Below, piece by piece: positions 1 through 64,000 of a stretch of DNA of 64,000 nucleotides (position 1 is the first letter of the stretch; each line of letters starts with the position of its first letter). The DNA lies in contig CALAOT010000106.1 of NCBI GenBank assembly GCA_937889545.1, positions 1 through 64,000 on the forward strand, given 5' to 3'. The DNA comes from an uncultured Opitutaceae bacterium (lineage in GTDB: Bacteria; Verrucomicrobiota; Verrucomicrobiia; Opitutales; Opitutaceae). A program made the translations under genes and the position numbers. Below the pieces are notes generated by a model, which was not told the DNA's origin, searched no databases, and saw nothing but the letters and a program-made list of their open reading frames with translations.

Positions 1-25
1 ACGGTCCCGATCGAATCCCAAGAAG

Positions 26-47
26 CCCGTCGCCTTTAGGCGATGGG
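26..47. terminator. Hairpin downstream of the response regulator
   Basis: A 9-bp stem (one G-T pair) closes a TTTA loop. It lies just past the stop codon of the reverse-strand response regulator, so it may end that transcript. There is no clear T-tract on the reverse strand, so it is only a weak terminator candidate. Confidence 0.35.
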
Positions 48-64
48 AGTGTCACGATTGAATG

Positions 65-712
65 TCAGGTTCGGCCTTCGTTGTCGAGCAGGCCGCTTTC
101 GAGCGCGTGCCGGGTGAGGCTGGCGATGTCGTGGATGTTGAGCTTGCGCATCAGGTTCGTGCGGTGGTTGTCCACGGTCTTTGCGCTGATCCCGAGTTTT
201 GAGGCGATCGCCTTCGTGCTGTGGCCCTCCGCAACGAGCTGCAGGACCTCGCGCTCGCGTTCGGTCAGGAAATCCTGCGAGCCGGTCGTCTCGGGGTGGG
301 CCACGACGTCCCTGAGCACGCTCGCGACCGCGGGCCCGAAGTAGGTGCCGCCCAACGCGATGGTGGCCAAGCCCTTCCTGAACTCCTGTATCCCGGCCGT
401 CTTCTCGACGAACCCCCTGGCGCCCGCCTCCAGCATCTGGCGCACGATGATGGGGTTCTCGTGGCCGGAAAACACGAGGACGCGAAGCCCGGGAAGGCGC
501 TTGGTCAGCCTGCGCAGCAGGTCCACCCCGTTCAGGCCCGGCAGCATGGCATCCAGGACGAGCAGGTCGGGCTTGAGTTCGAGGCACATCGTCAGCCCCG
601 CCTGACCGTCTCCGCACTGGCCCACCAGCTTGTAGCTCTTGTCGCAGGCGAGGATCTCGACCAGCATTTCGCGGATCGCAGTCTGGTCTTCGATTATTAC
701 AAGCCGATGCAT
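65..712 (-). CDS. NarL/FixJ-type response regulator (receiver + LuxR HTH)
   Basis: 215 residues. The N-terminal receiver domain has an acidic E8-D9 pair, phospho-acceptor D54 in LVLDAML, S82 and K104. The C-terminal LuxR-type helix-turn-helix covers about residues 148-208 (LTEREREVLQLVAEG followed by KAIASKLGISAKTVDNHR). It is probably a DNA-binding transcriptional regulator phosphorylated by a partner kinase. No kinase gene lies beside it in the window, so the signal and targets are unknown. The ATG start gives a full-length receiver. The neighbour upstream is a tRNA gene. Confidence 0.93.
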   Translation of the reverse strand: MHRLVIIEDQTAIREMLVEILACDKSYKLVGQCGDGQAGLTMCLELKPDLLVLDAMLPGLNGVDLLRRLTKRLPGLRVLVFSGHENPIIVRQMLEAGARGFVEKTAGIQEFRKGLATIALGGTYFGPAVASVLRDVVAHPETTGSQDFLTEREREVLQLVAEGHSTKAIASKLGISAKTVDNHRTNLMRKLNIHDIASLTRHALESGLLDNEGRT

Positions 713-743
713 GCGGTGTGTCGGATGACGCTTTAAAAAAAGG

Positions 744-818
744 TGGTGGGCTGGCTGGGATTCGAACCCAGAACCAATTGCTTAAAAGGCAACTGCTCTA
801 CCGTTGAGCTACCAACCC
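744..818 (-). tRNA. tRNA-Lys (anticodon TTT), CCA encoded
   Basis: On the reverse strand the sequence folds into a full cloverleaf. The 7-bp acceptor stem is GGGTTGG/CCAGCCC with one T-G pair, the D-stem is GCTC/GAGC, the anticodon loop is CTTTTAA with anticodon TTT, and the T-arm is CTGGG-TTCGAAT-CCCAG. The terminal CCA is encoded at 744-746. Confidence 0.97.
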
Positions 819-1067
819 ATTGTGGTGGGCCCTAACCCGTTGCCAAGCAAACCTGGCTGTTCGCCGGATGAACTGTCCGCAACCGGCTCCCGCACTTCTG
901 GCGAACCGATGTGCCCCGCCCCGAAAACGTGTAAAGCCGCTCGAAAGCCAAACCTCCTAAGAAACGAGTTAAGTGTCAGGTTGTACGGGTGATTCGCCAC
1001 TTGCGGCAAGATCAAACGGACCCGCGTTCCGCGGCGGCGGGCCCTGAGTTGCCCAGGGCAGCGGTGG

Positions 1068-1081
1068 GGGCCGAAGGGCCC
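1068..1081 (-). terminator. Short GC hairpin after the HD-domain gene
   Basis: GGGCC and GGCCC form a 5-bp stem with a 4-nt loop, a few bases past the stop codon of the reverse-strand HD-domain gene. No T-tract follows. It is a weak terminator candidate. I see nothing else in the stretch between the tRNA and this gene. Confidence 0.25.
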
Positions 1082-1092
1082 TCGCCGTGGAC

Positions 1093-1956
1093 TCATCGGA
1101 CGCCCGAGTTGATTCCGGTGATCATCCGGTCGATCGTCGCAAGGTTTGCGTCGACAGCCTCAAGGTAGGCATTCCTGCCCGCGGGGAATGGCCTCGCCAG
1201 GTAGCGGTAGACGGCCTGAAGGTCGCTATTCAGCTTCGGTTTAACGAAATTGACCCAGAACCCGGGGGTCCGGCAGATCAGGTCGTTCTCCGACCTGAAG
1301 ACGCGCCTCTCGGCGGGCACGTGCGTGAAGTCGTCTGACTCGCGGAACTCCCGGAAAAGGTGGCCCAACTTGTCGGGATACTGGGGGTCGGACAGCTGCG
1401 CGAGGTAGTCCGCCGTCGCCAGGGCGCAGCCGACGAACCGGCTCACCGGATCGCGGAAATGGAGGCGGCTGATCTCGGAGTTCGGCCCCGTGCAGTTAAT
1501 CGCCGACAGGACCTTCTCGATCTCAACGTCCGTGGCGCCCAGCTTGGGCAGAAAGGAGGCTGCGAACGAGCAACTCCTTAGTATGTGACAAAATGTGTAC
1601 TTTGCTCCGGTCCCGTCGGTGTCGCTCTTCAGTTTCAGGTAGCCCGTGTCGTGCAGCAGCACCCCGGCAATCGCCAACTCGAAGTCCCTCGCGGCGAGGG
1701 GCACGCCGTCTCCGGCGGCATGCCGGCCCTCGAGGAGGACTGTCATGCATACGACGGCCATCAGGGTGTGGCGCAAGTCATGGTAGCGCAGGTCGTTGCC
1801 TGCATAGGCAGGGTCCCTCCCCGCGAACAGGGAGTTTATGTCGTTGAACAGCTGCTGCAGCCAGGCATCGCCGGCCGCGGGATACATCGCCCTCAGCCTG
1901 GCCTGCACGAATGCGGCGACCGCGAAACTGTTCTCGAAATCGACGATGGGAAGCAT
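1093..1956 (-). CDS. HD-domain phosphohydrolase-like protein
   Basis: About 287 residues from the ATG at 1956; 19 further in-frame residues upstream look non-conserved. The HD/PDEase signature is visible: a YHDLRHT segment followed about 45 residues later by GVLLHDTGYL, where the H-D pair would bind the catalytic metal. Members of this superfamily hydrolyse phosphomonoesters or phosphodiesters, for example of nucleotides or signalling nucleotides. I see no second domain, membrane segment or GYP motif, so the substrate cannot be named. It sits alone on the reverse strand and is divergent from the sigma-factor gene. Confidence 0.75.
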   Translation of the reverse strand: MLPIVDFENSFAVAAFVQARLRAMYPAAGDAWLQQLFNDINSLFAGRDPAYAGNDLRYHDLRHTLMAVVCMTVLLEGRHAAGDGVPLAARDFELAIAGVLLHDTGYLKLKSDTDGTGAKYTFCHILRSCSFAASFLPKLGATDVEIEKVLSAINCTGPNSEISRLHFRDPVSRFVGCALATADYLAQLSDPQYPDKLGHLFREFRESDDFTHVPAERRVFRSENDLICRTPGFWVNFVKPKLNSDLQAVYRYLARPFPAGRNAYLEAVDANLATIDRMITGINSGVR

Positions 1957-2216
1957 TGGCGGGTGGCCAAAACGAAGGGTTAAAGGATCTGGGGAAACCC
2001 ATCGCAAGTCCAAACGATTCGGTCGCAGACCGATCGAAGCGTAGGGGCCTGGAACGTCGGCCGGTTCGACAACCGAGTTGATTTTGACTGGCCCTTTCAG
2101 GCCTATCTGGGGTCGAAGGCGTTGACCGCGGCGCCCGGGCGCATTTGCTTCAATGGCTCCACGTTAAATCCATGGGAACAATTCACAAGTATGCCCGTCA
2201 GAGCATGGAAGACCGA

Positions 2217-2819
2217 ATGTCGACCAAAGCTCATGAGGTGGCCATGGACCGCGTTCTTGTAGACCGATTCAAGAGCGGGGATGCGTCCGCCTTCGACGAG
2301 ATGGTGTCCCGGTACTGGGACCGCATCTTCTCGATGGTGAACCAGCTCCTGCGCAACTCGGAGGATGCCGAAGAGGTTACGCAGGACGCATTTATCAGGG
2401 CGCATCGGGGCCTTGCGAACTTTCGCGGGGACTCGGCCTTCTCGACCTGGCTTTACCAGATAGCGACTAACCTTGCGCGCAACCGGTACTGGTACTGGTG
2501 GCGGCGCAAGCGCGACAAGTCCGTGTCTCTCGACGCCCCCATGGGCGCCGACAACGAGACCACTCTTGCCGAGTTGATCCCTGCAGAGCTGGAGACGCCC
2601 GACGACATCGCGGTCACCCGTGAGCTCGTCGCGCGAATCGGCCGCGGCATGGAGCGACTCGGCGCCAAACACCGCGAGATTCTCATCTTGCGGAACATCA
2701 AGAACCAGTCCTACGAGGAGATCGCCAAAATCCTCGGCATCTCCGTGGGAACCGTAAAAAGCCGCATAGCCAGGGCGCGCGAGAGCCTGCGCTCGAAGCT
2801 GGGCGACGACTACAAATGA
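2217..2819 (+). CDS. ECF-type RNA polymerase sigma factor
   Basis: Region 2 (DRFKSGDASAFDEMVSRYWDRIF and the DAEEVTQDAFIRAHRGL segment) and region 4 (LGAKHREILILRNIKNQSYEEIA with GISVGTVKSRIARARESL) are both present, as in sigma-70 group 4 factors. The reading frame is open back to an ATG at 2145. I chose the ATG at 2217, which is preceded by GGAAGA; an ATG at 2244 preceded by GAGG is also possible. The gene overlaps the next one by ATGA, so the pair is translationally coupled, as is usual for a sigma factor and its anti-sigma regulator. Confidence 0.88.
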   Translation: MSTKAHEVAMDRVLVDRFKSGDASAFDEMVSRYWDRIFSMVNQLLRNSEDAEEVTQDAFIRAHRGLANFRGDSAFSTWLYQIATNLARNRYWYWWRRKRDKSVSLDAPMGADNETTLAELIPAELETPDDIAVTRELVARIGRGMERLGAKHREILILRNIKNQSYEEIAKILGISVGTVKSRIARARESLRSKLGDDYK

Positions 2820-3496
2820 ACGACCGCGAATTCATAGAACTGCTCAACCTATACGTCGACCACGAGATCAGCCAGGAGGATGCGCTCAGGCTCGAGGCCG
2901 AGGTGGGCGCCCGGCCCGAGCGCCGCAAGGTCTACGACCAGTATTGCAGGATCCAGAAGGCGTGCTCGATGCTTTCCGAGCAGCTCGCCGAGCCGACAGC
3001 CGCAAGGGCGGAGAGGTACGCGGTCGAGTTCCCCGCGCCGCGCACGTGGCGCCTCGCCCCGGTTCTCGCTGGCCTGGCCGCCGCGGCCTGCATTGTCGCG
3101 GTCTTCGGACTTCGGAATCGCGGCTCGGCGCCGGCCAGCGGGGCTCCCGGGGTGGCGGCCGAGGAGTCCGGCGCTTCGCGCGCGGCCCCTGAGTTCGTGG
3201 CGCTTCCGGGCGCGGGCGAACCGATGAAGCCGGTCTTCTCAACCCGCGTCGCCGGAAGCCAGGCGGACCGATCGGCGGCGAGGCCGCTGTTCGCCATGGA
3301 CGAGACAACGCCCCAAATCGCCCCGCTGAACTGGATAAGCGACATCCATATGGCGCCGGTCTTTTCCGCCGCGAACAATCCCGACTTCCTGCTGACCCCG
3401 AACTCCGACCTGAAGGCCCAGATTTCAAGCGAGACCCAGGGCGGCCGCGATTCCCGGGAGTCGCTGGAAATGACGGCGTTCCGGTTCCAGCGCTGA
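2816..3496 (+). CDS. Probable membrane-bound anti-sigma factor
   Basis: 226 residues, starting inside the stop codon of the sigma-factor gene. The N-terminal ~50 residues are acidic and helical (LLNLYVDHEISQEDALRLE, then YCRIQKAC), similar in layout to zf-HC2 anti-sigma domains, although a full zinc-binding HxxxCxxC motif is not evident. One membrane helix follows at about residues 80-100 (LAPVLAGLAAAACIVAVFGL). The rest, rich in Ala, Pro and Ser, would be periplasmic. Function is inferred from the operon position and topology. Confidence 0.7.
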   Translation: MNDREFIELLNLYVDHEISQEDALRLEAEVGARPERRKVYDQYCRIQKACSMLSEQLAEPTAARAERYAVEFPAPRTWRLAPVLAGLAAAACIVAVFGLRNRGSAPASGAPGVAAEESGASRAAPEFVALPGAGEPMKPVFSTRVAGSQADRSAARPLFAMDETTPQIAPLNWISDIHMAPVFSAANNPDFLLTPNSDLKAQISSETQGGRDSRESLEMTAFRFQR

Positions 3497-3508
3497 GCCG
3501 GCCTGCAT

Positions 3509-3526
3509 GGGCCCTCCGGAGGGCCC
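3509..3526. terminator. 18-bp perfect palindrome between convergent genes
   Basis: GGGCCCTCCGGAGGGCCC is a perfect inverted repeat lying between the end of the anti-sigma gene and the stop codon of ruvA, which run towards each other. A GC-rich hairpin here could end transcription from both sides. It has no T-run. Confidence 0.55.
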
Positions 3527-3527
3527 C

Positions 3528-4127
3528 TCAGCCGAGCGCCTTCTTGACCAACGCCTCGGTCGTGGCGTCCGCGCCGAGGGCGATCGACGCGCGGCGCACC
3601 GCCTCGTCGGCGTCGTTGACCCTGTAGCCCAGGGCGACCAGAGCGCCCACCGCATCCGCGCGGGGCGTTCGCTGGTGCCGGGAGCCGTCGGCGGCGAGGA
3701 GCGCGTCAACCGCGGCCCCCGTCGCGCCGACCCTCGCCTTGAGCTCCACCACGAGCCTTTCCGCGGTCTTCTTGCCGATCCCGGGGCACTTCGCCAGGAC
3801 CGCGATGTCTCCGGCCCGGATCGCGCCGGCGAGCAGAGGAAGCGACATGCGGCTCATGATCGAGAGGGCTACCTTGGGGCCGACGCCGGTCACGTTGTCG
3901 ATCATGAGCCGAAAGAAGTCCCGGTCTTCCGCGGTCGCGAAGCCGTAGAGGGTCTGCGAGTCCTCCCTGTAGACGACGAGGGTGTGAAGCCTGACGACCG
4001 ACCCCGCCCGCGGAAGGCGCTCGGCGGTCGTCACGGGCACGTTCACTTCGTAGCTGAGCCCGCTCACTTCGACGACCGCGCGCAGCGGGGTGGCCTCGAC
4101 AAGGACTCCCTGGATCGAGGTGATCAT
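3528..4127 (-). CDS. ruvA: Holliday junction branch migration protein RuvA
   Basis: 199 residues, the usual length. The N-terminal OB-fold starts MITSIQGVLVE and contains the typical YREDSQTLYGFATAEDRDFF segment. Two helix-hairpin-helix motifs follow (DNVTGVGPKVALSIMS and KCPGIGKKTAERLVVELK). The C-terminal UBA-like domain (ADAVGALVALGYR) would contact RuvB. RuvA binds four-way junctions and guides the RuvB motor. It is the last gene of a reverse-strand dapA-dapB-ruvA run, 10 bp after dapB. Confidence 0.97.
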   Translation of the reverse strand: MITSIQGVLVEATPLRAVVEVSGLSYEVNVPVTTAERLPRAGSVVRLHTLVVYREDSQTLYGFATAEDRDFFRLMIDNVTGVGPKVALSIMSRMSLPLLAGAIRAGDIAVLAKCPGIGKKTAERLVVELKARVGATGAAVDALLAADGSRHQRTPRADAVGALVALGYRVNDADEAVRRASIALGADATTEALVKKALG

Positions 4128-4137
4128 CCGGAGGATC

Positions 4138-4869
4138 TCAGGCGAGCCCGAGCACGTCCTGCATGTCGTACACGCCGGGCTTCCGCGTCGCGACCCACTG
4201 GGCGGCCCTCAGGGCGCCGCGCGCAAACACGGCCCGGTCGCCCGCCCGGTGGGTGAGCTCGATTCGCTCGCCGGTCCCCGCGAACACGACCGTGTGGTCG
4301 CCGACGACGTCGCCGCCTCGGAGGGCGTGGACGCCCACCTCGGCGCGGGCCCGCTCGCCCGTGATCCCCTCGCGCCCGTGGCGGAGCGCGGCCCGGTCGA
4401 GCTTCCGCTCCTCCAGGATTATCTCGAGGAGCCGCGCGGCGGTGCCGCTGGGCGCGTCCTTCTTCATCCGGTGGTGCATCTCCACGACCTCGACGTCGAA
4501 GTCCTCGCCGAGCGCGCGGGAGGCCTTCCGTGTCAGGGCGAAGAGAAGGTTCACGCCGATCGAGAAGTTGCCGCTCCAGACGCACGGCAGGCGGGCTGCG
4601 AGCGTGAGGAGCGAGGCCTTCTCCTCCGGGGAATGGCCTGTCGTGCCGATGACAAGGGGCTTGCCGCAGGCTGCTGCGAGCTCGAGTAGGGCCCGGGTCG
4701 CCTGGTGCGAGCTGAAGTCGACGACGGCGTCGACGGACCGGATCGCGTCGCGCAGGTCGTCGCCCAGGTCGGTTGCGGCGGCGATCGCGACGCCCATGCC
4801 CGGGGCGGCGTCGGCGACCGCGCGCCCCATCTTGCCTCGGGCTCCGTTCAGTAGGATTCTTAGGGCCAT
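4138..4869 (-). CDS. dapB: 4-hydroxy-tetrahydrodipicolinate reductase DapB
   Basis: 243 residues, somewhat shorter than the common 265-273. The N-terminal Rossmann motif is GARGKMGRAV. The catalytic segment EMHHRMKKDAPSGTA carries the H-H and K residues of the family. It reduces the dihydrodipicolinate precursor with NAD(P)H in the diaminopimelate/lysine pathway. It lies 8 bp after dapA on the reverse strand, so the two sequential enzymes are co-transcribed. Confidence 0.96.
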   Translation of the reverse strand: MALRILLNGARGKMGRAVADAAPGMGVAIAAATDLGDDLRDAIRSVDAVVDFSSHQATRALLELAAACGKPLVIGTTGHSPEEKASLLTLAARLPCVWSGNFSIGVNLLFALTRKASRALGEDFDVEVVEMHHRMKKDAPSGTAARLLEIILEERKLDRAALRHGREGITGERARAEVGVHALRGGDVVGDHTVVFAGTGERIELTHRAGDRAVFARGALRAAQWVATRKPGVYDMQDVLGLA

Positions 4870-4877
4870 GGCGGAGG

Positions 4878-5765
4878 TTAGCGCAGGAACGGGGAGACGG
4901 CCCGCGCGAGGATGGCGCGGTTGGCGGGCTCCATACGGCAGAGCGGGAGGCGGACCTCGTCGCTGCCGATGATCCGCGCGATCGCGAGCGCAGCCTTCAC
5001 GGGCACGGGGCTGGGTTCGATGAAGAGGGCCTTGAAGAGCGGGTAGAGCCTGCGGTGCAGCTTCGATGCGCCGGCGAAGTCGTTCCTCTGCATGAGCCGC
5101 ACCATGCGTGCGATCTCCTTGGGGATCACGTTTGAGGCGACGCTGATCACTCCCTCGGCGCCGGAGGCCATGAAGGCCAGCGTGAGGGAGTCGTCGCCGC
5201 TCAGCACCACGATGTCGTCTCCCATGGCGCGCTTCAGCTGGTCGACGCGGTCCACCGACCCGCCCGCCTCCTTGATCCAGCGCACGTTTGGATACTTGGC
5301 CCTCAGGCGCTCGACGACCGGAACGCCGATCTCGACCCCGCAGCGGGACGGTATGGAATACAGGACGATCGGAAGGTCTGTGGCCTCGGCGATGGCCGAG
5401 TAATGCCGGAAGAGGCCCTCCTGGCTGGGCTTGTTGTAATAGGGCGCGACGACGAGCACCGCGTCGGCGCCCGCCTCGTCGGAGAGCCGGGTCAGCTCGA
5501 TCGCCTCGGCCGTCGAATTGGAGCCCGTGCCGGCGATCACGGGAACGCGGCCCCGGGCGAACTCGATCGTAGCGCGGACCACGTCCATGTGTTCCTCGTG
5601 CGACAGGGTGGGGGACTCGCCCGTAGTCCCGACCGGGACAACTCCGTCGATGCCGCCCCTAACCTGGTGGTCGACCAGCCTTTTCAGGTCCGCGTAGGAA
5701 ACGCCTCTCCCGCGGAAGGGAGTGGCTAGTGCGGTAATCGCGCCTGTTAGGGTGCGTGGCTTCAT
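4878..5765 (-). CDS. dapA: 4-hydroxy-tetrahydrodipicolinate synthase DapA
   Basis: 295 residues. It is a TIM-barrel aldolase of the DHDPS family, with the pyruvate-binding GTTGESPTL motif (residues 46-54), Y136 in LYSIPSR, R141, and the Schiff-base lysine K165 in RWIKEAGG. It condenses pyruvate with aspartate semialdehyde as the first committed step of lysine and peptidoglycan diaminopimelate synthesis. It is the first gene of the reverse-strand operon and is divergent from pilT. Confidence 0.97.
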   Translation of the reverse strand: MKPRTLTGAITALATPFRGRGVSYADLKRLVDHQVRGGIDGVVPVGTTGESPTLSHEEHMDVVRATIEFARGRVPVIAGTGSNSTAEAIELTRLSDEAGADAVLVVAPYYNKPSQEGLFRHYSAIAEATDLPIVLYSIPSRCGVEIGVPVVERLRAKYPNVRWIKEAGGSVDRVDQLKRAMGDDIVVLSGDDSLTLAFMASGAEGVISVASNVIPKEIARMVRLMQRNDFAGASKLHRRLYPLFKALFIEPSPVPVKAALAIARIIGSDEVRLPLCRMEPANRAILARAVSPFLR

Positions 5766-5850
5766 GGGAGGGGGCGTTGGGCCATGGGAAAGATGCCTTG
5801 CCGCGTGCAGCAGGCCAAGCTACAAAATCCAGAGCAACGCTTTTCTGTCT

Positions 5851-6948
5851 ATGAACCTAGTCACCCCCCACACGGAGGTCTTCAACGACCTGCTTAAGCT
5901 TGCGGTCGACAGCGGCGCAAGCGACGTCGTCATCAAGTCGAATAAGCCCGGGTACGTGCGCATATCGACGAGGCTCAAGGCGGTGGACATGGACCCCATC
6001 ACGAGCCCGGAAGCCCAGGCCTTTGTCGACGAGCACGTGCCGGACGTCTTCAGGAAGAAGTGGGAGGAGCAGGGCCAGATCGACTTCGCCTACGCGGCGG
6101 AGGGGATCGGCCGCTTCCGCGTGAACGCGTTTCACCAGCGCGGCCTGGTGAGCGTCGTCTTCCGGCACGTTAAGAGCCGCGTGCCCAACTTCGAGGACCT
6201 TAGGCTCCGGGCGGAGCCGCTGCTCAAGCTCGCGAACGCCAAGGACGGGATCCTCCTCTTCTGCGGAGCCACAGGCTGCGGCAAGAGCACCACGATGGCC
6301 GCCATGCTCAACTGGATCAACCAGACCATGGACCGGCACATCATCACGATCGAGGACCCGATCGAGTACACCTTCCAGGACGACAAGTCGGTGGTGCAGC
6401 AGCGCGAGATCGGCCTCGACGTCCCGACTTTCCAGGAGGCGATCAGGTCGGTCCTGCGCCAGAACCCGGACATCATCCTGATAGGCGAGATGCGCGACAA
6501 GGAGACATTCGACACCGCAATCTCGGCTGCCGAGACCGGCCACCTCGTGTTCTCGACGATGCACGCGGCGACCGTGGCGCAGTCTCTCACCCGCCTGTTC
6601 GAGTTCTTCCCGGCCGACCAGACGGCGCAGGCGCGCAGGCAGGTCGCCGGCTCCATCCGGGGATTCATTTGCCAGCAGCTGATTCCGAGCCTGGAGGGCG
6701 GGGGCCGGGTTCCCAGCAACGAGGTTCTGAACGCGGATGCCACGGTGAGAAACCTCATCCTCGAGGGGCAGTTCGACAAGATCAACGCGCTGCTGGAGAG
6801 CGGCATAGACGGGAACAGTTTTTCCTTCAACAAGGACATTTACCGGCTCGTGAAGGGCGGATTCATAAGCAAGGCTGACGGCCTGCGGTACTCCCCGAAT
6901 CCCCAGCAGCTCGAGATGAATCTCAAGGGGATATTCATCAAGGGCTAG
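5851..6948 (+). CDS. pilT: Type IV pilus twitching ATPase, PilT family
   Basis: 365 residues from the ATG at 5851. An in-frame upstream extension to 5722 overlaps the divergent dapA start and looks non-coding. The Walker A motif GATGCGKST has K145. The Asp-rich EDPIEYTF box, the Walker B-like DIILIGEMRD and the HLVFSTMHAA His box follow in PilT order. PilT hexamers power pilus retraction. No other pilus genes are nearby, and PilU-type activity cannot be excluded. Confidence 0.9.
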   Translation: MNLVTPHTEVFNDLLKLAVDSGASDVVIKSNKPGYVRISTRLKAVDMDPITSPEAQAFVDEHVPDVFRKKWEEQGQIDFAYAAEGIGRFRVNAFHQRGLVSVVFRHVKSRVPNFEDLRLRAEPLLKLANAKDGILLFCGATGCGKSTTMAAMLNWINQTMDRHIITIEDPIEYTFQDDKSVVQQREIGLDVPTFQEAIRSVLRQNPDIILIGEMRDKETFDTAISAAETGHLVFSTMHAATVAQSLTRLFEFFPADQTAQARRQVAGSIRGFICQQLIPSLEGGGRVPSNEVLNADATVRNLILEGQFDKINALLESGIDGNSFSFNKDIYRLVKGGFISKADGLRYSPNPQQLEMNLKGIFIKG

Positions 6949-6968
6949 CGGCCGGAGTCGGGATCCGC

Positions 6969-7877
6969 ATGCGCGCCTCGGGGGCCCTTCTCCTAGCTCT
7001 TGCCGTGGCGGCGGCGCGCGCGGAGGATCCGCCGGCGACGGCGGGCGACTCGATCGCGGCTGCGAAAAAGGAGCTTACCTCGATCAGGGCGGCGGCATCG
7101 GCCGTCGAAGCCGGCCCCGGGCTTTCGGGCATCGACCTGAGGGAGGACCCACCGGGCCCAGGCGGCGCACGCACGGATTCGCCTGCGGCCCTGTCGGCGG
7201 CAGCGCGATCCGCAGCCGATCCGTCCCAGAAAGGGCAGGGATCCGGCAACTGGCTCGTCGATGCCATGGAACGAAAGCCCGACCAAGCGCTATCCCCTCG
7301 GGGGCGGGAGGATCCCGCCCGGGGCGAGCTGGACCTCCTGAAGGGCGCCGACAGGCCGGATGCCCGGGCCGAAAAGGGCTCCAGACTCGCGGAGGCGAGC
7401 GACAAGGCCGCGTCCAAGGCGCTGGCCGAATCCGTTTACAATCCGCTCGACGCGTTCATGAACAGCTGGATATCGGCCCATGATCGCGAGGTTCTCCTGC
7501 CCGCGACACGGAGCGACATCCCGATGGCAGGCGAACTGGGACGGGAGCGCGCGGGGACCCTCCCCGCAGTCGATCTCGGTCAGCCGGGAGTATTCGCCGA
7601 GGGCGCGCCGCCGGCCCGCGACGCCGGCCTGGCCGATTCGAAGGCCGCGACGAATCCCTACGTTGCGGACATCGACCTGGCGATCTTGGGGCCCGCCAAG
7701 CCCATCTCCGCCCCCGACCTGCCCGGCATTGCGCCCTTCGGCCTTCCGGATCCCTCCCACGGGATGTCCGCGCGGGGCGCGGACCCCAAGTCACTGGACA
7801 CCTCCAGATCGCTGATCCCGGATTTCGCGCAGGCGGCCGACGACGAAAAGTATTTCAAGCAGTTGAAACGGTTTTGA
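6969..7877 (+). CDS. Secreted or periplasmic protein of unknown function
   Basis: 302 residues, beginning with a signal peptide (hydrophobic ALLLALAVAA, likely cut after ARA near residue 18). The mature protein is rich in Ala, Pro, Asp and Gly with little predicted globular order. I recognise no domain. It starts 20 bp after pilT on the same strand and may be co-transcribed with it, which would suggest a cell-envelope or pilus-related role, but that is only context. Confidence 0.6.
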   Translation: MRASGALLLALAVAAARAEDPPATAGDSIAAAKKELTSIRAAASAVEAGPGLSGIDLREDPPGPGGARTDSPAALSAAARSAADPSQKGQGSGNWLVDAMERKPDQALSPRGREDPARGELDLLKGADRPDARAEKGSRLAEASDKAASKALAESVYNPLDAFMNSWISAHDREVLLPATRSDIPMAGELGRERAGTLPAVDLGQPGVFAEGAPPARDAGLADSKAATNPYVADIDLAILGPAKPISAPDLPGIAPFGLPDPSHGMSARGADPKSLDTSRSLIPDFAQAADDEKYFKQLKRF

Positions 7878-7972
7878 GGGGGCGGCCCGGTTTGCTGCCG
7901 GACGCGGCGGGCCGGTGGTCGTGATTTGGCTTGGATTCCCGGCGTTCGGGGGATTGCCTAGTGGGTTCTCCC

Positions 7973-8875
7973 ATGGCATTGGCATTTCTATTCGCAGGTC
8001 AGGGCGCCCAAAAACTTGGCATGGGCAGGTCCCTTCACGACTCCTCGGAGGCTGCGAGGGCCCTCTACGGCAAGGCCCGCGAGGTGCTCGGCTGGGACCT
8101 GGCGAAGGTGAGTTTCGAAGGCCCGGAATCCGAGCTGACCGAGACGCGCGTGTGCCAGCCCGCGCTCTTTGTGCACGGGCTTGCGCTCGTGGCGGCGCTC
8201 CAGGAAAGGGGGCTGGCCCCGCGTGCCGATATGGCGCTGGGACTGAGCCTTGGGGAGATTACGGCGTACGCGGCCGCGGGCGTTTTCGATTTCCCGACGG
8301 GCCTGCGAATCGTGGCCGAGCGCGGCCGCCTGATGCAGGGCGCGTGCGAAAAGAGCGCCGGGGCAATGGCCGCCGTCATCGGCGAGGCGCGAGACGCGGT
8401 GTCAAGCCTCTGCCTCGAGTTCGGCGTCGAGGCGGCGAACTTCAACGCTCCGGGGCAGGTCATCATCTCGGGCGAAAGGCCGAAGATCGCGGCCGCGGTG
8501 GCGGCGGCCAAGGGCCGCGGGATGAAGGTGAAGGAGCTGAACGTGGCGGGCGCCTACCACAGCCGGCTGATGGAGCCAGCGCGGGCGGCGTTCGAGGCGT
8601 TCCTCAGGGACATCCCGTTTGCCGCCCCGCGCCTGCAGGTATTCACGAACACGACGGGCCGGGCTGTGTCCGATCCGGCGGAGATCAAGGCGGCGCTTGC
8701 GCGCCAGGTGGTGTCGCCCGTGCTGTGGGAGGACTGCATGCGAAGCGCCGCCGCCGCGGGAGCCAGCGAATTCTGGGAGCTCGGGCCCGGAGGCGTCCTC
8801 GCCGGACTGGCGCGGCGGACCAAGAGATCCTGGGTCGTGCACAGTCTGTCCGAGTACGCGGACCTCGCGGCCTGA
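7973..8875 (+). CDS. fabD: Malonyl-CoA:ACP transacylase FabD
   Basis: 300 residues from the ATG at 7973. The family landmarks are visible: FAGQGAQ near the N-terminus, the active-site serine S92 in GLSLGE (commonly GHSLGE), an arginine-containing ERGRLMQ segment, and the catalytic histidine H196 in AGAYHS. It loads malonyl groups on acyl carrier protein for fatty acid synthesis. The second position of the nucleophile elbow is Leu rather than His, a tolerated variation. lepA begins 20 bp downstream. Confidence 0.95.
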   Translation: MALAFLFAGQGAQKLGMGRSLHDSSEAARALYGKAREVLGWDLAKVSFEGPESELTETRVCQPALFVHGLALVAALQERGLAPRADMALGLSLGEITAYAAAGVFDFPTGLRIVAERGRLMQGACEKSAGAMAAVIGEARDAVSSLCLEFGVEAANFNAPGQVIISGERPKIAAAVAAAKGRGMKVKELNVAGAYHSRLMEPARAAFEAFLRDIPFAAPRLQVFTNTTGRAVSDPAEIKAALARQVVSPVLWEDCMRSAAAAGASEFWELGPGGVLAGLARRTKRSWVVHSLSEYADLAA

Positions 8876-8895
8876 ATTGGAGCCGCCGACCGACG

Positions 8896-10692
8896 ATGGA
8901 CGCACCGCTCACACGAAACTTCTGCATCATCGCCCACGTCGACCACGGAAAGACCACGCTTTCCGACCGGCTGCTCCAGAACACCCACACGGTTTCGGAC
9001 CGGATGCTCCATGAGCAGCATCTGGACTCGATGGACCTCGAGAAGGAGCGCGGGATCACGATCAAGTCGCACCCGGTGACCATGATCTACCCGGCCAAGG
9101 ACGGGAGGACGTACAAGCTCAACCTGATGGACACGCCGGGCCACGTCGACTTCTCCTACGAGGTATCGCGCTGCCTGGCGGCGTGCGAGGGGGCCGTGCT
9201 CCTGGTGGACGCTTCGCAGGGGGTCGAAGCCCAGACGGTCGCTAATGCCCACCTGGCCTTCGCGCAGAAGCTCAAGGTCATACCGGTCATCAACAAGATC
9301 GACCTGCCGAGCGCCAACCTCGAGCTCTGCATGAGCCAGCTTGAGGACATACTGACGATTCCGGCCGGGGAAGCCATCCTCGCCAGCGGGAAGTCGGGGA
9401 TCGGAATCGTGGAGATTCTGGAGGCGATCGTGACAAGGGTGCCTCCGCCTCGCTGGACCGACTATCCGCAGGTGAGGGCGCTTGTGTTCGACTCGATCTA
9501 CGATTCGTACCGCGGCGTGATCGCCTATGCCCGCATGTTCTCGGGCAGCCTGCGGGCTGGCGACGTGATGATGCTGATGACCACGGGCCAGAAGTCCGAG
9601 ATCAAGGAGGTCGGCGTGTTCACGCCAAAGATGGAGAAGCGCGATATCCTCCAGCAGGGGGACGTCGGCTACATCGTCTCCAACATCAAGAACACGGATG
9701 AGATCAAGACGGGGGACACGATCACGCTCGCCGCCAAGCCGGCGCGGGTGATGCTGCCGGGATACAAGGAGGTGCGGCCGATGGTGTTCTGCGGCCTCTA
9801 TCCGATCGAGAGCTCCGACTATGAGAAGCTCAAGGCGGCGCTCGGCCGCCTTCGCCTGAACGACTCGGCTTTCGTGTACCAGCAGGAGAGCTCGGTCGCC
9901 CTGGGTTTCGGGTTCAGGTGCGGGTTCCTGGGCCTGCTCCACATGGAGATCATCCAGGAGCGCATCCGGCGGGAGCACGATGTGGAGATCATATCGACGT
10001 ACCCGAGCGTCGTCTACAAAGTGGTGAAGCACGGGGGGGAGACGGTCGAGGTCGACAATCCCGTCAATCTTCCGGACCCGGGCGTCATCGAGCAGATCCT
10101 GGAGCCCACGCTCAGGGCCTCCATCCACATCCCCAACGACTCGATGGGCGACATGCTCGCACTGGTGATGGAGAAGCGCGGAACCGTCGAGCACACCCAC
10201 ACGCTCGACGCGACGCGCGTCATGATGAGCTGCGTCCTGCCGCTGAACGAGATCCTGGTCGACTTCAACGACCGCCTCAAGGGCGTGACGCACGGGTACG
10301 GGTCGATGGACTACGAGCTAGGGGACTACTTTGTGTCGGACCTCGTCAAGATGGAGATCCTGGTCAACGGAGAACCGGTGGACGCGTTCGCCAGCATCAT
10401 CCACCGGAACAAGGCGGAGGCCCGCGGCCGCGAGCTCTGCAAGAGGCTCTCGGAGATCATCCCGCCCCAGATGTTCAAGATAGCCCTCCAGGCGGCCATC
10501 GGGGGCAAGATCATCGCCCGGGAGAGCGTGCGCGCGCTGCGCAAGGACGTGACGGCGAAGTGCTACGGCGGCGATATCTCTAGAAAGCGCAAGTTGCTTG
10601 AAAAGCAGAAGGAAGGGAAACAGAAGATGAAATTGATCGGCAAGGTCTCCATCCCGCCGGACACTTTCATCAAGGTTCTGCGGAACAACTGA
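8896..10692 (+). CDS. lepA: Elongation factor 4 (LepA) GTPase
   Basis: 598 residues from the ATG at 8896. The G1 motif AHVDHGKTT, DTPGHVDF (G3) and NKIDLPSA (G4) are present, followed by the EF-G-like domains and the LepA-specific C-terminal domain (DISRKRKLLEKQKEGKQKM). It is a ribosome-associated GTPase that acts on stalled or mistranslocated ribosomes. The frame stays open upstream through fabD, but that part shows no conserved protein and is treated as chance. Confidence 0.97.
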   Translation: MDAPLTRNFCIIAHVDHGKTTLSDRLLQNTHTVSDRMLHEQHLDSMDLEKERGITIKSHPVTMIYPAKDGRTYKLNLMDTPGHVDFSYEVSRCLAACEGAVLLVDASQGVEAQTVANAHLAFAQKLKVIPVINKIDLPSANLELCMSQLEDILTIPAGEAILASGKSGIGIVEILEAIVTRVPPPRWTDYPQVRALVFDSIYDSYRGVIAYARMFSGSLRAGDVMMLMTTGQKSEIKEVGVFTPKMEKRDILQQGDVGYIVSNIKNTDEIKTGDTITLAAKPARVMLPGYKEVRPMVFCGLYPIESSDYEKLKAALGRLRLNDSAFVYQQESSVALGFGFRCGFLGLLHMEIIQERIRREHDVEIISTYPSVVYKVVKHGGETVEVDNPVNLPDPGVIEQILEPTLRASIHIPNDSMGDMLALVMEKRGTVEHTHTLDATRVMMSCVLPLNEILVDFNDRLKGVTHGYGSMDYELGDYFVSDLVKMEILVNGEPVDAFASIIHRNKAEARGRELCKRLSEIIPPQMFKIALQAAIGGKIIARESVRALRKDVTAKCYGGDISRKRKLLEKQKEGKQKMKLIGKVSIPPDTFIKVLRNN

Positions 10693-10722
10693 CCACGGGC
10701 CCGCTGTCCCACACACGCAATT

Positions 10723-12042
10723 ATGTTTGGATTCTTCGATTCGCAGGAAAAAAAGATGCGCGACAACGCGGGCAACTGGCTCGAACTCGCCGCGAAGGTC
10801 TGGAATTACCGGCGGGACAGGCTGAGCGGCAAGGAGGCGGACGAGCTAACAAGGCGCAGCCAGGAGTTGAGGCGGCTGCTCAAGGAGCGCGCGGACGCGG
10901 GCAGGCTCAAGCTTGGGATCGAATCGCTCGAGGGCGTCCTGAGACGGGCGGGCGGGGCGATTTACCCCAAGACCTCGCTGGTGGAGAACGTGGAATTCTT
11001 CCTCGTGGCCGCGATCGTGATCCTCGGGATCCGGACGTACTTCGTCCAGCCGTTCAAGATCCCGACGAACTCGATGTGGCCGAGCTATTACGGGATGACT
11101 GCCGAGAACCTGCCTCCCGGGTCCGCCGCCCCTAATCCCGTCGCGAGAGCCTTCAGGTTCATCGCGTACGGCGCAAGGCGGCACACCGTGGTGGCCCCCC
11201 GCGACGGCGAGGTGTATGTCCAGCTCGTCAACCTGGGCGGCCGGCCCACCCTGGCCTCCACGGTCAAGAGCGGGCGGTCGTGGCTCGTCTTTCCCGCCCA
11301 GTTCAAGGTGTATACGCTATACGTGGGAAACGAACCCGCCACCGTGCAGGTCCCCTTCGACTTCAACGGGTTTGACGAGGTCGTTTTCAGCACGTTCTTC
11401 CCGAGTCACGAGGCGTTGGAGGCGCAGATACAGCGCGCGGCGCAGGCGAACGACCTCGAGGTGGTGCACCAGAGGAGCGACGAGAGCACAAACGAGGAGT
11501 TCGAGGCGGTCCGGGTCCCCCTTGGCAGGACCGTCCGGGCGGGACAGCCCATAGTCCGGTTCGACCTGTTGACGGGGGACCAGCTGTTCGTCGACCGGGT
11601 GAGCTACAACTTCGTTCGGCCGAGCGTGGGGCAGGGTTTCGTCTTCAGGACGGACAACATCCCGGAGATCGTCCGCCGCTACGGATCCCAGTTTTTTATC
11701 AAGCGCCTTATCGGCGTTCCCGGCGACAGGATCGAGATCAAGGAGCCGATGATTTACCGCAATGGCGCCGCGATCACCGGTTCCCAGGCGTTCGACCTTA
11801 ACGCGCGCCGCATCAGCCCCTACCGGGGCTACTTCAACGCGATCCACGAGAACCCGAGCTTCAGCCAGCTCTTCGCGGGCGACACGATCACCGTTCCGGA
11901 GAACTCGTACCTCGCGCTTGGGGACAATTCGCGCGACAGTTTTGACGGTCGATACTGGGGGTACGTTCCGGCCAAGGACGTCGTCGGCCGACCGCTGTTC
12001 ATCTATTATCCGTTCACTCGGCGCTGGGGCTCGGCGAGGTGA
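10723..12042 (+). CDS. lepB: Signal peptidase I, long form
   Basis: 439 residues, much longer than the usual ~200-325. An N-terminal ~85-residue charged region precedes one membrane helix (ENVEFFLVAAIVILGIRTYFV). Nucleophile S117 sits in PTNSMWP and the general-base lysine K327 in FFIKRLIGVPGD. The box E segment YLALGDNSRDSFDGRYWGYV is near the C-terminus. About 200 residues are inserted between the Ser and Lys boxes. It removes signal peptides from exported proteins. It directly follows lepA. Confidence 0.93.
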   Translation: MFGFFDSQEKKMRDNAGNWLELAAKVWNYRRDRLSGKEADELTRRSQELRRLLKERADAGRLKLGIESLEGVLRRAGGAIYPKTSLVENVEFFLVAAIVILGIRTYFVQPFKIPTNSMWPSYYGMTAENLPPGSAAPNPVARAFRFIAYGARRHTVVAPRDGEVYVQLVNLGGRPTLASTVKSGRSWLVFPAQFKVYTLYVGNEPATVQVPFDFNGFDEVVFSTFFPSHEALEAQIQRAAQANDLEVVHQRSDESTNEEFEAVRVPLGRTVRAGQPIVRFDLLTGDQLFVDRVSYNFVRPSVGQGFVFRTDNIPEIVRRYGSQFFIKRLIGVPGDRIEIKEPMIYRNGAAITGSQAFDLNARRISPYRGYFNAIHENPSFSQLFAGDTITVPENSYLALGDNSRDSFDGRYWGYVPAKDVVGRPLFIYYPFTRRWGSAR

Positions 12043-12046
12043 CGGC

Positions 12047-12060
12047 GGGCCGCGCGGCCC
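12047..12060. terminator. GC palindrome after lepB
   Basis: GGGCCGCGCGGCCC is a perfect palindrome 5 bp past the lepB stop codon. It could form a terminator stem, but it has no T-tract. Confidence 0.35.
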
Positions 12061-12123
12061 GAAGGCGGCGCAGCGGCTCCCGCGGGCTTGAACTTCCTCC
12101 TCCCGCGGGCAAGCTGACGGGCG

Positions 12124-13689
12124 ATGCGCCACTGGACCTTCCGGGTCGTTCTGCTTGAGGCCAGGATCATCCTCGCGGCAGCCGGGCTGTCGGCGGGTGC
12201 CGGGCTCAATGGCGCCGAGGGCCAGCATGGGTCGTTCGACGTGACGTCATTCGGGGCAAAGGGCGACGGGTTTGCGGATGACACGGCCGCGATCAACGAG
12301 GCGATCAAGGCGGCAAACGATTCGGGAGGGGGAACGGTGGAGGTTTGCGCGGGGACCTATCTCTCGGGCTCAATCCACCTGCGAAGCTATGTGACGCTCC
12401 ACCTTGGGCCGGGCGCGACCGTCGTGGCTTCCTCGAACGCGCAGGCCTACGACGCCCCCGAGGAGAACGAATGGGGGGACGCTTTCGGATACCAGGACGC
12501 CGGCCACAGCCACTGGCACGACAGCCTAGTGTGGGGCGAGGACCTGACGGACGTCTCGATCACCGGGCCGGGCCGGATCCTTGGCAAGGGCCTGAGCCGG
12601 GGCCATACGTCCGACAATCCGCCCCAGAAGGTCGGCAACAAGGCCATCGCGCTCAAGAACTGCCGCAACGTCGTCCTGAGAGACTTCACAATCGAGCACG
12701 GAGGCTGGTTCGGGATCCTTGCTACGGGCGTCGACAACCTGACGATCGACGGCCTGAGGATCGACACCAACCGCGACGGGATGGACATCGACTGCTGCCG
12801 CAACGTCAAGGTTTCGAACTGCTCCGTCAATTCGCCGTGGGACGACGGCATCTGCCTGAAAAGCTCGTTCGGCCTGGGGCAGTTCCGGGCCACCGAAAAC
12901 GTGACGATTTCGGATTGCCTGGTCAGCGGCTACGACGAGGGCACGCTTCTGGACGGCACCCGGAGGCACTCCGCCGACAATCCGGCGCCGACGGGCCGGA
13001 TCAAGTTCGGCACCGAGTCGAACGGTGGGTTCAAGGCGATCGCGATCACGAATTGCCTGTTTGAGTGCTCGCGCGGCCTGGCCCTAGAAACCGTCGATGG
13101 CGCCCAGCTCGAGGACGTGACGATATCGAACCTGGTGATGCGACGGATATTCGGGGCCCCGATATTCCTGCGGCTCGGCGCGCGGATGCGCGGGCCCGCG
13201 AAGACGCCGCCCGGGATCTTCAAGGGGCTGTCCATCTCGAACGTTCTTGCGGAGGATGTCGGCGACGGCCAGGGGATCCTCATCCTGGGGCTCGAGAACC
13301 ATCCGGTCGAGAGGGTTGCGCTGGACAACATCCATATCGAGTTCGCCGGAGGCGGAACCGTGGCAGAGGCCGGACGCGACGTCCCGGAGATGGAGCGGGA
13401 TTATCCCGAGCCGGGAAGCTTCGGGGTAACGCCATCCTGGGGGCTCTACGCGCGCCATGCGAAGGACCTGGTCGTGAGCCGTGTGGAACTGAGGACGAAG
13501 ACCGAGGACTTGAGGCCGTCGGTCGTTCTCGAGGACGTTGCGGGGGTGGAATTCGAACATGTGAAAGCGGCGCCGGCGCCCACGGCGAAGACATTTGTGC
13601 TTAAGAACGTGGCGGGATTCTCGGCGCAGTCCTGCCAGGGAGTTCCCGACACCCAGCGCGTCAATGCCGTGGAGAACGAGCGGCTTTAG
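12124..13689 (+). CDS. Glycoside hydrolase family 28 (polygalacturonase-like), secreted
   Basis: 521 residues with an N-terminal hydrophobic export segment. A pectate-lyase-superfamily start (FDVTSFGAKGDGFADDTAAINEAI) is followed by right-handed beta-helix repeats. The GH28 acidic residues are recognisable: D218 in NRDGMDID and D240-D241 in WDDGICLKSS. The Asn-x-Asp-Gly motif has R in place of T. Such enzymes hydrolyse galacturonan or related uronide chains in plant polysaccharides. There are no other pectin genes adjacent, so the exact substrate is open. Confidence 0.85.
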   Translation: MRHWTFRVVLLEARIILAAAGLSAGAGLNGAEGQHGSFDVTSFGAKGDGFADDTAAINEAIKAANDSGGGTVEVCAGTYLSGSIHLRSYVTLHLGPGATVVASSNAQAYDAPEENEWGDAFGYQDAGHSHWHDSLVWGEDLTDVSITGPGRILGKGLSRGHTSDNPPQKVGNKAIALKNCRNVVLRDFTIEHGGWFGILATGVDNLTIDGLRIDTNRDGMDIDCCRNVKVSNCSVNSPWDDGICLKSSFGLGQFRATENVTISDCLVSGYDEGTLLDGTRRHSADNPAPTGRIKFGTESNGGFKAIAITNCLFECSRGLALETVDGAQLEDVTISNLVMRRIFGAPIFLRLGARMRGPAKTPPGIFKGLSISNVLAEDVGDGQGILILGLENHPVERVALDNIHIEFAGGGTVAEAGRDVPEMERDYPEPGSFGVTPSWGLYARHAKDLVVSRVELRTKTEDLRPSVVLEDVAGVEFEHVKAAPAPTAKTFVLKNVAGFSAQSCQGVPDTQRVNAVENERL

Positions 13690-14063
13690 GCTATCGGGCG
13701 CGCATAAATCGGCGGGAATCGATGCCAGAATGGCCTTCGGCGGGACCCTGCGGCACCGGCGCGCCGGCAGGCTGGGGTGGGCGGTGAAGGCCAGCGGGGC
13801 CTCCTTGGTTATAATGGACACTAATAGCGCCTATTAACATTCAAGCTGTCCCATTGGGCTTCGCTCGGCCCTGCGGATGCCGGTCCGGAATGCGGGCCGG
13901 ACTCGCTAGGAGGATTCGGAGCAAGATCGACGATCCCTCCGCCACGTTCCAGTCGGCGTCGTCGCAGGGCGCCGCGCCACAATCCCTCGTCGCCGCAACG
14001 AGTTGTTCATCGGCGGTCGTTCCACTTGCGCCGGAATCACCTACCCATTAACGGAGAGCAGCC
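13690..14063. other. Intergenic region upstream of the membrane-complex operon
   Basis: 374 bp without a credible gene. It contains the candidate promoter and dyad described separately. A purine-rich ggagag sequence lies 6 bp before the ATG at 14064 and would serve as ribosome binding site. Confidence 0.6.
13811..13837 (+). promoter_or_regulatory. Candidate promoter -10 box with a 6-3-6 dyad
   Basis: A perfect TATAAT lies at 13811-13816, followed at 13823-13837 by the inverted repeat TAATAG-CGC-CTATTA. This AT-rich island stands out in GC-rich DNA, upstream of the 8-kb operon. No good -35 box is visible, so an activator could be needed, or the dyad could be a repressor site overlapping the start point. 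Confidence 0.4.
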
Positions 14064-16013
14064 ATGACTCCGGGTCACCTCCTCCTTATTGCCGCGGTTG
14101 CCATGTTTTTCGGCCTCCTTGGCGGCCGCGGAGCGCCGCGGCTTTGGTTGACGGCGATGCTCGTCGGCGGCATCGCGGCGCTCCTTGCAGCGATCCAGGT
14201 CTTCGTCAGCGGCGCGCAATGGGATTGGAGGAGTGAATTTTCAGTTTGCGGGGAGCCGCTTCACCTGCGCCTGGACGCCATGAGCGCCGTGTTCATCGCC
14301 CTCCTGGGCGCGCTGGGCGGGGCCGGCTCCGTCTACTCCTGCGAGTACTGGTCGGACAAGGCGCACCCGCGCTCCGCCCGCGCCGGCCGGATGTGGTGGA
14401 GCGCGCAGCTCCTCAGCCTTGGGCTCGTGCTGCTGTCCTCGAACGGCCTACACTTTCTCATCGCGTGGGAGCTGTATGCGGTCAGCAGCTATTTCCTGAT
14501 CACGCTCGACCGGCAAAAGCGCGAGGTCCGCGCGGCGGGTTGGCTCTATCTAGCGGCATCGCACGTGGCCGGGCTTTTTCTCTTCGCCTTCTTCGCCATG
14601 CTTGCGGGGCGCACGGGAGGCTGGGACCTGGGTCCGATGCGCGACCATGCGGAACTGGCTCCGCTGTTCTGGCTGGCCCTGTTTGGCTTCGGCATAAAGG
14701 CCGGCATGTTTCCACTGCACGTATGGCTGCCATCGGCGCACGCCAACGCGCCGAGCCACGTCTCGGCCATCATGTCCGGCGTTTCCATCAAGGTGGGAAT
14801 CTACGGCCTTGTGCGCTTCAGCGGCTGGCTGGTTGTGCCCGCAGCGGCGGGATGGGTGGTGGCGGTGCTAGGCGTGATCAGCGCGGTTCTCGGCGTCGCA
14901 TTTGCACTCGGCCAGCACGACCTCAAGCGCCTGCTCGCCTACCACAGCATCGAGAATATCGGAATCATTCTGATCGGGCTGGGGTTTGCCATGATAGCGG
15001 CGGGGCACGGCAACGCGGCCTGGGGGCGACTGGCGCTGGCGGGCGCCCTGTTGCACGTGTGGAACCACGGGCTCTTCAAGTCGCTGCTGTTCCTCGGCGC
15101 CGGCTCGGTCGTGCACGCCACGGGCACGCGCGAGATGAGCCTGCTCGGCGGATTGTGGCGGGCGATGCCGTGGACCGCCGGCCTGTTCGCGCTCGGCGCC
15201 GCTGCGATCTGCGGCCTGCCGCCTCTCAATGGCTTCGTCAGCGAATGGCTGGTGTATCTGGGGTTGTTTGACTCCCTGATCGCGCACAGCGCGGCGGCCC
15301 GCGCCGCAGTTCCGGCGGTCGTGCTCCTGGCCATGACCGGCGCCCTGGCGCTGGCATGCTTCATCAAGGCGTGCGGGGTCGTGTTCCTCGGCGCGGCGCG
15401 CACGAATGCATCGGCACGGGCGCACGAGTGCGGGCCCATGATGCGCGGGCCGATGCTCGCCCTGGCGGGCTCGTGCGTGGCGATCGGCCTGGCCCCTCTG
15501 GTATTCTGGCCTGCCGTGGCGCGCGCAGCGTCGGCGTGGAACCCCGCGTGGGCCGGCCTCGAGGCGCCGCCCTCGCTTGGCACGATCGGCGTCGCGAACG
15601 TCGCGCTGACAGTCATCGCGATCGCCGCGGTGTCGCTCCTTTGGCGGCGCACGCGCAAGAATGGCCTGCGCCGCGCGCTGACCTGGGATTGCGGCTATGC
15701 CGCGCCATCGGCCCGGATGCAGTATACGGCCGGTTCGTTTGCGGGAATCATCACGGAATGGTTTGCATGGATCCTGCGGCCCCTCCGGCACCGGCAGATC
15801 CCCGATGGGGCGTTTCCCGCCGATGCGAGCTTCGAGGAGCACACGCCGGAGACGGTGCTTGAACAGCTGATCGAACCGGCGGGCGCGGGCGCGCTGCAGG
15901 TGGCGATGGTGGCGCGGCGGCTCCAGCACGGGCGGCTGCAGGCCTATCTGCTCTACATTGTGCTCGGCTTGGCCGCACTGGCGGCAGTGGTGCTTTTCGG
16001 GGGTGGCCGATGA
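14064..16013 (+). CDS. HyfB/NuoL-like proton-translocating membrane subunit
   Basis: 649 residues, about 14-16 membrane helices, antiporter-like family. The key pumping residues line up: E136 in LIAWELYAVSSYFL (the NuoL TM5 Glu), K212 in FGIKAGMFPLHVWLP with H219 and H226, and K243 in SGVSIKVGIYGL. This matches hydrogenase-4 subunit B (HyfB) and the EhrA type. It opens a forward operon of complex-I-like genes and would move protons or sodium ions driven by electron transfer in the soluble arm. The next gene starts 22 bp later. Confidence 0.9.
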   Translation: MTPGHLLLIAAVAMFFGLLGGRGAPRLWLTAMLVGGIAALLAAIQVFVSGAQWDWRSEFSVCGEPLHLRLDAMSAVFIALLGALGGAGSVYSCEYWSDKAHPRSARAGRMWWSAQLLSLGLVLLSSNGLHFLIAWELYAVSSYFLITLDRQKREVRAAGWLYLAASHVAGLFLFAFFAMLAGRTGGWDLGPMRDHAELAPLFWLALFGFGIKAGMFPLHVWLPSAHANAPSHVSAIMSGVSIKVGIYGLVRFSGWLVVPAAAGWVVAVLGVISAVLGVAFALGQHDLKRLLAYHSIENIGIILIGLGFAMIAAGHGNAAWGRLALAGALLHVWNHGLFKSLLFLGAGSVVHATGTREMSLLGGLWRAMPWTAGLFALGAAAICGLPPLNGFVSEWLVYLGLFDSLIAHSAAARAAVPAVVLLAMTGALALACFIKACGVVFLGAARTNASARAHECGPMMRGPMLALAGSCVAIGLAPLVFWPAVARAASAWNPAWAGLEAPPSLGTIGVANVALTVIAIAAVSLLWRRTRKNGLRRALTWDCGYAAPSARMQYTAGSFAGIITEWFAWILRPLRHRQIPDGAFPADASFEEHTPETVLEQLIEPAGAGALQVAMVARRLQHGRLQAYLLYIVLGLAALAAVVLFGGGR

Positions 16014-16034
16014 GGAGGAGCTGAGTCGCATGCC

Positions 16035-16742
16035 ATGTACTTGAACCTCATCCAGATTGCGGAATCGTTCGGGGTCTCGGAGTCGGTTGTGGAGGACTGG
16101 ATTCGCAACGAAGGCCTCCCCCACACCCCCGACCGGGGGCGGCTGCTTTTCGACAGGGTGCAGGTGGCGAATTGGGCGGCGGCGCGCGGACTCGCGGCCA
16201 AGGCGGGGTTTCTCGCTCCCGAGACGCCGGCGCTTGCCGTCGCATGGCGGCTTGAGACCCTGATGCGGGCGGGCGGCATCTGGCGCGACGTGGCCGCGGA
16301 GGAGGTGCCCGGAGTGCTTGAGAGGATCATTGGCGCCCTGCCTGGCGCGACGCCCCCGATCCGCCAGATCCTCGTCCAGCGGCTCCGGTCCAAGGACGGC
16401 GTGAATTTCGCCCCAGTGGGCGGCGGGTTCGCCTTGCCGCATCTGAGCTCGCGCGTCGCGCTGGGCCGCGACTCCGGCTCGCTGGCTCTCTTGCTTCTGC
16501 GGGATCCCCTATCGGTGGCAGCGGGACTGCCCGACGACGTCCCGCTCTCACGGCTGTTCTTCTTCATCGCGCCGTCGCCGCGGGCCCATCTCGACATTCT
16601 GGGTCGGCTCTGCCGCATCCTGGATCGCGGACCGTTGCGCGAGCTGGTCACGCGGGGCGCGACGGACCAGGAGATCTTTGGAGCCCTGGCTGACGCGGAT
16701 GCGTCGGCAGCCGGGGCGGTGAGCGGGGATGTGACAAGATGA
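16035..16742 (+). CDS. HTH domain fused to a PTS EIIA (PtsN-type) domain
   Basis: 235 residues. Residues 1-50 form an excisionase/MerR-type helix-turn-helix (IQIAESFGVSESVVEDWIRNEGLPH). About residues 70-225 resemble a PTS EIIA-2/Ntr domain, with the conserved phosphorylation-site context GGGFALPHL and H136. PtsN-type domains accept phosphate through a PTS chain and regulate transport or transcription. No HPr or enzyme I gene is visible here. Its position within the complex operon, between HyfB- and HyfC-like genes, suggests that it regulates or assembles this complex; that is inference. Confidence 0.8.
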   Translation: MYLNLIQIAESFGVSESVVEDWIRNEGLPHTPDRGRLLFDRVQVANWAAARGLAAKAGFLAPETPALAVAWRLETLMRAGGIWRDVAAEEVPGVLERIIGALPGATPPIRQILVQRLRSKDGVNFAPVGGGFALPHLSSRVALGRDSGSLALLLLRDPLSVAAGLPDDVPLSRLFFFIAPSPRAHLDILGRLCRILDRGPLRELVTRGATDQEIFGALADADASAAGAVSGDVTR

Positions 16743-16831
16743 CTCCGGAGGCCCTGATTCTTCCCGCCTCGACCGGAGGTGTGTCCCTGAAGCCCGGCAG
16801 CGGAGAGGACCTTGGGGGAGGGGCGCGATGA
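16739..16831 (+). CDS. Possible 30-codon linker ORF
   Basis: The ATG overlaps the stop of the HTH-IIA gene (ATGA) and its own stop TGA overlaps the ATG of the HyfC-like gene (ATGA). The 30-residue product (MTPEALILPASTGGV...) has no known family and no membrane helix. Its 3' end carries the purine-rich GGGGGAGGGG that would be the ribosome binding site for the next gene. It may exist mainly to couple translation across the 85-bp gap. There is no protein-level evidence. Confidence 0.35.
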   Translation: MTPEALILPASTGGVSLKPGSGEDLGGGAR

Positions 16832-17736
16832 CCGCCTTCCTCGAGATCATTCTCCGCCTTGCGGTGTGGCTCGCGCTTGCGCCGCTCCTCCCGGGCATCC
16901 TCAACAAGACCAAGGCCTGGGTCGCGGGGCGCAGGGGACCGCCGGTCCTGCAGCTCTATTACGACCTGGCGCGCCTGTGGAGGAAGAGCGTGGTGCTAAG
17001 CACGCTCGCCTCGCCAGGCTTCATCGCTGGCCCGGCCGTTGCCTGGGTGGCGCTGGCCGCCGCGGCGCTCCTGGTCCCGCTCGGGCCGGCCGGCGGGGCA
17101 TTAAGCTTCAAGGGAGACGTGCTCCTGCTGGTCTACCTGCTCGCGGCGGCGCGGTTTTGCACGGCATGGGCCGCGCTCGAGGCGGGCTCTTCCTTCGAGG
17201 GCATGGGCGCCGCGCGCGAGGTGAGCTACGCGGTGCTCTCGGAGGCTGCGCTCATCACCGCCGTGCTTTCGCTGAGTGTGCAATCCGGGAGCGTCACGCT
17301 GGGCACGATGCTGACGCCCCCGGTGGGGGCTGGGGCGGCGCTACTGGCGGCCGGGCTGTTTGCGGTGCTTCTCGCGGAGAATTGCCGCGTGCCCTTTGAC
17401 GATCCCAACACCCACCTTGAGTTGACGATGATCCACGAGGCCATGGCGCTGGATCACAGCGGACCCCCGCTTGCGGTGATTCTGCACGGGGCCTCGATGA
17501 AGCTCCTGCTCTTCCTAGTCCTCCTAAGCGAAGCCGTGCTGCCGATAAGGCAATTGCCTGCGTTTACGGCGAGCGCGGCGCTGGCCGGCACGGTGCTCTC
17601 GGTAACCGTCGGCGTGGGGCTGGTGGAATCGCTGCTTGCGCGCTTCTCGTTCCGGCGCGTGCCGCTGTTGCTGACAACGGCGTTCCTGCTGTGCCTGTTC
17701 GCCTTGCTGCTGGCGTGGAAGGGGGGGGCGCAATGA
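16828..17736 (+). CDS. HyfC/NuoH-like membrane subunit
   Basis: 302 residues, about 8 membrane helices, respiratory complex I subunit 1 family. The acidic funnel residues are conserved: E124-R130-E131-E139 in SSFEGMGAAREVSYAVLSE, and E184 with DDPNTHLELTMIHEAM (D191, D192, E198, E204). This subunit joins the soluble arm to the ion-pumping arm near the quinone or ferredoxin reaction site. It overlaps the next gene by ATGA. Confidence 0.92.
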   Translation: MTAFLEIILRLAVWLALAPLLPGILNKTKAWVAGRRGPPVLQLYYDLARLWRKSVVLSTLASPGFIAGPAVAWVALAAAALLVPLGPAGGALSFKGDVLLLVYLLAAARFCTAWAALEAGSSFEGMGAAREVSYAVLSEAALITAVLSLSVQSGSVTLGTMLTPPVGAGAALLAAGLFAVLLAENCRVPFDDPNTHLELTMIHEAMALDHSGPPLAVILHGASMKLLLFLVLLSEAVLPIRQLPAFTASAALAGTVLSVTVGVGLVESLLARFSFRRVPLLLTTAFLLCLFALLLAWKGGAQ

Positions 17737-18374
17737 GCTCCTCCGTGAACCTCCTGATCGGCCTGGCGATGGGCCTGAATCTGCTCGCGCTCGGCAGCAG
17801 CCGGATGCCATCCGTCATCCGCATCGTTGCCGCGCAGGGCGTTGCACTCGGGTTGATTCCCTTCTTCATGGAGGACCGGTTCGGTTGGCTGGTCGCGCTT
17901 GTCGCGGCCGGCACCGTGGCGGTGAAGGGCCTTGTGATCCCCAATCTTCTGCACCGGGCGATGCGGACCGCGAAGATCGACCGCGAGATCGAGCCGTCCA
18001 TCGGGTTCGTGCCCTCGATGCTCCTGGGGGCCGGCGGGACGATGGCGGCGGTCGACGGCGCGCAGTTGCTGCCGCTGCTGAGCGAGCACGCCGGAACCCT
18101 GCTGGTCCCAGGCGCGCTGGCCTCGATCTTCACCGGCTTCATCCTGCTCATCGGCCGGGTGACGGCCATTTCTCAGGTCTGCGGCTATCTGATCCTGGAC
18201 AACGGCATCTACCTAATTGGGCTCCTGCTCATCCACTCGACGCCCCTGCTGGTGGAGTCGGGGATCCTTCTGGATCTCACCGTCGCTGTGTTCGTGATCG
18301 GGATCATCATGGACCGCATCCAGCGGGCGTTTGACTCGCTGGACACCCGCAAGCTGACCGTGCTCCGGGAATGA
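17733..18374 (+). CDS. HyfE-like membrane subunit (hydrogenase-4 component E)
   Basis: 213 residues from the ATG at 17733, with about 6-7 membrane helices. It resembles HyfE, which corresponds to a NuoJ/NuoK-like module: short hydrophobic helices with MEDRFGWLVALVAAG, an acidic KIDREIEPSIGF loop and a C-terminal MDRIQRAFDSLDT amphipathic tail. It overlaps its neighbours by ATGA on both sides, so it is translated within the same coupled operon. Confidence 0.85.
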   Translation: MSSSVNLLIGLAMGLNLLALGSSRMPSVIRIVAAQGVALGLIPFFMEDRFGWLVALVAAGTVAVKGLVIPNLLHRAMRTAKIDREIEPSIGFVPSMLLGAGGTMAAVDGAQLLPLLSEHAGTLLVPGALASIFTGFILLIGRVTAISQVCGYLILDNGIYLIGLLLIHSTPLLVESGILLDLTVAVFVIGIIMDRIQRAFDSLDTRKLTVLRE

Positions 18375-19813
18375 AGGGACTTCTGCTCATATTTGTGCCC
18401 GTCGCTGGGGCCGCGCTGGCGGCGGCGTGGCCAAGCGAGCGAACCCGCCCGTGGCTGCTGCCCGCGGTGGGCGTCGTCCACACGGCGCTCGCCTTCTGGC
18501 TGCTGATGCACCCGCCGGTCGTCGCGCCTGCCGCATGGCTGGGCTTCGACCAGCTGGCGCGGGCCGTGCTGCCGGTCGTGTCGCTCCTGTTCCTGGTCTG
18601 CGCGGCCTATGCGGTGCCCTACCTCGGCCTGCGCGCGGAGCGCCCCAACCGCGTATTCGTTGCGTCCTTGCTTGCGGTGCTCGGCTTGATGAGCGCGGCG
18701 CACCAGGCGCGCCACCTCGGACTTCTGTGGATCACGACGGAGGCGGTCACGCTTGCGACGGTGCCGCTGTTGCATTTCAACGGGACGCCGCGGGCCTTCG
18801 AGGCAACCTGGAAATACCTGCTGATCGGCGGCACGGGCATAGCCCTTTCCCTGCTGGGAACGTTCTGCCTGGGTTACGCCTACATCCTGGGGGGGGGCGG
18901 CGGCGACCTGACGTTCGTCACGCTGATGGCGCACGGCGCGGCCCTCTCCCGCCCATGGGTCCTTACGGCATGGGTGCTGCTTCTGGTGGGCTACGGGACC
19001 AAGATGGGCCTGGCACCCATGCACACATGGAAGCCGGACGCGTACGGCGAGGCCCCGGGCATCGTGGGGGCGATGCTCGCCGGAGGCGTGACCACGGTGG
19101 CGTTTGCGGCGCTCTTGCGGGTGCGCGCGGTGGTCGATGCTGCCGGCGAGGCTGCCGTGACCAGCCGCACGCTGCTCGTCATAGGGTTGTTCTCCATGCT
19201 GGTGGCCGCCGTGTTCCTGCTGGGCACGCGCGACTTCAAGCGCATGCTCGCCTATTCGAGCGTCGAGCAGATGGGCATCCTGGCCAGCGGCGCGGCGTTC
19301 GGCGCCACAGGGGTGTGGGCCGTCCTGTTCCACGTCTGGAACAACAGCCTGACCAAGGGCGCGCTCTTCCTGAGCGCGGGCACGATCCGCCGCGCCGCCG
19401 GCGCACGCACCAGCGAGGAGGTCAGGGGCATGTCGGCGATCACCCCGCAATCGGCGGCGATCTTCGTGGCCGGCATGCTTGCCATCTCCGCCTGCCCTCC
19501 ATTCGGCCCGTTCTTCAGCGAGCTGCGGGTGCTGCGGGCTGCGTTTGAGACGGGGCACGGTGCCGCAGCCGGCATGTTCCTCGGATGCCTGCTGTTCGCC
19601 TTCTTCGGCATGACGCGGCTGGTGCTTTCCATCGTCGACGGCCGGCCGCGCGGCGGCGTGAGAAACGCGAGGAGGCGAATTCGCGAGACCGCGGGCGTAG
19701 TCGCGCCGCCGCTGGTGCTGCTGGGCCTCTCGCTTTGGCTGGGCCTGGCGACGCCCGAGACGCTGCGCGACGCGTGGGCGGCCGCGGTGGCCCAGCTGTC
19801 GCCCGCGCCATGA
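18371..19813 (+). CDS. HyfF/NuoN-like proton-translocating membrane subunit
   Basis: 480 residues, about 14 membrane helices, the second antiporter-like subunit. E124 in WITTEAVTLAT and K211 in GYGTKMGLAPMHTWKPDAYGEAP with H218 and K221 match the family. The TM8 lysine of NuoL/HyfB is not obvious here (LAGGVTTVAFAALLR). Together with the HyfB-like subunit it gives the complex two potential ion pumps. It overlaps both neighbours by ATGA. Confidence 0.9.
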   Translation: MKGLLLIFVPVAGAALAAAWPSERTRPWLLPAVGVVHTALAFWLLMHPPVVAPAAWLGFDQLARAVLPVVSLLFLVCAAYAVPYLGLRAERPNRVFVASLLAVLGLMSAAHQARHLGLLWITTEAVTLATVPLLHFNGTPRAFEATWKYLLIGGTGIALSLLGTFCLGYAYILGGGGGDLTFVTLMAHGAALSRPWVLTAWVLLLVGYGTKMGLAPMHTWKPDAYGEAPGIVGAMLAGGVTTVAFAALLRVRAVVDAAGEAAVTSRTLLVIGLFSMLVAAVFLLGTRDFKRMLAYSSVEQMGILASGAAFGATGVWAVLFHVWNNSLTKGALFLSAGTIRRAAGARTSEEVRGMSAITPQSAAIFVAGMLAISACPPFGPFFSELRVLRAAFETGHGAAAGMFLGCLLFAFFGMTRLVLSIVDGRPRGGVRNARRRIRETAGVVAPPLVLLGLSLWLGLATPETLRDAWAAAVAQLSPAP

Positions 19814-21291
19814 GCAGGTCCTCGTCATTCGCCCCCTTGGCCAACTCGACGTGCATCCCATGGGCGGAGGTGCCCGAGTGGCCGTTGGCGGAGCTCGTGC
19901 GCGAGACTTCGGCCGATCTGGAACGCGGCGCCCGGCTGTGCGCGTGGCTCGGCGTTCCGGAAGGGGCTGGAACGCGCCTCGTTGCCGTAATCGCGTTCGA
20001 CGGGGACAACACGCTGGCCGCCGCGCGCAGCTTTCCCGCGGCCGGCGCCTATGCGGCGCTCACGCCGGCGCATCCGCAGGCGCATATGTTCGAGCGCGAG
20101 GTGTGGGAGCAATACGGCCTCCTGCCGCAAGGCCATCCCTGGCTTAAGCCCGTGCGCAGAAGCGCCGGCGCCTACCCGGCGTCCGGAGAATTCTTCCGCG
20201 TGGAGGGCCGCGAGGTTCACGAGGTCGCAGTCGGCCCGGTTCACGCCGGGATTATTGAGCCCGGGCATTTCCGCTTTCAGTGCTCGGGCGAGGAGGTGCT
20301 GCACCTCGAGATAGCGCTCGGGTACCAGCACCGGGGTGTTGAGCGGGGACTTGCAGGGGGGCCGCACCGGGCAACGATGAGCCAGATGGAGGCCGTTGCC
20401 GGCGACACGACGATCGGTCACGCCACAGCGTACGCGTCAGTGATGGAGGCGCTCGCTGGCGAGGAGGCGCCGCTGCGGGCGCAATGGCTGCGCCTTGTCG
20501 CGCTTGAGCTCGAACGGCTGGCGAACCACACCGGCGACCTGGGCGCGTTGGCAAATGACGTGGCCTTTCTGCCCGCCGCGTCGGCGTGCGGCAGGATCCG
20601 CGGCGATTTCCTGAACCTGACGGCGCTTCTCTGCGGCAACCGGTTCGGGCGGGGGCTGGTGAGGCCTGGCGGCTGCCGCCACGACCTGGAGCCAGGTCGG
20701 CTGTCGCAGCTCGCCGGGCGGCTCGGCGCCGCCCTGGTCGAAGTGGAGCAGGCGGCCGAATGGCTGTGGGACGCCGCCTCGGTGCGCGCGCGCTTCGAGG
20801 GCGCGGGCACGGTGTCCCCGAGCCAGGCGGCGGAGATCGGCTTGGTCGGGCCGGCCGCGCGGGCCTGTGGCCTGGTGCGCGACGTCCGCTACGATCATCC
20901 GGCAGGCTGGCATCGCCTGGCGCAGGCGCCGGTGGCGGTCTGGCCAAGCGGCGACGTGTTTGCGCGCGCGCGGGTGCGCTGGCTTGAGATCCAACGTTCC
21001 GGCCAGCTGCTCAGGGAGCAGCTCGGCGCGGCGCCCGATGGCGACATCCGCAGCGACCCTGGCCCGAACGCGCCGGACCGCCTGGCTGTGGCGCTGGTTG
21101 AAGGCTGGCGCGGAGAGGTGTGCCATGTGGCGCTCACCGACGCCGCGGGTCGTTTCCGGCGCTACAAGATCGTAGACCCCTCGTTCCACAACTGGATCGG
21201 CCTTGCATTGGCGATGCGCGGCCAGGCGGTCTCGGATTTCCCGATCTGCAATAAGAGCTTCAACCTCTCGTATTGCGGCTTCGATCTTTGA
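19810..21291 (+). CDS. HyfG/NuoCD-like large subunit lacking NiFe cysteines
   Basis: 493 residues. The N-terminal ~125 residues resemble NuoC/30-kDa (FEREVWEQYGLLPQGHPWLKPVRR). The rest is a hydrogenase-large-subunit/NuoD domain (GPVHAGIIEPGHFRF, LGYQHRGVERG, LVALELERLANHTGDLG). In group-4 hydrogenases the L1 site reads CGxC; here VAGDTTIGH has A197 and T200. The C-terminal L2 CxxC is replaced by FNLSYCGFDL (S487 and G490). So none of the four NiFe ligands remains, as in NuoD and Ehr complexes. It is probably not a hydrogenase. Confidence 0.88.
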   Translation: MSRSSSFAPLANSTCIPWAEVPEWPLAELVRETSADLERGARLCAWLGVPEGAGTRLVAVIAFDGDNTLAAARSFPAAGAYAALTPAHPQAHMFEREVWEQYGLLPQGHPWLKPVRRSAGAYPASGEFFRVEGREVHEVAVGPVHAGIIEPGHFRFQCSGEEVLHLEIALGYQHRGVERGLAGGPHRATMSQMEAVAGDTTIGHATAYASVMEALAGEEAPLRAQWLRLVALELERLANHTGDLGALANDVAFLPAASACGRIRGDFLNLTALLCGNRFGRGLVRPGGCRHDLEPGRLSQLAGRLGAALVEVEQAAEWLWDAASVRARFEGAGTVSPSQAAEIGLVGPAARACGLVRDVRYDHPAGWHRLAQAPVAVWPSGDVFARARVRWLEIQRSGQLLREQLGAAPDGDIRSDPGPNAPDRLAVALVEGWRGEVCHVALTDAAGRFRRYKIVDPSFHNWIGLALAMRGQAVSDFPICNKSFNLSYCGFDL

Positions 21292-21310
21292 TCCTCGAAT
21301 CCCCTCTCCC

Positions 21311-22129
21311 ATGTTCGTCTTCGACACCATCAAGCATCGGCTGAAGCGCGGCTGCGAAACGATGGCTTATCCCAAGGGCCCGCCGCCGCCGCTGCCCGAC
21401 CGGCACGGGGGCGCGCTGCGAGTCGACGGGGCGAAATGCCCGGTAGGCTGCAATGAGTGCGTTCCCGTGTGTCCGACGCAGGCGATCGCGCACCCCGCGG
21501 GCAGGGGAATTGCGCTGGATCTGGGGCGCTGCCTGTTCTGTGCCGCCTGCGTGGAGGCTTGCCCGCACGGCGCGATCACGCAGACCGGCGACCACCGCAT
21601 GGCGGCACGCCGGCGCGAAGACCTGGTGCTCGGCGAACCCGGCGCGGAGACGGTGAGGCTTGCGGCGGCCCTGGATGGCAAGCTGCGCAGGCTCTTCGGG
21701 CGCTCGCTCAGGCTTCGCGTCGTGAGCGCCGGCGGCTGCGGCGCAGCGGAGGCCGACCTGAATGTGCTCGGCACGGTCGGCTGGGACATCGGCCGCTTCG
21801 GCATACAGTTCGTCGCCTCGCCGCGCCATGCGGACGGGCTGGTCATCACGGGGCCCGTTTCGCAGAGCATGGAGCTGGCCCTGAGAAAGACGTGGGAAGC
21901 CATGCCGGAGCCGAAGATCGTGATCGCCGTCGGGGCGTGTGCGATCTCGGGCGGGCCGTTTGCCGGCAATCCCGAGGTGATGAACGGAGCGGAGGCGGTC
22001 GTGCCGGTCGATCTCTTCATCCCGGGATGGCCGCCGCATCCGCTGACAATTCTCGACGGCCTGCTCCGGCTGCTGGGAAGGGTGGAGGGCACCCGCTTCC
22101 CCGCGCAGGACCACGAGCCCCGGAACTGA
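21311..22129 (+). CDS. Ferredoxin-NuoB/HyfI fusion small subunit, degenerate proximal cluster
   Basis: 272 residues. The N-terminal ferredoxin domain has two 4Fe-4S motifs: C43-x3-C47-x2-C50-x3-C54-P (first spacing x3, unusual) and C74-x2-C77-x2-C80-x3-C84-P. The C-terminal domain is NuoB/HycG-like (WDIGRFGIQFVASPRHADGLVITGPV). Of the four proximal-cluster cysteines only C143 and C210 remain; the others are A146 and W240 (IPGWPPHP for IPGCPP). It is the last gene of the operon and would bring electrons from a soluble donor to the large subunit. Confidence 0.87.
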   Translation: MFVFDTIKHRLKRGCETMAYPKGPPPPLPDRHGGALRVDGAKCPVGCNECVPVCPTQAIAHPAGRGIALDLGRCLFCAACVEACPHGAITQTGDHRMAARRREDLVLGEPGAETVRLAAALDGKLRRLFGRSLRLRVVSAGGCGAAEADLNVLGTVGWDIGRFGIQFVASPRHADGLVITGPVSQSMELALRKTWEAMPEPKIVIAVGACAISGGPFAGNPEVMNGAEAVVPVDLFIPGWPPHPLTILDGLLRLLGRVEGTRFPAQDHEPRN

Positions 22130-22191
22130 GAATCCCGGGGGCGGGCCCGCAGGCCCATGCCTGATCGATGCAGGCGGGATAACGCCGCTGT

Positions 22192-25074
<2,883 letters not shown>

Positions 25075-25249
25075 TGTGCGCCATTCTGCCGAGGCGATTC
25101 TACCGCTTCAATTCAAATGGGGGTCCGGGGGGTGAACCAAGGGAGCCGGGTTGCGCGTGCCTGCGATCCAACAGGCATCCGCTGGTTGCGCATGCTGGCG
25201 AGGCGCGAGGGCGGCGTTCCGCTCGCGCACCGTGTACCCGGTGCTTGGC

Positions 25250-27973
25250 TTACAGTTCAAGCTCCGCCTTGATTACCGATTCCCCGGAGGGGTGCTGTAG
25301 CCGGAATCCAGCCCGGCGGGAGACGTGTTTCATCGCGACATTGTCCGGCAGGATCTCGCCGGATATGGCGGCGAGGCGGTCGTCGCGGCCGATCTTCACC
25401 AGCAGATTCAGGAGCAAGATCCCGAGTCCGCGATTCTGCCATGGATCTCCGACGACTAGGGCGAACTCGGCGGCGTTCGAGCCGGACAACTTGATCAGCC
25501 GGCCCACCCCGATGATTTCCCGATCGCCTTTGCCCCGCACCCGGTGCTCCGCAACCAGCGCCATCTCGCGGTCATAGTCTATGAAGCAGAGCCTCGCCAG
25601 CCGCTCATGGGCGATGCGCTGCTCGAGCTTCAAGAACTCGAAATAACGGCTATAGACGCTGCTTGCCGAGAGCATCTTGTGAAAGTTCACCATCAAGGGT
25701 TCGTCCTCGGGGCGGATCGGGCGGATCGTTATTGAGGTGCCGTCCTTGAGCGTCGCCGGCGTCACGTATTGGAAAGGATAGGGGCGGATGGCGAGCGTGG
25801 GCAGCTGCGCGTCGGCAAGCGCGGCGTCATGCAGGACGATGCGGGCGTCCAGCGCCATCATTTGCTTGTCCGACACGACCAGGGGATTGACGTCGATCTC
25901 CTTAATCCGGGGCTGCTCGGCGATGAGCTGGCTGAACCGCACCAGAAGCCGCTCGAGTTCCGGAAGATCGACTGGCGCCCGCCCACGCACGCCCTTGAGC
26001 GCGGTGTGGATCCTCGTCTGCTCCATGACGAGGCGTGCCAGGTTGGTGGTAAGCGGGGGCAGGGCGAGAGCTCGGTCCTTGAAGACCTCGACAAGCTCGC
26101 CGCCGGCCCCGAAGAGCAGCACCGGGCCGAACTGGGGATCTACGCTGCTGCCCAGGATGAGCTCATAGCCGTTGCGCTCTACCATCCGCTGCACCGTGAC
26201 GCCCAGGAAATGCTGTTTCCCGGCTCTTTCGCGCACGGCCTTTTCAATGGAGCGCCAGGCCAGGCGCACGCCGTCGGCACCCCCGACGTTCAGATGCACG
26301 CCCCCGACATCGGTCTTATGGGTGAGGCTTTCGGAGTGCAGCTTGACCGCGACGGGGAAGCCGAGGTTTTCGGCCGCGGCCACGGCGGCCTTCTCGGTGA
26401 GGGCGAGGCGGGTTTCGACAGCGGGAATGCCGTATGCGGAGATCACCCGCTTCGCCTCATACTCGCTCAGGAGGGTGCGCCCGGCCTTCAGCGCGGCGCC
26501 GATGATTTCAGCCGTTCGCTCTCGCGCTGCGAACCCCTCGTCGGAGGCCGCGGACAGCGCCGGTGTCTCGTAGAGCGAATGCAGGTTGGAGCTGCGGCGC
26601 CACATGCAGCTGAAGGCGCGGGCCGCCATGTCCGGGTAGTCGAAGACAGGCAGTCCATTCTCGATGAGGATCTGGCGGCCGGCATCCACCTCGGCGCCGC
26701 CCATCCAGCAAGCGAGCACGGGCTTGCCCATGACCTTGGCGAACGGCCCGATCATGGCTCCGGTGGCGGTGGCGTTCGTCATGGCTTGGGGCGTGAGGAT
26801 GACGAGCACCCCATCGGAATTGGGCTCGTTGACCGCCACTTCAACGGCCCGTGAATAGCGCTTCGCGTCGGCATCGCCGAGTATGTCGATCGGGTTTCCG
26901 TGGCTCCACGTGGCCGGCAGCAGTCCATCCAACGCAGCCATGCTGGCGGGGGAGAGGGGGGAGAGTTGCCCGCCGGAGCTCACGAGCATGTCCACGGCAA
27001 GGACTCCGGGTCCGCCCGCGTTGGTGACGATGCTCAGGCGCGGTCCCCGGGGCAGGGGCTGCTTGGCCAACACATCGGCCAGCTCGAACAAGTCCTCGAT
27101 TGTGTCGACCCGTAGCACGCCCGCCCGGCGAAAAGCCGCGTCGAGCACCTCGTCGCTGCCGGTGAGCGCGCCCGTGTGCGAGGCCGCCGCGCCCGCTGCG
27201 GCATCCGAACGGCCCACCTTGATGACGGTGATGGGCTTCTTGAAGGCGACCTGGCGCGCCGCCGAGAGGAACGAGCGGGCGTCGCCGATCGACTCCATGT
27301 AGATCACGATGCTGTGCGTGTGGGGATCGTCGCCGAAGTGGTAGATCAAATCGCCCCAGCCGACATCGAGCATCGATCCCACGGACACGAACGCACTGAA
27401 GCCGAATTTCCTCTGAAAGCTCCATCCAAGGATTGCCGTGCACAGCGCACCGCTCTGGCTGATGAAGGCTATGTTCCCCCTGCGGGCCGTGGCCCCTGCG
27501 AACGTGGCGTTGAATCCGGTCGGCGGCACCATCACACCGAGGCAGTTTGGACCGATGATGCGCATGGCGCAGGGGCCCGCTTCCTCGCGGATACGGCGCT
27601 CGAGCGCGGCGCCCTCCGGGCCGCATTCCTTGAAGCCCGCCGACAGGATGATCGCTCCCTTCACGCCCGCCTGGGCGCATTCGCGGACGATGCCCGGGAC
27701 CGTCGGGGCGGGCGTGGCGATGACGGCGAGGTCGATCTTGGCAGGGACCGCGGCCACGCTTGGAAATGAGGGGGCGCCCAGCAAGCTGGCATGCTTGGGG
27801 TTCACGGGATAGACCGACCCCTTGAATCCGCCCAGGTTTTCCAGCACCGCTCGTCCAACGCTGCCCTTTCTGTCCGTGGCGCCGATGACGGCCACGGTCT
27901 TCGGGGCGAACAGGAAGTCCAGCGACCGCTCGGGTCCTCTCGGCGGGACTTTGTCGTTCGGGGATGGGTTCAT
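25250..27973 (-). CDS. ADP-forming acyl-CoA synthetase fused to GNAT acetyltransferase
   Basis: 907 residues from the ATG at 27973 (a TTG lies 8 codons further up). Order: CoA-binding domain ([19 protein letters not shown]), ligase-CoA domain, ATP-grasp domain ([21 protein letters not shown]), then a C-terminal GNAT fold (~730-900). The architecture is that of Pat/YfiQ protein acetyltransferases and of ADP-forming acetyl-CoA synthetases. The phospho-histidine motif SHTGALTG is intact (H266), so synthetase activity is possible as well as lysine acetylation. The acetate kinase gene is divergent upstream. Confidence 0.85.
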
Positions 27974-28514
27974 GTCGCTCAGACCTTGGCGATTCAACCC
28001 GACGTGCGGCTGAGGCCGGTGATCGCCTGGCGCAGGAACGTCACGTCATTCCGCGCCCATGGCTCTCCACGGCCTGGGACTGGGCTGACTCGGCGGCGCC
28101 CGGCGGCACGTCACGCAAGGACGAAACCCGATGGCTCCGGAGGGAGAGGCGGCCGATAGAGGAGCGTCGGGTGATTTCAACGGCCCGATAATACCGCTTT
28201 CCCGACTCCGCGGTGTCGCGCATTTTGCAAATCCCTGCGCATCTCTTGGCCGCTGTCGATCCTAGATGCGAGCGGAGCGCTCGGCATCTCGGCCGGCGGT
28301 CTCCATCCCAAATGGAGCCGTCGCACGGGAATGGAGTGGGGCCCCTGTGCGGGTCAAGCCCCCCGTTGTGATTCCCCGCCATGGGCAAGATTTGCCCGAA
28401 AAAAGACAACAGCTGCGGAGCCAGCGGGCCGCCTGGTTGGGTAGGATCGTGGGCGATCTACCACTGTTGGGCCGTGCGAGCGGCGCTGCCGCGGAGCCCC
28501 CTTCAGATTCAAAC
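27974..28514. other. Divergent intergenic region
   Basis: 541 bp between the divergent acyl-CoA synthetase and acetate kinase genes. Reading frames here do not look like proteins. It must hold the promoters for both genes, but I cannot identify clear -35/-10 boxes. Confidence 0.5.
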
Positions 28515-29735
28515 ATGAGCCAGGACATCCACATCCTCACCGCCAACTGCGGCTCCTCGAGCTTGAGGTTCGCGGTGTATGGATTGGGCTCTGCGGAGCG
28601 GAGGCTGCTGTTCGCCCGTTACGACGGCATCGGGCTTGGGCAGGGACGGTGCTGCGTTCAGGACGAGGAAGGAAGGCTCCTTTTCGAGAGCAGCTTCAGC
28701 CTTGCGGATCACGAGACCGCTGCCCGGAGATTCCTGGACTGGCTGGGCAGTCAGTCATTCGGCTACCGCATCGATGGAGTCGGCCATCGGGTTGTCCATG
28801 GCGGCGGCCGCTTCACCGAGCCCGTGATGATAACGCCCGTGGTCGAGGAGGAGCTTGGCAAGGTCGGGCAGCTGGATCCCGGGCATCTCCCGCCTGAGAT
28901 TCGGGCGATGCGAGTGGTTAAGGATTCGTTTCCCCAGCTGCTGCACGTTGCCTGCTTCGACACGTCCTTCCATCGGCAGATGCCCACGGTTGCACGGATG
29001 CACCCGCTGCCCCGCGAGCTCTCCGAGCAGGGTGTCGTGCGCTACGGCTTCCACGGGCTGTCCCATGAATCCCTCCTGCAGCAACTCGGCGCGGGGTCTG
29101 GCGCGAGCGCCGCCGAGGGGCGAATTGTGATCGCCCATTTGGGCAGCACCGCGAGCATGGCCGCGATCCTTGGCGGCCGCAGCATGGACACGACGATGGG
29201 ATTCGTGCCGAACGGCGGCCTCATGATGGGCACCCGCTCCGGGGACCTGTGCCCTGGTGTCCTGACGCACCTGCTCTTGGGGAAGAACCTGTCGGCCGCC
29301 GAGGTGGCAAACTTGGTCAATCGCCAATCGGGCCTGCTCGGCGTCTCCGGGGTAAGCCGGGACATGGGGGACCTCCTGAAGGTCGCGGCGACGAATCCCA
29401 GGGCGGCTGAGGCGATCGATCTCTTCTGCTACACCGCGAGGAAGCACCTTGGGTCGCTGGCGGCCGTTCTGGGTGGGTTGGACACGTTGATTTTTACAGG
29501 CGGAATCGGCGAGAATGCGCCGGCGATCCGGCGCAGGATCTGCGAGCAGACCGAATTCCTCGGGATTCACCTGGATCCGTCCCGCAACAGGCAGAGCTCC
29601 CCAATCATATCGGCCGACGACAGCCGTGTGACGGTGAGGGTGATGGCGACCAACGAGGAGCTTGTGATAGCCCGGGCCGCGGGCCTCTTTGTGAAGGCCA
29701 GGTCCGAGCCCGCCCAGATCGCGGTCACGTCCTAG
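28515..29735 (+). CDS. ackA: Acetate kinase family protein with altered phosphate loop
   Basis: 406 residues from the ATG at 28515. The ASKHA-fold signature is clear: [52 protein letters not shown] and FTGGIGENA. It would interconvert acetyl phosphate plus ADP with acetate plus ATP. The HLGNG loop that touches the nucleotide phosphates reads HLGST (S211-T212), whereas the second acetate kinase in this window keeps HLGNG. This may change activity or nucleotide preference. Confidence 0.9.
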   Translation: MSQDIHILTANCGSSSLRFAVYGLGSAERRLLFARYDGIGLGQGRCCVQDEEGRLLFESSFSLADHETAARRFLDWLGSQSFGYRIDGVGHRVVHGGGRFTEPVMITPVVEEELGKVGQLDPGHLPPEIRAMRVVKDSFPQLLHVACFDTSFHRQMPTVARMHPLPRELSEQGVVRYGFHGLSHESLLQQLGAGSGASAAEGRIVIAHLGSTASMAAILGGRSMDTTMGFVPNGGLMMGTRSGDLCPGVLTHLLLGKNLSAAEVANLVNRQSGLLGVSGVSRDMGDLLKVAATNPRAAEAIDLFCYTARKHLGSLAAVLGGLDTLIFTGGIGENAPAIRRRICEQTEFLGIHLDPSRNRQSSPIISADDSRVTVRVMATNEELVIARAAGLFVKARSEPAQIAVTS

Positions 29736-29828
29736 GAGCCCCGCACGCGGGCGGTGGGTTGGACGCCCGTGTTCACCCGGGCCGCGAGGGCCTCGGCCTC
29801 GGGCTGCGGCCCGGGGGCCGTTCCCGCG

Positions 29829-30035
29829 TCAGTTGTGGTGAATGTGGCGGTGGAGTCGCAGGCGCGTATGCTCCTTGGGAATGTCGGCGCGCAGGCAGCT
29901 TTCTGCCTCGAGCCAATGGTCCAAATCGCGGCCGGGAACGCAGCCATCCTGGACATAGAGGTGGAAGGCATAGTCCCGGATGTCCTCCTCCGTCGGCCTG
30001 GCGGAGGAATAATGTGGTGTGGTTTCTTTTCTCAT
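29829..30035 (-). CDS. DUF2934 small protein
   Basis: 68 residues. It has the DUF2934 pattern: TEEDIRDYAFHLYVQDGCVPGRDLDHWLEAESCL. It starts at an ATG preceded by a good ribosome binding site (AGAGGAAACC). It lies downstream of hsp20 on the same strand, separated by a perfect palindrome, so the two are probably co-transcribed. DUF2934 proteins commonly neighbour stress genes; their biochemical role is unknown. Confidence 0.8.
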   Translation of the reverse strand: MRKETTPHYSSARPTEEDIRDYAFHLYVQDGCVPGRDLDHWLEAESCLRADIPKEHTRLRLHRHIHHN

Positions 30036-30056
30036 GGTGGTTTCCTCTTTGTTTGG

Positions 30057-30076
30057 TAGGCCGGCTAGCCGGCCTA
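30057..30076. repeat. 20-bp perfect palindrome at the hsp20 stop codon
   Basis: TAGGCCGGCTAGCCGGCCTA reads the same on both strands and includes the hsp20 stop codon (30074-30076). As RNA it would form a strong hairpin between hsp20 and the DUF2934 gene, acting as an attenuator, a processing site or a stability element. Confidence 0.65.
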
Positions 30077-30523
30077 GGTTTCGATTGCCGTGCCCGAGAG
30101 CGCCTTGGCGTCATTCGGCAGGTGGACCTTGAGAACGCCGTCCTTGAAGTCGGCGGTGACCTTCTCCCCAGATGTGCCTGCGGGGAGAGTGAAGCTGCGC
30201 ACAAAGGAGCCGTATTCGCGCTCGATCCGGTGGTATTTCTTGCTCTTGTCCTCCTTCTCAAACTTGCGCTCTCCCGATACGGTCAAGACGCCGTCCTCCA
30301 CGGACACCTTTACATCCTCTCGTTTCATCTCAGGCAGTTCCGCCTTGATCAGGAATTCCTTGTCATCCTCGACGACGTCGACCCGCGGCGACCATTCTGC
30401 GATTGTCACGGACTCTCCGTTTCCGGCATTCGCGAACGGGTCGAATGGCCAGCTGGAGGCCAGACGATTCTGCATCTGTTCCAGTTCCCTGAACGGATTC
30501 CAGCGTGTGATTTGCTTTCTCAT
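30074..30523 (-). CDS. Hsp20/alpha-crystallin small heat shock protein
   Basis: 149 residues from the ATG at 30523 (MRKQITRWNPFRELEQMQNRL). The alpha-crystallin domain runs from about residue 42 to 140: SPRVDVVEDDKEFLIKAELP, KREDVKVSVEDGVLTVSGER and the closing DGVLKVHLPN. It is an ATP-independent holdase that forms oligomers. An upstream in-frame extension of 28 residues looks non-conserved. It heads a reverse-strand pair with the DUF2934 gene. Confidence 0.93.
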   Translation of the reverse strand: MRKQITRWNPFRELEQMQNRLASSWPFDPFANAGNGESVTIAEWSPRVDVVEDDKEFLIKAELPEMKREDVKVSVEDGVLTVSGERKFEKEDKSKKYHRIEREYGSFVRSFTLPAGTSGEKVTADFKDGVLKVHLPNDAKALSGTAIET

Positions 30524-30919
30524 GGCTGGTGTTGGGGTAGTATGTGACCGTGCCAATGGTACTCTGACATCTTTCGGGTGGGACGCTAGGCATGGCTTGG
30601 TATTCATTCCGCGGATTTTGGCTGGCGAGCACTAAGTATCTCATGGATGGTGCCTTGCGCCCTTGACGAGCGTGCCTCGTGCGGCCGGATTGAAGGGATG
30701 TGGCGGAGGCGACCCGACGGTGCCTTCCGCAGCCCCCGTCCGCCCGCGTCGTGAGGGAGCTTTCCGTTTACGCCGTGGGCACCGGAGATGGGCTGGCTCG
30801 CCCGCTCAACCGGAGCCGGACCCCGATGCCTGCCAGCCGCTCCAGGCCGCAAAGATCCTTACGCACAGGCGGCGCGAGCTCACGCAGCCGCGATTCGATG
30901 CAGGCCGGACCGAAAGCGG
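30524..30919. other. Intergenic region upstream of hsp20
   Basis: 396 bp with no convincing gene on either strand. I looked for a CIRCE element and for a sigma-54 promoter: a TGGCACG sequence is present but lacks the GC at the right distance. The promoter of hsp20 therefore remains unidentified. Confidence 0.45.
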
Positions 30920-31309
30920 TCAGACCATGCGCGGACCTGCGCGGGGGGGCGCGGCCTCCTTGCAGAACCGGGTCCAGGGGATGGCTCGAAGCCGGTCAGG
31001 GGCGATCGGTTTCCCCGACGCCTCGCAGATCCCGTAGGTTCCAATTCGAATCCGGTGGAGCGCGACTTCGATCTCCGAAACCGAATTCTTCTCCATCCCC
31101 AATTCGGCAAAGAGGACGTCGCGCTCCGTCTCATCGGCTGCGGTGTCGGCCGGATCCTTGTGGCTTTCTGCGAGGGATGCGTTCATCGCGCGCTGCCGCT
31201 CCTCAAGCTTTCCGAGGATCAGTCCCTTCAGGCGCATCAACTCGCGATTGTGCCACTTCCAGCGGGGATCGATCTTTGTCTCCGAACTGTTCGGTTGCTC
31301 CGGTTTCAT
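30920..31309 (-). CDS. TraR/DksA-like protein with incomplete zinc finger
   Basis: 129 residues. The coiled-coil half (HNRELMRLKGLILGKLEERQ through ELGMEKNSVSEIEVALHRI) and the following GTYGICEASGKPI...LRAIPWTRFCKEA resemble DksA/TraR. DksA-type proteins insert into the RNA polymerase secondary channel. Here the four-cysteine finger has only two Cys (C-E-A-S and C-K-E-A), so zinc binding is doubtful; Cys-poor DksA paralogs are known. Confidence 0.8.
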   Translation of the reverse strand: MKPEQPNSSETKIDPRWKWHNRELMRLKGLILGKLEERQRAMNASLAESHKDPADTAADETERDVLFAELGMEKNSVSEIEVALHRIRIGTYGICEASGKPIAPDRLRAIPWTRFCKEAAPPRAGPRMV

Positions 31310-31977
31310 ATCCAGATGGCTATTTCAGGCGAAGGCGGGGATGCCTCGCTGTAATGCATGCGGGTCAGCTTGGATGGGAAGGTGTTCCGGTTTCGGGAAG
31401 AAAGCAAATCGGAGCCACGGTCAGTTTCACGGCGACAGGCTAACAGGGGAATGTCTGCCGTGCTCCGCAGCGCTTGCCCAACCCTAGGCATTTCTTGGTC
31501 TGGCTGGCGCAGCCTGTGCGGAATCGGCAGACGCCGATTAGTGCGCCGGAACGGCTATCACGGGGCAACGGGCGGGGCCCCGCGGATTTCGCCAACGCGA
31601 CCGCCTCGGCCAAGGCCGCGCGCGTCACGGGGAAAAGTCGGCCCGGGCGAGAATGGTTTTCAATTCTCCCAAGCTACCTGACCAAGTTCTGCCGGGCTGT
31701 GCGGATATTGGCACAATATGAGGCGCAAGGATTGCGTCGGTCCGCCAAAGGATCGCGCGAACGGTCCGCCGGCATAATCTATGAATCGCGCAACATCGAT
31801 TGGGCGTGGATTGCCGGGATGGCGCGCATTGCCGCAGCGAGCCCGCCCCGCCCGCACCTTTTGCCGGCGAAGGGGCGTCTGTGCTTTCAATCGGATTATG
31901 GGAACCTTCCCGCCAAAATACTTTGCGCAACCTGTTGCGAGCGGTCGGCGACATGACATCTATTAGCCTGCTATCTC
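31310..31977. other. Divergent intergenic region, 668 bp
   Basis: This region lies between the DksA-like gene and the histidine kinase. Several short frames are open, but none has a plausible protein or ribosome binding site. It contains the ATATTG-GCA-CAATAT dyad listed separately. Confidence 0.45.
31705..31719. promoter_or_regulatory. 6-3-6 dyad, possible operator
   Basis: ATATTG-GCA-CAATAT is a perfect inverted repeat about 270 bp upstream of the sensor-kinase gene, in an otherwise featureless gap. It has the same 6-3-6 geometry as the dyad at 13823-13837 but a different sequence. Confidence 0.25.
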
Positions 31978-33375
31978 GTGAAATCCATGCATTCAGGAAC
32001 CGTGGGGGTCTTTGCCGCAGCGGCAGCTGTCCTGCTTGGAAGCTTTCTGCTGGTTGGCTGGATCGGCTCGGGTCCGCTGCGGATCGCCGCATGCGTTCTT
32101 GCGGCCGCATGCAACCTGGGATGCCTCGCTTGGATTGTTCGCCGCGTCTCCCTGGGAGCCGGGGAACACGAGGCGGCGTTGCAGCACAGCCAGCGCGACC
32201 CGGGGATGCTTGCCGCGAAGGCGGAGCTCAACGACATCAAGGCCGCCCTGGACGAGCACTCCATCGTCGCGATCACCGACGGCGCGGGGCGGATCACCTA
32301 CGTCAACGACAAGTTCTGTGCCATCTCGAAGTATCCCCGCGAGGAACTGCTCGGGCAGGATCACCGCATTATCAATTCCCGCTACCATCCCAAGGAATTC
32401 TTCCGGGAGCTTTGGGAGGCGATCGGACGGGGCAGGGTGTGGAGGGGCGAGATCAGAAACCGGGCCAAGGACGGCTCCTATTACTGGGTGGATACCACCA
32501 TATTCCCCCGCGTGGACGGCGCGGGGAAGCCGATTCAATTCATCGCCATTCGCACGGACATCACCCAGCACAAGGCGGATGAGGCGGAGCTGAAGAACGC
32601 CGCGGTCGAGCTGGCGGAAAAGAACCGGGAACTCGAGACGATCGTCTACACCGTTTCCCACGACCTGCGCTCGCCCCTTGTGAACGTGCAGGGCTTCAGC
32701 CGGCAGCTTGAGCGCGCCTGCGACAAGATCCGGGTGGCGGCCATGGCCGGGGGTGGCGGCACGGTCCCGACGGCGGAGCTGAAGCCGGCAATGGACGCCA
32801 CGATCCCGCAGGCGCTCCACTTCATAAGGGCGGGCGTGAGCAAGATGGACCTACTCCTGGCGGGCCTCCTGCGCTACTCTCGGCTGGGCCGCGTGACCTT
32901 GAATGTCGTGCCGCTCGAGATGAACGCGCTGCTGGCGGAAATCGTGGCCGCCACGAGGTTCCAACTGAACGAGGCCAAGGCCGACGTCCGCGTGGGTCCG
33001 CTGCCGGCGTGCCTGGGTGACAGCGTGCATACGAGCCAGGTGTTCGCCAACCTGATCGACAATGCCCTCAATTACCGCGATCCGAGCCGACCGCTTCGGA
33101 TCGAGATCTCCGGGCGCGTCGTGGAGGGCCAGGCCGTCTACACGGTGACCGACAACGGCGTGGGGATAGCGCCGGAGCAGCAGCGCAGGATCTTCGAGAT
33201 CTTCTACCGGCTGAATCCCGACGCGTCGGCCGGCGAGGGGCTGGGTCTGACGATCGCCCAGCGCGTCCTTGAGCGCCAGAACGGAAAGATCTGGGTTGAG
33301 AGCCGGGAAGGATCCGGATCTACTTTCCGCGTTTCATTGCCGGCGGTCGACCAGACCGCGGGCGCCCAGCCATGA
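31978..33375 (+). CDS. PAS-domain sensor histidine kinase
   Basis: 465 residues from a GTG; an ATG at 31987 is equally possible. Two N-terminal membrane helices precede a PAS domain (about 85-205, with PAC end [13 protein letters not shown]). The HisKA motif is [11 protein letters not shown] with H228. The HATPase_c N, G1 and G2 boxes are [17 protein letters not shown] and GEGLGLTIA. Its HisKA resembles the phytochrome-type kinases that pair with Rcp1-like receivers, and such a receiver gene overlaps its stop codon. Confidence 0.92.
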
Positions 33376-33815
33376 ACCGCTCTCCCGTAATCCTGATTGT
33401 CGACGACGACGAGGGACATGCCATCCTCGTGAGGGAGAACCTTGTCGCGGCGGGACTGGACAACACGATCCAGCATTTCTCGGACGGACAGGCGATTCTG
33501 GATTTCTTCTTTGATCCGGGTGCCCGCCAGCGGCACAGCAACGGCCAATCCTATCTTGTCCTCCTCGACATCCGGATGCCCAAGATCGAGGGCACCGAGG
33601 TGCTCCGCCGATTGAAGGCCGACCCGAAGCTGCGCAAGATGCCGGTCGTCGTTCTCACGACAACGGACGACTCGCGCGAAGTCGAAAGGTGCTACGAGCT
33701 AGGCTGCAACGTGTACATCCAGAAACCCGTGGATTACGACAAGTTCGCCGAGGCCATCCGGAGGCTCGGCCTCTTTATCAACCTGATGATGCTTCCGTCC
33801 GGCAGCGGGCATTGA
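33372..33815 (+). CDS. Single-domain response regulator (Rcp1-like)
   Basis: 147 residues: a receiver domain only. The acidic pocket is DDDEG at 11-15, phospho-acceptor D66 is in [13 protein letters not shown], the conserved Thr is in VVVLTTTDD, and the Lys is in YIQKPVDYD. It overlaps the kinase gene by ATGA, so the two form a cognate pair. With no output domain it probably acts by protein contact or in a phosphorelay. Confidence 0.93.
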
Positions 33816-33881
33816 ACGCTCGCACTCGGCGTTGCCGCGCTACACCGCCGGGATTCCTGCCGACGACGTCCCGCAAATGCA

Positions 33882-34604
33882 ATGAAGCCGCGCGCGCCCG
33901 GGTCCGCCAATCGCCCCATCCCTCCTTCCGCCGGGGGTCGAGGCTCCGAGTCCGCGCCGCGCAGGCAGATCCTCCTCGTTGACGACCATCCGCTGATGCG
34001 GGCAGGGCTGGCGCAGCTCATCAACCGGCAACCCGATATGGCCGTCTGCGGCGAGGCGGGCGAGCCGGCCGCAGCCATGCAGGAAATGGGGCGCACCGAG
34101 CCGGACTTGATCCTGACGGATATAACCATGCCCGGACGGAGCGGCTTCGAGTTCATCAAGGACCTCATCGCCGAGAAGCCCGAGCGGCTCATCCTGGTCG
34201 TGTCGATGCACGATGAAGCCATCTATGCCGAGCGCACCCTTCGAGCCGGGGCCCGCGGCTACGTCATGAAGGAGGCGGGCGGCGAAAACCTGCTGGCGGC
34301 GATCCGGCAGGTCCTGGGCGGCCAGATCTATCTGAGCGGGCGCATGTCAGGCAGGATCCTGGAGAATCTTTCCGCCCGGAAGCCCCGGGGTTCGGCTTCG
34401 CCGATTGAGAGGCTGACCGACCGGGAATTCCAGGTGTTCCAGATGGTGGGTCTGGGGAAGAGCACCCGCGACATTGCCGGGCAGCTGCACCTGAGCCCAA
34501 AGACCGTCGACGTCCACCGCGGCCACATCAAGGAGAAGCTGCAGCTCAGGGACGCCACCGCGCTCGTAAGGCATGCCGTCCGGTGGGTCGAGGCGCAGCT
34601 CTGA
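33882..34604 (+). CDS. NarL/FixJ-type response regulator
   Basis: 240 residues. A ~27-residue Pro/Arg-rich N-terminal extension precedes a receiver domain (LLVDDHPLMRAG, D80 in LILTDITMPGRSG, Lys in GYVMKEAGG). The LuxR-type HTH is LTDREFQVFQMVGLGKSTRDIAGQLHLSPKTVDVHR. It follows the kinase/receiver pair by 66 bp and may be the transcriptional output of the same circuit. Confidence 0.92.
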   Translation: MKPRAPGSANRPIPPSAGGRGSESAPRRQILLVDDHPLMRAGLAQLINRQPDMAVCGEAGEPAAAMQEMGRTEPDLILTDITMPGRSGFEFIKDLIAEKPERLILVVSMHDEAIYAERTLRAGARGYVMKEAGGENLLAAIRQVLGGQIYLSGRMSGRILENLSARKPRGSASPIERLTDREFQVFQMVGLGKSTRDIAGQLHLSPKTVDVHRGHIKEKLQLRDATALVRHAVRWVEAQL

Positions 34605-34666
34605 TAAGAAGCGCCCTTTCCCCGATTGCCACTTGCCATCGTGCGCTCGGCGACGATCGTACCGCC

Positions 34667-35305
34667 ATGAGAATCGGAATCATAGGTTCGGGCGTCGTGG
34701 CCACGACCTTGGGGGGCGGATTCCTAAAGCACGGGCACGAGGTCACAATGGGCACCCGCACGGCCGCCAAGCTGGCGGACTGGGCGAAGGCAAACCCCAA
34801 GGCGCGAATCGGCAGCTTTGCCGAGGCGGCGAAGTTTGCGGAGGTGGTCGTGCTCGCGGTCAAGGGAACCGTGGCCGCGGAAGCCCTTCGCATGGCGGGG
34901 GAGGGGATCCTCGCAGGGAAAACAGTTATGGATGCCACCAATCCAATCGCGGACGCGCCGCCCGAGAACGGGCTCCTGAAGCTCTTCACGAGCTTTGATG
35001 AGTCGCTCATGGAGCGGTTGCAGCGCGAGTTCGGAGCGGCGCATTTCGTAAAGGCGTTCAGTTGCGTCGGGGCGGCCTGCATGGTGAACCCGGGATTCAA
35101 GGGTGGGAAGCCGTCCATGTTCATCGCCGGCAACGATGCCGCGGCCAAGAGGACCGCGACGGGAATCCTGACCGCGTTCGGATGGGAGACTGAGGACATG
35201 GGAGGCGCCGAGGCGGCCCGGGCCATCGAGCCTCTCTGTGTTCTCTGGTGCATCCCAGGGTTCCGTCAGAATGACTGGGTGCATGCGTTCAAGCTCCTTA
35301 GGTAG
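34667..35305 (+). CDS. NADP-dependent oxidoreductase, F420-reductase-like Rossmann protein
   Basis: 212 residues from the ATG at 34667. The N-terminal dinucleotide-binding motif is MRIGIIGSGVVATTLGGGFLKHGHEVTMGTR; the R after the second strand suggests NADP. The body has VVVLAVKG and VMDATNPIAD, and the C-terminal half AFSCVGAACMVNPGF is typical of NADPH-dependent F420 reductase homologues. In bacteria without F420 the substrate of this family is unknown. Orientation matches the upstream regulators. Confidence 0.75.
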   Translation: MRIGIIGSGVVATTLGGGFLKHGHEVTMGTRTAAKLADWAKANPKARIGSFAEAAKFAEVVVLAVKGTVAAEALRMAGEGILAGKTVMDATNPIADAPPENGLLKLFTSFDESLMERLQREFGAAHFVKAFSCVGAACMVNPGFKGGKPSMFIAGNDAAAKRTATGILTAFGWETEDMGGAEAARAIEPLCVLWCIPGFRQNDWVHAFKLLR

Positions 35306-35413
35306 GCGACGGAGCGTGCGCACGGGCCGGCGTCCATCGGTGCCGGCCCCCGGCGCACTCGAAAAGACGGATCCTCCTCATCTTTCCAAAGATTTGAATC
35401 AATTTCCCGGAAC

Positions 35414-35977
35414 ATGATTCCCCAAGCGATGGAAATCCTGGGAGGCCTGTTTGGATTGTCCGAGCTTCTCCTTGCGCTGGTGAAGAGGTCGGGGAAAGGC
35501 AGCGTTTCCAAGGACCGCGGCTCCCTTTGGATGCTTTGGGCGGTGATCTTGGTCAGCGTCGGGCTTTCGAACGCGTCGGCCGTCCTGGTGCCCCGGGCCC
35601 ACAGCGGCGTGCTGCACGCCGCGCGCTTCGTGGGTGCCGCCTTGCTGCTCGGGGGCCTGTCGCTGCGCTGGCGCGCGATCATCTATCTGGGGCGTTTCTT
35701 CACGGTGGACGTCTCGGTCGCCGCCGACCACAAGGTGGTCGACTCGGGGCCCTACAGGCTCATCCGGCATCCCTCGTATGCCGGTGCGCTGATTGCGTTT
35801 CTCGGCCTGGGGATCTGCTCGGAAAACCTTGTGTCGGCGCTGGTGCTGGTGCTGCCGATCACGCTCGCATTTCTGCGGCGCATTGCGATCGAGGAGGAGG
35901 CTATGAGGGAAGCGCTCGGGGGCGAGTACTTGGCGTACGCGGCGCGAACCAAGCGCCTGATTCCGTGGGTTTATTAG
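35414..35977 (+). CDS. Isoprenylcysteine carboxyl methyltransferase-like membrane protein
   Basis: 187 residues with 4-5 membrane helices. The hallmark is DSGPYRLIRHPSYAGALIAFLG followed by a second helix and the EEEAMREALGGEYLAYAARTKRLIPWVY tail, the SAM-binding signature of the ICMT/PEMT family. Bacterial members methylate unidentified acceptors in the membrane. No partner gene is evident. Confidence 0.85.
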   Translation: MIPQAMEILGGLFGLSELLLALVKRSGKGSVSKDRGSLWMLWAVILVSVGLSNASAVLVPRAHSGVLHAARFVGAALLLGGLSLRWRAIIYLGRFFTVDVSVAADHKVVDSGPYRLIRHPSYAGALIAFLGLGICSENLVSALVLVLPITLAFLRRIAIEEEAMREALGGEYLAYAARTKRLIPWVY

Positions 35978-36064
35978 AGGGAAGGTGCTTTCGGTTATCC
36001 CGCTCCAGGGCCCGATGCAGGCCTTGCCGACCGCCGCCATCCCCGCCGTAGGATCCGCCCCGGT

Positions 36065-38440
36065 TCACTTGGGGGCGTCCCACTTCCAGTTGCGGACTTC
36101 CGGCAGGTCCTCGCCGTGCTTGCAAATGTACTGCCTGTGCTCGATCAGCTTGTCCCTTAACTGCTGCTTTAGGTAGACGCCCCTGTCGCCGGTTTGAGGC
36201 AGGCGATCAACGGTGTCCATAACGAGGTGGAAGCGGTCCAGGTCGTTCAGCACCGTCATGTCAAAGGGCGTGGTGATGGTGCCTTCCTCCTTGTAGCCGC
36301 GAACGTGTATGTTGTCGTGGTTGGTGCGGCGGTACGTCAGCCGGTGGATCAGCCACGGGTAGCCGTGGAAGGCGAATATGACGGGCTTGTCGCTGGTGAA
36401 CAGCCCGTTGAAATCCACGTCGCTTAGGCCGTGCGGGTGCTCGGCTTGAGGCTGCAGCTTCATAAGGTCGACGACGTTGACCACCCGGATCTTCAGGTCG
36501 GGCAGATGCCGGCGCAGGATGGAGACGGCGGCGAGCGTCTCCAGCGTGGGCACGTCGCCGCAGCAGGCCATCACGACGTCGGGCGCCGCGCTCTGGTCGT
36601 TGCTCGCCCATTGCCAGATGCTGACACCCTCGGAGCAGTGCCTGATGGCCGCGTCCATCGTGAGCCACTGCGGCGCCGGGTGCTTGCCCGCGATCACGAC
36701 ATTGACGTAGTGGCGGCTGCGCAGGCAGTGGTCCATAACCGACAGCAGGCAGTTGGCGTCGGGCGGAAGGTAGACGCGGACGACCTCGGCCTTCTTGTTC
36801 ATGACGTGGTCGATGAATCCCGGGTCCTGGTGCGTGAAGCCGTTGTGATCCTGGCGCCAGACGTGGGAGGCCAGGAGGTAGTTCAGCGAGGCTATCTTCC
36901 GCCTCCACGGAAGCCGTGAGGTGACCTTCAGCCACTTCGCGTGCTGGTTGAACATCGAGTCGATGATGTGGATGAACGCCTCATAGCAGTTGAAGATGCC
37001 ATGGCGGCCCGTCAGCAGGTAGCCCTCGAGCCAGCCCTCGCATTGGTGCTCGCTCAGCATTTCCATCACGCGCCCGGTCTGCGCGAGGAACTCGTCGCCA
37101 GGCACTGTCGCGGCGTCCCATTGGCGCTTGGTCACCTCAAAGAGGGCCTCGAGGCCGTTGGAGAGCGTCTCGTCCGGGCCGAACACCCGGAAATTGCGCC
37201 GCTCGCCGTTCAGCTTCGCCACATCGCGCAGGAGGCCCCCGAGCACATGCGTGTCGCCGACGCCGCGCACCCCGGGCGACGCCACGTCGACGGCGTAGTT
37301 GCGGAAATCCGGCATCCGGAGGTCGCGCAGCAGCAGGCCGCCGTTGGCATGGGGATTGGCGCCCATGCGCCGCTCGCCCGTGGGCGCGAGCTCGGCGAGC
37401 TCGCGCCTCAGGCGGCCCTGCTCGTCGAAGAGCTCGTCCGGCCGGTAGCTCCTGAGCCAGTCTTCCAGCAGCTTGAGGTGCTCGGGGTGGGCGGCCGGGT
37501 CGGAGAGCGGCACCTGGTGGGAACGGAAGGTGCCCTCGACCTGGAGCCCGTCGACCATTTTCGGCCCCGTCCAGCCCTTGGGCGAATTGAGGACGATCAC
37601 CGGCCAGCGCGGGCGCGCGGCGATGCCGCGGCTGCGCGCGTCCTGCTGGATCGTCCTTATCTGCGACACCGCCTCGTCGAGCGCCGCGGCCATGGCCTCA
37701 TGCATCAGGTCGGGCTCGTGGCCCTCGACGAAGAGGGGCGTCCAACCGTAGCCGCGAAGCAGCTGCTCCAGCTCCTCGCGGCTGATGCGCGCGAGGAGGG
37801 TCGGGTTGGAGATCTTGTAGCCGTTGAGGTGCAGTATCGGAAGCACCGCGCCGTCGGTGACGGGGTCGAGGAATTTGTTGGAATGCCACGCCGTGGCCAG
37901 CGGCCCGGTCTCCGCCTCGCCGTCGCCGACGACGCAGGCGACGATGAGGCCTGGGTTGTCGAACACGGCCCCGAACGAGTGGCTGAGCGAATACCCCAGC
38001 TCGCCGCCCTCGTGGATCGATCCCGGGCACTCCGGCGATGCGTGGCTGGGAATACCCCCGGGGAACGAGAACTGGAGGAAAAGCTTCCGGAGGCCGGCCT
38101 CATCCTGGCTTATGTCCGGATAGACCTCGCTGTAGGTGCCCTCGAGGTAGGTGTTGCCCACGACGGCCGGGCCGCCGTGCCCGGGGCCGGAGACGTAGAT
38201 CATGTCGAGGTCGAATTTCTTGATGACCCGGTTCAGGTGAACGTAGATGAAGTTCTGCCCGGGCGTCGTGCCCCAGTGCCCCAGCAGCATGTGCTTCACG
38301 TCTTCAAGCTTGAGCGGCCGCTTGAGAAGCGGGTTGTCGTAGAGATAGATCTGCCCGACCGACAGGTAGTTGGCGGCGCGCCAGTAGGCGTCCATCCTCT
38401 TGAGCAGCTCCGGAGTGAGCGTGTTTGTTTTCATTGTCAT
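36065..38440 (-). CDS. xfp: Phosphoketolase (xylulose-5-P/fructose-6-P)
   Basis: 791 residues, the usual length. The thiamine-diphosphate enzyme landmarks are visible: [53 protein letters not shown] and the TPP motif [18 protein letters not shown]. It cleaves xylulose-5-P or fructose-6-P with phosphate to give acetyl phosphate plus glyceraldehyde-3-P or erythrose-4-P. It starts 7 bp after the acetate kinase stop codon, so the two are one operon that makes ATP and acetate from sugar phosphates. Confidence 0.97.
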
Positions 38441-38447
38441 GATACGG

Positions 38448-39662
38448 CTATCCGCCGAGGCGAAGGAGGCGTGCGACGGACCTCGCGATCATGAGTTCCT
38501 CGTCGGTGTGAATGACCCGCACCCTGACCCTGCCTGCGTCCGGCGAAATCAACGGCGCATTCCTCGCATTGCGCCTGCGGTCCAGCTCGATGCCGAGGAA
38601 GCCGAGCCCGTCGCAGATGCGGCGCCGGATGAGCGGCGAGTTCTCGCCTATGCCCGCCGCGAAAACGAGCGTCTCCAGCCCGCCCAGGGCGGCGGCATAG
38701 GAGCCGATCCATTTCCTCACCTGGTAGCAGAACAGCTCCACGGCCTGCGCCGCCCTGGGGTCGGAGGCCTCGATCGAACACAGGTCGCGCAGGTCGGGGC
38801 TTGTCCCGGAAATTCCGAGCAGCCCCGATTCGTGGTTCACCATCCACTGGAACCGCGAAGGCGTCATGTGCTCGGTGCGCTCCAGGTAGTAGATCAGGCC
38901 GGGGTCCAGGTCGCCCGAGCGGGTGCTCATCACCAGGCCCGCCGTGGGCGTGAAGCCCATGCTGGTGTCGATGCTCTTGCCGCCGCGCACGGCCGCCAGG
39001 CTGGCGCCATTGCCGAGATGCGCGAGGATGACGCGTCCCTTCGCGGCCCTGGGGTCAACGCGCCCGAGTTCCTCCATCAGGTAGGCGTATGAGAGTCCGT
39101 GAAAGCCGTAGCGCTCGACGCCCTTTGCCGAATAGCGCCGCGGGATCGGAAGCAGCCTGGCGACCGGCGGCATGGTGCGGTGAAACGCAGTGTCGAAGCA
39201 TGCGATCTGGGGCAGCTTCGGGTGCCGATCTAGGAAGGCCTCGATCAGCCCGATCTCGCGCGGCAGGTGCTCGGGGTCATACGGGGTGATGCGTTTGAGC
39301 TCCGCAAGAAGCCTCGGTGTCACCCTCTCCGGCTTCGAATGCCGCATGCCGTGCACGACGCGGTGGCCCGCCGCCCTGACCGACCCGAAGGCAGGCTGAG
39401 ACTCAAGCCAGTCGAGCAGGAACTTCAGCGCCGTTCGGTGGTCGGCGGCGGAAATGCGGCGCAGGGCCCGCGGGAGTCCGGCCGGATCGTCCACGCTCAG
39501 CTGGGTGCCTCCCATGCCGATCCGGTCGATCTTCCCGCGGAGACACCGCAGCAGCACGCCGCCCGCCTCATACACTGCGAACCGGATGCTCGATGAGCCG
39601 CCGTTGATCGCCAGGACGCAGGGCGTTTCAGAACTCATGGCCAGCTTTCGTGATGAATCCAT
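38448..39662 (-). CDS. ackA: Acetate kinase
   Basis: 404 residues from the ATG at 39662, which has GAGGA just upstream; the ATG at 39638 lacks such a site. All canonical motifs are present: [52 protein letters not shown] and AAGIGENS. It converts acetyl phosphate from phosphoketolase to acetate with ATP formation. It is co-transcribed with xfp. Confidence 0.95.
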
Positions 39663-39888
39663 TTGTCCTCGGATCCGCTCGGGAATCGGTGATCACCCTT
39701 TCAACATAAGGGGCAATTGGCGACGGCACAATGGCGTGCTGACGCAAATGTAACCCGGATCGACCGGAGTCTCTCCCCCAAAGATAGGCGGATGGGTCAA
39801 TGGACAGTGCGTCGGCCGTGTCGCGGTATGCGGAAGCTGGGCTTCCTGGCACCGCCGCTGATCTGTGACGGGCCGGCCGGCCGAAGCC

Positions 39889-41256
39889 TCAGCCCCAGAC
39901 CTCTTGCCCGACGTTCCAGCCCCGGCGGGCGGGCTCGCGCACAAACCGCTCGAAGTCCGAATGGTTGGTTACGCGCATGTTGGCGGCGTCCCACTCGATG
40001 TCCTGGTTGGTTCGCTGGGCCATGACGCCGACGAGGGCCATCTCAGTGAGACGGGCGGAGTACTCGAAGCTCGAGCCGGGCAGCGGGCCTTCTCCCTTGA
40101 CGGCGCTGGTCCACTCCTGGAACGGGCCGCCCTTGACGCGCGGGATGGTCTTGGCGGGAAGGTTCTTCTTGAATTCCTGCCAGACGGCGTCGTTCAGCAA
40201 CTCGGGGCTGTCCGGGCGGGGGCCCGTCATGAGGGTGTTCTTGTCGCCGATCATGAGCATGCCGGCTTTCGGGAATTCCTTGGCCCGGTCCCAGTTGAGC
40301 GGCGGGGCGGGGTGCTGGCCGCCGTCGTACCAATGCAGCGCGACGGGAGGCTTGGCGCCTCGGGCGGGAAAATCGAACTTGATGTGCGAGGACCGGGGCA
40401 CGAATCCCTCGTGGATGAGCTCCAGATTCTCCACGGACACGCGCGCGGGCGCGTCGAGGTCGAGAGCCCAGAACGGGGCGTCGAGGGTATGGCAGGCCCA
40501 GTCGCCCAGCTCGCCGCACCCGAAATCCCAGTAGCCGCGCCAGAGCAGGGGTGCGTAGGCGGGGCTGTAGGGCCGTTTCTTGGCCGGTCCGAGCCAGAGA
40601 TCCCAGTCCAGGGTCGCTGGGACGGCCGGTGCGGGCGGCGGGAAGGACGAGGGAATCCCGAAGTAGGGGCCGGCGAAATCGGGGCCCTCGAACCACGCGT
40701 GGACCTCGCGCACCGCGCCGAGCGTCCCGGCGTCATACCACTCCTTCACGCGGCGGATGCCCTCCGTAGCGTGGCCCTGGTTGCCCATCTGCGAGATGAC
40801 TTTGTAATGGGCGGCGGCCCGGCGGAGGGTGCGCGCCTGCCAGATATTGTGCGTGAGGGGCTTCTGCACGAAGACGTGCTTGCCGAGCTGCATCGAGAGG
40901 TAGGCCGCGGAGAAATGGATATGATCCGGGGTCGAGACGACGACGGCGTCGATCTCCCGATGCATCTTGTCGAGCATCACGCGGAAATCCCTGAAGCGCT
41001 TTGCTTTTGGGTATTTCTTGTATGCCTCGGCGGCGCGCTTGTCGTCCACGTCGCAGAGCGCGACGAAGTTCTCCCCGTCGCAGCCCGTGTAGGCGTCCTC
41101 GGCCTGGCCGCCGGCGCCGATGAAGGCGAGGTTCAGCTTCCTGCTGGGCGGCGGGCCCTCCTTGCCGATGGCGAAGCGCGGCAGCACGAAGAGCGACGAG
41201 GCCGCGAGGGAGGTTTTCAGGAAATCCCGGCGGGAGCATGCGGGGGGAAGGGACAT
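39889..41256 (-). CDS. Tat-exported Gfo/Idh/MocA family oxidoreductase
   Basis: 455 residues. A twin-arginine signal (SRRDFLKTSLAASSLFVLP, residues 8-26) leads to a Rossmann domain (LNLAFIGAGGQAEDAY) and the family KP motif (FVQKPLTHN). The C-terminal half is the usual alpha/beta sheet domain, with a DWDLWLGPAKKRPY segment common in planctomycete and verrucomicrobial members. Such periplasmic enzymes oxidise or reduce sugars or polyols with tightly bound NAD(P). It is divergent from the GH13 gene. Confidence 0.9.
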   Translation of the reverse strand: MSLPPACSRRDFLKTSLAASSLFVLPRFAIGKEGPPPSRKLNLAFIGAGGQAEDAYTGCDGENFVALCDVDDKRAAEAYKKYPKAKRFRDFRVMLDKMHREIDAVVVSTPDHIHFSAAYLSMQLGKHVFVQKPLTHNIWQARTLRRAAAHYKVISQMGNQGHATEGIRRVKEWYDAGTLGAVREVHAWFEGPDFAGPYFGIPSSFPPPAPAVPATLDWDLWLGPAKKRPYSPAYAPLLWRGYWDFGCGELGDWACHTLDAPFWALDLDAPARVSVENLELIHEGFVPRSSHIKFDFPARGAKPPVALHWYDGGQHPAPPLNWDRAKEFPKAGMLMIGDKNTLMTGPRPDSPELLNDAVWQEFKKNLPAKTIPRVKGGPFQEWTSAVKGEGPLPGSSFEYSARLTEMALVGVMAQRTNQDIEWDAANMRVTNHSDFERFVREPARRGWNVGQEVWG

Positions 41257-41396
41257 GGTGTGCGGGGCTGGAAGTTAGTCTCGGGTGCGTGGAAAATACA
41301 CATATGCGGGCGGCAGGCGAGCGGAAGAGGAGCGATGTGCGGCGGCGTAAATCAGGTTGAAACTTTGGGCTGGCGCTCCGACAAAAGGCCAGGTCC

Positions 41397-43085
41397 ATGA
41401 GATCCTGCCGCATTCTTGCCCTTGCCTTGATCGCCGGCAGCGCGGGCGCGCAGGATGCCGGCACGGGCCAGGATGTCATCCCAGGCGGCCCCGCCTGGGT
41501 CCACCACGCCGTGGTGTACCAGATCTACCCGCAGACTTTCTACGACTCCAACGGCGACGGAATCGGCGACCTTAACGGCGTTATCGCGAAGCTGGATTAT
41601 GTGAAGAGCCTCGGGGTGGATGCGATATGGCTTAACCCGTTCTACGATTCGCCCTTCAACGACGCGGGTTACGACATCCGCGACTACTACAAGGTCGCCC
41701 CGCGCTACGGCACCAATGATGACGCCCGGAGGCTCTTCGCGGAGGCGCACAACCGCGGACTCAAGGTGCTCTTTGACTACGTCATCACCTACACGGCCAT
41801 CGATCATCCCTGGTTTGTCGCCTCGACCCAGCAGCTTCCCAACCCGCATTCCAACTGGTACGTCTGGACCGACAACGTCTGGATATCCCAGCCCGGCGGC
41901 GGATGGGTCCACGGATTCGGCCAGCGAAACGGCAATTTCCTGAGCAATTTCTTCTGGAACGAGCCGGCGCTCAACTACGGTTACGGAACCCCGGATCCGG
42001 CCCAGCCGTGGCAGCTGCCGACCGACCATCCGGCGGTGCTGGCCCTGCGGGCGGAGATGAAGAAGGTCATGCGCTTCTGGATGGACATGGGCGCGGACGG
42101 CTTTCGCGCCGACATGGCGGGGGCGCTGGTCAAGGGCAGGGATCCCAAGCACGAGACCCTCGGCTATTGGCGCGAGGTCCGGAAGATCCTGGACGCGGAC
42201 TATCCGCAGGCCTTCACGGTATCCGAGTGGTCGGGCCCCCGCGATGCCCTGGACGGGGCCTTTCACGCCGATTTCTACCACTGGGTCGCGGGGTTCAACG
42301 ACATCTTCCAGAAGGAAAGCTGGCGGATCGGCAACGGAACAACCGACGGGCACAGTTTCTTCGACCGGGAGGGGAAGGGCGACATCACGAGTTTCCTCGG
42401 GCCGTACCTGCGGGATTATGAGGCGACTCGGGGGAAGGGCTATATCTGCCTTCCGCTCGGCAACCATGACATCGCACGCCTGAACAATCGGCGGACGACT
42501 GACGAGCTGGAGATGATCATGGCATTCGGCCTGACGATGCCCGGCGTGCCCTTCCTCTATTACGGCAACGAGATCGGCATGCGCCAGCTGGAGGGCCTGC
42601 CGCAGGTCGAGGGCTGCTACAAGCCGCGTGCGGGAGCCCGCACGCCGATGCAGTGGACGGGCGGCCCCAACCGGGGGTTCTCGACAGCGGAGCCCTCGCG
42701 GCTTTATCTGCCCGTGGACCCGGCGCCCGATGCCCCCAACGTTGCGGACGAGGAGGCGGACCCTGGCTCCCTGCTGAACCGGGTGCGAAAGCTCATCGCT
42801 CTCAAGCATTCCGAGTCGGCGCTTGCGGCCTACGCCCGATTTGCTCCGCTGTACGCCGAGAAAAACGCGTATCCATTTGTCTACTCCAGGGCCGGCGGCG
42901 GGGAGACGTTGCTCCTGGTCTTCAATCCCGCAGCCCGGGCCGCGTCGGCGGAGTTTGAATTCCCGGCAGGCTACCGGACCCTGCGGCTGCTTGCGGGAAA
43001 GGACATTCAGGTCATCAAGGGAGAGCGCACCGTCAGAATCGAGGTTCCCGGCGGGACCTACGCCATTTATCAAACGGTGAACTGA
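41397..43085 (+). CDS. Secreted GH13 alpha-glucosidase/trehalose-synthase-like enzyme
   Basis: 562 residues with a signal peptide (ILALALIAGSAGAQ). The (beta/alpha)8 barrel is evident: VVYQIYPQTFYDSNGDGIGDLNGV, nucleophile D239 in DGFRADMAG, acid/base E277 in VSEWSG, and N356-H357-D358 with the stabilising Asp. GH13 region I, usually DxVxNH, reads D127-Y-V-I-T131-Y132, so the conserved Asn and His are replaced. A beta-sandwich C-domain follows (LLLVFNPAARAA). Specificity cannot be fixed. Confidence 0.88.
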   Translation: MRSCRILALALIAGSAGAQDAGTGQDVIPGGPAWVHHAVVYQIYPQTFYDSNGDGIGDLNGVIAKLDYVKSLGVDAIWLNPFYDSPFNDAGYDIRDYYKVAPRYGTNDDARRLFAEAHNRGLKVLFDYVITYTAIDHPWFVASTQQLPNPHSNWYVWTDNVWISQPGGGWVHGFGQRNGNFLSNFFWNEPALNYGYGTPDPAQPWQLPTDHPAVLALRAEMKKVMRFWMDMGADGFRADMAGALVKGRDPKHETLGYWREVRKILDADYPQAFTVSEWSGPRDALDGAFHADFYHWVAGFNDIFQKESWRIGNGTTDGHSFFDREGKGDITSFLGPYLRDYEATRGKGYICLPLGNHDIARLNNRRTTDELEMIMAFGLTMPGVPFLYYGNEIGMRQLEGLPQVEGCYKPRAGARTPMQWTGGPNRGFSTAEPSRLYLPVDPAPDAPNVADEEADPGSLLNRVRKLIALKHSESALAAYARFAPLYAEKNAYPFVYSRAGGGETLLLVFNPAARAASAEFEFPAGYRTLRLLAGKDIQVIKGERTVRIEVPGGTYAIYQTVN

Positions 43086-43236
43086 CTTTGCCTCTCACTC
43101 CGTTGCCGGACAGGGTCGCTGGGGAGCGTTCTAACTTTTTGATCTGGCCTTCAAGGAACCGGGTGCTGAGGTTGGGGCGGCCCAGATCCAAATCCCGAAT
43201 GCACGGGTCCCCACGACCGAGTTGCCTGTTTCCACC

Positions 43237-44307
43237 ATGAATACTCCGTTTCGTCTCGTCCAAACCGCCGGCATCTTGTCGCTCATCGCGGCCTTCGGAC
43301 CATCAGTGACGCAAGGTGCTGATGATGAGTCATATAAATTACTTTCAAGCGCAAGGGTAGGGGGCGAGGGCGGGTTTGACTATGTGTTTGCCGATTCAGA
43401 CGGCCGGCGCCTGTACATCCCGCGCGACAACCGGGTGACGGTCTTCGACCTCGATACGCTCAGTCCTGCAGGCGTGATCGCCAACGCAAACAACGTGCAC
43501 GGGGTCGCTGTCGATCCGGAATCCCACCATGGATTCTGCAGCAGCCGGCCGATCGTGATGTGGGACACCCAGACGCTGGCTCCGATCAGGACCATCGAGG
43601 TCCAGGGAAGCCCGGACGGCATCTTCTTTGACCCGGCGACTAGGCGGGTCTTTGTCCTGAGCCACAGCGCCCCGAATGTGACGGCGATCGACGCCAGGGA
43701 CGGCTCGATCGTCGGCACGATAGATCTGGGCGGCGCACCTGAGCAGGGAGTCAGCGACCTGAAGGGCCATGTGTACATCGACGTGGAGGACAAGGACAAC
43801 GTCGCCGCCGTCGACGCCAGCTCCCTGAAGGTCACGGCGCACTACGGGCTGGGCGGCAAGGGCGGAACGCCGGCGGGCCTTGCGATCGACCCCAAGAACC
43901 GGATTCTATTCGCCTGCTGCCGCAATCCCCAGGCGGTTGTCGTGCTCAATGCCGAAGACGGCGGCATCATCTCGAGTCTGCCGATCGGCAGAGGGGTCGA
44001 CAGCGCCGGGTTCAATCCCGGCACGATGGAGGCCTTTAGCTCGCAGGGCGACGGCACATTGACGGTCGTGAAGGAGATCAGCCCGTCCACCTTCGAGGTG
44101 GAACAGAATGTGGCGACTAGGGTGGGCGCAAGGACGTCGACCCTTGATCCGAGGACGAATCGGATCTTTCTGATCACGGCGGAATGGGCCCAGCCAACCC
44201 CGGTGCCCACGACGGCTGGGGCCGCAACGGGCGGCACGCGAAGCGGTTGGAGCAGGCGCGGCCCCATGATCCCTGGTTCGTTCACGATACTGGTCGTCGG
44301 GCGCTGA
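43237..44307 (+). CDS. Secreted YncE/YVTN-type beta-propeller protein
   Basis: 356 residues from the ATG at 43237. The signal peptide ends near SVTQGA. The rest is repeating propeller blades of the YncE/40-residue YVTN kind: DGRRLYIPRDNRVTVFDLDTL, GSPDGIFFDPATRRVFVLSH, KNRILFACCRNPQAVVVLNAEDG. It is probably periplasmic. These proteins often bind partners or small molecules; no enzymatic motif is seen. The spacing to the GH13 gene is about 150 bp. Confidence 0.82.
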   Translation: MNTPFRLVQTAGILSLIAAFGPSVTQGADDESYKLLSSARVGGEGGFDYVFADSDGRRLYIPRDNRVTVFDLDTLSPAGVIANANNVHGVAVDPESHHGFCSSRPIVMWDTQTLAPIRTIEVQGSPDGIFFDPATRRVFVLSHSAPNVTAIDARDGSIVGTIDLGGAPEQGVSDLKGHVYIDVEDKDNVAAVDASSLKVTAHYGLGGKGGTPAGLAIDPKNRILFACCRNPQAVVVLNAEDGGIISSLPIGRGVDSAGFNPGTMEAFSSQGDGTLTVVKEISPSTFEVEQNVATRVGARTSTLDPRTNRIFLITAEWAQPTPVPTTAGAATGGTRSGWSRRGPMIPGSFTILVVGR

Positions 44308-44496
44308 ATGCGTGCGGCATCCCGCGCGGCAACGCCGGGAAGTCGTGTGTGACCGAAATCAGGCGTCTTGACCCTTGGAGCCCAAGCTGGCGGAGCTGCA
44401 AAGGCTTCGAGGATGGAGTACTGGAGGCTCCAGTCCCGTTTTTGAAATTATCCTTTGTGACAAGAACTGCGCCAACGCTCATCCTATGAAGCTGCA

Positions 44497-44847
44497 GTGG
44501 GGAAGACGACGGCAAGAATTTTCCAGCTTCCTTGGGCCCCGTACCGGTTTGCTGTAAGCGCGAGCGGGTCGTACATCGTCGGCGGCGTTTTTTTCCTCGA
44601 TTTCATCCGACCGCTGAAAGTCATGCGGTTTCTTGGTTTTGCCTACGGCCTGCGGGTACCGGTGGTGCACGAAGGTGAACTGCAGGGCGGAAATGTGATT
44701 TACGTTCCCCGAAGAAACCCATGCTTCGCGCAGTTGCTGGCCCTTTGGAAGGAGCATTCCCTTTCAAAGCCATCGCCCCCGAACGTTGTGGCCGATGCGA
44801 GCAAGATCAGGTCGGACTTCACCAAGCAATTCCCGGACGAACCCTGA
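44497..44847 (+). CDS. Hypothetical protein, weakly supported
   Basis: 116 codons from a GTG at 44497. One hydrophobic stretch (SYIVGGVFFLDFI) and a basic C-terminus are seen; no family is recognised. There is no clear ribosome binding site. It lies in a 770-bp stretch between the propeller gene and the lipoprotein gene that otherwise holds nothing I can support. It could be a chance frame or a gene remnant. Confidence 0.3.
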   Translation: MGKTTARIFQLPWAPYRFAVSASGSYIVGGVFFLDFIRPLKVMRFLGFAYGLRVPVVHEGELQGGNVIYVPRRNPCFAQLLALWKEHSLSKPSPPNVVADASKIRSDFTKQFPDEP

Positions 44848-44935
44848 GGGGGCGCCGCTCCGCGTTGCGACTGGGATTTCCTAGGACGAGTATCGCACAA
44901 CGTACATATTTTTCAGCAGGTCATCATGCATAACC

Positions 44936-44955
44936 TGTATGACATGCGTGATACA
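44936..44955. promoter_or_regulatory. Imperfect 20-bp palindrome in AT-rich leader
   Basis: TGTATGAC-ATGC-GTGATACA has 7 of 8 arm positions paired. It lies in an AT-rich stretch about 125 bp upstream of the lipoprotein gene and has the look of a dimeric repressor site. No regulator for it is identified. Confidence 0.3.
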
Positions 44956-45078
44956 ATATGTGCGTTGTATGGCACGCAAATTTCGCTCTGAAAATCACTC
45001 GTCATTAGCCGAGATTCAAACGTCGTGCTTGCCGGAAATCGTTTGGACGTACGAAGCTAATAAGGGTATAAAGTGTCT

Positions 45079-46026
45079 ATGGAACAGTGGATAAGGCTCT
45101 CTGGAGGAGGAATTGCAGCGCCTATCCGATTGACCTTGGCGCCGCTCATCCTCCTTTGGGCCGCTGGCTGCGCCACAACAGGAAAGGGGCCGAGCGAGCG
45201 CTTGCCGGTGTCAGTTTCAGCAGCGAATTATTCCCAGCTTTCCGACGAGGAGCTTTACAGCGCGATAAACGCTCCCGTTGCAGTCCTATCCGGGGCGCCA
45301 ACCTTACACCAGCATTCCACCCCGCACCGTTATCTGATCGTGCCCGGCGCGGTGTATCCAAATGACGTGCCGATGGATACCGTGTATCGCGAGGTGGAAT
45401 CTGCCCTCGAGAAGCGGGGCTACTTCAATGCCGCGCACGAGAAGAAGGAAGGACGTGTCCCGGCAAGGATCGACTACATCCTTCGTATCCATTATGGCAC
45501 GCGGCTCTGGCTCAATCCAACGGTGCGAGGAGACAGGATTACCTGGGGAAACGACGGCCTTGTGGCTAGCCGATACAACATGGGCCTGATAAGCGATTTT
45601 TCACGCGACCAGCGGGTCGGCATAACCCCAGAAGAAGCGCTGGAAACAACTAGGCTGTTCGACGCTCTCCGGGCTGGTGACGGAACCAAGGGAGACTCCG
45701 CGGCCGCGAATGCCTACCAGATGATGAACGAACATGTTACGACCGAATTCTTTGTGGATAATGAGCTGCGCGTCGCCCGCAATTTCTACCTGGTCGTAGT
45801 CGAGGCGTTCAGATTCGACGACGTGGTCGCGATAGACAAGAAGGCCCACTGCGTCTGGGCGGTGTTCGTCGCGGTGCCGGTCGACGAGGGTCAGAAGTTC
45901 TCGGACGTGCTTCGGGCCATGCTCCAGACCGCCACGCCATACTTCGGGGAAACGACGCACGGGCTCCAGATACAGCAAGTGCTGGCTGGGAAGGTGATCC
46001 TAGGGAAACCCGAAGCGGTACCTTAG
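45079..46026 (+). CDS. Lipoprotein of unknown function
   Basis: 315 residues from the ATG at 45079 (a GTG lies two codons earlier). A lipobox LLWAAGC gives a mature N-terminal Cys near residue 32. The body contains segments such as YLIVPGAVYPNDVPMDTVYREVESAL and NFYLVVVEAFRFDD. I recognise no family. It may be anchored in the outer membrane. The next gene is on the opposite strand. Confidence 0.7.
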   Translation: MEQWIRLSGGGIAAPIRLTLAPLILLWAAGCATTGKGPSERLPVSVSAANYSQLSDEELYSAINAPVAVLSGAPTLHQHSTPHRYLIVPGAVYPNDVPMDTVYREVESALEKRGYFNAAHEKKEGRVPARIDYILRIHYGTRLWLNPTVRGDRITWGNDGLVASRYNMGLISDFSRDQRVGITPEEALETTRLFDALRAGDGTKGDSAAANAYQMMNEHVTTEFFVDNELRVARNFYLVVVEAFRFDDVVAIDKKAHCVWAVFVAVPVDEGQKFSDVLRAMLQTATPYFGETTHGLQIQQVLAGKVILGKPEAVP

Positions 46027-46174
46027 AAGACCCACGGATCCGGTTGTTCTGAAAACGACCGATAAGTGGGAAGGGCGCTGAAGCCGTGGGCGGGCGGTTT
46101 AGGGTCCGGATTGTGCGAACTGGCATTTGGGGCTTGGCGCCCCAGGATTCCACCCGCTAAAACGCACAATATAC

Positions 46175-46204
46175 ATTATGTTAAGTAGTGAAAGCGCCGA
46201 ATCC
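46175..46204 (+). repeat. Dispersed repeat copy 1 (ATTATGTTAAGTAG family)
   Basis: It begins with the 14-mer ATTATGTTAAGTAG and continues TGAAAGCGCCGAATCC. It shares the exact 14-mer and a similar continuation with the copy at 51419. It lies in the intergenic stretch between the lipoprotein gene and korB. Confidence 0.55.
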
Positions 46205-46306
46205 TCGCCCTGCTCCGTTGAACATGGACCTATAAGTATAAGGGCCTTGGGTACATCCTTAGCTGGCCAAGGCAGTCTCCAAGTTTCCGAGGCCAACGCA
46301 TCCAGG

Positions 46307-47236
46307 CTAAAGCAATTCCTTGATCAGCGCGTGCGCCTGCTCGTCGCTCAGACCGAGTTTGCGCCACGCGAGCGGACCCTGTCCATCGTGGAGCACCGGT
46401 TCAAGCTCTTCAAGAGTCGGCAGGTTGGTGCGTCTCCAGAATAGGCCGACGGGAATCTCCTCGCCCCACTGATAACCACGTTCGATCGCCTTGTTGAAAT
46501 CGGTCGGGTCGTGGCCTTGCTCCTCGAGGATCTTGATGCGTGGATTGAACCATTTGTACGTGTTGTCCTTGTTGTAGGTCACGCACGGGCTAAAGACGTC
46601 CACGAGCGAAAATCCATTGTGCTGGATGGCTCCCTTGAGGATTTCGACCATGTGCTTTTGCTTGCCGCTGAACGCGCGTGCCACGTAAGTCGCGCCGCCC
46701 ACGATGGCCATCGGAATGGGATTGATGGGGTTTTCCACGCTGCCGTAGGGCGAACTCTTAGTTTTCATTCCCTTGACGCTGGTCGGCGAGACCTGTCCCG
46801 TGGTGAGCCCGTAAATCTGGTTGTCCATGACAATATAGGTCAGGTCCAGATTTCGGCGCATCGTGTGGACAAAATGGTTCGCGCCAATCCCGTAACCGTC
46901 CCCGTCGCCGCCCACGCAAATCACCTTCAGCTCGTGGTTGCCGAGCTTGGCGCCGGTGGCCACCGGGAGCGAGCGGCCGTGAAGCGTGTGCATCCCGTAG
47001 GAATTGATGTAACCCGGGAGGTTGGACGAACAGCCTATGCCGCTGACGACCAGGACCTGATGCGGCTTGAGACCCAATTCGAAGAGCGCGGTCTGCAGCG
47101 CCGCGAGAACGGAAAAGTCGCCGCAGCCTGGGCACCAGTCCGGATGAATCTTCCCCTTGTACGTATCCTTGGTCACCTGGCTAGCCTGGACGGGCGGCGT
47201 GGCGGAGGCTGGCGCGGTCTCGACGGGGATGCTCAT
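46307..47236 (-). CDS. korB: 2-oxoacid:ferredoxin oxidoreductase beta subunit
   Basis: 309 residues. C35 and C38 sit in DWCPGCGDF, a cluster or TPP-proximal motif, and the TPP-binding motif is CVGGDGDGYGIGANHF with MDNQIYGLTTGQ. This is the beta subunit of the KorAB/PorAB type. It transfers electrons from oxidative decarboxylation of 2-oxoglutarate or a related acid to ferredoxin. It starts 7 bp after korA on the same strand. Confidence 0.93.
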   Translation of the reverse strand: MSIPVETAPASATPPVQASQVTKDTYKGKIHPDWCPGCGDFSVLAALQTALFELGLKPHQVLVVSGIGCSSNLPGYINSYGMHTLHGRSLPVATGAKLGNHELKVICVGGDGDGYGIGANHFVHTMRRNLDLTYIVMDNQIYGLTTGQVSPTSVKGMKTKSSPYGSVENPINPIPMAIVGGATYVARAFSGKQKHMVEILKGAIQHNGFSLVDVFSPCVTYNKDNTYKWFNPRIKILEEQGHDPTDFNKAIERGYQWGEEIPVGLFWRRTNLPTLEELEPVLHDGQGPLAWRKLGLSDEQAHALIKELL

Positions 47237-47243
47237 GATATTT

Positions 47244-49049
47244 TCAAACGCTCACTTCGTGGCTGGGAACGGAAATCGCCTGTTTGCCGGCGAGCTGTTC
47301 CTTCACCGACTCAATGATGTGGTGAGGCATGAACGGCTCGCCGTCGTATTTGCGGATGTGGCCGTGCGCTGTGAAGCCGGTCTCGGCGCGGAGATAGCGT
47401 GCGAATTGGCCCGAGTAATTGTTTTCAACGATGATGACTTTGTTGCTTCGGGAAAGGATGCGCATCACCTCCTCGGCGTGAAACGGCACGATCCACTTGA
47501 TCGGAAGCTGGTTCACCACGATGCCTTCGTCGCCGGCCAGCTTTTCCGCCGCCTCGCGGATCACGCCCTCGGTTGATCCCCAGCCCACCAAAGTTGCTTG
47601 CGCGTTCTCGGGTCCGACGATCTTTGGCGGGGCGATATCCGCCGCGGCACCCTGCATCTTGCGCGCGCGCTTCTCCACCATCATGCGCCGCTTGGACGAA
47701 TTGGTGAACTCGTCGCTGATGAGCGTTCCGTCCTCGTCATGCTCGTCGGAGGCGGCGGTGAAAATGTGGCCCGGCACGCCCGGCACGGCGCGCGGCGAGA
47801 TGCCGCTTGCGGTGTTCTTGTAGCGCAGGTAGGCGTTGTCGTTGTAGCCGCCAAAGGGGTTTTGCGTTTCGCTCTTGCCATTGGGCAGGATAAGTTCGCC
47901 GCGGTCGATCTTCCCGTCGAACTTGAGTTCCGCCGGATCGACGCTGGCGGTCCCCTCGGAAATCAGCAGGTCCGCAAGGACGATGCCCGGACACTGGTAT
48001 TTGTCGCAAAGGTTGAAGAGTTCGGGAATGGTCCGGAACAGGTCGAGTTGGCTGGAGGGGGCGACGATGATGCGCGGATAATCCCCCTGCCCCGCGCCGA
48101 GCACCTGCCAGAGGTCTCCCTGCTCTGTCTTGGTCGGCACGCCCGTGGCGGGTCCAGCGCGCTGGACATCCACGCAGACCAGCGGCGTCTCGATCATGGC
48201 GGCCATGCCGATCGCCTCCGCCATCAGGGCAAATCCTCCGCCGGAAGTCGCGCACATCGCACGGCAGCCGCTGTGGCCCGCGCCGATGACCATATTCATA
48301 ACGCCGATCTCGTCCTCCACCTGACGCACCATGATGCCCAAGTCGCGGGCGTGCGATGCCATCCACATCAGCACGCCGGTCGACGGACTCATCGGATAGG
48401 CGGCGTAAAATTTGACGCCTGCCGCCACCCCGCCCATCGCCGTAGCCTGGTTACCGGTCACGATGGCCTGCGGTTTCGGAAGCTTGGGAGCCTTGAAGGG
48501 AAACGCCTTGAAATTCTGCGCGGCGTATTCATAGCCGGCGCGGGCAACGCCGACGTTTTCGGCGACCACCTCGTCCCCTTTCTTCTTGAATTGGCGGGCT
48601 ATGACCGTTTCGAGCGGCTCGGACTCGATGCCGAGCATCTGGAGTGTGGCACCCAGCGCCGCGGTGTTGGCCGCGAGTTTGTTACCCTTGGTGAGCACCT
48701 TCATCGGCATCGGGCACAACTGAACGCCGGCGGCAGGTGTGCCCGGCTTCAGCATGTCCCCGTCGTAAAGCACGCACGAGCCGGCCTTCATCAGGCGCAG
48801 ATGCCGGTCCATGGAATCCTGGTTGAGCGGAATCAGCACATCCACTTTGTCGCCCATGCTGCGGACAGGTCCGTCGCTAGCGCGTACAGTAAGGAACGTG
48901 TGGCCGCCCCGGATGATGGACTGGTAGGCATTGTACGCGTTGAGGTTCAGGCCTCGACGCGCAAAAATGCGGGCAAGGAGGTCGCCCGTGCTGGCGATGC
49001 CCTGACCGTTCTCGCCCCCGATCCCGACTGCAAAATCGACTGTCGCCAA
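47244..49049 (-). CDS. korA: 2-oxoacid:ferredoxin oxidoreductase alpha subunit (gamma-alpha fusion)
   Basis: 601 residues. The N-terminal ~190 residues are the gamma domain (GIGGENGQGIASTGDLLARIFARRGLN). The alpha (pyruvate-binding) domain follows (ATAMGGVAAGVKFYAAYPMSPSTGVL, VRQVEDEIGVMNMVIGAGHSGCRAMCATSGGGFALM). The C-terminal TPP-partner domain includes LVGWGSTEGVIREAAEKL. This is the usual fused layout of KorA. It forms an operon with korB. Confidence 0.94.
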   Translation of the reverse strand: MATVDFAVGIGGENGQGIASTGDLLARIFARRGLNLNAYNAYQSIIRGGHTFLTVRASDGPVRSMGDKVDVLIPLNQDSMDRHLRLMKAGSCVLYDGDMLKPGTPAAGVQLCPMPMKVLTKGNKLAANTAALGATLQMLGIESEPLETVIARQFKKKGDEVVAENVGVARAGYEYAAQNFKAFPFKAPKLPKPQAIVTGNQATAMGGVAAGVKFYAAYPMSPSTGVLMWMASHARDLGIMVRQVEDEIGVMNMVIGAGHSGCRAMCATSGGGFALMAEAIGMAAMIETPLVCVDVQRAGPATGVPTKTEQGDLWQVLGAGQGDYPRIIVAPSSQLDLFRTIPELFNLCDKYQCPGIVLADLLISEGTASVDPAELKFDGKIDRGELILPNGKSETQNPFGGYNDNAYLRYKNTASGISPRAVPGVPGHIFTAASDEHDEDGTLISDEFTNSSKRRMMVEKRARKMQGAAADIAPPKIVGPENAQATLVGWGSTEGVIREAAEKLAGDEGIVVNQLPIKWIVPFHAEEVMRILSRSNKVIIVENNYSGQFARYLRAETGFTAHGHIRKYDGEPFMPHHIIESVKEQLAGKQAISVPSHEVSV

Positions 49050-49380
49050 GCGCCTTCCAATGGTTGTATCCGTTCGAAGCAGGCCAGTATGACGACAGGC
49101 TGCTTCGAGCCGTCTGTTTTGGGTTCCTATTTCAGTTCAACATTCGACGCCCAGCGAAACCGAACCTCAAGCCATAACTGCAGGTTGCCAACTCAGCGCT
49201 GCCGAGTGGTGCAACCCGATAAACACAACGGCAGGTCCCCCATGATGCCATCCCTGACGAAGGCCTTTTTCGGCGGCGCTCAGTACACGCGCACGCCCGG
49301 CAACTCCGAGTGACGACGCATAAGACTTTTGTCATAAATCTAGGGGTGCGTTTGCGCCGGACGGGAACCTGGTGATCTTA
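49050..49380. other. Divergent intergenic region with a 9-bp inverted repeat
   Basis: 331 bp between korA and the sulfurtransferase gene. TCGAAGCAG (49074-49082) and CTGCTTCGA (49100-49108) form a perfect inverted repeat with a 17-nt spacer, 25 bp upstream of the korA start codon. It could be an operator. Nothing else is visible. Confidence 0.4.
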
Positions 49381-50262
49381 ATGGATATGAACCCCAAATT
49401 CTCCGGCTATGCGCATCCCGAAGCGCTGGTCGATGGCGACTGGCTGCAGCAGAACTTGAATGCTCCCGGCATCCGCATAGTCGAGAGCAACGAAGACGTC
49501 CTGCTCTACGACACCGGGCACATCCCAGGCGCCGTGCACATCGACTGGCGCGGCGACTTGCAGGACAACACCGTGCGCGACTACGTGGCGCCTGAACGCT
49601 TCGCCGAGGTGTGCAGCAAGAACGGCATTACGCCTGACACGACTGTCATCTTTTACGGCGACAAGTCCAACTGGTGGTCGTCCTACGCTCTGTGGGCCTT
49701 CCGCCTCTTCGGGCACACCAAAGTCAAGATTCTCGACGGCGGCCGCGACAAGTGGAAGGCCGAGAACCGTCCCTTCACGCGCGAAAAGCCCAGCTACCCG
49801 CGCGCGAATTACCCCGTGCCGCCCAAGCGCTTTGACAAGGAGATCCGCGCATTCTTCGATGAGACGCTCGCGCACACGCAGGCGCGCAAGCCCCTGATCG
49901 ACGTGCGTTCGCCCAAGGAATACACCGGCGAACTGACCCACATGCCCGAGTATCCGCAGGAGGGTGTGCTGCGCGGCGGCCACGTACCCGGCGCGCGCAG
50001 TGTGCCGTGGAAGATTGCGGCCAACGAGGACGCCACCTTCAAGCCCGCCGACGAACTGAGAAAAATCTACACGCAAGACCTCGGCCTGAAACCCGCCGAC
50101 AACATTATTGCCTACTGCCGCATCGGCGAGCGCTCCAGCCATACGTGGTTCGTGCTCACCTACCTGCTTGGCTATTCAAACGTCCGCAATTACGACGGCT
50201 CGTGGACCGAATGGGGCAACCGAGTTCGTTCGCCCATCGCCAAGGGCGAACAGCCCGGCTGA
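49381..50262 (+). CDS. Thiosulfate/3-mercaptopyruvate sulfurtransferase
   Basis: 293 residues from the ATG at 49381. It has tandem rhodanese domains: the first is inactive ([20 protein letters not shown]) and the second carries the catalytic loop [12 protein letters not shown] with the active Cys. The substrate is not determined by the loop alone. The SufE-like gene starts 3 bp after its stop, so the two may form a sulfur-delivery pair. Confidence 0.92.
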
Positions 50263-50265
50263 TTG

Positions 50266-50733
50266 ATGGGCGCATATCCACCGAATCTCACTGAGATTGT
50301 CGATTTCTTCGATGCGCTGTCCGGGGACGAAAAGCGTGAAAACCTGATCGCTTACGCCGACGCTGCGCCCGCATGCGCGCCGAAGACTGGTGAGCGCTTC
50401 GACCTCGAAGATGTGCGCAAGGACGAGGAGTGCACCGACACGGTCGGCGTGTTTTTGCGCGTCGATCCTGCCACGCGCGCAGCCCACTTCCGAATCAATC
50501 TCGGGCCGCACGTCCAGACGCTCACCAAGGCCATGACGGCCATTCTGTGCAAGGGGCTCGACGGCGCCACGCCAGAACAGATCATGGGCATGGAGCAGGA
50601 TTTTGTGCCGCGAATCGTTGGCGGGCAACTTATCCGCGTGCGCAGCCAAACGGTCTACTACATTCTCGGCCGCATCAAAGGCGTCTGCAAAGTTTGGCTC
50701 AACCGCGAGCGCGCCATAGCCAATGGCGGATGA
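50266..50733 (+). CDS. SufE family protein
   Basis: 155 residues from the ATG at 50266. The SufE-fold segment IVDFFDALSGDEKRENLIAYADAAP is followed by the loop RKDEECTDTVGVFLRVD, where C56 matches the sulfur-accepting Cys (GCQS in SufE). It would accept persulfide sulfur for Fe-S cluster assembly. No SufS is nearby, so the upstream sulfurtransferase may donate the sulfur. Confidence 0.78.
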   Translation: MGAYPPNLTEIVDFFDALSGDEKRENLIAYADAAPACAPKTGERFDLEDVRKDEECTDTVGVFLRVDPATRAAHFRINLGPHVQTLTKAMTAILCKGLDGATPEQIMGMEQDFVPRIVGGQLIRVRSQTVYYILGRIKGVCKVWLNRERAIANGG

Positions 50734-50866
50734 GGCGGAATGTCTGCAGCCGATGTCTTAGATTCTAAAATGACCGTAATCAGCGCCGCTGTTTCCGGCT
50801 GATATGGAACACTGCTTGCGCCGGTCGGAGGATGATTCTGGCGAAGGCAACCAGTGGGTGGCCTCG

Positions 50867-51175
50867 CTACAACTCCACCTCAATCGAATTGCCGTTTAAG
50901 AAAACCGGATAGCTGCGTACGTCTTCAGTGGCCGGCGGACAGAGCACTTTGCCGCACGTTATGTCGAATTCGGCCCCATGCCGTGGGCAAACAATGGTCG
51001 TACCGTCGAGTGTACCCTCAGCAAGTGAGGCATCGTCATGCGAACATGAATCGTCGATTGCAAATATCTGCCCTTCGACATTGAAAAGGGCTAGCCGACG
51101 ACCATTTACCGTAAAAACCTTGCCCGTGCTCTGCGGTAAATCCTCAAGTGTGGCGACGGGATGGCGTTGAGGCAT
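50867..51175 (-). CDS. Rieske-type 2Fe-2S ferredoxin
   Basis: 102 residues. The two ligand boxes are C44-S-H46 and C63-P-R-H66 (DDSCSHDDASLAEG and IVCPRHGAEFD), the Rieske CxH...CxxH arrangement as in NirD and dioxygenase ferredoxins. It has no signal or membrane segment, so it is a soluble cytoplasmic electron carrier. It converges with the SufE gene. Confidence 0.92.
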   Translation of the reverse strand: MPQRHPVATLEDLPQSTGKVFTVNGRRLALFNVEGQIFAIDDSCSHDDASLAEGTLDGTTIVCPRHGAEFDITCGKVLCPPATEDVRSYPVFLNGNSIEVEL

Positions 51176-51353
51176 GGCACCAACTTATCCGCGTACGCGG
51201 GTTTGTCTAGGCCATCACCCAAACATCACGCGGGGCGACTCTGTGCATACCGTGACCAAAGCGACCACGCGCCATGTTAAGAAACACCGCTGGTATGAAG
51301 CGCTCGCATACCCTACCCTGCGAACACTCGATCCCAGCAGGGAGGATTGGACC

Positions 51354-51385
51354 TAATGTCAATTAGCGAAAGTCCGCGGATTCGC
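51354..51385 (+). repeat. Dispersed repeat copy 2, divergent
   Basis: It starts TAATGTCAATTAGCGAAAG and continues with TCCGCGGATTCGC. It resembles the ATTATGTTAAGTAGCGAAA repeat 65 bp downstream, with several mismatches. Its inner part GCGAA...TTCGC is also an inverted repeat. Confidence 0.4.
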
Positions 51386-51418
51386 AAAAATGGTCCAACT
51401 GGAGTGATCTCAATAGTT

Positions 51419-51449
51419 ATTATGTTAAGTAGCGAAAAGAGCCGATTCC
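51419..51449 (+). repeat. Dispersed repeat copy 3 (ATTATGTTAAGTAG family)
   Basis: It begins with the exact 14-mer ATTATGTTAAGTAG found at 46175 and continues CGAAAAGAGCCGATTCC. It lies between the Rieske and DUF4440 genes. Confidence 0.55.
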
Positions 51450-51665
51450 ACCGTCGCCTCGCTCCATGTCCCCTTAACCTGGGGCTTCTTAAACCGCCGG
51501 AATCCAGATGCGCTCGCGCCGCCCCTCACAACGAAGATCCTCAACGCAGCAAGGCTTCATGAATGTTCGGTGTGTGCCCATTTCACACTTGGTGGGAGGC
51601 CAGTGACGGCGCATGTTCCTCGTGTCCGATTTGCTCAGTCCACGATTCAATTTTCATTAAAGACC

Positions 51666-52133
51666 ATGTATAAATTTAAGAGACTCTTTCTGGCTGTTGG
51701 AGCGGGCTGCCTAACCGCGTGCTCAGTGCTAGCCTCGCCGTCCGATGACGCCAAGGCGGTCGCCGACCTCGACACACAGTTTCAGGCCGCAGTGAAGAAC
51801 AACGACCCGGCGACCATGGATCGGATACTGGCCGACGACATGATTCTCGTGACCGGGCGCGGGCATACCTTCACGAAGGAGGTCCAACTTCAGGATGCAC
51901 GCCAAAAGGGCACCACCTACGAACACCAGGAGGAGGAGGCGGGCACTCAGAAAGTGCACGTCTGGGGCGATACTGCCGTGGTCACGGCCCTCCTTTGGAT
52001 TAAGGGAGTGCAGGATGGAAAGCCGATGGAGCACCGACTCTGGTTCAGCGACGTGTACATCCGGACCCCGACAGGGTGGCGTTACACGTTTGGCCAGGCC
52101 TCGCTGTCCCTTCCGCCCATCCCAAAGATGTGA
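51666..52133 (+). CDS. Exported DUF4440/SnoaL-like (NTF2-fold) protein
   Basis: 155 residues from the ATG at 51666. The signal peptide is FLAVGAGCLTACSVLAS. The mature part has the DUF4440 pattern: DLDTQFQAAVKNNDPATMDRILADDMILVTGRGHTFTKE, ending VYIRTPTGWRYTFGQAS. NTF2-fold proteins of this group are periplasmic and mostly of unknown function. Its Cys residues might form a lipobox (LTAC), so lipidation is possible. Confidence 0.82.
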   Translation: MYKFKRLFLAVGAGCLTACSVLASPSDDAKAVADLDTQFQAAVKNNDPATMDRILADDMILVTGRGHTFTKEVQLQDARQKGTTYEHQEEEAGTQKVHVWGDTAVVTALLWIKGVQDGKPMEHRLWFSDVYIRTPTGWRYTFGQASLSLPPIPKM

Positions 52134-52264
52134 CCCCGCGCCGGCGCTCCCGACGGCGTCGCCCGACAGAATTACCAGTACCTATTCATTCAAACATCCG
52201 AGTCTCATTCTGGCATATTGGATACAATCGAGACAGTACCATGCTGTACGTCGTGACTCGTCTC

Positions 52265-52514
52265 TCATATGCTTACATCAGGAAACTCGACGTGAATCGG
52301 ACCTTGATATGAGCCGAAAAACTCTTGCCAATGTCTCACAAACTTCTCGGCCCCCACCGCTTGCAGGGGGTGGAAGGATGTCGAACGAAACGATTCCCGG
52401 GGCGAAAATAGACATACATCCGTCGACGTCTTTGAAGCGAAACGCCTTTGCAAAACGATCTATCAGTTCTCGGATCGCCGCTTCGTTTTTCGTTTTGGTT
52501 TCTTCGGTCATCAT
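52265..52514 (-). pseudogene. SnoaL-like (ketosteroid-isomerase fold) gene, frameshifted
   Basis: The 5' part encodes EAAIRELIDRFAKAFRFKDV followed by a typical SnoaL IVSFD strand. The continuation (VGAEKFVRHWQEFFGSYQGP) lies in a second frame, after a shift near 52370. The product then stops after FPDVSI, about half the family length. So the gene is both frameshifted and truncated. Confidence 0.7.
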
Positions 52515-52621
52515 GGTTTTTTGCGGACTGAAGATTGCGTTGGTGGAGTATCTACCCGACGGCGGAGGTGTTTCATTGGGACTGCGAATCGGGCGACCTT
52601 TTTGTCCTAAGTAGCGCGGAG

Positions 52622-53188
52622 CTAAGACTGGGCTGCGGACGCAAGCCTCACTAAAAGAGCTTCCGACTCTTCGGCAGCGGAGACCGGAGCAACTGCTTGA
52701 TATTCGAGTTTGTCTGCGATGCGGAAAGAGCGATGATTGTCCCGTCGAATGATGCATGCGGTACGAAGAGATCCAAAGTGGCAGTCACCCCAAGCGACGA
52801 TCGCGCGGAGACCCTCGGTCGCGTAGCCTTTGCCATGTGCGTTTGAGGCTAGAACCCAACCGAGTTCTGGCATGCCTTGGATCGCGGGATATAGATCGCG
52901 CCTAAAGTCGGCAAATCCAAGTTCACCCACGTATCGACCGTTAGCCTTCTCTTCGACGGCCCAATAGCCGAAACCCAATAATGCCCAGTGTCCGCGATAG
53001 CCCAGTATTCTCAACCAAGTTCGCGATGGTGACGATGGATTACCGATGGTATATCGAGCAATCTCAGGGTCGGCCCACATCGCGACGCAGTCGGTCACGT
53101 CGCTCAGTTGATGCGGTCTAAGACGAAGCCGTTCGGTTTCAATCACAGGAGCCGCTTGAAAAGTGGTCAATGGAGCATCGATGGCCAT
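52622..53188 (-). CDS. GNAT-family N-acetyltransferase (RimJ/RimL-like)
   Basis: 188 residues. It has the ETERLRLRPHQLSD start, the FGYWAVEEKANGRYVGELGF strand pair and the acetyl-CoA loop region (ELGWVLASNAHGKGYATEGL), followed by ACIIRRDNHRSFRIADKLEY. This pattern is that of ribosomal-protein-alanine acetyltransferase-like enzymes, whose substrates are often antibiotics, peptides or unknown. It is next to the IS3 element. Confidence 0.88.
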   Translation of the reverse strand: MAIDAPLTTFQAAPVIETERLRLRPHQLSDVTDCVAMWADPEIARYTIGNPSSPSRTWLRILGYRGHWALLGFGYWAVEEKANGRYVGELGFADFRRDLYPAIQGMPELGWVLASNAHGKGYATEGLRAIVAWGDCHFGSLRTACIIRRDNHRSFRIADKLEYQAVAPVSAAEESEALLVRLASAAQS

Positions 53189-53283
53189 AAAACATCTAAG
53201 TGGCTAGGGCGTGTTTGCAAAATCGGTGGGGTTTCGGTCGGTTACTCCCGATGACCGGACCGCATTTGTTGAGCCACCCGGAG

Positions 53284-53296
53284 TGAGAGTCTGGGC
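53284..53296 (+). repeat. IS3 element left terminal inverted repeat
   Basis: TGAGAGTCTGGGC, the 3' end of the element relative to its transposase genes. Confidence 0.85.
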
Positions 53297-53308
53297 GGGT
53301 TGTTGATC

Positions 53309-54229
53309 TCAGTTCAGGTTGTGGTTGGTGGTGGGGACGAGAGCAAGCTCCAGGCGGAGGGAAGGCCCGGCTTGGCGGGCCTGACCGGAGCCTGGAGCTT
53401 GGTTCAAGAGTTCGGCGCGGTATTCGCTGGGCGTGCGGTAGTCGATCGTGCTGTGAGGGCGGATGTCGTTGTACTCTTCCTGGAAGGCCAGCGCGACGCT
53501 TTGGGCCTCGAGGAGGTTGGCGAGCAGCTCTCGGTCGAGGCACTCGTCGCGGAAGCGCCCGTTGAAGCTTTCGTTGATTCCGTTCTGCCATGGGCTGCCG
53601 GGCTCGATGAAGCGGGTCTCGTCGCCCGCCAGAACCAGCCATTCCTGGAGAAGTTTGGCGATAAACTCCGCTCCGTTGTCGCACCGCAGGTGGGCGGGTG
53701 CTCCGTGGATCTCGATCAGCCTGGAGAGCGCTGCCACGACCTCACGGGCGCCCATGCGGCGGCTGGCAATAATCCCGAGGCAGTAGTGGCTGTATTCATC
53801 GATGATCGTCAGGAACTTCACCGTGTTGCCGCCCTGGGTCGTGTCGAAGACCACGTCGACGCACCAGACGTCGTTGACCGCGGTCGCCTTCACCTTCGCA
53901 TCGGGCCGTAGAGGCACTTTGGGACGCCGCGCCGGCCCGGTGATGCCCAGACCCTGGTCACGGCGCATCCGCTGCACCGTGCGCAGGTTGCAGCAGAGTC
54001 CCTTCCGGCGCAGCATTTCATGTACGCGGCGGTAGCCATACCGCGGATGGCGCACCGCGAGCGCGGCGATCGCATCCCCGATTTGCACCTTCCTCGGCTT
54101 CGGCGGCCGCGACACGTAGGCCCAACTGGAGCGCGCCAACCCAAGATAACGGCACGCCTGACGCTGCGAACACATGCCCGCCGCTACCACGCCCTGGGCG
54201 GCGTGGCGCTTCTGCGACGAGCTTACCAT
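53309..54229 (-). CDS. IS3-family transposase OrfB (DDE integrase)
   Basis: 306 residues. The helical N-terminal part (CSQRQACRYLGLARSSWAY) and HTH_21-type domain precede a DDE rve core (VWCVDVVFDTTQGG, LRCDNGAEFIAK and an E near GSPWQNGINESFNG). It overlaps orfA by 7 nt. The A7 run at 54229-54235 on the coding strand would allow -1 frameshifting to make the OrfAB fusion transposase. Confidence 0.95.
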   Translation of the reverse strand: MVSSSQKRHAAQGVVAAGMCSQRQACRYLGLARSSWAYVSRPPKPRKVQIGDAIAALAVRHPRYGYRRVHEMLRRKGLCCNLRTVQRMRRDQGLGITGPARRPKVPLRPDAKVKATAVNDVWCVDVVFDTTQGGNTVKFLTIIDEYSHYCLGIIASRRMGAREVVAALSRLIEIHGAPAHLRCDNGAEFIAKLLQEWLVLAGDETRFIEPGSPWQNGINESFNGRFRDECLDRELLANLLEAQSVALAFQEEYNDIRPHSTIDYRTPSEYRAELLNQAPGSGQARQAGPSLRLELALVPTTNHNLN

Positions 54230-54492
54230 TTTTTTGAGTTCACCTCTTTCAGCACCTGGATGTTCAAGACCTGGTCGGCGACGATCCGCTTCAAGCGGGC
54301 ATTCTCGTCCCTGAGGGCCTTCAACTCCTTCACCTCGTCGATCTCCATGGCGCCGTACTGCTGCTTCCAGCGCTGGAGTGTCGCTTCGCTGATGTTCACT
54401 TCGCGGGACACGGCCTGCGCCGACTCCCCGCCGTCGATCCGGCGCAGTATCGCTACGATCTGCTCCGGCGTGTGCTTCTTTCCTTTTGGCAT
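54223..54492 (-). CDS. IS3-family transposase OrfA (HTH)
   Basis: 89 residues. It has an IS911-type helix-turn-helix (HTPEQIVAILRRIDGGESAQAVSREVNISEATLQRW) followed by a leucine-zipper-like tail (ELKALRDENARLKRIVADQVL). It binds the inverted repeats. It ends at the A7 slippery sequence where orfB begins. Confidence 0.94.
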   Translation of the reverse strand: MPKGKKHTPEQIVAILRRIDGGESAQAVSREVNISEATLQRWKQQYGAMEIDEVKELKALRDENARLKRIVADQVLNIQVLKEVNSKKW

Positions 54493-54510
54493 CTGGGTTC
54501 CTTTCTTGGA

Positions 54511-54523
54511 GCCCAGACTCTCA
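54511..54523 (-). repeat. IS3 element right terminal inverted repeat
   Basis: GCCCAGACTCTCA on the forward strand, the exact complement of the left repeat. It is on the orfA side. Confidence 0.85.
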
Positions 54524-54553
54524 TTCGCAATGGCTCAGTTCTGGTACGTCAGG

Positions 54554-55024
54554 TCACCGCACCATTCTTGCTGCGAAACAGCCGTGACCCGCAAAACGGG
54601 CGTGCAGGATGCCGACGTCAGGCATAGCAAGTAAACTGCGGATCGTATCAATTGCATCGATCAACTCGGTAAGGGTCGATTCCACAATCTCGTTTGAGGC
54701 ATTATATCCCCGAAGGGCGAAAGTGCGTGCAAAATAGCAGGCCGGCAGCGCGTTTAGGACCGTCTGTGGAGGAGATTCGGCCGCCGCAGAAATGAAGATC
54801 GGACCAACCTCAGCATATGCACTTGGAAGCGGCACCGCCTGGTAGCTGCACAGGATTATCGGTTCGCCGGGAATGGCACGCCTCAATCGGTCACGAAGGG
54901 GCTCACCGCCTTTGGCTTGCATCGCGCAAACCTGCCGGCCGAAATCGTCAATGAGGGAAGTGCGAACCCGGCTGACAAAGGCCTCGGCCAGCGGCTGAAC
55001 GTAGAACGAGAACTCTGGCTTCAT
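54554..55024 (-). CDS. DUF1203 family protein
   Basis: 156 residues. It has the DUF1203 layout: an early R-x-T/S-L-x-D-x-x-G-R segment (SRVRTSLIDDFGRQ), GEPLRDRLRRAIPGEPIILCSYQAVP, YAEVGPIFISAAAES and ARTFALRGYNASNEI. The function is unknown. Its stop codon is about 30 bp from the IS3 right end, and the reading frame is intact. Confidence 0.8.
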   Translation of the reverse strand: MKPEFSFYVQPLAEAFVSRVRTSLIDDFGRQVCAMQAKGGEPLRDRLRRAIPGEPIILCSYQAVPLPSAYAEVGPIFISAAAESPPQTVLNALPACYFARTFALRGYNASNEIVESTLTELIDAIDTIRSLLAMPDVGILHARFAGHGCFAARMVR

Positions 55025-55213
55025 TGCGCAATCCTACCATAGACTATTCGCGCTGTCGTCCGGCCTATTCCAGTACAATTCTGCCATTGTGCGCAATTCG
55101 GCCTGGAGCCTCCATCGTGTACCTTTATGGTTGGGTTCATGGGCAATCGCAGGGCGGTTGTAATTAGGGTGGACCAAGACGGCATCGATTGAAGAGCCAT
55201 CGCGCCGCCAGAT

Positions 55214-55330
55214 TCACAGCCAGCCTTTTGCAAGGACAGCCGCCGAAACGAGCATGATTGTTCCCACCGCCCGCTGCATCCACGCTAGCGATGCGGGGCT
55301 CTCCTCCCTTAGCCAGCAGAGTAAGGACGA
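55214..55330 (-). pseudogene. LysE-type exporter C-terminal relic
   Basis: The end of this frame, WMQRAVGTIMLVSAAVLAKGWL, matches the end of the intact LysE gene at 61733 (17 of 22 residues identical by eye). The rest of the gene is missing. It is a decayed or recombined copy on the same strand, next to the TetR gene. Confidence 0.75.
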
Positions 55331-55472
55331 ACGGAAGGCGGCGTTGATTGCTTGGCTAAAAAGCGGATCTTCAATTTTAGGACTATCGTAAAGATTCCTT
55401 AAATGATTCATGGGTAATGTGACACGAAAGTATATGGGTTTCCATTGAGAATTTCTTGGAAAAAACACTTGC

Positions 55473-55494
55473 AATAGTGAAAGCCTCAACTATT
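55473..55494. promoter_or_regulatory. Candidate TetR operator 1
   Basis: AATAGT...ACTATT is an inverted repeat with a 10-nt spacer, 9 bp upstream of the tetR ATG. It contains TCAACTATTC, repeated upstream of the SDR gene. Confidence 0.45.
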
Positions 55495-55503
55495 CGTATC
55501 GGC

Positions 55504-56142
55504 ATGGGCAGAACCTCCGACGCCGATCAAAAGCTGATGCAAGCCTCTCTCGACCTCATGTGGGAGGAGAGCTATGGATCCGTCACGATTGACGACATCT
55601 GCAAGCGAGCCGGTGTTAAGACGGGAAGCTTCTATTATTTCTACAAATCCAAGGCCGATTTGGCCGTCGCTGCTCTTGAGAAGCTTTGGATCGAAGTGTG
55701 GAAGCCTTCACTGGACGAGGTGTTTTCCCCATCGAAAGATCCGTTACTGCGCCTCTCCAATTACCTCGACGGACTTCATGGAAATATTGCCGAGCAAAAG
55801 AAGCAGCATGGCAAGGTGTTGGGGTGCCCTATGTTCACGGTCGTATCCGAATTGAGTACCCAGGAAGATGACGTGAGCGCCACCGGACGCGATTTTCTTG
55901 CGCGCAAGCGCCGCTATTATGAATCGACAATTCGCGATGCGGCGGCCCAGGGCGTAATAGAGCCGTGCGACCCCGCCAAGCTTGGCCTCGCTCTTTTCGG
56001 TTTGATCGAGGGAATGGTAAGCCAGGCTCGGATCATGAATGAGCCGGAAATCCTACGAAGTTTGCCGGAAATGGCGATGAGCCTGCTTCGAGTCAAAGCC
56101 TCAGCCAGTCAGCCGTCCACTAAGACCCTCGTTCACGCCTGA
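55504..56142 (+). CDS. TetR-family transcriptional regulator
   Basis: 212 residues from the ATG at 55504. A TTG 16 codons upstream would place the candidate operator inside the gene. The N-terminal HTH is SVTIDDICKRAGVKTGSFYYFYKSKADLAVAALEKLW. The C-terminal ligand-binding domain contains GCPMFTVVSELS and FGLIEGMVSQARIMNEPEILR. It probably represses itself and the adjacent SDR gene via the shared motif. Confidence 0.9.
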   Translation: MGRTSDADQKLMQASLDLMWEESYGSVTIDDICKRAGVKTGSFYYFYKSKADLAVAALEKLWIEVWKPSLDEVFSPSKDPLLRLSNYLDGLHGNIAEQKKQHGKVLGCPMFTVVSELSTQEDDVSATGRDFLARKRRYYESTIRDAAAQGVIEPCDPAKLGLALFGLIEGMVSQARIMNEPEILRSLPEMAMSLLRVKASASQPSTKTLVHA

Positions 56143-56197
56143 TTTCCCAAACCGCACAAGCGCACAAGTTCTGTGCGCATTTTTTCCGCCAATTTAC

Positions 56198-56215
56198 TAG
56201 TTAAATATTCAACTA
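56198..56215. promoter_or_regulatory. Candidate TetR operator 2
   Basis: TAGTT...AACTA is an inverted repeat with an 8-nt spacer, about 40 bp upstream of the SDR start codon. The overlapping 10-mer TCAACTATTC is identical to the one in operator 1. Confidence 0.45.
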
Positions 56216-56253
56216 TTCAGATCACAAAGAAATCAACTAAAGAGGACGAAACT

Positions 56254-57018
56254 ATGAATGCACAGAAAATCGAAGGATCCATTACCCTTGTAACAGGCGC
56301 CAACCGCGGTATCGGGCGAGCTTTAACGGAAGCGCTTCTCGCCCGGGGCGCGAAGAAGGTCTACGCCACGGCGCGCGACCCGCAGTCGCTAGGCGACCTG
56401 CACGATAAGCGCCTTGTGGTGCTCCCGCTTGATGTGACCGATGCGGACCAGATCCGTGCGGCCGTAGAAGCGGCTCCGGACATTGAGATTGTTATCAGCA
56501 ATGCCGGCGTTTCTCTTGGCACCGCAATCACGGATATAGCCACCGTAGATCATGCCCGGCGGGAGATGGAGGTGAATTACTTCGGGCCTCTAAAGCTGCT
56601 CCAGAGCTTGGCGCCGACGCTTGCTAGGAACGGCGGAGGTGCGTTTGTAACCGTCGGTTCAGTGGCGGGCTTGACCAATGCTGCATTCTTCCCCACCTAC
56701 AGCGCCTCAAAGGCTGCGCTCCATTCCTTGACTCAAGCCGCGCGTGTCCTCCTTGGGGCGCAAGGAACCTCGGTATTCGGCGTGTACCCAGGCCCAGTCG
56801 ACACGGACATGTCCCGGGCGCTGACGTTTCCAAAGACCTCGGCGCGCGACGTGGCGAAGGCCGTCCTCGACGGCATTGAAGCTGGGCAAGAGGACATCTT
56901 CCCCGACCCATTCGCGCTAGATTTCAGCGGGCAATTCGAAGCCTCACCAAAGGCTTCTGAGCGTCAATTCGCTGCAATGGTCACTGCGATGCTTTCGGGC
57001 TCGGCGGCGGCGGCATGA
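56254..57018 (+). CDS. Short-chain dehydrogenase/reductase
   Basis: 254 residues. The cofactor motif is TGANRGIGRA, NAG is in IVISNAGVSL, the catalytic Ser is in VTVGSVAG, and YxxxK is in PTYSASKAALHS. SDR enzymes reduce or oxidise alcohols and carbonyls with NAD(P)H. The ATG has an upstream AAGAGGACG. It follows tetR on the same strand, so it is a likely regulated target. Its last ~80 residues also occur as a separate relic at 57572. Confidence 0.93.
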   Translation: MNAQKIEGSITLVTGANRGIGRALTEALLARGAKKVYATARDPQSLGDLHDKRLVVLPLDVTDADQIRAAVEAAPDIEIVISNAGVSLGTAITDIATVDHARREMEVNYFGPLKLLQSLAPTLARNGGGAFVTVGSVAGLTNAAFFPTYSASKAALHSLTQAARVLLGAQGTSVFGVYPGPVDTDMSRALTFPKTSARDVAKAVLDGIEAGQEDIFPDPFALDFSGQFEASPKASERQFAAMVTAMLSGSAAAA

Positions 57019-57571
57019 GTCCAACCACAGACCGCATTAGGTCCCCGTCCCTGGAAAGGGCGCCCAACGAACGATTATTTCGAATGTGGAAACGGTCATA
57101 AGCGGTAAGCGCGAATCGTGCGCCCTCTCCTTCCCTAAGAATATCCGAACATCCAATTCAAATATCATGATCACAGCACTCATCATACTCGCAGGCATCA
57201 CAGCCGTAACGGCATGGGAAAGCTCAGAAATGAAGTGATCCACGATCCGGAGCGGGCCCCATTTTCTTCCTCACCGTATTAAATTGTTCATTTACAGAGC
57301 ATTCCATGAACACTTCAGAGAGCCACATCACCCCTGCAACCTTTCCTCCGGGGCGCGCTCTCACCTAGCCCTGGCCACTGTCGCGGGCCTGCGCCTTTTC
57401 ATCTTAATAATGACCTACTTGCCGGTCTTTGCCGCCCCTGCCGTTTCGACGGGCCCAAAGGTCACCGTCACTCCCCTGGAGCTCAGGGTCATTGCGAACT
57501 TCGACGAAATCACGGGGCATGCCGAGGCCACCGAAACCGTCGAACTCCGAGGCCGGGTGTCCGGGCCCTTC

Positions 57572-57811
57572 TGCGTTTACCCGGGTCCCGTTGACACCGA
57601 CATGAGCCGTGATCTATCGATTCCGAAGGCCTCGCTACGCCACGTGGCGAACGCGGTCCTCGATGGCATTGAGGCCGGGCACGAGGACACCTTTCCGGAC
57701 TCATTTGCGCTGGACTTCAGTCGGCAGTTCGAAGTTTCACCAAAGGTACCAGATCGTCAATTCGCCGCCATGGCCAATGCGATGTCATCTGGCTCGGCGG
57801 CTTCAGCGTGA
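57572..57811 (+). pseudogene. SDR C-terminal relic
   Basis: An in-frame segment (VYPGPVDTDMSRDLSIPKAS...) matches the last 78 residues of the intact SDR at 56254 (59 identical by my count). It starts in a frame open from 57284, whose upstream part (from MFIYRAFHEHF) is unrelated to an SDR. It is the tail of a lost paralog or of a partial tandem duplication. Confidence 0.8.
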
Positions 57812-57923
57812 GCAATTGTGAAACCGCAGAAGTCGCTAGTTATCGCGAACCGGAATCAAGTAATTTATCACACAGAGGCAGATCATAAAAACTACAACTT
57901 AACCCAACGCACCCGCGGCTATT

Positions 57924-58370
57924 ATGAAGACCAAAAATTTCACAACGACAATTACGGTAAGCCAATCGCCCAAAGCTGTCTTCGATGCCATCAACAACGT
58001 TCGTGGATGGTGGTCCGGAGAAATTCTAGGTCGTACGGACAAACTCGGCGAAGAATTTACGTATCGCTACGAGGATCTTCACCGCACCACCCAGAAGATC
58101 ACCGAGTTCATACCAGGCAAGAAAGTCGTATGGCACGTTTTGAAGAGCCGAATCAGCTTTGTCAAAGACATGGCCGAGTGGAACGGCACAGAGATAGTCT
58201 TTGAGATCACCAAGAAGTCTAAAAAGACCCAACTCCGGTTTACCCACACTGGCCTGGTTCGCTCCATCGAATGCTACGGCGACTGTTCAGGCGCATGGAG
58301 CTATATCATCAAAAACAGTTTGCGCAGCCTGATAACTAAGGGGAAAGGGCAACCCATCGGAAAGGAATGA
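57924..58370 (+). CDS. SRPBCC (START/Bet v1-like) domain protein
   Basis: 148 residues. The SRPBCC/AHSA1 pattern is present: TTTITVSQSPKAVFDAINNVRGWWSGEI, EFTYRYEDLHRTTQKITEFIPGKKVVW and the C-terminal WSYIIKNSLRSLITKGKGQP helix. Such proteins bind hydrophobic ligands in a helix-grip cavity. Function unknown. Confidence 0.88.
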   Translation: MKTKNFTTTITVSQSPKAVFDAINNVRGWWSGEILGRTDKLGEEFTYRYEDLHRTTQKITEFIPGKKVVWHVLKSRISFVKDMAEWNGTEIVFEITKKSKKTQLRFTHTGLVRSIECYGDCSGAWSYIIKNSLRSLITKGKGQPIGKE

Positions 58371-58490
58371 AAGTGTAGACCAATAAATGCGTCCGAATGG
58401 CGAATACTTTCTACAGGATCTTGGGTCCATATCGACAAAAGAAAATTGAGCAAAATTAACTAAATCGAAAACAACGCTAGAAAACATCCC

Positions 58491-59294
58491 ATGAAACATC
58501 ATAAGATTGGTACGCATGAAGAGTGGCTTGCAGCGCGGCTCGACTTGCTCAAGGAGGAGAAGGATCTCACGCGGCGCGGTGACGAGGTGGCACGGCGGCG
58601 GCGGGAGCTGCCCTGGGTTCGAATCAACAAGAAATACAGCTTTGAGACGGACGAAGGGAAAGCGTCCCTCACCGACCTCTTTCGAGGACGTTCGCAACTC
58701 ATCGTCTACCACTTCATGTTTGGACCCCCCTACACCGTTGGTTGTCCGGCTTGCTCGGCGACGGCCGACAGCTTCAACGGAGTCCTACCGCACGTCGAGG
58801 CCCACGACGCGACGATGATCTGCATCTCACGCGCGCCGCTCGCGAAGCTGCTCGCCTACCGCCGGCGGATGGGCTGGAGCTTCAACTGGGTGTCCAGCTA
58901 TGACAGCGACTTCAACTTCGACTTTGGGGTATCGGCCGCCGAGGCCTCGAACGAGGTCACGTTGGCGCTCGAATCCAACGAAGTTGCAATGTTTCGGCGA
59001 CTGGAAGACTCGGGGTTCCGCGAGAACCTGCCGCCGATCGTAGCCCAAAACGCCAGCGGTTGCGGCACGGATGTCGCCGGCTATGTCTCCGAGGGGCATG
59101 GCATCAGCGTTTTCGCGCGCGAAGGAGATAGCGTTTACCTTTGCTACTCCAGCTACACACGCGGAACGGAGTTCTTGATGAGCTACTACGCAATCCTCGA
59201 CCGGACGCCGAATGGCCGCGACGAAGACGGCACGATGGGGCCGTGGCTCCGCCGGCATGACGAATACGACAAAAACTCTGATCGCCGCGCTTGA
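58491..59294 (+). CDS. DUF899 thioredoxin-fold family protein
   Basis: 267 residues. The DUF899 landmarks are visible: EEWLAARLDLLKEEKDLTRRGDEVARRRRELPWVRI, LFRGRSQLIVYHFMFGP, CPACSATADSF (C-x-x-C), ISRAPLAKLLAYRRRMGW and FAREGDSVYLCYSSYTRGTEFL. Function is unknown; it is predicted to be thioredoxin-like. Nothing suggests secretion. The next gene is DUF2182, a commonly seen companion. Confidence 0.88.
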   Translation: MKHHKIGTHEEWLAARLDLLKEEKDLTRRGDEVARRRRELPWVRINKKYSFETDEGKASLTDLFRGRSQLIVYHFMFGPPYTVGCPACSATADSFNGVLPHVEAHDATMICISRAPLAKLLAYRRRMGWSFNWVSSYDSDFNFDFGVSAAEASNEVTLALESNEVAMFRRLEDSGFRENLPPIVAQNASGCGTDVAGYVSEGHGISVFAREGDSVYLCYSSYTRGTEFLMSYYAILDRTPNGRDEDGTMGPWLRRHDEYDKNSDRRA

Positions 59295-59377
59295 ACGCGT
59301 CGATGGCCTTTGAAACCAGCGACGCCTACGACCTGGAGATAGCCGCTTTGACACCACGTTCGTCAACTTGATCACTT

Positions 59378-60157
59378 ATGAAGTCATTAAGAAAGGTAGT
59401 CATCGTTTTTGAAGGCATGATTCAGTCCAACCGCTGCCTTGTCTTGGGTGCCATTCTTGGGATCGTCATCGCCTGCTGGGCGTGGATCGTACCAATGGCA
59501 CTCGACATGCAGGGCAACATGTCGGGTTCGTCAGCGTGGATGATGACGAACAATTGGGATTCGGTGCATCGCCTCCTGCTATGCTCAATGTGGATCGTGA
59601 TGATGATCGGTATGATGTTACCGTCTGCGGCGATTGCTGTCTTGGGTTCGGTGCCTTCCAAGACTGCTGAGATTGGGAGGAACTACGCGCACCGTACCGG
59701 GCTCGCCTTCATGGCTGGGTATATTGCAGTTTGGTCAGCGTTCTCCGTGCTAGCATTCTTTATCCAGCGGTATCTCGATTCGGCGAAGATTCTAACGCCG
59801 ATGATGGAGATACGAAGCGATCCACTGAATATGATTTTGCTGGCCGTGACTGGTGTGTATCAATTCACGCCATTGAAGCGGGCTTGCTTGAGATCTTGCC
59901 AATGTCTGACTGCGAATAGCTCTCATTCCGGGTTTCGAGGTGGATTGCGGAACGGCATAAACTGCCTTGGCTGCTGCTGGGCGCTTATGCTTTTGCTCTT
60001 TGTTGGAGGCGTGATGAATCTATGGTGGATTGTCGGCCTTACGATATTTGTTTTCTTTGAGAAAATGGCCAGCCCCGGTTGGCAACGTATCTGCATTATC
60101 GCACTGCCCGCCGTAGGATCCGGAGCCTGGATAATTTCGATGCGCGTCAGAAGATGA
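59378..60157 (+). CDS. DUF2182 integral membrane protein
   Basis: 259 residues with about 7 membrane helices. It carries the family signature: MWIVMMIGMMLPSAAIAVL, GVYQFTPLKRACLRSCQCL and GINCLGCCWALMLLLFVGGVMNLWWI, with paired cysteines that may bind metal. The family is called a predicted metal-binding membrane protein; function unknown. Confidence 0.88.
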   Translation: MKSLRKVVIVFEGMIQSNRCLVLGAILGIVIACWAWIVPMALDMQGNMSGSSAWMMTNNWDSVHRLLLCSMWIVMMIGMMLPSAAIAVLGSVPSKTAEIGRNYAHRTGLAFMAGYIAVWSAFSVLAFFIQRYLDSAKILTPMMEIRSDPLNMILLAVTGVYQFTPLKRACLRSCQCLTANSSHSGFRGGLRNGINCLGCCWALMLLLFVGGVMNLWWIVGLTIFVFFEKMASPGWQRICIIALPAVGSGAWIISMRVRR

Positions 60158-60200
60158 TTATGCTAGGAACTCCAAAATAGACTCTCCGGCTACGGCCGGG

Positions 60201-60680
60201 AGCATTGACGCACTGATCGATGTAGGTCGCTGGCCCCGTGACGACAGGCTTGTAAGGCGTGTATTTATGGCCGACCGCTCTGGACCGGTAATGGAGGCCG
60301 GTTATGCCCACGGCCATGGACCATGGTCCACACCAGAGGATTTAGGCAAGGCTACGTGGCTTGTTAGTCAACGCAGACCGAGCATTGTAGATGAGTGGTT
60401 TAAAGCAAAGGGCCTGCGACCGTTACAGCCCCGGCGCATTGTGTCATTCGAGCATTTGCACATGGCACTCGGCGCGGCACAAGCCGGTATGGGCGTCGCA
60501 ATTGGCACCGAATATTATGTGGACGGATTGCTGCGTGATGGCCGCTTGATAGCACCCTTCGGTCTGACTGAGCGCATGATCCCTTTCTATTTGGCGTGGC
60601 CGAAACTGGCGCGGCGAGACCCTCGAGTGAAACGTCTTGGCGATTGGCTGGAGCCGGAGGGAAGTCGGACACACAGTTGA
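60201..60680 (+). pseudogene. LysR-type regulator, C-terminal remnant
   Basis: The frame encodes the last half of a LysR effector-binding domain (IDALIDVGRWPRDDRLVRRVF, FEHLHMALGAAQAGMGVAIG, GRLIAPFGLTERMIPFYLAWP). The HTH and first half are missing. An ATG at 60267 exists, but the matching sequence continues upstream of it, so this is a truncated gene and not a start. Confidence 0.7.
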
Positions 60681-61058
60681 GTTTGATCCTTGAGGCTTGG
60701 ACGGTTCAAATTGACCGATCGGAACGGGCCAGAATCGAGAGCGGGAATTGATCTGTTATTGATCTATAGGCATTCGCCCTCGCAGGCGCACTGCATGTTT
60801 CTCCTGCGAAGCTTTCCCGAAGCGATGATCGGCACAGATGTGATAATGCTAACCGCCACTCTGGCCAGTTAGAGTGTAACGGAATCATTCGCTGGCCAAT
60901 TTGGCTGGCATCGTCCGGCGCGACTAAGTTATCTGGCCGGGTCCTGCGGCAGGCTTAATCGCCACTATCCTCGGACCCGGCCAGAATCGCACATTAGGGC
61001 TTCCCTTTTTTTTCTAAGAATTCATTAGGGAGTGTTTTGCATTGTACACGCCGAACCT
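60681..61058. other. Intergenic region with a 13-bp perfect inverted repeat
   Basis: 378 bp with no supported gene. TCTGGCCGGGTCC (60932-60944) and GGACCCGGCCAGA (60973-60985) pair exactly across a 28-nt loop, followed about 20 bp on by an 8-T run. GGCCAGAATCG also occurs at both 60727 and 60979. It may be a terminator or a repeat scar. Confidence 0.5.
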
Positions 61059-61592
61059 ATGGAAGTGAAACTCAATACAGCCTCTCATGCCGGTGGTGTG
61101 CGAACCATTCGTTGCTCATGTGGAAACGTAGAAATCGAAGCGCTTGGTGCTCCTTTTACGAGTGCCGTCTGCTATTGCGACACTTGCCAAGAAGGTTCCC
61201 GGGAGATTGAAGCATTGGATAACGCTGGTCGAATTCTAGGTCCAGATGGTGGCACCGGCTATGTTCTCTATCGTAAAGATCGCATCACATACTCAAAGGG
61301 TGCCGAACTTCTGAAAGACTATAAGATCGACGAGAAATCGACTACGAGCCGAGTTGTTGCTACCTGCTGCAATTCGGCCATGGTAATGCGATTTGATGAT
61401 GGAAAGCATTGGGTGCCAGTGTATCGGGTGCGATTTCAGGACGACATACCTCCCTTGCAATGGCGTATTTGTACTAAATTCAAACCCGCGAATGCCGAGA
61501 TCCCGAAGGATGTTCCAAGTTCCGAGATGTACCCTGCCGGATTTATGTGGAAGCTCTTGACTTCGAAAATCTCAATGTTGCTTCACAGATAA
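61059..61592 (+). CDS. GFA/CENP-V-type metal-binding protein
   Basis: 177 residues from the ATG at 61059 (a GTG lies 9 codons upstream). Zinc-binding cysteines are seen in IRCSCGNVEIEA and VCYCDTCQEG, plus a Cys-Cys pair in VATCCNSAM. The fold resembles the glutathione-dependent formaldehyde-activating enzyme family. Most members of such groups lack that activity. Confidence 0.75.
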   Translation: MEVKLNTASHAGGVRTIRCSCGNVEIEALGAPFTSAVCYCDTCQEGSREIEALDNAGRILGPDGGTGYVLYRKDRITYSKGAELLKDYKIDEKSTTSRVVATCCNSAMVMRFDDGKHWVPVYRVRFQDDIPPLQWRICTKFKPANAEIPKDVPSSEMYPAGFMWKLLTSKISMLLHR

Positions 61593-61732
61593 TCCGGCAC
61601 AAAGCATCCACCCCGGTCGCGGTTATTCGGCATCGGTCTATCAACCTTGGCGGCCGAGTTGGAAAACTCCCTGAAAAGCCCCAAATCAACCCTTTAAATC
61701 GAAATCCCGGCTTCGGTAAGACATCGGACGTA

Positions 61733-62353
61733 TCAGAGCCATCCGTGCGCTAGAATTGCCGCCGAAACTATCATGATGGCCCCCACGGTCCTCTGCATCC
61801 ACTCCTGAGTAGCGGGGCTTGAGGCGAACCTCCGGTGCATTCGCAGCGCGACGAATGCAGTGGCCCCGTACACGGCGATTTGGGTCGCTACAGTGAGTCC
61901 GCTCAGCTCCGCCGCCCGCAGCGCAAGCGACCCCCGATCGGAATGCAGGAAGGACGGGAACACAGCCAGCATGAAGGCGTATGCCTTGGGATTCACAAGG
62001 CAGGTCATGGCACCGTAGCGGAATACGGAGGAGCTCTGAAGCGCCGGCGTGGCCTCCGTTGAAGCGGTTGCCGGGCGCGTCCGGAAGAATTGGCAGCCCA
62101 TCCACGCCATGTAGGCAGCCCCCAGCAGCACGAGCACTCTGAGCGCGTGGGGAAAAGCAGCCAGGAGAGCCGTCAATCCGATCGCAGCGGTCAGCACGTG
62201 GACCATCCCTCCCGCAACGACACCCGCGATCGCCGACACCGCACAGCGGGCGCCCCCCGCCAATGCGCTCGAGACGATGTAGGCCATGTCCATTCCTGGG
62301 AGGGCCACGATACCGAGAACAAGCAGGAAATAGAGCCATAAGCTTTGGTCCAT
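61733..62353 (-). CDS. LysE-family amino acid exporter
   Basis: 206 residues from the ATG at 62353, about 6 membrane helices. The LysE signature is LPGMDMAYIVSSALAGGARCAVSAIAGVVAGG, followed by LLGAAYMAWMGCQFF and CLVNPKAYAFMLAVFPSF. It exports amino acids or related compounds. The sequence end also appears as a relic at 55214. Confidence 0.9.
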   Translation of the reverse strand: MDQSLWLYFLLVLGIVALPGMDMAYIVSSALAGGARCAVSAIAGVVAGGMVHVLTAAIGLTALLAAFPHALRVLVLLGAAYMAWMGCQFFRTRPATASTEATPALQSSSVFRYGAMTCLVNPKAYAFMLAVFPSFLHSDRGSLALRAAELSGLTVATQIAVYGATAFVALRMHRRFASSPATQEWMQRTVGAIMIVSAAILAHGWL

Positions 62354-62402
62354 TGAATGAGTGAGTTGGGTGGAAGGAACGGCGTCCCGACTCGCGAGAC
62401 CG

Positions 62403-62984
62403 TCAGTTGACCCGGGTGAAGTCCATTTTCCAATTGGTTTCCCATGTCTCGCCCCCATCGGGAGAGAAGGCCTGCTCCCAATGAGCGGAGTTAGGCGTTA
62501 TCTGCGACCAAATGAAGCGCGCAAGAATTGGTTTTCCCCTGAGCGTGTCGGTGCCGTAGAAAACACCGACGCCGTCATGGAAGTGGCCTTTTACAGGAGG
62601 AGCGAGGTCGGCGAACGGATTGCGACCATCCAGCCACCATATTGCCCATTGTCCTGTCTTTGAATCATAGGCGCGCAGCCCCACGCCTCGATAGACTTCG
62701 CCGGGTACGTTTATGACGTTGTCGTCCACATTGCCCCAGCCGCCCATCGTCGGGCGCATGCTGCAGGTGCCGTCGCATTCAGTCCACTCGTTGCAGCCGG
62801 CAAGACGTTCCTTGATGCGGACATGGTGGACGCGCCAGTCTCCGATGAGGAAGTCGAAGTCGTGAAGGCCGGAGAGGTTGGCTGTCGCAGGCGGAGGGGC
62901 ATCCCCAGCGGCAGGGATCGGGGTAATGGAAGCCAGCGAGGTGATGAGTAGACCGGCAGCAGCGATATGGCGGGAGTGTTTCAT
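62403..62984 (-). CDS. Exported DUF1579-like protein
   Basis: 193 residues from the ATG at 62984. The signal peptide is HIAAAGLLITSLASITPIPA. The mature part has LHDFDFLIGDWRVHHVRI and VYRGVGLRAYDSKTGQWAIWWLDGRNP, as in DUF1579-type lipocalin-like proteins. Function is unknown. It is divergent from the WYL regulator, which may control it. Confidence 0.72.
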   Translation of the reverse strand: MKHSRHIAAAGLLITSLASITPIPAAGDAPPPATANLSGLHDFDFLIGDWRVHHVRIKERLAGCNEWTECDGTCSMRPTMGGWGNVDDNVINVPGEVYRGVGLRAYDSKTGQWAIWWLDGRNPFADLAPPVKGHFHDGVGVFYGTDTLRGKPILARFIWSQITPNSAHWEQAFSPDGGETWETNWKMDFTRVN

Positions 62985-63011
62985 GTGGTGGATGGATTCT
63001 GTTTGCGCGTC

Positions 63012-63034
63012 AATCATGCCCGATTAATCATGCC
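63012..63034. promoter_or_regulatory. Tandem AATCATGCC repeat in divergent promoter
   Basis: AATCATGCC occurs at 63012-63020 and 63026-63034, 14 bp apart, between the DUF1579-like gene and the WYL regulator. It may be the regulator's binding site. Confidence 0.35.
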
Positions 63035-63068
63035 TCCTAATGTCATGTTTAATTGATTTTGCGAAATA

Positions 63069-64000
63069 ATGCTGGCAAGCCGCCTCATAACGATCCTCAT
63101 GCGGCTCCAGACCCGAGGCCGGATGACCGCGACCGAGCTGGCTGCGGAGTTCGAGGTCTCCGTGCGCACGATCCACCGCGACATCGACCAGCTTAGCGCG
63201 GCCGGCATTCCTGTCTACGCCGACCGGGGGCGCAACGGCGGCTTCCGGCTGAGGGACGGCTACCGCACGACACTCACCGGCCTTACCCAGCCCGAGGCAG
63301 AGGCGCTTTTCCTCACCGCACTACCCGGTCCCGCCGAACAACTTGGTCTGGCCGGCATCCTGTCCTCGGCGCGCCTCAAGCTGATGGCGGCGCTCCCGGC
63401 GAACCTACAGCATGGAGCAGAGAGAATCGCCACGCGCTTCCACCTTGACCCGGCCGGTTGGTTTAAGGGGACAGACCTACTGCCTTCGCTGCGGGTGGTC
63501 GCCGCGGGCGTTTGGGGCGACCGCCTGCTCAAGCTGCGCTACCGCCACTCCAGAGGCGGTAGTCCGCCCGTGCGCACACTCGCGCCGCTCGGCCTCGTGC
63601 TGAAGGGCGGCGTCTGGTACCTGGTGGCGCAGAGCGGAACGTCCATCCGCACTTTCCGCGCCGCAAAGATCTACGACGCGGAACTCTGTGACCAGACGTT
63701 CGACCGCCCCAAGGGCTTCGATTTGGCGGCCCACTGGACGTTGGCGGCGCATGACTACGAGGCCAGTGTCTATCGCGAGCACGCAGAAGTGCGCCTTTCG
63801 CCAAGGGGTTTGGAGCTGCTCGATTTGCTCGGCCCGCACGTGGTCGAGGTGGCGGCCAAGACCGCGCACAAACCGGACCGTGCCGGCTGGGTGCGCTGCA
63901 TGCTCCCCATTGAGTCCTTGGAATTCGGCGTCCGCGAGCTGATGCGCCTGGGCGGAGACGTGAACGTACTCGGGCCGCCCGCATTGCGCGCACAGCTGGC
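63069..64000 (+). CDS. YafY-type WYL-domain transcriptional regulator, cut at the window edge
   Basis: 310 codons are visible and the frame is still open at the edge. The N-terminal HTH_11 (TRGRMTATELAAEFEVSVRTIHRDIDQL) is followed by a Pro/Gly-rich linker and a WYL domain (APLGLVLKGGVWYLVAQSG, with WYL in GGVWYLVAQ). A C-terminal extension continues to the edge. WYL regulators bind nucleic acid or other ligands. Its ATG lies in an AT-rich divergent promoter. Confidence 0.9.
   Translation, partial: MLASRLITILMRLQTRGRMTATELAAEFEVSVRTIHRDIDQLSAAGIPVYADRGRNGGFRLRDGYRTTLTGLTQPEAEALFLTALPGPAEQLGLAGILSSARLKLMAALPANLQHGAERIATRFHLDPAGWFKGTDLLPSLRVVAAGVWGDRLLKLRYRHSRGGSPPVRTLAPLGLVLKGGVWYLVAQSGTSIRTFRAAKIYDAELCDQTFDRPKGFDLAAHWTLAAHDYEASVYREHAEVRLSPRGLELLDLLGPHVVEVAAKTAHKPDRAGWVRCMLPIESLEFGVRELMRLGGDVNVLGPPALRAQL

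Follow-up and report, generated by a model that had tools for sequence, protein, structure and literature searches.

The window (the whole 64,000-nt stretch of DNA analyzed here) contains an operon with group-4 hydrogenase/complex I architecture, as had been predicted, whose large subunit carries none of the four NiFe ligands and whose HyfI-like small subunit has also lost two of the four ligands of the proximal "N2" [4Fe-4S] cluster, with C143 and C210 remaining. The prediction mentioned neither this loss nor the ferredoxin domain fused to the same subunit. We favor, at a probability of roughly 45%, the reading that the complex is of Ehr type, translocates ions, and has ceased to send electrons via N2 to the old active site. 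NiFe-less complexes are already known in the form of Ehr; what appears new here, judging from the sequences, is the loss of N2 ligands in a lineage, and the mechanism and substrate discussed below are offered as proposals. The operon and the sites of interest are listed in order.

14064 to 16013, + strand: HyfB-like antiporter subunit (B1); Proton_antipo_M; best NCBIfam match hydrogenase 4 subunit B, under the cut-off
16035 to 16742, + strand: gene X, HTH_17 plus PTS EIIA-2; in Pfam, EIIA just above and HTH just below the cut-offs
16828 to 17736, + strand: NuoH/HyfC-like membrane subunit; NADHdh
17733 to 18374, + strand: HyfE-like membrane subunit; NCBIfam hydrogenase 4 membrane subunit, E 5e-19, under the cut-off; no Pfam match
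18371 to 19813, + strand: HyfF-like antiporter subunit; Proton_antipo_M
19810 to 21291, + strand: large subunit (HyfG/NuoCD-like) without NiFe ligands, from domain matches, alignments and nearest structures
20398 to 20409, + strand: L1 site A197-G-D-T200, counterpart of CGIC in the HycE/HyfG alignment
21268 to 21279, + strand: L2 site S487-Y-C489-G490, counterpart of CYSC in the HycE/HyfG alignment
21311 to 22129, + strand: small subunit, a ferredoxin domain fused to a NuoB-like domain; Fer4 plus Oxidored_q6; nearest chains 6cfw_J and 7z0s_G
21437 to 21562, + strand: eight ferredoxin-type Cys (43, 47, 50, 54, 74, 77, 80, 84), kept; 80/80 in ten N2-less orthologues
21737 to 21748, + strand: N2 ligand positions 1 and 2 (C143, A146), from alignment with HycG/HyfI GGCNxC
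21938 to 21940, + strand: N2 ligand position 3 (C210), from alignment
22028 to 22030, + strand: N2 ligand position 4 (W240), replacing the Cys of PGCPP, from alignment

Antiporter-type Glu and Lys residues were seen in subunit B and largely in subunit F when the alignment was read by eye; in the same reading, the TM8 Lys/His was not evident in F. The antiporter subunit B2, present in many relatives, is missing from the window operon, and no NADH-module gene was found among the identified neighbors of the operon. Gene X retains the EIIA-type His136 in 41/41 aligned rows, and this HTH-EIIA protein is likely the operon regulator.

NiFe sites of the large subunit

The large-subunit reading frame begins with ATG at 19810 and ends with a stop codon at 21291, encoding 493 amino acids. 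Alignment with E. coli HycE and HyfG places CGIC (L1) opposite A197-G-D-T200 and C-Y-S-C (L2) opposite S487-Y-C489-G490, and the original prediction was right that all four [NiFe] cysteines are replaced (A197, T200, S487, and G490). In the 89 aligned family rows, window included, Cys is found at none of the four sites: position 197 is Ala in 77 and Ser in 12, position 200 is Thr in 77, Ala in 6 and Ser in 6, and positions 487 and 490 are Ser and Gly, respectively, in 89/89. Because the replacement recurs in all 89 rows, it reflects neither chance nor sequencing error, and the absence of the usual Ni-Fe ligands is a trait of the whole family. We searched the alignment for Cys pairs that might occupy the ligand positions instead and saw none; a hydrogenase with displaced ligands was rejected on this basis. 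Cys489, which lies between the two L2 positions and aligns with a Ser of HycE, is a single cysteine, present in 87/88 orthologues.

The four Cys in L1 and L2 expected of a group 4 [NiFe] hydrogenase are therefore absent from the window protein, whose nearest solved chain, both by sequence and by fold, is 7z0s_E, formate hydrogenlyase subunit 5. The window protein stops at L493, 4 residues past Cys489, whereas HycE and HyfG continue beyond L2 with a C-terminal extension that is cleaved in maturation. HypD, considered as evidence on maturation, lies elsewhere in the genome, on a different contig, and therefore does not discriminate on this question. AlphaFold2 models of each subunit had mean pLDDT values of 82.6 (large) and 82.1 (small), with pLDDT below 50 in the large subunit at the L2 tail (487–493) and at residues 143–152; the best fold match of the small subunit covered the NuoB-like part only (TM-score 0.49 by query length). 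Genes of this kind should not be called hydrogenases: in Rhizobium, a relative that lacks the usual ligands carries the annotation 'nickel-dependent hydrogenase large subunit.'

Loss of the N2 ligands

The N2 ligand set is CCCC in 75 of 85 assessable orthologues and lost in the other 10; Geminisphaera colitermitum TAV2 (L081) has one of the N2-intact relatives. Nine of these ten belong to one Verrucomicrobia clade, each with Trp at the fourth site; a further genome outside the 85-row table (L154) also has Trp, bringing the Trp genomes to ten. The tenth N2-less row is a planctomycete (L099) with approximately 1-fold coverage by its contig name, so base errors are possible there. Cys occupies 6/40 N2 positions in the ten N2-less rows vs. 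80/80 ferredoxin positions. Across the N2-less genomes, L154 included, the residues at the N2 positions are CACW, NEDW, DACW, DVCW, SEEW, DDAW, DDGW, CESW, DADW, and DACS; in the window lineage, Trp is fixed at one ligand position while the other three drift. A codon pattern for PGWPPHPxT occurred in 2/387 genomes of the phylum (the window genome and G015) and its counterpart with Cys in place of Trp in 38/387, with 0 in the backward control.

In a small-subunit tree built with the ligand columns removed, the nine Trp rows formed one clade (SH-aLRT 95), with 2 changes in total and L099 apart. The large-subunit tree required 5 changes, and in it L066, L047, and L051 did not group with the remaining six; when all nine were constrained to one group, the log-likelihood was 137.6 above that of the free search, and one clade was not rejected (AU p 0.998). 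Both are quick trees calculated with L154 left out. A more distant complex in the cultured Allomeiothermus silvanus DSM 9946 has T, D, E, and S at the N2 positions (0/4 Cys), a loss that we infer to be separate from the others because of its distance and different residues; named relatives such as this came from the plasmid collection only, with five of 238 matching records used. The proximal cluster was apparently discarded three times, in the Opitutaceae clade, the planctomycete, and Allomeiothermus.

Replacement ligands were sought as residues acquired by half or more of the nine N2-less rows from Verrucomicrobia but seldom present outside them. By this measure, no Cys or His was gained in the large subunit, a single His was gained in the small subunit (position 86, beside the last ferredoxin Cys), and no Cys was gained in either. 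Loss of the N2 ligands in the window lineage makes electron delivery to the active-site cavity by the known route unlikely, and the original "candidate new redox-driven ion pump" is unsupported as stated. NiFe-ligand loss is already part of the published Ehr description and so is not new by itself, and with the N2 ligands also lost, the case for a redox-driven pump is weakened for the N2-less clade.

Proposed mechanism and selection

The mechanism we propose starts from an Ehr-type complex, that is, antiporter-like membrane subunits joined to a peripheral arm without a NiFe site, and in the window lineage this arm additionally lacks the ligand set of the proximal N2 cluster. Cations (H+, Na+, or K+) would still move through the antiporter-like subunits, but no electrons would travel by way of N2 to reach a substrate in the former active-site cavity, and the two remaining ferredoxin-type clusters may serve in sensing or gating (of redox or ferredoxin state) rather than in turnover. 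As a counterpoint to this reading, the window itself retains two N2 Cys.

Both ferredoxin clusters are fully conserved, a sign that electrons may still be entering the complex, which leaves room for a redox role. In a ferredoxin-driven redox pump, electrons entering at these clusters would cross the N2 gap (e.g., via Trp240) or use a labile cluster on the remaining residues, and would reduce an unknown acceptor in the cavity. In its favor, 8/8 ferredoxin Cys persist in all ten N2-less rows, the cavity residues are conserved, and N2 is retained in 75/85 orthologues, so that redox drive may well be the rule for the family overall. We nevertheless consider it unlikely here: the N2 positions vary freely among rows, unlike a metal site, no Cys is gained elsewhere in either subunit, and the gap left without N2 would probably be too long for fast electron transfer. 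His and Tyr of NuoD bind quinone, and His145 aligns with that His, but the Tyr position is G198.

H145, D199, H204, and H439, together with six family-specific large-subunit Cys (158, 260, 275, 438, 480, and 489), are no less conserved in the N2-less rows than in the rest, and the large subunit may thus still carry out some chemistry. If they meet in space, these six Cys could bind a new cofactor to which electrons arrive without N2: they are present in 83 to 88 of 88 orthologues, absent in 7/7 paralogues, not Cys in HycE, and kept in the N2-less rows. We regard this candidate site as improbable, given that 260 and 275 fall within one predicted helix (254–275) and that at least three of the six are missing in 4/5 distant relatives.

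The peripheral subunits are under purifying selection. Median dN/dS of the small subunit was 0.132 for 36 N2-less pairs vs. 0.136 for 66 N2-intact pairs, and that of the large subunit was slightly higher in the N2-less set (0.153 vs. 0.128). Group-specific positions, defined by a residue shared by 90% or more of the N2-intact rows but rare among the N2-less ones, numbered 0 in B, X, C, E, and F, 6 in the small subunit (3 of them N2 ligands), and 2 in the large subunit, and are thus confined to the two peripheral-arm subunits. Loss of two metal sites and of the B2 gene might be taken as decay toward a pseudogene, but open reading frames, low dN/dS, the same Trp in ten genomes, changes in the two peripheral subunits only, and ferredoxin Cys at 80/80 make decay very improbable. 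Counted against our preferred reading, an Ehr-type translocator bypassing N2, are the missing B2, the TM8 Lys/His not evident in F, and the slightly raised large-subunit dN/dS.

A role in inorganic carbon uptake, in which the complex energizes or is coupled to bicarbonate transport of the SulP type or CO2 hydration of the DabA type, would be compatible with any of these mechanisms. In the 65 loci that have 400 bp or more of upstream sequence, a same-strand SulP gene lies directly upstream in 7 and some SulP gene is present in 10; DabA immediately follows the small subunit in four loci; and a SulP adjoining a paralogue-type operon (L053) has as its best solved match 6ki1, which we take to be BicA. 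The role is nonetheless doubtful, as 58/65 loci, including the window, have no SulP directly upstream, and SulP proteins also transport sulfate and other anions. Neither SulP nor DabA had a match anywhere in the 64,000-nt window (for DabA, PF10070 at 80 bits or more), leaving no DAB partner there.

It is still a matter of debate how complex I uses electron transfer to pump ions. A natural relative that retains both the peripheral fold and the membrane arm, yet lacks the last-cluster ligands, would set the machinery that moves ions apart from the redox step and could show what the antiporter-like subunits do alone. It is plausible, at somewhat short of even odds, that this is a complex I-like ion translocator working without electron transfer to its catalytic subunit, from which NiFe and then the proximal cluster were discarded while selection on the complex persisted; if true, nature would have produced a redox-uncoupled relative of complex I whose peripheral arm is a switch instead of an engine. 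The N2-less form in cultured A. silvanus makes the question testable.

Comparison with known systems

E. coli formate hydrogenlyase and hydrogenase 4 (HycE, HyfG, HycG, HyfI) provide the nearest solved large subunit (7z0s_E) and a similar gene order, but the window complex differs in having no NiFe ligands, nothing past L2, and broken proximal-cluster ligands. With complex I (NuoD, NuoB) it shares the fold and the loss of all NiFe ligands, and it differs in the Gly at the quinone Tyr position, the lost proximal-cluster ligands, and the lack of an NADH-module gene among identified neighbors. The Pyrococcus MBS sulfur reductase is a relative in which both the NiFe site and the proximal cluster are altered; as described in PMC7684303, its proximal cluster is catalytic and held by three Cys, and two NiFe-site Cys are kept, whereas the N2-less rows have at most two of the N2 Cys, in some cases none, and lack every NiFe-site Cys (two and none, respectively, in the window). 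DAB, a DabA-DabB heterodimer, has a NuoL-like ion-conducting subunit without redox cofactors according to PMC13144422, and the NuoL-like subunit and the four Ehr-type operons followed by DabA recall it; a DabA match is absent from the window.

A literature phrase search on the absence of cluster N2, with a scope that excluded bioRxiv preprints and most subscription papers, returned no paper. The likeness to Ehr complexes put forward in the original prediction held up. In the available portions of PMC10284858 and PMC6349859, these are group-4 hydrogenase/complex I-like, have no Ni-Fe ligands, and are of unknown function, and the window complex shares the group-4/complex I type, the antiporter-like membrane subunits, and a large subunit without Ni-Fe ligands. 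An intact proximal [4Fe-4S] set, usual in relatives and not defining for Ehr in those portions, is absent from the window. The same portions are silent on proximal-cluster loss, whereas here the cluster is lost in one clade, and the window complex further differs from Ehr in that its ferredoxin and NuoB-like parts form a single protein.

Altered NiFe sites of the large subunit and their operon

The large subunit is encoded by an ORF at 19810-21291 (ATG start, 493 residues), in which Pfam matched Complex1_49kDa and, barely, Complex1_30kDa. Its best solved sequence match was 7z0s_E (E 6e-44), the formate hydrogenlyase large subunit of E. coli; the structure prediction (mean pLDDT 82.6) was closest in fold to that chain too, with a TM-score of 0.85 normalised to query length. 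The genes lying upstream (first five) and downstream (last) of it are as follows.

14064-16013, + strand, HyfB-like antiporter
16035-16742, + strand, gene X, with EIIA-2 and HTH_17 domains
16828-17736, + strand, NuoH-like subunit
17733-18374, + strand, HyfE-like subunit
18371-19813, + strand, HyfF-like antiporter
21311-22129, + strand, small subunit, a ferredoxin domain joined to a NuoB-like domain

The original prediction described a hydrogenase-like large subunit with all four NiFe ligands replaced, and alignment with HycE and HyfG from E. coli K-12 bore this out: AGDT stands at ligand site L1, where both references have CGIC, and SYCG at L2, where they have CYSC. Both references also continue past L2 with residues that the window protein lacks. 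Over 89 aligned family rows, position 197 was Ala in 77 and Ser in 12, position 200 was Thr in 77, Ala in 6 and Ser in 6, and positions 487 and 490 were Ser and Gly throughout; seven paralogues carried S, S, S and G. With no Cys at any of the four positions in the 89 rows, loss of the NiFe ligands is a trait of the whole family.

Scanning GTDB genomes yielded 105 stretches encoding a relative. The best 80, which were retained, came mostly from Verrucomicrobiota and Planctomycetota; Riflebacteria, Omnitrophota, Myxococcota, Gemmatimonadota, Desulfovibrio and other groups contributed a few. The window's own genome holds a second complex on another contig (40% identity) and two NuoD-like genes (28-30%). 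In loci L051, L054 and L055 such a 40% paralogue lies directly upstream of a window-type pair of large and small subunits; the paralogous complex (about 40% identity) in L005 and L051 to L055 has intact N2 ligands and four of eight ferredoxin Cys. Locus L113:1-13055 carries a tandem of two distinct window-type gene sets, one near the window's (848 bits) and the other closer to the planctomycete branch (591 bits). The large subunit at L121:8962-10400, from a MAG, is broken across two overlapping reading frames, by frameshift or assembly error.

The gene order B1-X-B2-C-E-F-G-HI is common to many relatives; B2 is absent from the window operon, the closest thing to it in the same genome being B1 (61% identity). 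For gene X, the EIIA match was slightly above and the HTH match slightly below the Pfam cut-offs, and the EIIA-type His was retained in 41 of 41 aligned rows. The EIIA part also has an ALPH-type motif, and many relatives likewise have gene X within the operon; it may be a phosphotransferase-linked regulator of the complex. Elsewhere in the window (25250-49049) are fermentation-type genes for an acyl-CoA synthetase with a GNAT domain, two acetate kinases, a phosphoketolase and a 2-oxoacid:ferredoxin oxidoreductase.

Loss of the N2 ligands

In hydrogenases and complex I, according to an excerpt of PMC7684303, electrons reach the active-site cavity from the proximal cluster, which is held by Cys of the small subunit and in complex I is named N2. 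Alignment with HycG, HyfI, NuoB and the relative L055 placed the window's ligand positions at C143, A146, C210 and W240. All four Cys were present in 75 of 85 orthologues having the region and the set was incomplete in ten; the count excludes two orthologues in which the region is missing (L067, L115) and eleven rows that are paralogous or unrelated.

Residues at the four N2 positions in the N2-less rows
Window: CACW
L054: NEDW
L043: DACW
L066: DVCW
L045: DDAW
L042: DDGW
L047: CESW
L056: DADW
L051: SEEW
L099 (planctomycete): DACS

Close matches occurred in 37 of the 252 genomes of the window's family, its own counted. Eight of the 29 other family loci compared were N2-less, seven already listed and one new (L154, SEEW), bringing Trp at the fourth position to ten genomes in total. 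Assembly error is an unlikely cause, because the genome carrying L051 (G015) is a single contig rated 100% complete.

With the four ligand columns left out, the small-subunit tree joined the nine Trp rows in a single clade (SH-aLRT 95). A quick large-subunit tree split them, giving five changes with L099 counted; a tree holding them together fitted better than this free search and was not rejected by the AU test. L099 was separate in both trees.

Selection and remaining function

The N2-less genes do not resemble genes in decay. The ten rows kept Cys at 6 of 40 N2 positions vs. 80 of 80 ferredoxin positions. Nei-Gojobori dN/dS, compared between nine N2-less Verrucomicrobia rows and twelve hand-chosen N2-intact rows, had medians of 0.132 (36 pairs) vs. 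0.136 (66 pairs) for the small subunit and 0.153 vs. 0.128 for the large, ratios that are only rough because median dS exceeds 1. Group-specific positions were those with a residue fixed in at least 90% of the N2-intact Verrucomicrobia rows but rare among the N2-less ones. B, X, C, E and F had none, the small subunit had six (61, 143, 146, 178, 198, 240) and the large subunit two (370, and 195 just two residues ahead of L1); the change is limited to the two peripheral subunits.

The NiFe ligands are absent, the full N2 set is absent in the window's clade, and the subunits are under selection. Electrons following the known route would stop short of the old cavity. Ion translocation would be the most likely remaining function, because residues typical of antiporter-like subunits are retained, and the two ferredoxin clusters might act as a sensor or gate or serve some further site. 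Against this reading stands the conserved cavity (H145 in 86 of 88 orthologues; D199, H204 and H439 each in 88), together with six Cys, C158 (87 of 88), C260 (87), C275 (88), C438 (87), C480 (83) and C489 (87), whose positions lack Cys in all seven paralogues and which may mark a new cofactor.

Of 65 loci that extend 400 bp or more upstream, seven (L056, L057, L068, L072, L079, L086, L096) have SulP directly upstream of the operon on the same strand, and ten have SulP anywhere within the locus stretch. N2-less loci with SulP in or beside them were L043, L045, L056 and L051 (the last via its extension L139). A DabA gene (PF10070) follows the Ehr-type small subunit in four loci:

L090:11349-14327
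L118:3782-7060
L128:2598-4778
L132:2914-5859

Neither SulP nor DabA had a match within the window, and a tie to bicarbonate or CO2 uptake should be read as no more than a lead.

Comparison with plasmid relatives and with Ehr complexes

All five relatives taken from annotated plasmids had NiFe sites without the usual ligands. Those of Variovorax, Rhodococcus, Rhizobium and Burkholderia read CCCC at N2, and the ferredoxin domain was absent from the alignment in the last three. Allomeiothermus silvanus DSM 9946 has T, D, E and S at N2 and Cys at four of eight ferredoxin positions, with no ferredoxin domain detected by Pfam in its small subunit; a second copy on the same plasmid is identical at 268 of 290 residues. 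Thus, with N2 lost in some relatives and the ferredoxin domain absent in others, the Fe-S wire of these complexes appears to have been cut back at one end or the other.

On the A. silvanus plasmid pMESIL01, the Ehr-like complex (L188:8944-11093), which lacks both NiFe and N2 ligands, is followed by two hypothetical genes without a Pfam match, and the second small-subunit copy lies at 21491-22294 of the record. The Rhizobium plasmid gene at L190:8728-10245 is annotated "nickel-dependent hydrogenase large subunit" yet lacks Cys at the usual ligand positions. Two Omnitrophota relatives, L110:2995-3768 and L116:10489-11265, have intact N2 ligands and have lost three and two ferredoxin Cys, respectively.

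Complexes of this kind are called Ehr in excerpts of PMC6349859 and PMC10284858, which describe kin of group-4 hydrogenases that lack the Ni- and Fe-binding residues or CxxC motifs, carry Mrp antiporter-like subunits and have a function given as unknown. The observation of replaced NiFe ligands is therefore correct, yet the class is already known; new here is that one lineage has lost its proximal-cluster ligands and kept the remaining complex, an event that apparently recurred elsewhere.
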